DNA of 38,283 bases, taken from assembly GCA_026418995.1 (NCBI GenBank), contig JAOAAG010000149.1:1-38283 (forward strand). Reading direction: 5' to 3'. The position numbers and the translations under genes were made by a program. Source of the stretch: Anaerolineae bacterium (GTDB taxonomy: Bacteria > Chloroflexota > Anaerolineae > B4-G1). Under the pieces are notes generated by a model that was not told the DNA's origin, ran no database searches, and worked only from the letters and a program-made list of their open reading frames with translations. Within the stretch, counting starts at the first letter, position 1. Each line of letters opens with the position of its first letter. Shown here one piece after another: positions 1-38,283 of the stretch.

Positions 1-408
1 GGCAAGATCCATTGCCCTGAGAGGGGCGCCCACGATATCGAGCAAAGTCATACGCGGGTTAAGAGAGGCGTAGGGGTCCTGAAAAATCATCCGCATGCTG
101 CGGCGGATGTGCCGGAGCTGATCGTGGTCCAGCGTAGCGACGTCCACCCGTCCCAGCGTAGGGTCTCTGAACCAGATTTGCCCATCGGTGGGCTCGATTG
201 CACGCAGAATACAGCGGCCGGTTGTGGTCTTACCGCATCCACTCTCGCCGACCAGGCCGAGCGTCTCTCCTTCCATCACATACAGGTCCACGCCGTCCAC
301 CGCTTTCACCTGGCCCACGACTCGTTTGAGGAAGCCTCGTTTCAGGGGAAAGTATTTCTTCAGTCCAATGACCTGCAATAAAGGTTCCTGCTTGGCTTGT
401 TCGGACAT
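1..408 (-). CDS. oppF: Oligopeptide ABC transporter ATP-binding protein (OppF-like), N-terminal part, truncated by window edge
   Basis: Minus-strand reading from ATG at 408: [65 protein letters not shown]..., with Walker [10 protein letters not shown]; follows OppD. Confidence 0.9.
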
Positions 409-441
409 CTTGTTACACCCTTGAGCATAATAGTTCTACTG

Positions 442-1479
442 TTAAGGCGTACCATACAGATGACAGCGGACGGAGTGGTTGGGCTCCACCTCGATAAGCA
501 TAGGCAACACCTGGTCGCACACACCGGGGATCATCTCCTCACAGCGCGGGTGGAAGGTGCAACCCTTCAGAATGCTATAAGGGTCAGGCACCATTCCCTT
601 GATCACCTCCAGGCGCCTGCGCTTTTTAGCGGTGGCGTCGCTTAATTGAGGGATGGACTTGAGCAGCGCACGGGTGTACGGATGGAGCGGATTGAAGAAC
701 AGGGATTGGACATCGGTCTGTTCGACGACCCGGCCCAGGTACATGACCGCAACCTCATCTGCCATCTCGGCGATCACTCCCATGTTGTGAGTGATGTACA
801 TGATAGCCATTCCTAGGTCATTCTGGAGGGTACGCATCAGCTCGAGGATCTGTGCCTCGGTGGTCACATCCAATGCTGTCGTTGGCTCATCGGCGATGAG
901 CAGGCTGGGATGGCAACTGAGCGCCATCGCGATGAGGGCGCGTTGCCGCATCCCACCGCTCAGCTCGAAAGGATAGCGGTCAATAGCCTGCGCGGGATTA
1001 GGCAGGTTGACGCGGGCCAGCATATCAATGGCCCTGCGACGTGCCTCGGCCCGGTCCACTTCCTGGTGCAGCATAATGACCTCCATGATCTGCGCTCCGA
1101 TAGTGCGCACCGGGCTCATCGCCGTCATCGGCTCCTGGAATACCATCGAAATCTGGTTGCCGCGAATGCTGCGCATCTCCTTACTGTTGGGTTTGAGGTC
1201 GGTGATCTTCACCACCTCGGTCATCGTGGAGGCATTGTTTCCCCGGACCGCTCTGTAGAACAGAATCTCTCCGCTCTCGATTCGGCCGGGGGGAGGGACA
1301 AGCTGCATCAGAGAGAGCGCGGTGACGCTCTTGCCGCAGCCGCTCTCGCCGACGATGCCCATGGTCTGCCCGCGTTTGATGCGCAGGTCCACGCCGTCCA
1401 CGGCCCGCACTACCCCTTCAGCCAGGTAGAAGTAGGTGTGCAGGTCCTTAATCTCTATGAGCAAGTTGTCCGTTGCCAT
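442..1479 (-). CDS. oppD: Oligopeptide ABC transporter ATP-binding protein (OppD-like)
   Basis: Walker A GESGCGKS, signature LSGGMRQR, Walker B LLIADEPTTALD, C-terminal Opp CxFHPRC motif (GCTFHPRC). Confidence 0.95.
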   Translation of the reverse strand: MATDNLLIEIKDLHTYFYLAEGVVRAVDGVDLRIKRGQTMGIVGESGCGKSVTALSLMQLVPPPGRIESGEILFYRAVRGNNASTMTEVVKITDLKPNSKEMRSIRGNQISMVFQEPMTAMSPVRTIGAQIMEVIMLHQEVDRAEARRRAIDMLARVNLPNPAQAIDRYPFELSGGMRQRALIAMALSCHPSLLIADEPTTALDVTTEAQILELMRTLQNDLGMAIMYITHNMGVIAEMADEVAVMYLGRVVEQTDVQSLFFNPLHPYTRALLKSIPQLSDATAKKRRRLEVIKGMVPDPYSILKGCTFHPRCEEMIPGVCDQVLPMLIEVEPNHSVRCHLYGTP

Positions 1480-1492
1480 TCCACGTCCCTTC

Positions 1493-2650
1493 TTACGTCA
1501 CGTAGGGGTCGGCGGCATCGCGCAGGCCATCGCCCACGAAGTTAAACATCAGCACCGCGACGACGACGACCGGCACCGGCCACAGTACCCACGGGAAATA
1601 AGCTACGTTCACGATATCCTGAGCCTCCTGCAACATAACACCCCAACTGATCGTCGGCGGGTTCAATCCGATGCCCAGGAAGCTGAGCGAGGTCTCGCCG
1701 AGGATCATGCCAGGCAACGAGCCGGTCAGCGAGACGATGATGTAGCTGGCAAAACCCGGAAGCATATAGCGGGTGATGATACGCCACTCACTCTCGCCGT
1801 CGAGCCGGGCGGCGAGCACGAAATCCTCCTCGCGCATACTCAGTAAACGGCCGCGCACGATACGGGCCAGCCCTGTCCAGCCGAAGATGGAGAGAATGAG
1901 CGTGGTAGCAAAGTAAACCTGTACCCGTGGCCAATCGCGCGGTAGCGCAGCGGCTAGAGCCATCCACAGCGGAATCTGCGGCAGCGTGGTGAGCACCTCG
2001 ATCACCCGTTGAATCACCTCATCCACAACGCCGCCGAAGAAGCCTGAGATCCCACCCAGGATCAAGCCCAGGATGAAGCTGATGGCTATCCCCACCAGCC
2101 CCACGCTGAGCGAGATGCGTCCGCCGTAGAAGATGCGCGATAACACATCCCGTCCGATGCTGTCGGTGCCCAGGATAAAGATAGGCATCGCATCCTTGCC
2201 GGTGCCGAACAGGTGCACGTCGGTCGGGAAGAGTCCCCAGAACTTATAGGGGTCGCCACGGACGAACAGCTTGACCGGGTGTATCGAGTTCGTATCTATC
2301 TTGTGGACCGGCCTGAAGGTCTCCGGGTCACGCCCTTTCACCGTGCCGTAGATAAACGGGGCGCGGAAATTACCCTGAGCGTCCCGAATACGAATGATCG
2401 TTGGCGGATGGGCCAGATGGTCCTGGAAGCGGTGCAACGGGTCGTGAGGGCTGAGAAAGTCGGCGAAAATGGCCACAAAGTAGAACACGGCCAGAACCGC
2501 TAATGATACCCGTGCCAGCCGGTGCCGCTTAAACTTCCACCATACCAGTTGCCATTGGCCGGCGCGGTAAAACTCCTCCTCGCGCTGTACTTCGGTCTCT
2601 TGTCGTTTCTTGCGACCAGGCCGTCCTTTCGTAACGGTTGAAGCGCTCAT
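1493..2650 (-). CDS. oppC: ABC transporter permease (OppC-like)
   Basis: DPP/Opp permease C family: GTDSIGRDVLSRIFYGGRISL, EAA-like loop. Start taken as ATG at 2650 (MSASTVTKG), 4-bp overlap with upstream permease stop; the longer ORF start at 2875 is antisense-frame extension. Confidence 0.92.
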   Translation of the reverse strand: MSASTVTKGRPGRKKRQETEVQREEEFYRAGQWQLVWWKFKRHRLARVSLAVLAVFYFVAIFADFLSPHDPLHRFQDHLAHPPTIIRIRDAQGNFRAPFIYGTVKGRDPETFRPVHKIDTNSIHPVKLFVRGDPYKFWGLFPTDVHLFGTGKDAMPIFILGTDSIGRDVLSRIFYGGRISLSVGLVGIAISFILGLILGGISGFFGGVVDEVIQRVIEVLTTLPQIPLWMALAAALPRDWPRVQVYFATTLILSIFGWTGLARIVRGRLLSMREEDFVLAARLDGESEWRIITRYMLPGFASYIIVSLTGSLPGMILGETSLSFLGIGLNPPTISWGVMLQEAQDIVNVAYFPWVLWPVPVVVVAVLMFNFVGDGLRDAADPYVT

Positions 2651-3648
2651 ACTCCCTCCACACCACCAAAGCGGATACGCGGATCCGATGCGGCCAGAAG
2701 AATATCGGAGAACACGGCGCTGATAGATGTGAGAGCGCCAATGATCAGAATGTAGGCCCCTGCCACGTACATATCCTCCGCCATCAACGCCGAATAAAGC
2801 GCCGGGCCGGCTGTGGGCAGGTTGAGGACGATCTCGACCAGGGTGCCCCCGGAGAAGAGCCACGGCAGGAGCCACATCAGGCCGCTGATGATCGGGTTGA
2901 TAGCCAGCCGCATTGGGTAACGTATGATGACTTGTAGCTCGGAAAGTCCCTTTGCACGTGCTACCATCACGTACTGCTTGCGCAGCTCATCCAGCATCAT
3001 AGCGCGCATGGTACGGATCGTCCCTGCTGTCCCGCCGATGCCCAGGAGGACGATGGGGAGCCACATGTTGCTGAGCAGATCCAGGAACTTGCCCCAGCTC
3101 CATGGCGCAACCATGTATTCCGGCGAGAACAATCCACCGACCCGGATGCCAAATTTTGTGAGAGCGATGTACATAATCACCAGGGCCAGGAAGAAGCCAG
3201 GTACAGCCATGCCTATGAAGGTAAAAAAAGTCACAATATAGTCGGCAAGCGAATACTGCTTCACAGCTACAAAGACGCCAACCGGGATAGCTATTACCCA
3301 GGTCAGGATGGCGGAGAGAAGTGCGATGGCGAAGGTGTATCCCATGCGCTCTTTAATAACATCCGCTACTGGCTTCTGGAAAGCGTAAGAGTAGCCGAAG
3401 TCAAATTTTGTCACAATCTTGCCTATCCAGAGGAGATAGCGCAGGTGCACCGGCCTGTCAAGCCCATACTGTTTCCTCAGCAACTCGGCCTGGCGCTGGT
3501 CCACCGTCGCACCCGAGGCCTGAAGGTTCTGTATCTGCGTCTCCACAATATCCCCCGGCGGAAGCTGGATGATAATAAACGCCAGTACCGAGATGAGAAA
3601 TAATTGCGGGATCGTCCGCAAGAAGCGCATCGCGATATAACTCAACAT
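2647..3648 (-). CDS. oppB: ABC transporter permease (OppB-like)
   Basis: MLSYIAMRFLRTIPQLFLISVLAFIIIQLPPGD... multi-TM, EAA-like loop MVARAKGLSELQVIIRYPMRLAINP. Confidence 0.94.
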   Translation of the reverse strand: MLSYIAMRFLRTIPQLFLISVLAFIIIQLPPGDIVETQIQNLQASGATVDQRQAELLRKQYGLDRPVHLRYLLWIGKIVTKFDFGYSYAFQKPVADVIKERMGYTFAIALLSAILTWVIAIPVGVFVAVKQYSLADYIVTFFTFIGMAVPGFFLALVIMYIALTKFGIRVGGLFSPEYMVAPWSWGKFLDLLSNMWLPIVLLGIGGTAGTIRTMRAMMLDELRKQYVMVARAKGLSELQVIIRYPMRLAINPIISGLMWLLPWLFSGGTLVEIVLNLPTAGPALYSALMAEDMYVAGAYILIIGALTSISAVFSDILLAASDPRIRFGGVEGV

Positions 3649-3742
3649 CAGTTGACCTCCTGGGAGGCTCTCTCAAGGATGCAGGTCTGTTTTGCCTCTG
3701 CTTATTGTACCACAAGAGCAGTCGGAATGCATCTCACGAGGC

Positions 3743-3777
3743 CAGATGACGGTCACTCCCGAAGTGACCGTCATCTG
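3743..3777 (-). other. Perfect 15-bp inverted repeat / hairpin in oppA-oppB intergenic gap
   Basis: cagatgacggtcact (3743-3757) / agtgaccgtcatctg (3763-3777), 5-nt loop; no T-run. Confidence 0.85.
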
Positions 3778-3787
3778 AAGAGGCAAA

Positions 3788-3832
3788 GAACTACCGGACG
3801 TAAGCCCGGGCTGAGCTTACATCCGGTAGTTC
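3788..3832 (-). other. Second long inverted repeat / hairpin in oppA-oppB gap
   Basis: gaactaccggacgtaagc... / ...gcttacatccggtagttc, near-perfect ~18-bp stem. Confidence 0.85.
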
Positions 3833-3848
3833 CTCAATACGGCGGAGA

Positions 3849-5921
3849 CTAGCCCCGCTGGCCGCCCTCATAGAAGAAGGCTGCCGGATGGTAAGTGTTG
3901 ATGCCGTAGGTGTCCCACCCGATGGGCACTTTGGGCCGCGGCAGGTTGCGCATGTTCTTGTTGATGATCAGCGGGCAGGGGCTCTCAAGCACGATGCCGA
4001 TGGACAGCGGGTTCTCGGCCAGGTAATCGAAGATCTTTTGCCCGATCTTCACGCGCTCCTCCTCGTCCACAACCGCCCGCATCTCGTCCACCCAGGCAAA
4101 CAACTGCTTGATAGCCTCCGGTGGCTCGGGCAAGTCGGTCTTGTCCACCGCGGTGTACCAGCGCTGCCAGGCTGCCGAAGCGCCGCCCTGGCCGGCATCG
4201 GCCGTCGGCACGTACCATTGCATCTGAAGCGGCAGGAGCATGTCGGTGCAGCGGTCGGCGTGCCAGACGCCGCAATGGATCTCGTCGGCCCACATTCTCT
4301 GGTTGTAGAGCGCCTCGTCAATCTCCTTGGTCGTTGCGTCAATGCCGATCTCGCGCCAGTAGGTGCAGACCATCTCGGTGAACTCGTGAACCGAGGCCCC
4401 GACGCGAATGCCGCAGTGCTCAATATTGTAGGTGAGCCGCTTCCCGTCCGGCCGCAGGCGATAGCCCTCGCTATCCCGCTTGTCCAGCCCCATCTCGTCC
4501 AGCAACTTGTTCGCCAGCTCCGGATCGTACTGCGCCCACGCCGTGCCGTACTTCTCCTTGTAGTACTTGGAGTTGGGCATCGGCGCCAATTGCCCCATCC
4601 GCGCCAACCCGTAGAAGAGGGCCTCATTGAGTTCCTCACGATTGATCGCCACCGAGAGCGCCTTGACCCAGTTGGGATGGTTGACAAGCTCTTCCAGTAC
4701 CGGATCGTTGGGCAGGGTGTGGCGCGGGAAGAGGACGTAGCGGTCGGTCATGCAGGAGAGGTAGTCGCCCACGATGTAATGACCTTGCTCCCGATTCTCC
4801 ATATACAGCGGATACTTGGCAATGGTCACGTCGTGCATGCCGATCCAGTCCAGTTCGCCCGCGATCATCTTGATGTCCATAGCCTCGGTCTTGGCCAGGT
4901 ACTCCAGACGGTGCGTGTCAATGTAGGGCAACTGGTTGCCGGCCATGTCAACTTTCCAGTAGTAGGGGTTGCGCTCGAAAATGACCAGCCCCTCCGCCGG
5001 ATACTCCACCGGAATCCAGGGCGACAGGGTCGGGAAGCCCTTAGCATACTGCGGGAACTGCCAGGTGTTCATCCCCCACTGCATAAATCGGTTGATGACG
5101 TTCTCCCACGTATCCACCCCCAGTTCATCCATCAGCTTCTTCAGGGCTTCCTCGCCAGCGTACTTGATGTGGTAGTCCTTCAGGAAATGCTTGGGCACGA
5201 AAGGCCCCTCGGCGGGGTAGCCTCCGGGGTGGCGGGTGAGCAGGTGGGGGAAGATACCGAAGGGATAATCGAACTTGACGCGGAAGGTATAATCGTCAAC
5301 GATCTCGATGGTGGGCCATTTGTTCTGGATGCCAGCAAACGCCTGACCGACCCAGCCCAGCCCTTCGACGGTGGCCCAATCGTTCCACCAGAAGTCCACG
5401 TCCTCGGTGGTGAGCGGATGCCCGTCTGACCACTTCATCCCCTCGCGCATGTGGATGGTGTAGGTGGTGCCGTCGTCTGTCCCCTCCCAGCTTTCAATCA
5501 TGTTGGGGACAAGTGTGCGCAGGTCTATGTCCGAGTATTGCACCATCCGGTCGGTGTACCAGTCGTAGGTGTCAACCGACCAGACGGTGTCGAAGTGGAT
5601 CATGCGCACCTCGCCGCCGTAGACGCCAATGGCCTCACGCCCACCAACCACAAAGGGATTCACCGGCAACCGCTCATCCACAGGCGGCAGTTCCCCGGCC
5701 TTCACCTTTTCCGCCAGCGAGGGCGCCTCTCCCCACCCCTTGGGCACCTCCACCTCGACGGTCACCTTGACTTCCTGGGGCACCACTTTGGTGACTTCTA
5801 CCGGGACCGTCTCCTTGATCACCTGAGGGGTAGCGGGGGCACAGGCCGTAGCTACAGCTCCAAGCGTAGCGGCCGCCGACAACTGTAAGAACTCACGACG
5901 CTTTAGCTTTCGCTGCTCCAT
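3849..5921 (-). CDS. oppA: ABC transporter substrate-binding protein (peptide/solute family 5), Tat-type lipoprotein
   Basis: N-terminus MEQRKLKRREFLQLSAAATLGAVATACAP (RR motif plus lipobox-like Cys). SBP_bac_5 features (TYTIHMREGMKWSDGHPLTTEDVDFWWNDW). RBS ggaggagg upstream of ATG at 5921. Confidence 0.93.
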   Translation of the reverse strand: MEQRKLKRREFLQLSAAATLGAVATACAPATPQVIKETVPVEVTKVVPQEVKVTVEVEVPKGWGEAPSLAEKVKAGELPPVDERLPVNPFVVGGREAIGVYGGEVRMIHFDTVWSVDTYDWYTDRMVQYSDIDLRTLVPNMIESWEGTDDGTTYTIHMREGMKWSDGHPLTTEDVDFWWNDWATVEGLGWVGQAFAGIQNKWPTIEIVDDYTFRVKFDYPFGIFPHLLTRHPGGYPAEGPFVPKHFLKDYHIKYAGEEALKKLMDELGVDTWENVINRFMQWGMNTWQFPQYAKGFPTLSPWIPVEYPAEGLVIFERNPYYWKVDMAGNQLPYIDTHRLEYLAKTEAMDIKMIAGELDWIGMHDVTIAKYPLYMENREQGHYIVGDYLSCMTDRYVLFPRHTLPNDPVLEELVNHPNWVKALSVAINREELNEALFYGLARMGQLAPMPNSKYYKEKYGTAWAQYDPELANKLLDEMGLDKRDSEGYRLRPDGKRLTYNIEHCGIRVGASVHEFTEMVCTYWREIGIDATTKEIDEALYNQRMWADEIHCGVWHADRCTDMLLPLQMQWYVPTADAGQGGASAAWQRWYTAVDKTDLPEPPEAIKQLFAWVDEMRAVVDEEERVKIGQKIFDYLAENPLSIGIVLESPCPLIINKNMRNLPRPKVPIGWDTYGINTYHPAAFFYEGGQRG

Positions 5922-6079
5922 CTTTCCTCCTCCTGAGATAGATACTTCATCTGGCCCGGTGCCAGAAACCACCATTACTTTACCATCACTCCTGAAACAA
6001 ATCTACCACTTTTGGGACAAACTTTGGGATTTTTGGGACAGGCTTGCTGCCCAGCAGGAGGCAACCGGCTGGCGGGAAC

Positions 6080-6110
6080 AAAAATCCCGCTCCCACAGGG
6101 AGCGGGAGAG
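6080..6110 (-). terminator. Rho-independent terminator downstream of ferredoxin gene
   Basis: Perfect 10-bp stem tcccgctccc/gggagcggga (6085-6107), 3-nt loop; followed on the minus strand by TTTTTG. Confidence 0.85.
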
Positions 6111-6157
6111 CTTCTCAGGCGGAGAAGGAGGAAGGGCAGTGTCTGCTGCCTGGCACG

Positions 6158-6355
6158 CTAGGCTTTCACGATGGCGTCACTGGGACAGGCCGCCGCGCAC
6201 TGCGGCTCGTCGTAGTAGCCCTTGCACTCGACGCACACGTTCGGGTCTATCACGTAGTGTTCTTCCCCTTCGGAGATGGCCCCGACTGGGCAGACCGGCT
6301 CGCATGAGCCACATGCGATGCAGTCGTCGGTAATCTTCATTGCCACGTCACTCAC
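6158..6355 (-). CDS. 2[4Fe-4S] ferredoxin, YfhL/Alvin-like
   Basis: CIACGSCEPVCPVGAI and CVECKGYYDEPQCAAACPSDAI Cys motifs. Confidence 0.9.
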   Translation of the reverse strand: MSDVAMKITDDCIACGSCEPVCPVGAISEGEEHYVIDPNVCVECKGYYDEPQCAAACPSDAIVKA

Positions 6356-6393
6356 CCCCTTTCACTTTTCACTGTAGACTTGTGATTGAGATG

Positions 6394-6660
6394 CTACACC
6401 TGGTCGGCGCCCGGCCCGCTCTCATAGTACTCGGCGTTCCGCCTGATGTCGTCTTTGTACTCCTCAGGCACGTCATCCTCGTGGAAGATTGCTTCGTTGG
6501 GGCATTCGGCTTCGCATGCCCCACACTCGATACAGGTCTCTGGATTAATGTAATAGGTGGGCCACTCCGGATCATCATCTACCCAGTGGATGGAATCGGT
6601 GGGGCAGACATCCACGCACAGCCCGGCTCGCTCACATTTTCTGGTGATCACATAGGTCAT
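6394..6660 (-). CDS. Ferredoxin, possibly 7Fe-type
   Basis: CERAGLCVDVCPTDSI and CIECGACEAECPNEAI; the first motif lacks the fourth Cys (CPTDS instead of CPxxC). Confidence 0.88.
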   Translation of the reverse strand: MTYVITRKCERAGLCVDVCPTDSIHWVDDDPEWPTYYINPETCIECGACEAECPNEAIFHEDDVPEEYKDDIRRNAEYYESGPGADQV

Positions 6661-6701
6661 TTTAGCTTACCTCCGTTGTATTTTCTGGACGTGATGCCAA
6701 C

Positions 6702-6729
6702 ATTGTAGCCCGATTCGCAGCTTTGTCAA
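6702..6729 (-). promoter_or_regulatory. Sigma-70-type promoter of ferredoxin pair
   Basis: Minus strand TTGACA-16 bp-TACAAT, upstream of the ATG at 6660. Confidence 0.7.
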
Positions 6730-6753
6730 GAACATGATGACCACGGTGAAGAG

Positions 6754-6782
6754 TTGTCCTGCGGCGAGACTTGTGCTACAAT
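6754..6782 (+). promoter_or_regulatory. Sigma-70-type promoter of endonuclease III gene
   Basis: TTGTCC-17 bp-TACAAT; implies the CDS starts at 6802, not 6754. Confidence 0.6.
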
Positions 6783-6801
6783 ACTCAACCGTCACTGTCC
6801 C

Positions 6802-7503
6802 ATGGAAGGTCAAGCTACTGCGGCTGCGTTCCGGATTCATCAATTGCTCCTGGCCGAGTACGGCGACCATCCCTGGCACCCCCGCGACCCGGTTGCCACG
6901 CTGGTGTCCACCATGATCTCCCAAAACACCAGCGACGTCAACCGGGATATAGCGTTCGCGCGATTGTGTGAGCGTTTCCCGACGTGGGAGGCGGTACGCG
7001 ATGCCCCGCCTGCAGAGCTGGTCGAGGCTCTCCGCCCAGCAGGGCTGGCCCCCACCAAGGCCCCGCGTATCCAGCATGCCCTGCGCCATATCACCGCGAC
7101 ACAGGGAAGCATTACGCTTGACTTCCTGAAGGATATGGCACTGGAAGAGGCACGTGCCTGGTTGCTGAGCATCCCTGGCGTGGGGCCCAAGACCGCTGCG
7201 ATTGTTCTGCTTTTCGCGCTGGGGAAACCGGCCTTTCCAGTGGATACCCACATTCACAGGGTAACCCGTCGGCTGGGGCTGATTCCTGAGCGCACTGATC
7301 GCGAAAAAGCGCATACGTTGCTGGAGCAGATTGTGCCGCCGGAGGCCTACTATGCGTTCCATCTCAATCTGATCGCGCACGGGCGGGCCGTGTGCCTGGC
7401 CCGTGTTCCCCAGTGTGGGAAGTGTGTTCTGAAAGAGGAGTGCGCTTATTACTTGCGCGCGGTTAGCCAGCCGAGGCAGGACAGTTTGGAAAGGTTGCCC
7501 TGA
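6802..7503 (+). CDS. nth: Endonuclease III / HhH-GPD DNA glycosylase with FeS loop
   Basis: HhH motif LLSIPGVGPKTAAIVLLFALGKPAFPVDTHIHRVTRRLG; FeS C-X6-C-X2-C-X5-C (CLARVPQCGKCVLKEEC). Confidence 0.9.
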   Translation: MEGQATAAAFRIHQLLLAEYGDHPWHPRDPVATLVSTMISQNTSDVNRDIAFARLCERFPTWEAVRDAPPAELVEALRPAGLAPTKAPRIQHALRHITATQGSITLDFLKDMALEEARAWLLSIPGVGPKTAAIVLLFALGKPAFPVDTHIHRVTRRLGLIPERTDREKAHTLLEQIVPPEAYYAFHLNLIAHGRAVCLARVPQCGKCVLKEECAYYLRAVSQPRQDSLERLP

Positions 7504-7541
7504 CCAGGAAGCCATGGTCTCAACCTCATGCATCATCCAGC

Positions 7542-8009
7542 ATGTGTCGGCGCAGAGTGGTCGGCGTCGCATGGGGAAAGTTGGTGCGGGTGGGTTGGAG
7601 AAATCCCTCCTCTCGAGGTGTCGCTGTGCAGGCGAAACTGCCAGCTAATGCCAGAATAGGCCTGGGCAGGCGTGGGGAAACGCTGGCTGCCGCCGAGCTG
7701 ATCCGCCAGGGGTACCGGGTCGTGGAGCGCAACTGGCGCTGTCCGGCGGGTGAGGTGGATATTGTCGCCTGCCGGGACAACGGATGGTCCTTCTTCGAGG
7801 TGCGTACACGGCGTGGAGACGAGTTTGGCACGCCAGAGGAATCGCTGGGAGAAGCGAAACGAGAGCGCATGCTCCAGGTGGCACTGACCTACCTGGTCGA
7901 ACACGGGTATAATCCGTATGATGTGAACTGGCGTGTCGGGCTGGTGGCTGTGGAAATGGATCGGGCCGGGAGGTTGCTGCGGGTGGAGGTGTATGAGAGC
8001 ATCGAGTAG
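7542..8009 (+). CDS. UPF0102/YraN family nuclease-like protein
   Basis: LGRRGETLAAAELIRQGYRVVERNWRCPAGEVDIVACRDNGWSFFEVRTRR, the YraN signature. The true start may be internal, near 7626. Confidence 0.88.
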   Translation: MCRRRVVGVAWGKLVRVGWRNPSSRGVAVQAKLPANARIGLGRRGETLAAAELIRQGYRVVERNWRCPAGEVDIVACRDNGWSFFEVRTRRGDEFGTPEESLGEAKRERMLQVALTYLVEHGYNPYDVNWRVGLVAVEMDRAGRLLRVEVYESIE

Positions 8010-8988
8010 GCAGGAGGCGGGAGGCGAGGGCCTTCCCCCCTGCATTCTGCGTCCTGACCCCTTACTGGTCCTCGTCGGGCCCACGGCTGTAGGCAAGACG
8101 GCCCTCTCCCTCTACCTGGCTGAGAGATTGGGTGCGGAGATCATCTCCGCCGACTCGCGCCTGTTCTATCGGGGCATGGACATCGGCACGGCCAAGCCCA
8201 CGCTGGAGGAGCGTGCCCGTATACCCCATCATCTGATTGATATCGCTGATCCCGACCAGACAGTGGGTTTAGCTGAGTTTCAGGAGCAGGCTTATGCTGC
8301 CATCGGGGAGGTGCATGCCCGTGGCCGGCTTCCCATACTCGTGGGCGGAACCGGCCAGTATATACGTGCTGTGATTGAGGGATGGAGTATCCCTCGTGTC
8401 CCACCTCAGCCTGAGTTGCGGGCCGCGCTGGAGGCTCAAGCGGCCCAGGAAGGACCTGGTGCGCTCTATGCCCGCCTGGCCTCGCTTGACCCCACGGCTG
8501 CACAGCGCATTGATCCGCGCAATGTGCGCCGCGTCATCCGTGCGCTGGAGGTGTGTCTCCTCACCAGCCGCCCCATTTCGGAGCAGCAGCGTAAGCAGCC
8601 GCCCGCCTATTCCATACTCCAGATCGGGTTGACGATGGAGCGAGCGCTTCTCTATGCGCGCGCCGACCGGCGTGTTGAGCAGATGATCGCTGCCGGTCTG
8701 GAGGATGAAGTGCGGCGGTTAGTGGAGGCGGGCTATGGCTGGCATCTACCGGCGATGTCCAGCCTGGGCTATGCTCAGTTTCGCCCTTATTTCGAGGGCC
8801 GCGCCACACTCGAGGACGTGGTGCGTGAGATCAAACGGGCTACCCGTCGCTTCATCCGCCATCAGTACAATTGGTTCCGCCTGACCGATCCGGCCATCCG
8901 CTGGTTCGACGTAGCCACGACGGAGGCCGGAGCGATTGAAGCCGTTGTTATGGAATGGTTGGGGCACACTCTCTTGCCCCGGCAATAG
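7993..8988 (+). CDS. miaA: tRNA dimethylallyltransferase
   Basis: LVLVGPTAVGKTALSLYLAERLGAEIISADSRLFYRGMDIGTAKPT. Start chosen at internal ATG 7993 (17-bp overlap with YraN). Confidence 0.95.
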   Translation: MRASSRQEAGGEGLPPCILRPDPLLVLVGPTAVGKTALSLYLAERLGAEIISADSRLFYRGMDIGTAKPTLEERARIPHHLIDIADPDQTVGLAEFQEQAYAAIGEVHARGRLPILVGGTGQYIRAVIEGWSIPRVPPQPELRAALEAQAAQEGPGALYARLASLDPTAAQRIDPRNVRRVIRALEVCLLTSRPISEQQRKQPPAYSILQIGLTMERALLYARADRRVEQMIAAGLEDEVRRLVEAGYGWHLPAMSSLGYAQFRPYFEGRATLEDVVREIKRATRRFIRHQYNWFRLTDPAIRWFDVATTEAGAIEAVVMEWLGHTLLPRQ

Positions 8989-9019
8989 CATATGGTAGAA
9001 TGAATGCGGGAGCATCGCC

Positions 9020-9556
9020 ATGCATATACGCCCGGCAGAGTCAAGAGACCTGGAAGCCTGCGCTGCCCTGGACCACTCGTACACCACTGACCGGGTCTGG
9101 CAAATGGAGGCCCGGGAGGGGGAAGGGAACAGCATCCTCATGGTGACCTTCAGGGAGGCGCGTCTTCCCCGCGAGGTGCGTGTGGAATACCCGCTGCGAG
9201 GTGAGGAGTTGCGCAGGAGCTGGCAGCAGTGCGATGCATTGCTGGTGGCCGAGGAGGGGAGGCGTATCTGTGGCTACGTCGCCGTCACCGCGCAAGCTGG
9301 TCCCTGCATCGCCTGGGTAAACGAGCTGGTTGTGGACCGGCCCCTGCGGCGGCAGGGCATAGGCACCCGCCTGCTGGAGGCAGCTTCCTGGTGGGGCTTC
9401 AGCCAGGGTATGAGGAGGTTACTTATCGAGGTCCAGACCAAGAATTATCCGGCGATACGCTTCTGTAAATCGCGTGGGCTTACCCTCTGTGGTTACGTAG
9501 ACCATTACTGGCCGGCTCAGGATATCGCTCTCTTCTTCGGAATGTCCCTGCGGTAG
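9020..9556 (+). CDS. GNAT family N-acetyltransferase
   Basis: WVNELVVDRPLRRQGIGTRLLEAASWW acetyl-CoA loop. Confidence 0.9.
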   Translation: MHIRPAESRDLEACAALDHSYTTDRVWQMEAREGEGNSILMVTFREARLPREVRVEYPLRGEELRRSWQQCDALLVAEEGRRICGYVAVTAQAGPCIAWVNELVVDRPLRRQGIGTRLLEAASWWGFSQGMRRLLIEVQTKNYPAIRFCKSRGLTLCGYVDHYWPAQDIALFFGMSLR

Positions 9557-9573
9557 GGAGAGACGGTGCGGTC

Positions 9574-11511
9574 ATGGGGCTTGTGTCTGCGACGACTCTT
9601 CTAGCACTGTTGGAATGGATCAACATTGTCCTGACCTCCGGCATTGTGATTTTCTCCTGTGCTCTCCTGCTCTATCTGGCCGTCTATAATCCTCACCACA
9701 GAGTAGCGCGTTCCTTTGTCATACTGCTGGCCTGTGTGATCGTGGTATACCTGGTGGACCTGGCCCTGTCCGGCGTCAGGGATGCCGAGGCTGCTCTGCC
9801 ATGGCTGCGTTTCCAGTGGGTGGGGATAGCCTTTGCGCCGGCTGCGTATCTGGCCTTCTCAAACGCGGTGCTGGTCACCACCGGCGTGCACAGTACGTGG
9901 CGCAGCACAATCGTTCGGCTTGGCTACCTGCTCAGCCTCCTTGTACTGCTAGGGGTAGCCTTCAGCGACCTGATCGTGCGGGATGGGGAGATCGAGCATC
10001 GCGTGCCCCACCTGTTGCGTGGCCCGCTTTTCCCTCTGTTCGCCGTGTACTTCTTTGCGGCCGTCGGCTGGGGTGGCGCCAATGTCTTGTGGGCCCGCCG
10101 TCGTTGTTTAACCTCGACCTCGCGCCGACGGATGAGCTATCTACTGGCCGCCTTCGCAGCACCGGCGGCCGGGGTTTTCCCCTATTTGCTCGTCGCTGGC
10201 TGGCCCGTTTCCGTCAGCGAGATGGCCTTCTGGGTGCTGCTGGTGCTGAGCAATATCGGCGTCGGTTCGATGCTGGTGGCTCTTTCCTATAGCGTGGCTT
10301 TCTTCGGCACCCTGACCCCTGACCGGGTAGTGAAGCATCGGCTGGCACGTTTTCTGCTGCGGGGGCCATTGGTTGCCACGCTGGCCGTGATCGTCATCAT
10401 CGCTGCTTCCCAGGCCGAGGGGTGGTTGGGCTTGCCGGGACGGCGATTAATGCTCTTCGGGGTCGTCGGCGTGATCATCCTGATGCAACTGGCCATCGAG
10501 CTGGCCAAGCCACTGATTGACCGCTTGCTCTACCGTCGTGACCAGCCGGAGATCGCCCGGTTACAGGAATTGAGCAACCGCCTGCTTACCACAACTGACC
10601 TGCGCCAGTTCCTGGAGAACGTGCTCACTGCCATTTGTGACCTGTTGCGGGTGGAGACAGCCTTCGTCGCGGTGGTGGAGAACGGCGCGGCTCGTCTGGA
10701 AGTGGTCTGCGGTCCCCTCTTGCCTGGCACAGCCGAGAACCTGCCTCCCCAGGCCTGGTTGGCACAGCCGGAAGACCAGCCACCGCAGGAGACGCAAGCA
10801 CGGCGGCATCATGTATTTCTGTGGGATGGGTACTGGCTGTTCCCCCTGCGCACCGACGAGCAGAGGAGTATCTTGGGTGTGGTGGGTGTGACAGCAAGGG
10901 CAGCCCAGCCGGAACTGACGCAGGAGGAATGGGCTGGCCTGGAAGCGTTGTTGAACCAGGCGGCAGCCGCCCTGGAGGACCGTCAACTTCAGCAGCGCCT
11001 CTTTGGCGCGTTGGAGCGGCTTATCCCCCAGATCGAGGAGATTCAGCGCCGTCGGGGGATTGTTCCCTATGTTGGGGAACGAGCGCTCAGCGGGTTTACC
11101 CCGGGTGTGGACGCCGAGTTCCGCGAGTGGGTACGGGATGCGCTCGATCACTATTGGGGTGGCCCGAAGCTGCTGGATAGTCCCCTCCGCTCCCTTCATG
11201 TGGTGGAGCGCGCTACGCAGGAGCATAATGGTAACACCCTCCACGGGATGCAAACGGTCCTGAGACAGGCTATCGAGCGGCTGCGCCCGGAGGGACAGCG
11301 CAAGATGACCACACCGGAGTGGCTGCTGTACAACATCCTCGAGCTGAAGTTTCTCCAGGGGCGCCGGGTGCGGGAGATCGCGCAGCGGCTGGCGATCAGC
11401 GAGTCGGACCTGTACCGCAAGCAACGTGTGGCTATCGAGGCTGTAGCCCGCGCGCTGATTGAGATGGAACAGGAGGAGTTAAGCGGCCGGGCGAGGGATG
11501 AGTCACAATAG
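9574..11511 (+). CDS. Membrane protein: 7-8 TM N-terminal sensor + GAF-like domain + C-terminal HTH-like segment
   Basis: Many N-terminal hydrophobic helices; GAF-like LLTTTDLRQFLENVLTAICDLLRVETAFVAVVE; C-terminal REIAQRLAISESDLYRKQRVAIEAVARAL. Confidence 0.75.
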   Translation: MGLVSATTLLALLEWINIVLTSGIVIFSCALLLYLAVYNPHHRVARSFVILLACVIVVYLVDLALSGVRDAEAALPWLRFQWVGIAFAPAAYLAFSNAVLVTTGVHSTWRSTIVRLGYLLSLLVLLGVAFSDLIVRDGEIEHRVPHLLRGPLFPLFAVYFFAAVGWGGANVLWARRRCLTSTSRRRMSYLLAAFAAPAAGVFPYLLVAGWPVSVSEMAFWVLLVLSNIGVGSMLVALSYSVAFFGTLTPDRVVKHRLARFLLRGPLVATLAVIVIIAASQAEGWLGLPGRRLMLFGVVGVIILMQLAIELAKPLIDRLLYRRDQPEIARLQELSNRLLTTTDLRQFLENVLTAICDLLRVETAFVAVVENGAARLEVVCGPLLPGTAENLPPQAWLAQPEDQPPQETQARRHHVFLWDGYWLFPLRTDEQRSILGVVGVTARAAQPELTQEEWAGLEALLNQAAAALEDRQLQQRLFGALERLIPQIEEIQRRRGIVPYVGERALSGFTPGVDAEFREWVRDALDHYWGGPKLLDSPLRSLHVVERATQEHNGNTLHGMQTVLRQAIERLRPEGQRKMTTPEWLLYNILELKFLQGRRVREIAQRLAISESDLYRKQRVAIEAVARALIEMEQEELSGRARDESQ

Positions 11512-11760
11512 GTGTTCACTATCCGGGATGGTTCAAATTCCGGGGAAAAACGGTTTATACTTCGGAGGCCTGGTAGGCGGTGACGCCGTGCTGGGCGGGG
11601 ATAGGAATGCCTTGTGAAACACCGCACAGGCCGCGCAGCGCACGAAATATCTCTTACCTTTGCGTTCTTGGCGTGCTGTGCAGTTTTGGGGTAAACCTAT
11701 TGTGAGCCATCCTCACTATCCTTCAGAAATTTCGCGGTGTGGGGTAAATCGGGGCCTCTT

Positions 11761-12804
11761 TCAAGTCTTACCCGATTTCAGCGCTTCTAACAGCTCCGGC
11801 AGGAACTGAGCCGGCTGCGCCTCCACGCACAGGTCAGCGACCTCGAAGATCGGTGCCTCCGGGTCGGGGTGGATGGCGACGATGTAGCGGGCCTCCTCGA
11901 TAGCCGCGTTGTGGAACGTGTCCCCCTGGATGCCTACCGCTATGTACACCTGCGGCGCGACGGTCGTGCCGCGCACGTCCACCACCTGCTCACGCCCAAT
12001 CCAGCCCGCGTCGTATGCGCCACGGTCGCCGGCCACTTGCGCACCCAGTACCGACGCCAGCGCCCGGACGGACTCGAAGTCCCCGGCCTGTCGCCCGGCC
12101 GCTACGATCAGCGGTGCTCGTTTCAGTGGCAGGGGCGGCGGCGCGAAGCCCTCGGCTACACCCAACAGCCGCACCCGTGGCGTCACGGGCTCGACCGGGA
12201 GCGAGGACGGCTCTCCGCGACGGCGGGTATCCATAAACGGCGCCGGGAACGCGCCAGGCGTTATGGTGAGGAACTGAGGGCGTGCTGCGGGACAGGCCAG
12301 CAGCTCGAAATACTCGCCCCCGTAGATGGGCACCGCTCCCACTACTGTGCGGGTAGCCTCGTCCAGGCTTGCCCGTGTGATCCGCTCGATCAACCCGCCG
12401 CCCGTGCGCTGGGCCAGACGGGGGGCGAGTGCGCTGCCTTGGGGGGTGGCCCCGAAGATAACCACCTCCGGCCTCTCCTGCTCGAACAAATCGCTCAGCA
12501 CCTTCAGGTAGGGCTCCAGTGCAAAGCGGCCCAGCAGCGGGTCGTCGGCAACGCGCACGCCGTCAGCGCCGGCCTGGTAAAGCGTCTGCGCCAATGCGGT
12601 GATGCCCTCGCCAAGCAGCACCCCATAGACGTATGCCCCGAGCGAGTCGGCCAGCGTCCGCGCCAGGCCCAGCGCCTCCAGGGTGACCGGGGCCAGGGCT
12701 CCATCCACCACGTCGGCGACCACCCAGACCCCGCCCCCGCCGCCAACCTCGGCGGCGAATTCCTCTTGTTGAGCCATCAACAGGTCAAGATACGAGATGT
12801 CCAT
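11761..12804 (-). CDS. etfA: Electron transfer flavoprotein alpha subunit
   Basis: C-terminal YIAVGIQGDTFHNAAIEEARYIVAIHPDPEAPIFEVADLCV; adjacent to EtfB. Confidence 0.88.
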   Translation of the reverse strand: MDISYLDLLMAQQEEFAAEVGGGGGVWVVADVVDGALAPVTLEALGLARTLADSLGAYVYGVLLGEGITALAQTLYQAGADGVRVADDPLLGRFALEPYLKVLSDLFEQERPEVVIFGATPQGSALAPRLAQRTGGGLIERITRASLDEATRTVVGAVPIYGGEYFELLACPAARPQFLTITPGAFPAPFMDTRRRGEPSSLPVEPVTPRVRLLGVAEGFAPPPLPLKRAPLIVAAGRQAGDFESVRALASVLGAQVAGDRGAYDAGWIGREQVVDVRGTTVAPQVYIAVGIQGDTFHNAAIEEARYIVAIHPDPEAPIFEVADLCVEAQPAQFLPELLEALKSGKT

Positions 12805-12817
12805 CGTGCCACCCCCC

Positions 12818-13609
12818 TCACCGTCCCAGCCGCTGTCGCAATGCTCCGGCTACGGCCCGGGCCATCTCCGCGGCGCTGCCGCTGACGCGCACGCCCCGCT
12901 CCCGTTCCGGTGGGAACTCTTGGCCACGACGTTCCAGCACTGGCGTGGGTCTCTCTTCCAGGAGCGTCTGCCATTCCCACCGTTCCAGTGCCTCTGCTAC
13001 TGCACCGATGCCCCTGTAGACGTTGATCAGGCGCACGCCGTTGGGATAGCGCAACTTGAGCGCACCGGCCGCGATAGTGACAAGGGCGGGCAGATCGGCC
13101 TCTGCTAGCGCGTAACCCCCGTCCGCAGGCACCACCGCCTGCACCACAGTCATACTATCCTGAACCTCGACCTGCCAGGCATCCAGGATTTGCGGCCAGT
13201 CCAGTATCTCGGCCAGGCGTGGGCCCAGTTGTGTCCAGCCGGTGTCGAGCGTTGTGGCACCGGTCAGCACCAGGTCTGCGCCCCCCAGTTGTCTGATGGC
13301 CGCTGCCAGCACAGACGCCATAAAGGCGTCATCGGCACAGTCAGGGCCCCTGCCGCTCAGGTAAATGGCCCGGTCAGCCCCGATCGCCAGCGCCTGGCGC
13401 AGCACATCGTCGTCGGGAAAGAGGGCACGCGGCAGGGCAATGACCTCACATCCGGTCGCGTCTTTGATGCGCATAGCAGCCTCAAGTGCGCAGCGATCGG
13501 CTGGCGGCAGGATATACTCCTCGCGGTTGACAAAGATACGTCCGGCCCGCCGGTTGACCACGATACCGGCGGGATCAAGCACCCGTCCCAATACAACGAT
13601 CGCACGCAT
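12818..13609 (-). CDS. etfB: Electron transfer flavoprotein beta subunit
   Basis: MRAIVVLGRVLDPAG...NREEYILPPADRCALEAAMRIKDATGCEVIALP..., ETF adenine nucleotide fold. Start at ATG 13609. Confidence 0.88.
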   Translation of the reverse strand: MRAIVVLGRVLDPAGIVVNRRAGRIFVNREEYILPPADRCALEAAMRIKDATGCEVIALPRALFPDDDVLRQALAIGADRAIYLSGRGPDCADDAFMASVLAAAIRQLGGADLVLTGATTLDTGWTQLGPRLAEILDWPQILDAWQVEVQDSMTVVQAVVPADGGYALAEADLPALVTIAAGALKLRYPNGVRLINVYRGIGAVAEALERWEWQTLLEERPTPVLERRGQEFPPERERGVRVSGSAAEMARAVAGALRQRLGR

Positions 13610-13648
13610 AACGTCCTCCCCTGTTTGTGGGAATGGTAATCGCCCCTT

Positions 13649-13702
13649 ACCTCCCGAACCCCCAATCCCAGACCCCGATTCCCCAACCTCCCGAACCCCC
13701 AA
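13649..13702. repeat. Direct repeat in etfB-acyl-CoA DH gap
   Basis: acctcccgaacccccaa occurs at 13649-13665 and 13686-13702 (17 bp, 37-bp offset) within C-rich low-complexity DNA. Confidence 0.85.
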
Positions 13703-13717
13703 CCCCGGATCCCCAAC

Positions 13718-14884
13718 CTACGGCCTGATCCGCACCCCGTGCTCGCGGAAGATGTTGCTGGCGATAACGATGCGCTGCACCTCGCTAGTGCCCTCGTAAA
13801 TCTCGCCGATACGGGCATCGCGGAAGCCCCGCTCGATGGGGAAATCCCGTGTGAAGCCCAGGCCACCGTGGATTTGCAGTGCCATATCAATGGCCCGCGA
13901 GGCTACCTCGGAGCCATACAGCTTGCACATCGCTGCCAGTTGGGTGAAGGGCTGGCCGGTATCAACCATCCAGGCCACCCGGTAGACCAGGCTGCGCAGT
14001 GCCTCGATCTCCGTCGCCATATTGGCGATCATCCATTGCACCGCTTGTTTGTGCGCCAGTGCGACCCCGAACTGCTTGCGCGTCTTAGCCCACCTGACCG
14101 CCGATTCGAGCGCCATCTCCGCGCCGCCGATGCAGGCCGCGCCCAAGGTCAGCCGGCCCATGTCCAGCGCCTTCATAAAAGTGATGAACCCCTCGCCCAC
14201 CTTGCCCAGCACGTTCTCATGCGGCACGCGCAGCTCCTCGAAGACGATCTCGGCGGTGCTGGTCCCACGGATGCCCATCTTGTCCTCCTCGCGGGCTACC
14301 TTAAAGCCAGGCCACTGCGTCTCGACAATGAAGGCCGTCACACCACCCCGGGCGCCCAGCGCCGGATCGGTGACGGCCATCACGGTGACGATGTCGGCAT
14401 AACCGCCGTTGGTGATGAACACCTTGCCGCCGTCGAGAATCCAGGAATCCCCTTCCCGCACTGCCCTGGTGCGGATAGCGGCGGCGTCCGAGCCGGCGCC
14501 CGATTCAGTCAGCCCGAAGGCGGCGATCTTCTCCCCGCGTGCTAGCGGCGTCAGATACTTCCGCTTCTGTTCTTCGTTGCCATCCAGGTAGATCGCCATC
14601 GCGCCGATGCCGATGTGTGCCCCGACGTTCGTGCCTGTGGAGGTGCAGACACGGTTCAGCTCCTCCATCAGGATACAGTAGCCGATCTCGCCGGCGCCCA
14701 TCCCCCCATACTCCTGGGGAAAACACACGCCCAGCAGGCCAACCTCGCCGAGTTTACGCATCGTCTCGAACGGTACCCGATGTGTTCGGTCAAGCTCTGC
14801 TGCGAGAGGAGCGATCTCATTCTCCACAAACTCGCGGATCATCCGGCGCAGGGCACGGTGTTCTGGAGAAAAAGTGAAGTCCAT
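13718..14884 (-). CDS. Acyl-CoA dehydrogenase (canonical)
   Basis: AFGLTESGAGSDAAAIRTRA; IGEIYEGTSEVQRIVIASNI with canonical catalytic Glu motif YEGT. Confidence 0.95.
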   Translation of the reverse strand: MDFTFSPEHRALRRMIREFVENEIAPLAAELDRTHRVPFETMRKLGEVGLLGVCFPQEYGGMGAGEIGYCILMEELNRVCTSTGTNVGAHIGIGAMAIYLDGNEEQKRKYLTPLARGEKIAAFGLTESGAGSDAAAIRTRAVREGDSWILDGGKVFITNGGYADIVTVMAVTDPALGARGGVTAFIVETQWPGFKVAREEDKMGIRGTSTAEIVFEELRVPHENVLGKVGEGFITFMKALDMGRLTLGAACIGGAEMALESAVRWAKTRKQFGVALAHKQAVQWMIANMATEIEALRSLVYRVAWMVDTGQPFTQLAAMCKLYGSEVASRAIDMALQIHGGLGFTRDFPIERGFRDARIGEIYEGTSEVQRIVIASNIFREHGVRIRP

Positions 14885-14897
14885 TTTCCCTCACCTC

Positions 14898-16046
14898 CTA
14901 TGGCGCGATAGCGAGGTCCAACCCGGCGAAGATGTGCCGGGCGATGCGGAAGTCGTGCCATTCCGTCGGCCCGCCGATGATGTGCAGCGCACGGGCGTCC
15001 CGGTACTTGCGTGCCAGCGGATAGTCCTCCATGTATCCGTAGCCGCCCATCACCTGGAGCATCCGGTTGGTGACGCTGCGCGCGACTCTGGCGCCGAAGG
15101 CTTTAACAATGGAGGCATCAAAGGAGATATCCTTCCCCTGTTCCACCAGCCAGGCCGCGTGGTACACCAGGTAGCGTAATGCTTCTGTCTCGATCATCGC
15201 GCCGGCGACATAATTCTGGATCGCCTGTTTCTGGGCGATAGGCACGCCGAACTGAACGCGCTCGGTGGCATATTTGGCCGCGACCTGGAGGGCGCTTTCG
15301 GCCACGCCCAGCCCGGCTGCGGCAAGCGCTATCGCCATCAGGTCCTGGGCCTCCTGGGCGATACGTCCTCCGTCGCCCGGTCCACCAAGCCGGTTGCTCA
15401 ACGGGATGCGGCACCCTTCCAGATAGAGCGTGTTGAAGGTGACGCAACGCAGGCCCAGCGTTGGTTCGCGGTAGCCGACTGTCAGGCCGGGGGCATCCCT
15501 CGGTACCAGAAAGGCCTCGTGACCGGCTTCGCCCCGTGCGAAAACAAGGAACAGGCCAGCGATCTCGCCATTGGCTACCCAGGTTTTCACTCCTTCCAGA
15601 AGCACCTCGTCTCCCTCCACGATGGCGCGGGTGTGGAGCCGGCTGGTGTCGCTCCCGGCGTCCGGCTCGGTGAGGGCGAAGGCGCCGATCGCCTCGCCGC
15701 TGCACAGGCGAGGCAGCCAGTCCTCCTTCTGAGCATCTGTGCCATGGGCCAGGATGGGCATCGCTACCAGACTGACATGAGTGGCCAGCGTGATGGCGGT
15801 GGACATACAATCGCCCGCCAAGGTCTCGATAAGCAGAGCGTAGCTTAGGGGGTCAAGGCCAGCGCCGCCGTACTCCTCGGGCACGGTGGCTCCCAGGAAG
15901 CCCTGTCGGGCTGCTTTGCGCAGTGCGTCCAGGGGTGGTTTTTCCGCGTGGTCGAGTTCTTCTACATAGGGGGCGATCTCTTTGGTGGAGAAGTCGCGGA
16001 ACATGGAGCGGAACATCTCTTGCTCTTCGCTCAAGGCAAAGTCCAT
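14898..16046 (-). CDS. Acyl-CoA dehydrogenase family protein (non-canonical active-site motif)
   Basis: AFALTEPDAGSDTSRLHTRA; C-terminal ALHIIGGPTEWHDFRIARHIF. Start ATG 16046 (MDFALSEEQ). Confidence 0.93.
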   Translation of the reverse strand: MDFALSEEQEMFRSMFRDFSTKEIAPYVEELDHAEKPPLDALRKAARQGFLGATVPEEYGGAGLDPLSYALLIETLAGDCMSTAITLATHVSLVAMPILAHGTDAQKEDWLPRLCSGEAIGAFALTEPDAGSDTSRLHTRAIVEGDEVLLEGVKTWVANGEIAGLFLVFARGEAGHEAFLVPRDAPGLTVGYREPTLGLRCVTFNTLYLEGCRIPLSNRLGGPGDGGRIAQEAQDLMAIALAAAGLGVAESALQVAAKYATERVQFGVPIAQKQAIQNYVAGAMIETEALRYLVYHAAWLVEQGKDISFDASIVKAFGARVARSVTNRMLQVMGGYGYMEDYPLARKYRDARALHIIGGPTEWHDFRIARHIFAGLDLAIAP

Positions 16047-16087
16047 ACCGGACCTCCTGTTCACTCAGGGTGAAAGGGGTAGGATGT

Positions 16088-16137
16088 CCGACCCCGTGCC
16101 GGGGCAGCGGTGGCTCGGTAAAGAGGCACGGGGTCGG
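16088..16137. repeat. Inverted repeat in intergenic region
   Basis: ccgaccccgtgcc (16088-16100) / ggcacggggtcgg (16125-16137), perfect 13-bp arms. Confidence 0.85.
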
Positions 16138-16307
16138 CACACCCGCAGTAACGGTTCTGATGACGGCTGACTCAGGATGTTGTGGCAACGACGAGCTGCG
16201 ACGTAGCTACAGGGTGGTCAACGTTGTCCCTGTGACGAGCGACGATGGAGCGACGTAGTGAACGTCAGGTCGGCATCAGAACGCGGTCCTGCCACTGCTA
16301 CGGACGG

Positions 16308-17102
16308 CTAGCGATCCTTGAACTCTGGCTGCCGTTTCTCCAGGAAGGCACTCAACCCCTCGCGGGGATCTTCCTTTTCCGAGAGGACGACGAACTGGCT
16401 GGCCTCTACTTTCAGCCCTTCCTCAATGGGGAGCTGGAGCCCTTCATCAATAGCCTGCAAAGCGGCAGCGATAGCGAACTTGGACCTGGGGGCGATCTTA
16501 CGGGCCAGACCGCGCGCTTCCTTGAGCACTGCCCCGTCCGGCACCACTTTGTTGACCAGGTTGATGCGGTAGGCCTCCTGGGCGGTGATCATATCGCCGG
16601 TCAGGATCATCTCGATCGCCTTTCCTCGCCCGACCAGCCGGGGCAGCCGTTGCGTCCCGCCCCAGCCGGGGATAATTCCCAGGTTGGTCTCCGGCTGTCC
16701 CAGCCGCGCCCGGTCGGAGCAGACGCGCAGGTGGCAGGCCATCGCCAGCTCCAGGCCGCCGCCCAGGCAATAGCCGTTGATCGCGGCGATGAAGGGTTTG
16801 GGCGACTGCTCAATCTTGCGGAACACCCGCTGCCCGCGCGCGAGGAAATCGGCGGCGGCAGCGGTATCGCCGCTCTCAAACAGCGCCTTAATTTCTGGGA
16901 TATCTGCGCCGGCCACGAAGGCATTGGTCCCGCCTCCGGTGATGATCACAACCTTGACCTCATCGTTAGCCAGCAACTCATCCACGGCCTCTTCCAGCTC
17001 CATCACCACCTGCCTGTTGAATGAATTGACCGGCGGGTGGTCAATGGTCAGCAAAGCGATCCTCTCCTCGACCTCGGTGCGGATATACTGCCAGTTGCCC
17101 AT
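16308..17102 (-). CDS. Enoyl-CoA hydratase
   Basis: MGNWQYIRTEVEERIALLTIDHPPVNSFN...AFVAGADIPEIK...INGYCLGGGLELAMACHLRV...ETNLGIIPGWGGTQRL, crotonase signature. Confidence 0.95.
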   Translation of the reverse strand: MGNWQYIRTEVEERIALLTIDHPPVNSFNRQVVMELEEAVDELLANDEVKVVIITGGGTNAFVAGADIPEIKALFESGDTAAAADFLARGQRVFRKIEQSPKPFIAAINGYCLGGGLELAMACHLRVCSDRARLGQPETNLGIIPGWGGTQRLPRLVGRGKAIEMILTGDMITAQEAYRINLVNKVVPDGAVLKEARGLARKIAPRSKFAIAAALQAIDEGLQLPIEEGLKVEASQFVVLSEKEDPREGLSAFLEKRQPEFKDR

Positions 17103-17123
17103 CGTAGCTTCTCCCTCCACCAT

Positions 17124-17187
17124 ACGCAGCACGGAGTACGCCACACGGAGTACGCAACACGGAACACGCAACGCGCTACGCGTACTC
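17124..17187. repeat. Degenerate heptanucleotide tandem array
   Basis: acgcagc acggagt acgccac acggagt acgcaac acggaac acgcaac gcgctac gcgtact; overlaps the stop codon of the 3-hydroxyacyl-CoA DH gene. Confidence 0.85.
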
Positions 17188-18399
17188 GTGGAATCCCTTC
17201 CCCGTCTTCACCCCCAGGTGACCAGCGCGGACGCGCAGCTTGAGCGGACGGGAGGGGCGGAAGCGCGGCCCCAGCTCTTGCTCCAGCTCCTCGAGCTTCG
17301 CCACCACCACATCCAGGCCAATCTTGTCGGCGATGGCTAGCGGGCCGATGCGCTCGCCGCCGTAGGTCATCCCTGTGCCTGCGACCATCGAGAGGTCAAT
17401 ATCATTCAGGCTAGCGATATTTTCCTGAAGGCACAGCGCGGCCTCGTTGATGAGTGGGAACATCAGCCGCTCCACGCTGAATTTGGTGCCGCGCGGCACC
17501 GCGCCGGCATCCTGGAGTTCCTTAATCATAGCGTGCACGACTTCCGACTCCCCGCCGGGGTAATCATAAAACCCTGCGCCGGTCTTCTGCCCCAGGCGTC
17601 CGGCCTCGACCAGCTTGATGAACAGCGGGGCCGGGCTCATCCGCTCGCCGTATTCGGAGTAGAGGTACGCGCCCACGTGGGCACAGACATCCAGCCCGAG
17701 CATGTCCATCAATGTGAAAGGTCCCATCGGCATGCCCCACGCGACGATGGCCTGATCAATCTCCGTCGCCGTCGCCGCTCCCTCTTCCAGCGCCTTCGTC
17801 GCTTCGTTGAGGTATGGGAGCAGCAATCGGTTGACGAGGAAGCCCGGGCACTCGCGGACGACGACGGGTAGCTTGCGCAGACTCTCGGCGAACATCACCA
17901 CGTCGTCAATAGTCTCCTGGGAAGTATCCAGCCCGGGAATCACCTCGACCAGCTTCATCACGCTGGCCGGATTGAAGAAGTGCATGCCGATCATCTTGTG
18001 GGGTCGCTTCGTGGCGGCGCCCATTTCGGAGATGGAGAGGGCAGAGGTGTTGCTGGCGAAGATAGTCTGTTCCGGGCAGACCTCGTCCAGTTCCTGGAAC
18101 ACCTTTTTCTTAATCTCCATCTTTTCGGGTACCGCCTCGATGACAATGTCCACATCCTCGAATCCGTCGTAGGTCAGGGTGGGGGTGATGAGGTCCATTT
18201 TCGCTTCCATCTCGCTGGCGCTCATCTTGCCCTTATCCACCCGACGCTGGTAGATGGAGCGCGCCTTAGCCAGCCCCGCGTCGAGCATTTTCTGGTCAAT
18301 GTCCTTGAGCACGACCGGCAGGCCAGAGAAGGTGATGACCTGAGCGATCTCGCCCCCCATCGTTCCGGCACCGACTACGGCAGCCTTAAAGATGTACAT
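17176..18399 (-). CDS. 3-hydroxyacyl-CoA dehydrogenase
   Basis: MYIFKAAVVGAGTMGGEIAQVITFSGLPVVLKDID Rossmann motif; HFFNPASVMKLVEVIPG. Confidence 0.95.
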   Translation of the reverse strand: MYIFKAAVVGAGTMGGEIAQVITFSGLPVVLKDIDQKMLDAGLAKARSIYQRRVDKGKMSASEMEAKMDLITPTLTYDGFEDVDIVIEAVPEKMEIKKKVFQELDEVCPEQTIFASNTSALSISEMGAATKRPHKMIGMHFFNPASVMKLVEVIPGLDTSQETIDDVVMFAESLRKLPVVVRECPGFLVNRLLLPYLNEATKALEEGAATATEIDQAIVAWGMPMGPFTLMDMLGLDVCAHVGAYLYSEYGERMSPAPLFIKLVEAGRLGQKTGAGFYDYPGGESEVVHAMIKELQDAGAVPRGTKFSVERLMFPLINEAALCLQENIASLNDIDLSMVAGTGMTYGGERIGPLAIADKIGLDVVVAKLEELEQELGPRFRPSRPLKLRVRAGHLGVKTGKGFHEYA

Positions 18400-18420
18400 G
18401 TCGCCTCCCTTCTTACTATT

Positions 18421-18497
18421 ACGGAATACGGAATACGGAATACGGAATACGGAGTACGGAGTACGTATTGCGTATTGCGTACTGCGTATTCCGTATT
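18421..18497. repeat. Heptanucleotide array switching orientation at its centre (inverted array)
   Basis: acggaat x4, acggagt x2, then acgtatt gcgtatt gcgtact gcgtatt ccgtatt (reverse-complement-type units). Confidence 0.9.
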
Positions 18498-18500
18498 GTG

Positions 18501-19715
18501 TTAATCCATCGGAATCCGTTCCAGAATCAGACAGCCGCCCTGCCCACCACCGACGCACATGGTGTCAATGCCGTAGCGTGCTTTGCGACGCTGCATCTCG
18601 TAGGTGAGGGTGGCGACCAGTTTGGCGGCAGTAGCGCCCACGGGGTGTCCCAGGGCAATAGCTCCTCCATTGACGTTGACTTTGTCCCAGTTCCAGTGAT
18701 GCCCCTGGGCCTCCATTTCCTTGCCGACGGCCAGGCACTGGGCGGCGAAGGCCTCGTTCAACTCGATCAGGTCAATGTCGTCGAGGGTGAGGCCCGCCTT
18801 CTGGAGTGCCTTGGGCATGGCAAAGGCCGGGCCGATACCCATATAGGCCGGCTCCACTGCCGCGTAAGCATAACTGACGATGCGGGCTGTGGGCTTGAGC
18901 CCCAATTGCTGTGCCTTCTCTGCGGTGCATACAATCATCGCTGCCGCGCCGTCGGAGATGGGGCAGGAGTTGGCCGGAGTGACCGTGCCGTTCTCCTTGA
19001 ATACGGCCGGGTAGAGCGCTGCCTTCTGCACCGTCAGCCCCGCGTTGATTGTCTCATCCTGGACGATCTTCTCCCGTGCTACCTCCTGGCCGGCCACTTT
19101 CTTGACCACCTCTACAGGCACGATCTCCTCGTCGAACTTCCCCATCCGCTGGGCCATAAAGGCTTTCTTGTGGGACTGTACAGCGTAATAGTCCTGCTCT
19201 TCGCGGGAGATATTGTATTTCTCTACCAGGTTCTCTGCAGTGCGTCCCATAATCTGGTTGCAGATGGGATCGGTCAGCCCTTCCCATAAGGCATCGGTCA
19301 GCTCGGCGTGGCGCAGCCTGTAGCCCCAGCGGGCGCCTTTCAGGACGTAGGGGATGTTGCTCATGCTCTCGGTACCGCCGCACAGGTAAATCTCGCCGTC
19401 GCCGGCCTGGATGGCCTGATAGGCCGAGGTGATGGACTGCATGCCGGAGGCACAGTTGCGTTGGACGGTGAAGGCGGGTACCTCGATAGGAATGCCGGCC
19501 ATTAGTGCAGCCACCCGGGCGATGTTCGCGGCCTCTGAAGGGCTGCCGATGTTGCCAAGAATGACCTCATCCAGCACAGCCGGGTCCAGTCCTGTGCGCT
19601 CGAGCACCGCCTTGAAGACGATTGCCGCCAGGTCCTGGGCCCGTTTATCGCGCAGCGCACCGCCGTGTGCTCCCACTGGCGTGCGCACCGGACAGACAAT
19701 GACCACGTCTTTCAA
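18501..19715 (-). CDS. Acetyl-CoA acetyltransferase (thiolase)
   Basis: [12 protein letters not shown] active-site Cys; [15 protein letters not shown]-type motif ([18 protein letters not shown]); [12 protein letters not shown]. Probable TTG start at 19715 with aggaggtg RBS. Confidence 0.94.
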
Positions 19716-19884
19716 CTGGCACCTCCTGTTCGTGTGTGCAGGAAACCCCAATTCCTGCGCTGGCGGCGGAATATCCGCCCGGAACCCCAACCAACCATAT
19801 CGTCGGCGTCAGGTCTGCTTGTGCCGTTCGCCGTGCGCAACCTTAACTCCGGGAGTGGGCCTGGCTATAGTGTGGGGCGGCTAT

Positions 19885-20532
19885 TTAAGTTCTGGTGAGG
19901 TCAACTTGCAGGCTGCGGATGAAGGTCTCCAGCGCTTCTCGGTAGAGCGTTGCGCGCTCGATGCCGACAATTTCCCGCCGCAGGGGGTGTGCCATCAGTT
20001 CAAGTACGCCATTCAGCGTGGCCCACAAGATGGTGGCCGCTTGCCGTGGGCTCTGGCAGTGAAATACGCCTTCCTCGACGCCCTGCTGGATAGCGCGTGC
20101 TGCCAGGTCCAGTCCCTCCAGACTGATCGAGAGGACTTGCTGGCATATCTCAGGCGTGACCGTCTCCTGAAAACGTCCCCGGTCTGTGGCCATTAACAGC
20201 CAGAAATAATCCGGTTGCTCTGTGAAAAAATCGAGGTAAGCGAGTCCTAGTTTACGCAGCCGCTCATCGGCGGGGACGGAAGGCGTCTCCGCGTAGACCT
20301 CCTCCAGGCGTTCCAGCAGCTCATCCAGTCCCTCTAAAAGCAAATGAGCAAGGAGGGTCTCCTTGCTCTCGAAGTAGAGGTATACGGTTCCTTTGCTAAG
20401 CTCTGCCAGCTCGGCTACATCGTCCACCGTGGCGCGGTGGAAGCCCTTCTGGAAGAATACCTTCCGCGCAGCCTGGAGGATGGCTTGCCGGCGCTCCTCT
20501 TTTTCCCGCTCGCGGCGTGCTCTGGTGGTCAC
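19885..20532 (-). CDS. TetR family transcriptional regulator (fatty-acid regulator type by context)
   Basis: REREKEERRQAILQAARKVFFQKGFHRATVDDVAELAELSKGTVYLYFESKETLLAHLL. GTG start at 20532 preferred because the promoter and operator lie upstream of it. Confidence 0.88.
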   Translation of the reverse strand: MTTRARREREKEERRQAILQAARKVFFQKGFHRATVDDVAELAELSKGTVYLYFESKETLLAHLLLEGLDELLERLEEVYAETPSVPADERLRKLGLAYLDFFTEQPDYFWLLMATDRGRFQETVTPEICQQVLSISLEGLDLAARAIQQGVEEGVFHCQSPRQAATILWATLNGVLELMAHPLRREIVGIERATLYREALETFIRSLQVDLTRT

Positions 20533-20568
20533 ATCAGCCCCTTCCCGCGCCAACCGGCGGTCATTAAC

Positions 20569-20609
20569 TGACTCATAGTCATGATATACCGAAAAAGCGG
20601 GATTGTCAA
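20569..20609 (-). promoter_or_regulatory. Promoter and palindromic operator of the TetR gene
   Basis: Minus strand TTGACA (20604-20609)-17 bp-TATCAT (20581-20586), abutting palindrome TGACT-atg-AGTCA (20569-20581). Confidence 0.7.
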
Positions 20610-20648
20610 GATGCTGTTCGCTTGTCGCTTTGCAAGGAATACGCCCGG

Positions 20649-20677
20649 TTGACATTTAGTGACTGTGAGTTTATAAT
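20649..20677 (+). promoter_or_regulatory. Consensus sigma-70 promoter of tRNA-Gly
   Basis: TTGACA (20649-20654)-17 bp-TATAAT (20672-20677); the tRNA begins at 20686. Confidence 0.85.
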
Positions 20678-20685
20678 ATAAGCAG

Positions 20686-20757
20686 GCGGGTGTAGTTCAG
20701 CGGTAGAACGTCAGCTTCCCAAGCTGAATGCCAGGGGTTCGAATCCCCTCACCCGCT
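20686..20757 (+). tRNA. tRNA-Gly (anticodon CCC)
   Basis: Acceptor GCGGGTG/CACCCGC, anticodon loop TTCCCAA, T-arm GGTTCGAATCC. Confidence 0.95.
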
Positions 20758-20806
20758 CTATTTCATCTCGGCGGTGCCCCGATGTTGCTCTTAGGCAAGA
20801 GTGTGA

Positions 20807-20839
20807 AAACCGTCAGCCTGAATGGCTGACGGTTTGCTT
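20807..20839 (+). terminator. Terminator-like hairpin after tRNA-Gly
   Basis: aaaccgtcagcc (20807-20818) / ggctgacggttt (20824-20835), perfect 12-bp stem followed by gctttg. Confidence 0.7.
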
Positions 20840-21036
20840 TGAGTGACCTGTAACTCCATATTAACAAAACCGCAACGCTCTCTACACGTTAGCGATGCGC
20901 TTATCGTGTACAATGAAGGAAGTTGAAGGCGGGGGCTCACAACTGGGAGGCTTGGGCTGGACGGAACCTCACAGGATGAGCTCCCCTCAGCAGTGGAGCG
21001 CCAACCGCGTAAGTCCTGCGAAAGAGGGATAAGACG

Positions 21037-23028
21037 CTGATCGGTAAGACGCTGGGCAAGTACCGCATTGTCGAGCATATCGGGAGCGGGGGCATGGCCG
21101 AGGTGTATAAGGCCTACCATCCCGGTCTCGACCGTTATGTGGCCATCAAGGTATTGCACCCCTTCCTGGCTGAAGAGGAGGACTTCCTGACCCGCTTCCA
21201 GCGCGAGGCCAGAAGTGTGGCTACCTTCCGTCACCCCAACATCGTGCAGGTCTACGATTTCGACTTCGACCCCGAAACCCACTCCTACTATATGGTGATG
21301 GAGTTCGTGGACGGCCCGAACCTGAAGACCCGCCTGCGGGAATTGGGGGAGGCCGGGGAGCTGATGCCACTGGAAGAGGCTGTGCACATCGCCCTCTCCG
21401 TCGCTGACGCGCTCGACTATGCCCACCGACACGGCATGGTGCACCGTGACATCAAGCCCGCCAACATCATGCTGACCTCGAACGGCCAGGTGATCCTGTC
21501 TGATTTTGGGATTGCCCGCATGGTCAACACCACCACCCTTACCGCCAGCGGAGCGATGGTGGGGACGCCCGCCTACATGGCCCCGGAGCAAGGGCTGGGC
21601 AAGGTTGGCGACAAAAGGTCCGATATCTACTCGTTGGGCGTGGTGCTCTATCAGATGGTCACGGGTAAACTCCCTTTCGACGCGGACACCCCCCTGGGTA
21701 TTGTACTGAAGCACATCAACGCCCCACTCACGCCCCCGACACTCCTTAACCCTGCTCTCCCACCAGGGATTGAAGCAGTGATTACCCGCGCCTTGGCAAA
21801 GGATCCTGATCAGCGTTACCAGAGCGCAGCGGATTTTGCCGCCGATTTGAGGAGAGCGCTGGCCGGTGAGCCGATTACGGTGCCATCTTTTGAGCCCCCC
21901 TCGAGCTCTGAGATCGCTTTCCCTGTGGAGCAACAGGGAAGAGGGAGGCCATCTCGCCTCCATCTGGGCCGACGATGGCTGACAGGCATAGCGGCCGTAC
22001 TGGTGCTGGCGCTGGGCACTTTTGCCGTTCTTGCGGGCACGGGGATGACGAAGGAATGGTGGCCTGCCCTCGCGTCTCCTTCGCCAACGCCTCTGTTTAC
22101 GGCTACCGCGCCACCTACCGCCACGTCAACACCCGATCTGACGTCCACCTACGGCTTTCTCTCCACACAAGTCTCGGCGGGTGTCATCGCGGCGCTGGCT
22201 ACCAGGGATGCGCTGTCCACTCAGGAAGCGGCTGCCCGTACCCCGACTCCAAGCCCCACCCCCACCGCCACACCCACTCCAGACCTGACGGCAACCTACG
22301 TTGCTGGCTGTACGTTCGATATGGCGGTGATTGGCGATCCACCGGTGTATCCTCGTATTCTCGCCTCTGGTCAGCCATTTACTAAGCGCTGGACGGTCAA
22401 GAACACAGGTACCTGCCCCTGGCCGGAGGGCTTGAGCCTGGTTTATGCGTCGGGGGATGCACTGGAGATTGTCACAACTCCTGACGTGCAGTCTCTCTCT
22501 CCCGGGGAGGTGGCTGAGCTCAGAATCACTCTGCGGGCGCCGACAGAGTATGGGAGCTACACCGGCGTCTGGAGGCTCCAGACGAGCGCGGGGAGGACCA
22601 TCGGAGCGGACCTTCGCGTCACCTGTCGCGTGGATGTCACACCTACGCCTTCTCCGACCCTCCAGCCTACCCCTACCCAGACTGCCACACCAACACCATC
22701 AGGGCCGTTGTGGATGTCCGTTCCGGTGCTGGCCTGGTGCGATGCGTCAAAGAGCAGCGGCCGGATCGAGTGGGGCGTGGGAGGCGGCATCGCTGGCTCG
22801 TACCGCTACTTCTATAGCCGCGTGGCCCCTGAGTACGAGTTAGCCGGACCTTATCGCTCTATCTTCAGCCTGCCTCACGTGGAGACTTACCTGACCGTCT
22901 CCGGGACGATCGTCTGGCCGGTGCCCGCCGACTGTTGCCTGGATGACTACGGGCGCTACGTAAGCCCGAACGGTTACGAGATCGTGTGGTACAAAATATG
23001 GTATTCGGCAGACCAGTGCCCTAAGTGA
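21037..23028 (+). CDS. Ser/Thr protein kinase with TM segment and NBR1-like Ig ectodomain
   Basis: LIGKTLGKYRIVEHIGSGGMAEVYKA...HRDIKPANIML...DFG; TM near LTGIAAVLVLALGTFAVLAG; TPTPTATPTP linker; RWTVKNTGTCPWPEGLSLVY (NBR1-type Ig). The ATG at 21094 is inside the glycine-rich loop, so the start is upstream (CTG 21037 suggested). Confidence 0.88.
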   Translation: MIGKTLGKYRIVEHIGSGGMAEVYKAYHPGLDRYVAIKVLHPFLAEEEDFLTRFQREARSVATFRHPNIVQVYDFDFDPETHSYYMVMEFVDGPNLKTRLRELGEAGELMPLEEAVHIALSVADALDYAHRHGMVHRDIKPANIMLTSNGQVILSDFGIARMVNTTTLTASGAMVGTPAYMAPEQGLGKVGDKRSDIYSLGVVLYQMVTGKLPFDADTPLGIVLKHINAPLTPPTLLNPALPPGIEAVITRALAKDPDQRYQSAADFAADLRRALAGEPITVPSFEPPSSSEIAFPVEQQGRGRPSRLHLGRRWLTGIAAVLVLALGTFAVLAGTGMTKEWWPALASPSPTPLFTATAPPTATSTPDLTSTYGFLSTQVSAGVIAALATRDALSTQEAAARTPTPSPTPTATPTPDLTATYVAGCTFDMAVIGDPPVYPRILASGQPFTKRWTVKNTGTCPWPEGLSLVYASGDALEIVTTPDVQSLSPGEVAELRITLRAPTEYGSYTGVWRLQTSAGRTIGADLRVTCRVDVTPTPSPTLQPTPTQTATPTPSGPLWMSVPVLAWCDASKSSGRIEWGVGGGIAGSYRYFYSRVAPEYELAGPYRSIFSLPHVETYLTVSGTIVWPVPADCCLDDYGRYVSPNGYEIVWYKIWYSADQCPK

Positions 23029-24017
23029 GCCGCCAGGCCGAGCCACGTATTGCCAGTCGGGGGTATGTTAAAGTGTTTGTTTGGATTAACAACAGTCGCC
23101 TGCTACGGCTGGCCAAGGAAGGGAAGCGCCTGACCCCCTGGTGGGCCGCATTGCCCCTTAGCGTACTGATATTGCTGCTCTCCTCGCTCCCTGCTGGGTT
23201 GATGATGCTGACCCAATGGCCTGGCGGACAGATAGTGCCATCGGCCTATTCCGCGCTCGTGGCTGGCCTGCGGGCGCTGCTCTTGTTGCTCTCTGCGTTC
23301 GGTGGGGTGATCCTGCTGGTCTGGCTCTGGACCGGGCTTTATGAAAAGCGTGCTTTCTACACTCTGGGCTTCGAGCGGAAGGATGCTCTGCGACAGTATG
23401 GGCTGGGGTTGCTGACCGGCTGCTTAATGTTTGCCGGGGCGGTCCTGTTGATGGCTGTTCCCGGCTTTCTGGCCTCTGACACAAGCGGCCCGGGATCCCA
23501 GGGATGGGTCGCCCTGGGCGGGGTGCTGGTCATCTTTCCTGGCTGGATGGTGCAGGGGGCAGCGGAAGAGGTGCTGATGCGCGGCTGGCTGATGCCCAGC
23601 CTCGGTGCGCGCTACCGGCCATGGGCAGGGATTGTCATCTCCTCGGTGTTTTTCGCCGTTATGCACAGCCTCAATCCCAACCTGAGTCTCTTGGCACTGC
23701 TCAACCTGCTGCTCTATGGCCTGTTCGCAGCACTCTACGCTCTGCGCGCTGGCTCGTTGTGGGGAATCTGTGCGTTACATGCGGCCTGGAACTGGACGCA
23801 GGGCAATATCTTCGGCCTGGAGGTGAGCGGTAGCGGGGTCGGCGGTGGGATGGTGCTGAACCTGATGGAGGCCGGCCCCGACTGGTTTACCGGCGGCGCT
23901 TTCGGGCCAGAGGGCGGGCTGGCGGTAACCTTGGTGCTTGTGGCAGGTATACTCGCGGTGCTCCTGTGGAAAAGACCGGAGGGCAATACCGTTGAAAGCA
24001 CCCAGAGCGGACTATAG
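23025..24017 (+). CDS. CPBP family intramembrane metalloprotease
   Basis: GAAEEVLMRGW (EExxxR), FFAVMH, HAAWN motifs; multi-TM; GTG start overlapping the kinase stop. Confidence 0.85.
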   Translation: MSRQAEPRIASRGYVKVFVWINNSRLLRLAKEGKRLTPWWAALPLSVLILLLSSLPAGLMMLTQWPGGQIVPSAYSALVAGLRALLLLLSAFGGVILLVWLWTGLYEKRAFYTLGFERKDALRQYGLGLLTGCLMFAGAVLLMAVPGFLASDTSGPGSQGWVALGGVLVIFPGWMVQGAAEEVLMRGWLMPSLGARYRPWAGIVISSVFFAVMHSLNPNLSLLALLNLLLYGLFAALYALRAGSLWGICALHAAWNWTQGNIFGLEVSGSGVGGGMVLNLMEAGPDWFTGGAFGPEGGLAVTLVLVAGILAVLLWKRPEGNTVESTQSGL

Positions 24018-24597
24018 GGCGATCACTGTCATCATCCTCTCCACCTTGCTATTGGTGGTGGAGCATTACCACCGCATCTTCCCGTACAAAGCGCTGGATC
24101 GTGCGTTTCTCTATCTGGGGGTACCCTTATTTGTGATTTTAGTGGTCTTTCGCGATGCGCCCGCCAGGTACGGGTTCCAACTGGGGGATTTGAAAGCTGG
24201 TGCGATCTTGACAACCGTCGGATGGGGCATAGCGGCTGCGCTTGCACTGCTCACGGCACGCGGTGGCCCTATGCGACAGTACTATGCGCCTCAGATTAAC
24301 GCCCCATTGCCTCTTCTGCTTGATAATGCGCTAGATTTGATTGGGTGGGAATTTCTGTTCCGGGGCTTCCTGCTCTTTGCACTCTATCCGATATGCGGCC
24401 CGTATGCCATTTTACTGCAGGCTGTTCCTTTCACCATAGCCCACTTCGGCAAACCAGAGATCGAGACGTTAAGCTGCATATTTGGGGGCAGCGCTTTTGG
24501 GTATGTAGCCTGGCGTACACGCTCGTTCGTCTATCCGTTCCTGATCCACTGGTTTCTGGCAACGTTCACGGTCCTGGTTGCTGCAGGCCGGGTGTAA
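23992..24597 (+). CDS. CPBP-like membrane protein, degenerate motifs
   Basis: GWEFLFRGFL, FTIAHFGKP, FLIHWFLA; TTG start at 23992 preceded by ggaggg. Confidence 0.75.
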   Translation: MKAPRADYRAITVIILSTLLLVVEHYHRIFPYKALDRAFLYLGVPLFVILVVFRDAPARYGFQLGDLKAGAILTTVGWGIAAALALLTARGGPMRQYYAPQINAPLPLLLDNALDLIGWEFLFRGFLLFALYPICGPYAILLQAVPFTIAHFGKPEIETLSCIFGGSAFGYVAWRTRSFVYPFLIHWFLATFTVLVAAGRV

Positions 24598-25833
24598 CAG
24601 CTCCTTATAGGCCTCCTCAATATGCTCGACAATGCGCGGCCAGGCATAAGACTCGGCCCAGCAGGCAGCCCGCTGTCCAATGCGCCGTCGCAACGTCTCG
24701 TCGGTGAGCAGCCGGATGATTTTGTGTGCCAGAGCCTGGGGATCGCGTGCCGGTACCCGATAGCCTGTGCGCCCGTGTTGGACGAGAAAAGCCAGCCCGC
24801 CCACGTCTGAGGCAATGACCGGGGTACCACAGGCCATTGCTTCGAGCGCCACTAACCCGAAGCTCTCGTAGTCGGAAGGCATCACTACCATTGCCGCCGC
24901 TGAGTAATAGTAGGGCAGCAGGTCTTGCTCTTTGGCCCCCAGAAACACGACCACGTCGCCGATGCCCAGCTCCTCCCGCAAATTCTGCAATCGGACCATC
25001 TCATCATCCTCGCGGATGCGGTCGGGGTTGCCTCCGATGATAGGGACACGCAGGCGGGAGCGCAGGTGCGGAAGCCGTTCGACGACGTAAGCGACGGCAT
25101 GGAGCAAATTGTCAATACCCTTAAGCGGCTCGATACGTCCAACGAAGAGGATAATGCAGCAGTCTTCGCATAAGCCGATGCGTTTTCTGGCGTAGGCCGG
25201 GGGAATGGGGTGGAAACGCTGGGTGTCTATGCCAGGCGGAATGACCCGAATGCGAGTGGGGTCGGCCCCGTAGAACCGGAGCAGTTGTTCCTGCTCTACG
25301 GGCGTGGCTGCCACTATCAGGTCAACGCTGCGTACCAGCTCTCTCTCGACCTGAATACGGCGTTCAGGTTCCCGTTCCTCCGCGCGTCTGGCTACGGCGT
25401 TCTTCATCTCACCTAAAGTATGGAACATGTGTATTACGGGAACCCCCCAGCGCTGACGCAATTCCAACGCCACTGCGCCGGAGAGCCAGTAATGGCTGTG
25501 GAGCAGGTCATAACGGAGCCCATCACTCTCCGCCTGGGCCAGGACTCCTGCTGTGAACTCGGGGAGGTGGTCGTAGATGAGATGTTTATCGTACGGTTGT
25601 TCAGGGCCGGCCGGGAGGTGAATCACCCGTGCCCCACGCCCGAGGCCGGTGCTATTAATGCGGGGAATGGTAGGGTCTTGCGAACGTGTGTATACGTCTA
25701 CGTGATGCCCTCTGCGAGCCAGTTCGCTCGCCAGGTCTCTCACGTAGACGTTCATCCCCCCTGTTTCCTTGCCACCCAACGTGGCAAGGGGGCACGTATG
25801 TACGCTCAACATAGCGATCCGCAAGCTGGTCAT
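24469..25833 (-). CDS. Glycosyltransferase family 4 (MshA / sucrose-phosphate-synthase-like)
   Basis: GGKETGGMNVYVRDLASELARRGHHVDVYTR...VGRIEPLKGIDNLL...PSDYESFGLVALEAMACGTPVIASDVGGL. Confidence 0.92.
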   Translation of the reverse strand: MTSLRIAMLSVHTCPLATLGGKETGGMNVYVRDLASELARRGHHVDVYTRSQDPTIPRINSTGLGRGARVIHLPAGPEQPYDKHLIYDHLPEFTAGVLAQAESDGLRYDLLHSHYWLSGAVALELRQRWGVPVIHMFHTLGEMKNAVARRAEEREPERRIQVERELVRSVDLIVAATPVEQEQLLRFYGADPTRIRVIPPGIDTQRFHPIPPAYARKRIGLCEDCCIILFVGRIEPLKGIDNLLHAVAYVVERLPHLRSRLRVPIIGGNPDRIREDDEMVRLQNLREELGIGDVVVFLGAKEQDLLPYYYSAAAMVVMPSDYESFGLVALEAMACGTPVIASDVGGLAFLVQHGRTGYRVPARDPQALAHKIIRLLTDETLRRRIGQRAACWAESYAWPRIVEHIEEAYKELLHPACSNQDRERCQKPVDQERIDERACTPGYIPKSAAPKYAA

Positions 25834-25839
25834 CTTAGG

Positions 25840-25985
25840 GGCGGTTAAAAATCATCTCGTGGGCGGGTGCGCGGCGATATACCAGTAGATGGAAACGCCT
25901 CTTAAAAACCGCAAGGGCGTCAGGAGCGCGAAGGAAGCCGAAAAATCTGTGCATCCTTTGTGTGCCTGGCGGCTCGACCTGCGTG
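25840..25985. repeat. Copy 1 of a dispersed intergenic element
   Basis: GGTTAAAAA...CGGCGATA...GGAAA...ACCG..GGGCGT...AGGAAGCCGAA...CTTTGTGT shared in order with 38131-38240. Confidence 0.6.
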
Positions 25986-26287
25986 AACCCGCCGGATGGC
26001 TTTTTGACCCCTTCTTAGCTCCGCGCCCTGTCTGGCCGTTTCCCGTTTCACAGGTAGGATCAGCAGCGCCCGTGTCATTTGAAAGTGTACCACACATCGC
26101 ACTTTTAGCAAGGCTCGATGCCCAGCGCTTGTGTCCAGTCTCGTTGCTCCTCCCGCTCTTTCGCTGCAAGCTTGGCTCATCTCTATCCCTTGGCATGGCT
26201 CCAGTTATCTTATACCGAAACACTCTCAGCTCATCATCATTCACCAGCATCAATGCAACTACGAGCCGAGATCATGCGTAATACAAA

Positions 26288-26896
26288 ATGCCAGGCATCG
26301 AATACGTAGGGCGGAGTGCAGACGTGACCGATGAGAGCAAATGGATTACACTGGCCCAGAATGGCGACCAGACAGCCTTTAGTCGCCTGGTCGGCGCTTA
26401 TCAGACGCCGGTTTACAATCTGGCCTACCGCATGCTGGGCAACAAGGCGGACGCAGAAGATGCCACCCAGGAAACCTTTCTGCGTGCCTATGTTCACCTG
26501 CGCAGCTACGATTCCCAGCGTCCGTTCAGTTCCTGGTTGCTCTCCATCGCCTCGCATTACTGTATTGATCGGCTGCGAAGACGGCGGATGACCTGGCTTT
26601 CCCTTGAGGATGAAATCGTGGCTTCCGACGGTACTGGTGAGGTAACTGAGATCTACCTCAACAATGATGTTCCTAATCCCGAGAGTGTGATTGCCCAGCG
26701 GGAGCAAGAAATGCAGATTCAGCGCCTTCTGGCCGCCCTTTCTCCTACTGACCGGGCGGCTATGACGCTGCGTTACTGGTACGACTATTCCTATGAAGAG
26801 ATCGCCGAGGTGCTGAACCTGACAGTCAGCGCGGTAAAATCGCGTCTCCACCGTGCCAGGCGAGACCTGGCGCACATGCTCGAAGAGGATATGTAG
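26288..26896 (+). CDS. ECF-type RNA polymerase sigma factor
   Basis: Region 2 YRMLGNKADAEDATQETFLRAYVHL; region 4 YSYEEIAEVLNLTVSAVKSRLHRARRDL. Alternative GTG start at 26324 with ggag RBS. Confidence 0.94.
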   Translation: MPGIEYVGRSADVTDESKWITLAQNGDQTAFSRLVGAYQTPVYNLAYRMLGNKADAEDATQETFLRAYVHLRSYDSQRPFSSWLLSIASHYCIDRLRRRRMTWLSLEDEIVASDGTGEVTEIYLNNDVPNPESVIAQREQEMQIQRLLAALSPTDRAAMTLRYWYDYSYEEIAEVLNLTVSAVKSRLHRARRDLAHMLEEDM

Positions 26897-26995
26897 CGGT
26901 CCAGCCTGTCCTCTCGCGGGTTCAACAGCCTTGTCGGGCGGACGGCATCTCATCCCCAGCCTGCGGAGGGATGAATAGAGACGGGGGAATTTGAT

Positions 26996-27535
26996 ATGGA
27001 CTGTAGACAGGCGATCGAATTAATGCAAGATAGACTGGACGGTCTCTCCGGTACGGACAGTACCTTGATGCTGGAAGAGCACCTGGCCGGATGTGCCCGC
27101 TGCCAGAGTGAGTGGCACAGACTCCAGATGCTCGATCGCCTTTTTGCCTCGGCGCAGATGGTGCCCGCGCCTCCCTATCTGCGTGTGCAGGTGATGGCCA
27201 GATTAGAACAGAGAGACCGTACCAAACGGATGGCACTCGCGTGCGCCGCTCTAGCGCTTGGTGCTGTCACTCTGGCCCTACTCGTGTTTGTGCCAGCCTT
27301 CTTCACTTGTCTCAGCACGGCTGGCGCAACCACAGCCCTGCTCAGTGGGGGTCCGGCGACGCTCGGCCAGCTTCTTAACCTCGCAAAAACGCTGGGACGC
27401 ATCACGCCGCTTGTGGTTGGCGCATTGGCTTCTCCTGTAGCTGCCATTAGCTTGTGTAGTGTGCTGGTGGCTCTGGGAATGAGCCGCTTGTTATCAGGCC
27501 TATTACAGCTCAGCAAGCCGAATAACGCTGCTTAG
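26996..27535 (+). CDS. Anti-sigma factor (zf-HC2-type) with C-terminal TM segments
   Basis: MDCRQAIELMQDRLDGLSGTDSTLMLEEHLAGCARCQSEW, HxxxCxxC motif directly after the ECF sigma gene. Confidence 0.88.
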   Translation: MDCRQAIELMQDRLDGLSGTDSTLMLEEHLAGCARCQSEWHRLQMLDRLFASAQMVPAPPYLRVQVMARLEQRDRTKRMALACAALALGAVTLALLVFVPAFFTCLSTAGATTALLSGGPATLGQLLNLAKTLGRITPLVVGALASPVAAISLCSVLVALGMSRLLSGLLQLSKPNNAA

Positions 27536-27544
27536 GAGGGTGCG

Positions 27545-28438
27545 ATGGGACGGATAGCTTTAGTGTTGGTAGTTTCATTTCTTGTGCTCAGCAACCTGGC
27601 GTGCTGTGTCATGCCCCGTCTCCCCACTGTCGAGATCCACATACCGACCCTCGAAGTCGGGGAGATGAAAAGCAAGCATGAGACTATTGAGCTGGGCAAC
27701 GTGGACGCGGTGGCAGTCGAGATCATGTTCGGTACTGGTGAACTGGAGATCGAGGCGGGGACCTCCGATGTGCTTTTCTCTGGCGACTTTCGCTACAACG
27801 TCTCACAGTGGGAGCCAGAAATCAAGTATAGGGATGGAGTGTTGACCATCCGGCAGGGGGAGACCGATGAGCAGTGGGGAATGCCCACTGGCAAAGCCCG
27901 TAATGAGTGGGAATTGAAGTTCACGCCTCGGGTGCCGCTGGCGATGGACATCAACGTGGGTGCCGGAAGAGGAGACCTTGACCTCAGTGGCCTGCAATTG
28001 ACAGAGCTGGAAGTGAGTTTGGGGGCGGGAAACTGCGATCTGCGTTTTAACGAGGTGAACAGGGCCGCGCTCGAAACCTTTACGCTCGAGAGCGGGGCTT
28101 CGCGAGTAGAGGTGAGCGGCATCGGCAATGCCAGCCCGAGACGTATGTCCGTCCGGGGCGGCGTGGGCGACATTGTCCTCGACTTCACTGGTGCGTGGAC
28201 CGAGACAGCGGAAATAGACATTGCCGCTGGTGTCGGTGCGATTACCTTGCGCCTGCCTGATAATGTGGGGGTGAAGGTCGAAGCCGAGGGCCTATCCAAC
28301 ATCAACGCGCCCGGCTTCCATCTCAGAGACGGCAGGTATTATGTAAACGACGCATTTGGCGAGGCGGAGGTTGAACTGCATATAAAGATCACCGCTGGTG
28401 TCGGCAACATCAATTTGCGCGAGGTCTCCAATGAGTGA
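27545..28438 (+). CDS. Toast-rack / DUF4097-like cell envelope protein
   Basis: N-terminal signal/lipobox-like segment; VAVEIMFGTGELEIEAGTSDVLFSGDF...VGAGRGDLDLSGLQLTELEVSLGAGNCDLRF repeated beta pattern. Confidence 0.75.
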   Translation: MGRIALVLVVSFLVLSNLACCVMPRLPTVEIHIPTLEVGEMKSKHETIELGNVDAVAVEIMFGTGELEIEAGTSDVLFSGDFRYNVSQWEPEIKYRDGVLTIRQGETDEQWGMPTGKARNEWELKFTPRVPLAMDINVGAGRGDLDLSGLQLTELEVSLGAGNCDLRFNEVNRAALETFTLESGASRVEVSGIGNASPRRMSVRGGVGDIVLDFTGAWTETAEIDIAAGVGAITLRLPDNVGVKVEAEGLSNINAPGFHLRDGRYYVNDAFGEAEVELHIKITAGVGNINLREVSNE

Positions 28439-28453
28439 TCGGAGGATGAAGTA

Positions 28454-29506
28454 ATGAGTGGACTATTGCTCAGCAGAGTGATGATGATGCTCGTCAGTGC
28501 ATGGCTGGTTGTTTCACCTGCCCGGGCGTTGGCCGAGGGTAGCCCGCCCGGCGATGGGATTGTGATCTGGAACGAGGACTATACGCTGGGCCGGGGCGAG
28601 GCGCTGGAAGGCGATCTAGTCGTCTTCAGCGGCGATGCCACGCTGGAAAGCGGTAGCCGTGTAGATGGCTCAGTGGTCGTGTGGAACGGTAACGCCGAGG
28701 TCGCGGGCTCGATCGAGGGCGATCTGGTTGTCTCGGGCGGGGATGTTCATCTCCAGGAGAGTGCTGTAGTAGAGGGGCAAGTGGTGTGTAGCTGGAATTG
28801 TGAGCTGGAGAGGGATCCAGGAGCACGGGTAGATGGCGGTATCGTCGAGGGAATGCCCTGGCGCGGGTTGCGGCTGGAGCAAGAAAATTGGCCGTCAATA
28901 TCCCTCGCCCCGTTCGAGTTCTGGGTAGCGACTCCCAGGGAAGCAGCGCGCTGGGCGTTCGGGATCGTCCGCAGCCTGGCCGCTATACTGGTAGTAGCCC
29001 TGGTAGCCGGCCTGGTGGCACTGATCTTGCCCAACCAGAGCGCGCAGGTGCGCCGCGCGATCACTGAGGCCCCGCTCCCCTGTCTGGGCTTTGGGTTGCT
29101 CACGGTCGTTGCCACGGTGGTGGTCACCGTTGTACTGGCCGTCACGATCTGCCTCTCCCCCCTGGCAGTTCTGGTGGCCCTGGCGCTGGGGATGGCCGGA
29201 TTATTCGGCTGGGTCGGAGTGGGGATGCTGGTAGGAGAGCCCCTGCTGAGGGTCCTGAATGTGCGCGAGGCCGTTCCGCCATTGAGCGCCGGCGCCGGCA
29301 CGATGCTTATCACACTTGTCGTCGCTGGGCTAAACTTCACCCTCTGCCTGGCTCCGCTGGGCTGGTTTATCACGCTTATTCTGGGCTGTATCGGCCTGGG
29401 AGCTGTGGTACTGACCCGCTTCGGCACGATGGAGTACCGTCCTCCGGCACCACGCCCCGCTCCACCGCCCGTACCCCTGGAATCCGAGGACATTACATCG
29501 CCGTAA
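28454..29506 (+). CDS. Secreted bactofilin/polymer-forming-like beta-solenoid protein with C-terminal TM helices
   Basis: Signal peptide, then GEALEGDLVVFSGDATLESGSRVDGSVVVWNGNAEVAGSIEGDLVVSGGDVHLQESAVVEGQVV; multiple TM segments after. Confidence 0.78.
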   Translation: MSGLLLSRVMMMLVSAWLVVSPARALAEGSPPGDGIVIWNEDYTLGRGEALEGDLVVFSGDATLESGSRVDGSVVVWNGNAEVAGSIEGDLVVSGGDVHLQESAVVEGQVVCSWNCELERDPGARVDGGIVEGMPWRGLRLEQENWPSISLAPFEFWVATPREAARWAFGIVRSLAAILVVALVAGLVALILPNQSAQVRRAITEAPLPCLGFGLLTVVATVVVTVVLAVTICLSPLAVLVALALGMAGLFGWVGVGMLVGEPLLRVLNVREAVPPLSAGAGTMLITLVVAGLNFTLCLAPLGWFITLILGCIGLGAVVLTRFGTMEYRPPAPRPAPPPVPLESEDITSP

Positions 29507-29509
29507 CCA

Positions 29510-29542
29510 AACAGGCCTCCCGCTATCCACGGGAGGCCTGTT
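29510..29542. terminator. Candidate bidirectional terminator between membrane-protein gene (+) and tRNA-Glu (-)
   Basis: Perfect 13-bp stem aacaggcctcccg (29510-29522) / cgggaggcctgtt (29530-29542), 7-nt loop; short U tracts only. Confidence 0.65.
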
Positions 29543-29544
29543 GA

Positions 29545-29617
29545 TGGCCCCAAGGGGACTCGAACCCCTGTTTCCGGCTTGAGAGGCCAGCGTCCTGGAC
29601 CACTAGACGATGGGGCC
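29545..29617 (-). tRNA. tRNA-Glu (anticodon CTC)
   Basis: GGCCCCATCGTCTAGTGGTCCAGGACGCTGGCCTCTCAAGCCGG...GGGGTTCGAGTCCCCTTGGGGCCA; anticodon loop CTCTCAA. Confidence 0.95.
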
Positions 29618-29630
29618 TGATGTGCTGGTA

Positions 29631-29659
29631 ATTGTAGCAGCCCTTGCGCCTTTTGTCAA
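29631..29659 (-). promoter_or_regulatory. Promoter of tRNA-Glu
   Basis: Minus strand TTGACA (29654-29659)-17 bp-TACAAT (29631-29636). Confidence 0.8.
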
Positions 29660-29692
29660 ATGGCACACACAGGGCGCTGTAGGGGATAGCCC

Positions 29693-29721
29693 TTGACGGA
29701 AAATTTCAAACGAGGTATACT
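29693..29721 (+). promoter_or_regulatory. Promoter of the tRNA cluster
   Basis: TTGACG (29693-29698)-17 bp-TATACT (29716-29721); the first tRNA begins at 29731. Confidence 0.8.
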
Positions 29722-29730
29722 TAAACACGC

Positions 29731-29803
29731 CGGGGTGTGGCGCAGAAGGAAGCGCGCTGCGTTTGGGACGCAGAGGTCGCCGGTTCAAGTCCGGCCGCCC
29801 CGA
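29731..29803 (+). tRNA. tRNA-Pro (anticodon TGG)
   Basis: Acceptor CGGGGTG/CGCCCCG; anticodon stem CTGCG-TTTGGGA-CGCAG; T-arm CCGGTTCAAGTCCGG. Confidence 0.95.
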
Positions 29804-29805
29804 CC

Positions 29806-29876
29806 GCGGGCGTTGCAAAATGGTATTGCCACAGCCTTCCAAGCTGTTGTTGCGGGTTCGATTCCCGCCGCCCGCT
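29806..29876 (+). tRNA. tRNA-Gly (anticodon TCC)
   Basis: Acceptor GCGGGCG/CGCCCGC; anticodon stem ACAGC-CTTCCAA-GCTGT; T-arm GCGGGTTCGATTCCCGC. Confidence 0.95.
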
Positions 29877-29883
29877 CTTCATT

Positions 29884-30161
29884 GGGCCCATAGCTCAGCG
29901 GTCAGAGCAGCCGGCTCGACGTATCGGGCTGCCTGGAGGGAAACTTCCAGGTGACACCTGCCAAATTCGGGGAAGCCTGTGTCTACGGACTGGTGATCCC
30001 GAGCCAAGCCCGCAAGGGAAGGTGTAGAGACCGGACGGCAGGCACCCTCGGCGTGGACCAGGGTGAAGGGACGGTCCAGCCCACAAACCCGTAAGGGGCG
30101 ACGAAAGTCGTAGTTGGGATGCATAACCGGTCGGTCCCAGGTTCGAATCCTGGTGGGCCCA
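29884..30161 (+). tRNA. Intron-containing tRNA(CAU), probably tRNA-Ile2 (elongator Met not excluded); exons 29884-29916 and 30122-30161
   Basis: Spliced: GGGCCCATAGCTCAGCGGTCAGAGCAGCCGGCT|CATAACCGGTCGGTCCCAGGTTCGAATCCTGGTGGGCCCA, a perfect 73-nt cloverleaf. The fully paired acceptor argues against initiator tRNA; C4-G69 and C5-G68 favour Ile2. Confidence 0.9.
29917..30121 (+). ncRNA. Group I self-splicing intron (IC3-like, 205 nt, no ORF) inside tRNA(CAU)
   Basis: P1 CGGCU|CGA-cgua-UCGGGCUG with U.G at 29916/29927; P2 CCUGGAGG-GAAA-CUUCCAGG; P3 CCUGCC/GGCAGG; P4 UCGGG/CCCGA; P6 CCC-GCAA-GGG; P7 GACCG/CGGUC; P8 ACCCU/AGGGU; P9 CGAC-GAAA-GUCG; P9.0 CCCA/UGGG; terminal G at 30121. P/Q/R/S-like AAAUUCGGGGAAGCC, CCCGAGCCAAGC, GGUGUAGAGACCGGACGGCA, AAGGGACGGUCCA. 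Confidence 0.92.
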
Positions 30162-30167
30162 CTGCAA

Positions 30168-30239
30168 TGGGGCGTGGCCAAGTGGCAAGGCAACGGACTT
30201 TGAATCCGTGTATCGCAGGTTCGAATCCTGTCGCCCCAG
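30168..30239 (+). tRNA. tRNA-Gln (anticodon TTG)
   Basis: TGGGGCGTGGCCAAGTGGCAAGGCAACGGACTTTGAATCCGT...CAGGTTCGAATCCTGTCGCCCCAG; anticodon loop CTTTGAA. Confidence 0.95.
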
Positions 30240-30594
30240 CCTGACCCTTCAGGCCGGGGGTGTAGTGACCTGGACGAAGCTGCTCGCCGCTGCAGAGTAC
30301 AGCGGGATAACGTGTGGCGACTGCTTTCCACGGTCCTACGCTCAGCCTGGATACCACGCGCCTTATCCCCCGTTTCTCCCAGAGTATAGGGTTGTTCCCT
30401 CAACCGTTTGAGCGGGTGTCAAGCGATCGGGTGCATCTGCTCATCCATCCCACTGACAAAAGCTTCCTTCCGGGAAAAGTGAAGATGTTCTCACCCTCGA
30501 GCTTAGATTCCTGTTTATGATCCTGTGCTCCCTGCAGGAGACCGAGGCGAGCTTGCTGACAACAGGCGCGCACTCGTCCGTCGGATGCTCAGAT

Positions 30595-30622
30595 TTGCCT
30601 GCCGTTGTGGCTGTGTTATAAT
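30595..30622 (+). promoter_or_regulatory. Sigma-70-like promoter upstream of small ORF / glg cluster
   Basis: TTGCCT (30595-30600)-16 bp-TATAAT (30617-30622). Confidence 0.65.
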
Positions 30623-30656
30623 ATTTAAGCACCTTTGATGTCAGGGCAGGAGCACA

Positions 30657-30836
30657 GTGTATCACTCAAGGGACCGGCGAGCACGCATTGTACTCTGGGT
30701 TATCAGCCTGCTGGTTGTCCTGAGCATGGCCTTGGGCCTTGCGGGGACCCTCGTGCCACCACGGCGTATCACACCGACGCCCGTCCCTACTCCTACTGTC
30801 TTCCCAACCCGCACACCGACACCCACGCCAGGCTGA
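30657..30836 (+). CDS. 59-aa single-TM peptide with TP-rich C-terminal tail (not in ORF track)
   Basis: GTG start: VYHSRDRRARIVLWVISLLVVLSMALGLAGTLVPPRRITPTPVPTPTVFPTRTPTPTPG*; gcaggag RBS and promoter upstream. Confidence 0.6.
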   Translation: MYHSRDRRARIVLWVISLLVVLSMALGLAGTLVPPRRITPTPVPTPTVFPTRTPTPTPG

Positions 30837-30938
30837 CCGGATGATGAGGATTCTGACAACAAAGCACTGCCCCTCAGTCGGACCCGGCGGCCCCAACTGG
30901 CTGCGCGGGTAGATGAACCTTGGCCCTGAGGAGCCGAG

Positions 30939-32405
30939 ATGAACACACAGCCGCTCAAAATCCTTTTTCTCACCGCCGAGGCCACCCCGTTCGCCAAAGT
31001 AGGTGGGCTAGCCGACGTAGCCGGCTCCCTGCCTAAGGCTATCCGGGCGCTCGGCCATGACATCCGCTTGATGCTCCCCCGGTATGGCACGATCCGCAGC
31101 GAGCGGTTCCGTTTCGAGAAGATAGGCGAGCCGTTTACCGTCCCCGTGGGGCCGGAGGAGGAGCCGGTTCACCTGCTGGGCACCTCCTTGCCGTTGAAGG
31201 ATGGGGATGAGCTCCCGGTCTATCTCATCTGGAACGATCTGTACTTCTCCTCGCGTGACCGTGTCTACGGCTTCGAGGACGACGCCCAGCGTTTCGCCGT
31301 TTTTGGACATGCGGCCCTTGGCGCCCTTCGTCTCCTGGACTGGAAGCCGGACGTGATCCATGCCAATGACTGGCACACTGGCATCGTGCCGGCCTGGCTT
31401 AATACCGTAGGGCGGAGAAAGGAACTTTACCGTAACATCGCCACGCTCTTCACCATCCACAACCTGACCTACCAGGGTATCGCCGGACGGCTGATCCTGA
31501 CCTTCGCCCGGATGGAGCACCTGAAGCATCTGGAGGTCGAACCGCCGGGGATGGTGAATTGGCTGGCCCAGGGCATTGCCCATGCCGACATCCTCAATAC
31601 GGTCAGCCCCCAGTACGCGCGCGAAATCCTCACCCCTGAGATGGGCATGGGATTAACCCCCCTGCTCCAGGAACGCAAAGAGCGTCTCTTCGGAGTGCTG
31701 AACGGCATTGATTACGAGGAGTGGAATCCGGCTACCGATCCGCATATCCCCCACCGCTTCGATGCCCAGACGTTGGACAGACGTGCGGCCAACAAGACCG
31801 CCCTGCAGCAACAGGCCCGTCTTCCTGTGCGAGCCGATGCACCGCTGGTCGGTATGGTCACGCGCCTGGATCAGGTGAAGGGGATGGAGCTGATGGAAAA
31901 AGTAGTGGAATGGCTGGCTAATCAAGAGGCCCAGTTCATCCTGCTGGGCACAGGGGAACCCGAATACCACCGGATGTTCGAGCAATTGCAAACCCGCTTC
32001 CCCGAACAGGTGCGTGCCTTTCTCAAATTCGACGAGGTCCTGGCCCATCGCATCTACGCTGGCGCCGACATTTTCTTGATGCCCAGTAAGGTGGAACCGT
32101 GCGGCCTGGGCCAGATGGTCGCTATGCACTACGGCTGCGTTCCCGTGGTGCGGGCGGTGGGCGGGCTGCTCGACACCGTGAGCGACTATCACGCGAAATT
32201 CGGCCGTGGTACGGGCTTCGTGTTCTCCGATTTCACCCCTGAGGCATGTCAGGAAGCCCTGGCGCGAGCCCTCCAACTTTACAAACAAAAGGACGCCTGG
32301 CGTAGAGTCCAGAAAAGATGTATGGCGACCGATTTCTCCTGGTCGGCTTCGGCACAGGAGTATGTTAAGCTCTACCAGCGAGCGCTCGAAACACGTCGTG
32401 CATAG
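30939..32405 (+). CDS. glgA: Glycogen/starch synthase
   Basis: [74 protein letters not shown]. Confidence 0.95.
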
Positions 32406-32413
32406 GAGTCGAG

Positions 32414-33688
32414 ATGCGCACGGTAGCGATGATCCTGGCGGGCGGGGCCGGTAGCCGCTTAAGTGTGCTCACCCAAAAACGCGCCAAACCAGCCGTCCCT
32501 TTCGCTGGCAAGTATCGCATCATTGACTTTGTGCTCTCCAACTGTGCCAACTCCGGTATCTTCACCGTTGGGGTATGCACCCAATATTGCCCTCGTTCAC
32601 TCTACGCGCACATCCAATCGGGCTGGCCGTGGGACCTGGACCGCATCTCCGGCGGCCTCACGATGCTCCACCCGTACCTGGGCCGGCCTGAACGCGATTG
32701 GTACCAGGGCACCGCCGATGCTATCTATCAGAATATGGACTACGTGCTCCGGCAGCAGCCCGACGTGGTGCTCATCCTGGGCGGCGACCACATTTATAAG
32801 ATGGACTACGATGTGCTGACTACATTCCATCTCGATCATGAGGCCGACCTGACCATTGCCAGTGTGCGCATTACTCCAGAGGAGACCTCCCGCTTCGGCG
32901 TTCTGGAAGTGGACAGCGGATACCGGGTGATCGGCTTCGAGGAGAAGCCCCCCAGGCCGCCCAACAGGCCCGGCCCATTTTGGGGGTCTATGGGCATCTA
33001 TGCCTTCAACACCGAAGTGCTGCAAGAGGTACTGGAGGCAGACCATGCCCGAAGCGATTCCACGCATGACTTCGGTAAAGACATTATCCCGGCGATGATC
33101 AACATCTACCGCGTGTATGCCCTCCCTTACCGGGGCTACTGGGTAGACGTAGGCACCATTGACACGTACTGGCAAGCCCATATGGACCTGCTGGTAGACG
33201 AGCCGCGCCTCGACCTGCTTGACCGACGCTGGGTGATCCACACCCGCAGCGAAGAGCGCCCTCCGGCTAAAATCTGCGCTGGGGCAAATATTATTAACTC
33301 TCTCATCTCGGATGGCTGCGTGATCGAGGGGACCGTCGAGTATTCGGTGCTTTCGCCGGGAGTGCAGGTGCGTCCGGGGGCCACTGTGCGTTATTCGGTC
33401 GTGATGACCGACACGGTGATCGAGGAACAGGCTCTGGTTGACCACGCCATTCTCGACAAAAATGTGCGTGTGGGCACAGGGTCCTGCATCGGGTGCGACG
33501 ATGGCAACTCCCCTATCACAACAGCCACTGCCTCACGCCCTCCGCTCACCGTCATTGGCAAGAACACCATCATCCCGGCCTATACCAGAGCTGGCCGGGG
33601 GTGCACCATCGCCGCTGATCTTGGCAGGGAGAGCTTCCCTTCGCGCATCATCCCCTCGGGGACGACGGTGGGATATCTGGAGCATTGA
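32414..33688 (+). CDS. glgC: Glucose-1-phosphate adenylyltransferase
   Basis: [69 protein letters not shown]. Confidence 0.96.
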
Positions 33689-36600
33689 CGGTGGAGTTCC
33701 ACGTTTCTCGTCAGGCCCGTGACCGCTATCAGTTTGACCGCTCCCTCTTCAGCCTGAGCGGCAACGTCCTCTTCGCCAACTTCTACGCTGCGCGCCTCTT
33801 CGCTCAACGGATGAATGCCAGGCGCGACCTGGTGCGCTTCCCGGAACAGGCCGTCCGTGCCGGTCAGATCAACGCGCTGGGGCTGATTGATGAAATCCTC
33901 CACTACGTCGTAGCGCTGTACCGTCGGCAGAAGAATCCCGCCCTGATGCGTCAGGCGCTGGAGTGGCTGGAGGCCCGCCTGGGCCGCGAGGCGGTCGAAG
34001 CGGCTCTGCGCAGGTTCACGGAGGAATTCCCCCCGCTAGCCGTCTACACCCGCCAGATGAGCGTGGACGAATATCTGGAAGGGGAGAGCGAGGGCATCCC
34101 CAACCGCCAGATCGCGCTCGAGGAAATGATGATGCTCTGGCTGAGCAACGTCAACCCCGCTTGTGCTCCCTTCCAGGAACTCTTTGACGACACCGCGCTG
34201 CGTAAGGAAACGGTCTATCAGAGCATCATCACGGCTCTGCATGACTTCTTCGACACCCAGCCCCCGTTCGGCCCGGACAACCAGAATCTGCTGGACATGC
34301 TGCGCAGCCCGGCCATTGCCGTTCCTCACTCCCTGGCAGGCCAACTGGAGTACATTCGCCAGCGCTGGGGGTATCTGCTGGGCCATTACATCTACCGCCT
34401 CCTCAGCAGCCTGGACCTGGTGCGGGAGGAAGAGAGACCCATTTTTCCAGGCCCAGGTCCCGCCCTCGTGTACGAGTTTGCCGGGCTGGAGCTGGAGGCT
34501 GAGCGCTTCACGCCAGATCGGGAATGGATGCCCCGGCTGGTGCTGATCGCCAAGAACACTTACGTCTGGCTGGATCAGCTCTCCAAACAGTATGGCCGTC
34601 CGATCACCCGTCTGGATCACATCCCCGATGAGGAGCTGGATACATTGGCCCGGCGGGGTTTCACGGGCCTCTGGCTTATCGGCCTCTGGGAGCGCAGCCG
34701 TGCTTCCCAGCGCATCAAGCAATTGTGTGGCAATCCCGAGGCTGTGGCCTCCGCCTATTCCCTCTTCGACTACCAGATCGCAGCCGACCTGGGAGGCGAG
34801 GAAGCGTATCACAATCTGAGGGAACGCGCCTGGAGACGGGGCATCCGCCTCGCCAGCGATATGGTACCCAACCATATGGGCATTGACTCCCGCTGGGTGA
34901 TTGAGCACCCGGAGTGGTTCATCTCGTTGCCGTACAGTCCCTTCCCCTCCTACACCTTCAATGGCCCCGACCTCTCGTGGCATCCTGAGGTTGGTATCTA
35001 TCTGGAGGACCACTACTACAACCGGAGCGACGCTGCCGTGGTGTTCAAGCGGGTGGACCGGCGCACCTGGAGTGAACTCTATATCTACCACGGCAATGAC
35101 GGCACCAGCATGCCGTGGAACGACACCGCGCAATTGAACTATCTCAACCCCGCCGTGCGTGAGGCGGTCATCCAGACTATCCTGCACGTGGCCCGTCTCT
35201 TTCCTATCATCCGCTTTGACGCGGCGATGACCCTGACGAAGAGGCATTATCAACGCCTCTGGTTCCCCGAGCCAGGCACCGGCGGCGATATCCCTTCGCG
35301 CTCGGAGTGCGGAATGACCAAGGCTCAGTTCGACCGGCTGATGCCCAACGAGTTCTGGCGGGAAGTGGTGGACCGTGTGGCCCAGGAAGCGCCCGATACT
35401 CTGCTCCTGGCCGAGGCTTTCTGGCTGATGGAAGGGTACTTCGTGCGCACGCTGGGGATGCATCGCGTCTACAACAGCGCGTTTATGAATATGCTGCGCG
35501 ACGAGGACAACGCCAAGTACCGCAGCGTGATCAAAAACACGCTCGAGTTCGACCCTGAGATCATGCGCCGGTATGTGAACTTTATGAACAACCCCGATGA
35601 GCGTACCGCTGTTGACCAGTTCGGCAAGGGGGACAAATACTTCGGCATCTGCACTATGATGGTCACAATGCCCGGGCTGCCTATGTTTGGCCATGGGCAG
35701 GTGGAGGGGTTTGCCGAGAAGTACGGTATGGAGTATCGCCGCGCGTACTGGGATGAGCAGCCAGATGGCTACCTGGTCGAGCGGCATGAGCGGGAAATCT
35801 TCCCCCTGCTGCGCAAGCGCTACCTCTTCGCCGGAGTAGAGAACTTCCTGCTCTACGACTTCTTTACTCCCGAGGGATATGTAAACGAAGACGTGTTTGC
35901 CTATTCCAACCGCACAGGAGAGGAGCGCGCGCTCATCGTCTATCACAATAAGTATGCCGAGGCACGCGGCTGGATCCGCACCTCCGTGGCCTTCCTGGAT
36001 AAGAGAGCGGACGGGGAAAGGAAGCTGGTGCAGCGCTCCCTCGGCGAGGGACTGGGGCTGCACGACCGCGAGGACTACTACACTATCTTCCGTGATCACG
36101 CTACCGGCCTGGAGTACATCAGGAACAGCCGGGAACTGTGCCGCAAAGGACTATACGTAGAGCTGGGCGCCTATAAGTACCATGTCTTTCTGGACTTCCG
36201 CGAGGTCCAGGACAACGAGTGGCGCCACTACGCCCAGTTGACAGCTTACCTGAACGGTCGTGGCGTACCGAGTATGGAAGAGGCGTTGCGAGAAGTCTGC
36301 CTCCAGCCTCTCCATCACTGCTTCCGGGAGCTGGTGAATCCCTCTATGTTTCGCCGCCTGATGGCAGCCCGCCTCGCTGACCCTGGGGCCAGGCCCGATG
36401 CTGCGCTTATGGAGGAGGTGAGCCAGAAGGTCGAGGCCCTGTTGCGCCAGGTCAAGCACACCAGCGGAGGGCGCGGTGACGAGAGGGCCCTGGTAGCGGA
36501 GATGAGGCGCAAGCTAGAAGCTCTGCTTTGCTTGCCTGTGCTGGGGGAGTGTATCCCCGTGGAAGAGTCATGGGAATGCGAATGGGCCATCGAGTATGTG

Positions 36601-37158
36601 CAGGCCGGCCCGCTGCCTGACTCCGCAGGGCTGGACGATCCGGCAGTGTGGGCAACGCTTCTGGGATGGCTGTTCACTCATACACTGGGGAAACTGGTCA
36701 GCGAGGCCGACTTTCCGCTCATCAGCCGCGCCTGGATAGACGAGTGGCTGCTGGGGAAGATTATCGTTGGCACGCTTCAGGAGTTGCTGGGCGAACAGGC
36801 GGCCTGGCACGCGGCGCAGGTGGTCAAAATCCTTACCACTCACCAGCTCTGGTTCCAGGATGATGTGTCGCCCTTCCGGGCACTCCATACCTGGTTGCAG
36901 GACGACGAGGTACGCCGTTTCCTCCAGGTGAACCGCTACCGGGACGTTCTGTGGTTCAACAAGGAAGCCTTTGAGCAACTTTTGTGGTGGATGATGGCGG
37001 TGGCTGTGGCCTCTATCAGTGCCGATCCCTTATCCCGTCCAGCAGAGGTGGCTTTGCAAATTGGCAGGCTGTATGGTGTCATTGAAGAGTTACAGCAGGC
37101 CAAAGAGGAATCGGAGTACCAGGTAGAGAAGCTGGTGGAACTGGCAGGTACACGATGA
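33685..37158 (+). CDS. Large GH13-like alpha-amylase-family protein (1157 aa)
   Basis: GH13 regions: DMVPNHMG (I), IIRFDAAMTL (II), LLAEAFW (III), FMNNPDE (IV, atypical). TTG start overlapping the glgC stop. Confidence 0.85.
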   Translation: MTVEFHVSRQARDRYQFDRSLFSLSGNVLFANFYAARLFAQRMNARRDLVRFPEQAVRAGQINALGLIDEILHYVVALYRRQKNPALMRQALEWLEARLGREAVEAALRRFTEEFPPLAVYTRQMSVDEYLEGESEGIPNRQIALEEMMMLWLSNVNPACAPFQELFDDTALRKETVYQSIITALHDFFDTQPPFGPDNQNLLDMLRSPAIAVPHSLAGQLEYIRQRWGYLLGHYIYRLLSSLDLVREEERPIFPGPGPALVYEFAGLELEAERFTPDREWMPRLVLIAKNTYVWLDQLSKQYGRPITRLDHIPDEELDTLARRGFTGLWLIGLWERSRASQRIKQLCGNPEAVASAYSLFDYQIAADLGGEEAYHNLRERAWRRGIRLASDMVPNHMGIDSRWVIEHPEWFISLPYSPFPSYTFNGPDLSWHPEVGIYLEDHYYNRSDAAVVFKRVDRRTWSELYIYHGNDGTSMPWNDTAQLNYLNPAVREAVIQTILHVARLFPIIRFDAAMTLTKRHYQRLWFPEPGTGGDIPSRSECGMTKAQFDRLMPNEFWREVVDRVAQEAPDTLLLAEAFWLMEGYFVRTLGMHRVYNSAFMNMLRDEDNAKYRSVIKNTLEFDPEIMRRYVNFMNNPDERTAVDQFGKGDKYFGICTMMVTMPGLPMFGHGQVEGFAEKYGMEYRRAYWDEQPDGYLVERHEREIFPLLRKRYLFAGVENFLLYDFFTPEGYVNEDVFAYSNRTGEERALIVYHNKYAEARGWIRTSVAFLDKRADGERKLVQRSLGEGLGLHDREDYYTIFRDHATGLEYIRNSRELCRKGLYVELGAYKYHVFLDFREVQDNEWRHYAQLTAYLNGRGVPSMEEALREVCLQPLHHCFRELVNPSMFRRLMAARLADPGARPDAALMEEVSQKVEALLRQVKHTSGGRGDERALVAEMRRKLEALLCLPVLGECIPVEESWECEWAIEYVQAGPLPDSAGLDDPAVWATLLGWLFTHTLGKLVSEADFPLISRAWIDEWLLGKIIVGTLQELLGEQAAWHAAQVVKILTTHQLWFQDDVSPFRALHTWLQDDEVRRFLQVNRYRDVLWFNKEAFEQLLWWMMAVAVASISADPLSRPAEVALQIGRLYGVIEELQQAKEESEYQVEKLVELAGTR

Positions 37159-38129
37159 AATGTCCTATCTGTAATTTTGAGAATCCCCCGCCTGCTGCCC
37201 GCTGCGAGAAGTGCGGGTACGGCTTTGTCCAGGTCTCCTGGCCAGAAATCCCTGTCCCTGACATTGCTTCGCCTGCGTGGCCCGATCTCTCCGGGCTGCA
37301 GCTTGAAATCCCTGCCGCTCCCACCACTCCCGCCCCACCCGCCGCAGAGGAGGCCGCAGCCCTCTCTGACGATGAGCTGGCCCGCATGCACATGTCCAGG
37401 GGCTTCCAGGCCCTCCGCAAGGGTCTGCTCGACCAGGCGCAATGGGAATTTGCGCAGGCCCGCGACCTGGCGGATGACCTGGATATTGTCCGTACGGCAG
37501 AGGCACAACTGCGCGAGCTGCAACAGCGGCTTAAGGCCCCAGCGGAGTTGACAGAACCGGCCGAGAGGCTTATGGAGCGCCTGGAACGGGAGCAGGAGGA
37601 ACTGCAGCAGAAGGTTCGCTCCCCGGAGGAGCTGGCCGATCAGGCGGCAGAGCGGGTCAGACGGCGGATCGCTGAGGAGAAACGCGAAATCATGCCGGAG
37701 CTGACCATCCCACCCGCGCAGCCGGTCGCGCGCCCCACACCTGCGCCCGCAAAGTCGTCCGGCTTGGGGCCTGCCGTGTCCACAGGTCTCATGCTCGGAG
37801 TATTAAACGGCGCGCTGACTGCCTGTGGTGCATTTGCCTGCGTGGGTTTCCTGGTCTCTCCCTTGCTTGGCCTGGGAGCGGGCTTGTTGACCGCACGTCG
37901 AGGCGGCATAAGCAGCCCCACTCAGGGCTGGACTGCTGGGGCCCTCACCGGACTATTGGGATGGGTAGGTCAGATAGTCGGCCATCTGCTCTGGTCCTCA
38001 TCGGATGTCACGATGCCGGACACACTCTCCGTCACCGCCTGTCTGACATTCCTCTACATCCCGCTCTCGGCGGTGCTGGGCCTGGCCGGATGGAAGCTGG
38101 GCACCGGGCGGCGGAAGGAGGCTGCTTAA
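37155..38129 (+). CDS. Zinc-ribbon membrane protein
   Basis: MKCPICNFENPPPAARCEKCGYGF (CxxC...CxxC), coiled region, then TM helices; ATGA overlap with upstream gene. Confidence 0.8.
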   Translation: MKCPICNFENPPPAARCEKCGYGFVQVSWPEIPVPDIASPAWPDLSGLQLEIPAAPTTPAPPAAEEAAALSDDELARMHMSRGFQALRKGLLDQAQWEFAQARDLADDLDIVRTAEAQLRELQQRLKAPAELTEPAERLMERLEREQEELQQKVRSPEELADQAAERVRRRIAEEKREIMPELTIPPAQPVARPTPAPAKSSGLGPAVSTGLMLGVLNGALTACGAFACVGFLVSPLLGLGAGLLTARRGGISSPTQGWTAGALTGLLGWVGQIVGHLLWSSSDVTMPDTLSVTACLTFLYIPLSAVLGLAGWKLGTGRRKEAA

Positions 38130-38130
38130 G

Positions 38131-38240
38131 AGGTGGTTAAAAACTTCGCAGACGATTGCCCGGCGATACGTCGGCATAGAAAAAGCCGCCAGGAATACCG
38201 GGCGTGCAGAGGAAGCTGAACCCCCCTTGTGTTCCCCGCG
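38131..38240. repeat. Copy 2 of a dispersed intergenic element
   Basis: GGTTAAAAAC...CGGCGATA...ATAGAAA..GCC...ACCGGGCGT..AGGAAGCTGAA..CCTTGTGT, co-linear with 25840-25985. Confidence 0.55.
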
Positions 38241-38264
38241 TAACTTACCCCCACTGAAGTGAAG

Positions 38265-38283
38265 CTGTCTCTTATACACATCT
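38265..38283 (+). other. Tn5 mosaic-end / Nextera adapter sequence at contig end (artefact)
   Basis: Exact 19-bp CTGTCTCTTATACACATCT as the last 19 bases. Confidence 0.97.

Follow-up and report, generated by a model that had tools for sequence, protein, structure and literature searches.

The gene for tRNA-Ile2(CAU) in the window, the 38,283-nucleotide stretch of an Anaerolineae contig analysed here, is interrupted by a compact group I intron. In all likelihood, this is a self-splicing intron, probably of the IC3 type, inserted between U33 and C34 (33/34) of the only Ile2(CAU) gene found in the genome and most likely derived from a mobile intron with an antisense HNH-like gene that has since been lost. 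It is a known kind of element and one of a large, little-described set in Chloroflexota. The Rfam model of group I introns (Intron_gpI, RF00028) matches positions 29893-30094 of the plus strand with 51.0 bits (gathering score 50, E = 3e-10), and no second Rfam family overlaps this segment at its gathering score. Thus, the search by which the preliminary description had proposed to check its reading of a 205-nt group I intron bears this reading out (Table 1). Apart from the model score, the affiliation with RF00028 is indicated by the P3-P9 core with a P3/P7 pseudoknot and by the U.G wobble combined with a terminal G. The placement in subgroup IC3, which is characterised by a compact core without a P5abc extension and by likeness to known bacterial tRNA introns, is tentative: P5 forms a short hairpin, and the core is alignable with those of other tRNA introns.

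Table 1. Features of the tRNA cluster and of the group I intron, in window positions
Feature	Position	Strand	Basis
Sigma-70-like promoter, TTGACG-17-TATACT, upstream of the tRNA cluster	29693-29721	+	Consensus match only (10 of 12)
tRNA-Pro(UGG), first gene of the cluster	29731-29805	+	ARAGORN, Rfam
tRNA-Gly(UCC)	29806-29877	+	ARAGORN, Rfam
tRNA-Ile2(CAU) 5' exon, tRNA positions 1-33, ends in U33	29884-29916	+	ARAGORN with introns allowed, ortholog junctions
P1: 29912-29916 with 29927-29931 (U29916.G29927 wobble); extension 29917-29919 with 29924-29926	29912-29931	+	By eye; not in the minimum-energy fold
Group I (IC3-like) intron, 205 nt, terminal G at 30121	29917-30121	+	Rfam, ARAGORN with introns allowed, covariation
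P2, 8 bp, GAAA tetraloop 29940-29943	29932-29951	+	Sequence, fold
P3 (29957-29962 with 30037-30042) enclosing P4 (29967-29972/29997-30002), P5 (29975-29977/29992-29994) and P6 (30003-30005/30021-30023)	29957-30042	+	Rfam, covariation
P7: 30029-30033 (GACCG) with 30072-30076 (CGGUC); compensatory relative to related introns	30029-30076	+	Covariation
P8: 30043-30048 with 30060-30065	30043-30065	+	Rfam, covariation
P9.0/P9 domain: 30080-30083/30115-30118; hairpin 30088-30097 (GUAA loop); P9 hairpin 30098-30111 (GAAA loop)	30080-30118	+	Covariation
tRNA-Ile2(CAU) 3' exon, tRNA positions 34-73; CAU anticodon 30122-30124; no encoded CCA	30122-30161	+	ARAGORN
tRNA-Gln(UUG)	30168-30241	+	ARAGORN, Rfam

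The U29916.G29927 wobble at the 5' splice site and the terminal G30121, both given in the preliminary description and both present in the sequence, agree with the group I rule; in the orthologs, likewise, a U precedes the intron and a G ends it. Because positions 29917 and 30122 are both C, the joined tRNA would be identical if both splice sites were located one base downstream, after C34. Such a shift is highly improbable, however: the intron would then end in C instead of G and the U.G wobble of the splice site would be replaced by C-G, the G before the CAU is kept in all relatives, and the introns of several relatives begin with T, so that no such shift is possible there. With the junctions at U33/C34, removal of the intron leaves a 73-nt tRNA that forms a perfect cloverleaf, as initially claimed, and is scored by ARAGORN at 124.0.

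The helices P3, P4, P6, P7, P8 and P9 that had been paired by eye are all supported, together with P5, by covariation among six orthologous introns. In the alignment of these introns, 97% of the cells are paired under a structure that includes the P3/P7 pseudoknot, and the covariation score is 0.167 vs 0.108 in shuffles (none of 500 reaches the observed value); sliding the helix partners abolishes the signal. Two positions of P7 are compensatory, and at one of these only the window has the change, from U-A to C-G; the core helices are all kept in the five other genomes. The fold of the pre-tRNA is unusually stable (z = -3.84, none of 200 shuffles equally stable); the minimum-energy fold, which cannot hold pseudoknots, favours a helix competing with P1. 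The sequence contains GAAA tetraloops on both P2 and P9 (29940-29943 and 30103-30106), in agreement with the preliminary description, a GCAA loop on the P6 extension and a GUAA loop on the hairpin that precedes P9.

Plain ARAGORN misses the split gene and lists just its neighbours for Pro, Gly and Gln; once introns are permitted, the program also recovers a tRNA(cat) with a 205-nt intron, so that the four-tRNA cluster described previously consists of Pro(UGG), Gly(UCC), Ile2(CAU) and Gln(UUG). The host genome is a 3.85 Mb MAG (96% complete, 5.0% contamination). As the genes for tRNA-fMet (L031) and elongator tRNA-Met (L032) are located elsewhere in this genome, which also encodes TilS (173.8 bits), the third CAU gene, the one in the window, is identified as tRNA-Ile2 and is predicted to decode AUA. 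This tRNA carries C4-G69 and C5-G68 pairs, which are determinants of the Escherichia coli tRNA-Ile2. No further Ile2 candidate was found in the 96% complete MAG, and the reading of AUA should therefore depend on splicing of the intron; the interrupted gene should be essential. The alternative of a tRNA pseudogene whose intron has decayed and no longer splices, to which the absence of an endonuclease and the drift of the P5 strings away from some relatives could point, is very unlikely given that this is the sole Ile2 gene found, that all core helices are intact and that the changes in P7 are compensatory. The strings in question (CCUAAG...UAUGG) are missing from P5 in the window and in many other relatives as well.

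Two further features of the host genome can be mentioned. A divergent pair of sigma-70-like promoters (consensus match) is located at 29631-29721 of the window, between the tRNA-Glu and tRNA-Pro genes. Genes for tRNA-Ile(GAU) and tRNA-Ala(UGC) were not found in the MAG; these genes usually form part of rRNA operons, and the assembly may lack such operons.

The intron RNA very probably cuts itself out of the tRNA. Under the proposed scheme, in which both the chemistry and splicing in vivo are predicted from the sequence, the internal guide (29927-29931) would pair with the end of the 5' exon to form P1, with the U.G wobble at the splice site. A guanosine bound in P7 would attack after U29916, the freed U29916 would attack after the terminal G30121, and the exons would join into the 73-nt tRNA, the C34 of which would be modified by TilS to allow AUA reading. 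The ancestor of the intron would be a mobile one, with an antisense HNH-like homing endonuclease gene in the P1 loop that was lost from the copy in the window.

Introns at the identical site are present in six genomes, namely that of the host and five others among 60 relatives, and orthologs at 33/34 of Ile2 are represented in both the family and the order. A pattern search recovered an intact Ile2 anticodon arm in 47 of the 60 relatives and in none of the six intron carriers. Within the same family, the Pro-Gly-Ile2 cluster exists with an uninterrupted Ile2 gene (L227-L234), in one case together with Gln (L227). A named carrier is Thermoflexia bacterium isolate G79 (L039 = G778), which, because of the equal intron length, may be the same organism as G007.

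Most of the long Ile2 introns (604-627 nt) contain, in the P1 loop, an antisense ORF that encodes about 121-131 aa, including zinc-finger and FHH...NCH motifs, and the stop codon of which overlaps the 5' splice junction in several members. An antisense HNH-like ORF is found in Patescibacteria as well. The pN/pS values are between 0.13 and 0.42 in all pairs, with synonymous sites near saturation, which points to purifying selection on the antisense protein. The best Pfam HNH match is below the cut-off (E = 0.0023, 18.5 vs 21.4 bits), and the motifs combined with these weak scores suggest an HNH-like homing endonuclease. A truncated antisense ORF remains in the 335-nt intron of G042, a short stretch of the 3' end of the ORF remains in the introns of G034, G007 and G022 (251-288 nt), and the 205-nt intron of the window retains no remnant. 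The series of endonuclease-bearing, remnant-containing and bare introns is observed; its direction from gain to loss and the homing activity are inferred. Because the orthologs encode the antisense HNH-like protein in the P1 loop, the absence of the endonuclease looks derived, and the window intron has most likely arisen from a mobile intron that lost its endonuclease. The earlier statement that it contains no ORF or homing endonuclease holds for the endonuclease but not literally for ORFs: mechanically called minus-strand ORFs cross the region and run antisense through the tRNAs, and inspection by eye revealed no HNH or LAGLIDADG motif in them.

In the census with a core model of the intron, few candidates per genome were scored and strict filters were applied, and therefore the genome counts are lower bounds. 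The model matches at least 59 of the 397 genomes of the class and at least 18 of the 399 drawn from the phylum; it also matches at least 41 of 399 genomes from the phylum of Methylophaga and at least 62 of 290 from the phylum of a Yanofskybacteria genome, with the hits in these two sets classified in part. Nearly all hits in the class fall on one of four adjacent positions of a tRNA anticodon loop. Altogether, 146 introns were placed in anticodon loops and 16 loci lack an assignable splice junction; since the junctions were rebuilt by imposing the rule of a preceding U and a terminal G, the insertion positions depend on this rule. In Chloroflexota, the targets are Ile2 and fMet at 33/34; Leu(UAA), Arg(UCU) and Lys(UUU) at 34/35; Asn, Tyr and Lys(CUU) at 35/36; and Ile2 and Arg(UCU) at 36/37. 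Some of the isotype labels, which are those assigned by ARAGORN, are wrong; for example, calls such as His(atg) in Pseudomonadota were read as Arg(CCU) at 36/37. In a tree of 98 cores with weak deep branches, the introns cluster by target (12 changes vs 54.6 in shuffles). The window intron is not an isolated case because, in addition to the many introns in the class, the host genome itself contains a second one, of 246 nt, at 34/35 of the only tRNA-Arg(UCU) gene found (C185, 252-497; L141). The ARAGORN assignment of the latter gene to tRNA-Ser(GCU) was rejected given the lack of a long variable arm; the rule of a preceding U and a terminal G is consistent with Arg(UCU).

It appears somewhat more likely than not that group I introns have spread widely in the tRNA anticodon loops of Chloroflexota (and Patescibacteria), with each lineage mostly bound to a single tRNA, at a given one of the four adjacent phosphodiesters, and possessing a homing endonuclease of its own kind. 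The Ile2 33/34 lineage, with its unusual antisense HNH-like gene in the P1 loop and the stop codon lying over the 5' junction in several members, would then be shared between the two phyla by transfer, and the window would represent the final stage, in which an intron located in a presumably essential gene no longer has its endonuclease.

Several related elements were encountered in other contexts. An unannotated tRNA-Leu(UAA) gene with a group I intron is present in the enterobacterial resistance plasmid pCTX-M3 (NC_004464.2, L341, 2384-2682), where it adjoins an ATPase gene and aac(3)-IId. As many as 1263 plasmid records match the window intron, many of them with a stretch similar to the pCTX-M3 locus, and a Bradyrhizobium plasmid (NZ_CP094524.1, L342, 1425-1714) encodes a tRNA-Leu(UAA) with a 204-nt group I intron. 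A blastn search of phage records detected nothing similar to the intron. Further group I matches, in other relatives, are located in apparent 23S rRNA, as judged by eye (L113, L116, L117 and L121-L128), some with endonuclease-like ORFs; G015 contains three such matches close together in apparent 23S rRNA.

Group I introns in bacterial tRNA genes have been placed in cyanobacteria and in alpha- and beta-proteobacteria (PMC4033280), and a count from 2007 included four kinds of bacterial tRNA genes with such introns (PMC1995217). These introns have also been mentioned for a set of mostly CPR genomes (PMC8172020), and another study reports that the fMet or Ile2 genes of 36 genomes were missed by tRNAscan-SE owing to introns (PMC8450103). 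No description of tRNA group I introns in Chloroflexota was found in the literature, in a search that extended to few subscription papers and thus leaves their absence unproven; this result accords with the initial suggestion that the lineage may be little described in this respect. The window intron provides another very small natural ribozyme for work on splicing and folding, with an exon junction different from that of the Azoarcus intron. Furthermore, the standard tRNA search, plain ARAGORN in the case of the window, loses genes in Chloroflexota that should be essential, and the gradation from endonuclease-bearing to bare introns at one site is material for the study of intron gain, homing and decay.

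Among the known systems, the IC3 intron in the tRNA-Ile(CAU) gene of Azoarcus BH72 is compact and lacks an endonuclease gene. The resemblance to it suggested in the preliminary description stands with respect to the tRNA species, compactness, core architecture and similar core strings but does not extend to the insertion site. The guide of the Azoarcus intron pairs with the CAU anticodon as the 5'-exon tag (PMC6274277), so that this intron splices at 36/37, after the anticodon, whereas the window intron is located at 33/34. As a provisional lead, the identity to the Azoarcus sequence is about 60% (0.60) for the window intron and 0.67-0.69 for two Chloroflexota introns at 36/37. In Chloroflexota, six introns with a length of about 200 nt interrupt a CAU gene at 36/37, and five of these genes are Ile2-like by the acceptor stem; in the tree of cores, the Ile2 36/37 introns of Chloroflexota form a separate clade except for one row. 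Direct acquisition of an Azoarcus-type tRNA-Ile intron from Pseudomonadota would account for the same tRNA, the similar size and the apparently similar core strings but is extremely improbable. Apart from the difference in the insertion site, the window intron groups with the Chloroflexota Ile2 33/34 introns and apart from those at 36/37 (with weak deep branches), and the two Pseudomonadota Ile2 33/34 introns of the sample group with the Pseudomonadota Leu introns. Direct descent from the Azoarcus intron was rejected on the grounds of insertion site and tree. The group I introns that interrupt the tRNA-Ile2 genes of Acidovorax and Burkholderia (PMC8450103) share the tRNA species but belong to another phylum.

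The tRNA-fMet intron of Synechocystis (655 nt) encodes I-Ssp6803I, an endonuclease of the PD-(D/E)XK type (PMC1995217). Like the window intron, it occupies the anticodon region of a CAU tRNA, but the tRNA is a different one, and the Ile2 lineage has an unrelated antisense HNH-like gene or none. The fMet 33/34 introns of Chloroflexota and Patescibacteria encode 149-aa proteins of the I-Ssp6803I kind. One of these matches PDB 2ost (E = 4.9e-63), which is I-Ssp6803I and has the PDB title 'putative endonuclease'. Finally, the group I introns of tmRNA occupy four subsites in the T-loop, one of which is almost confined to Anaerolineae (PMC11915505). Similarly to the tRNA set, these introns use several neighbouring sites, usually after a U, although in the T-loop of tmRNA rather than in the anticodon loop of tRNA.
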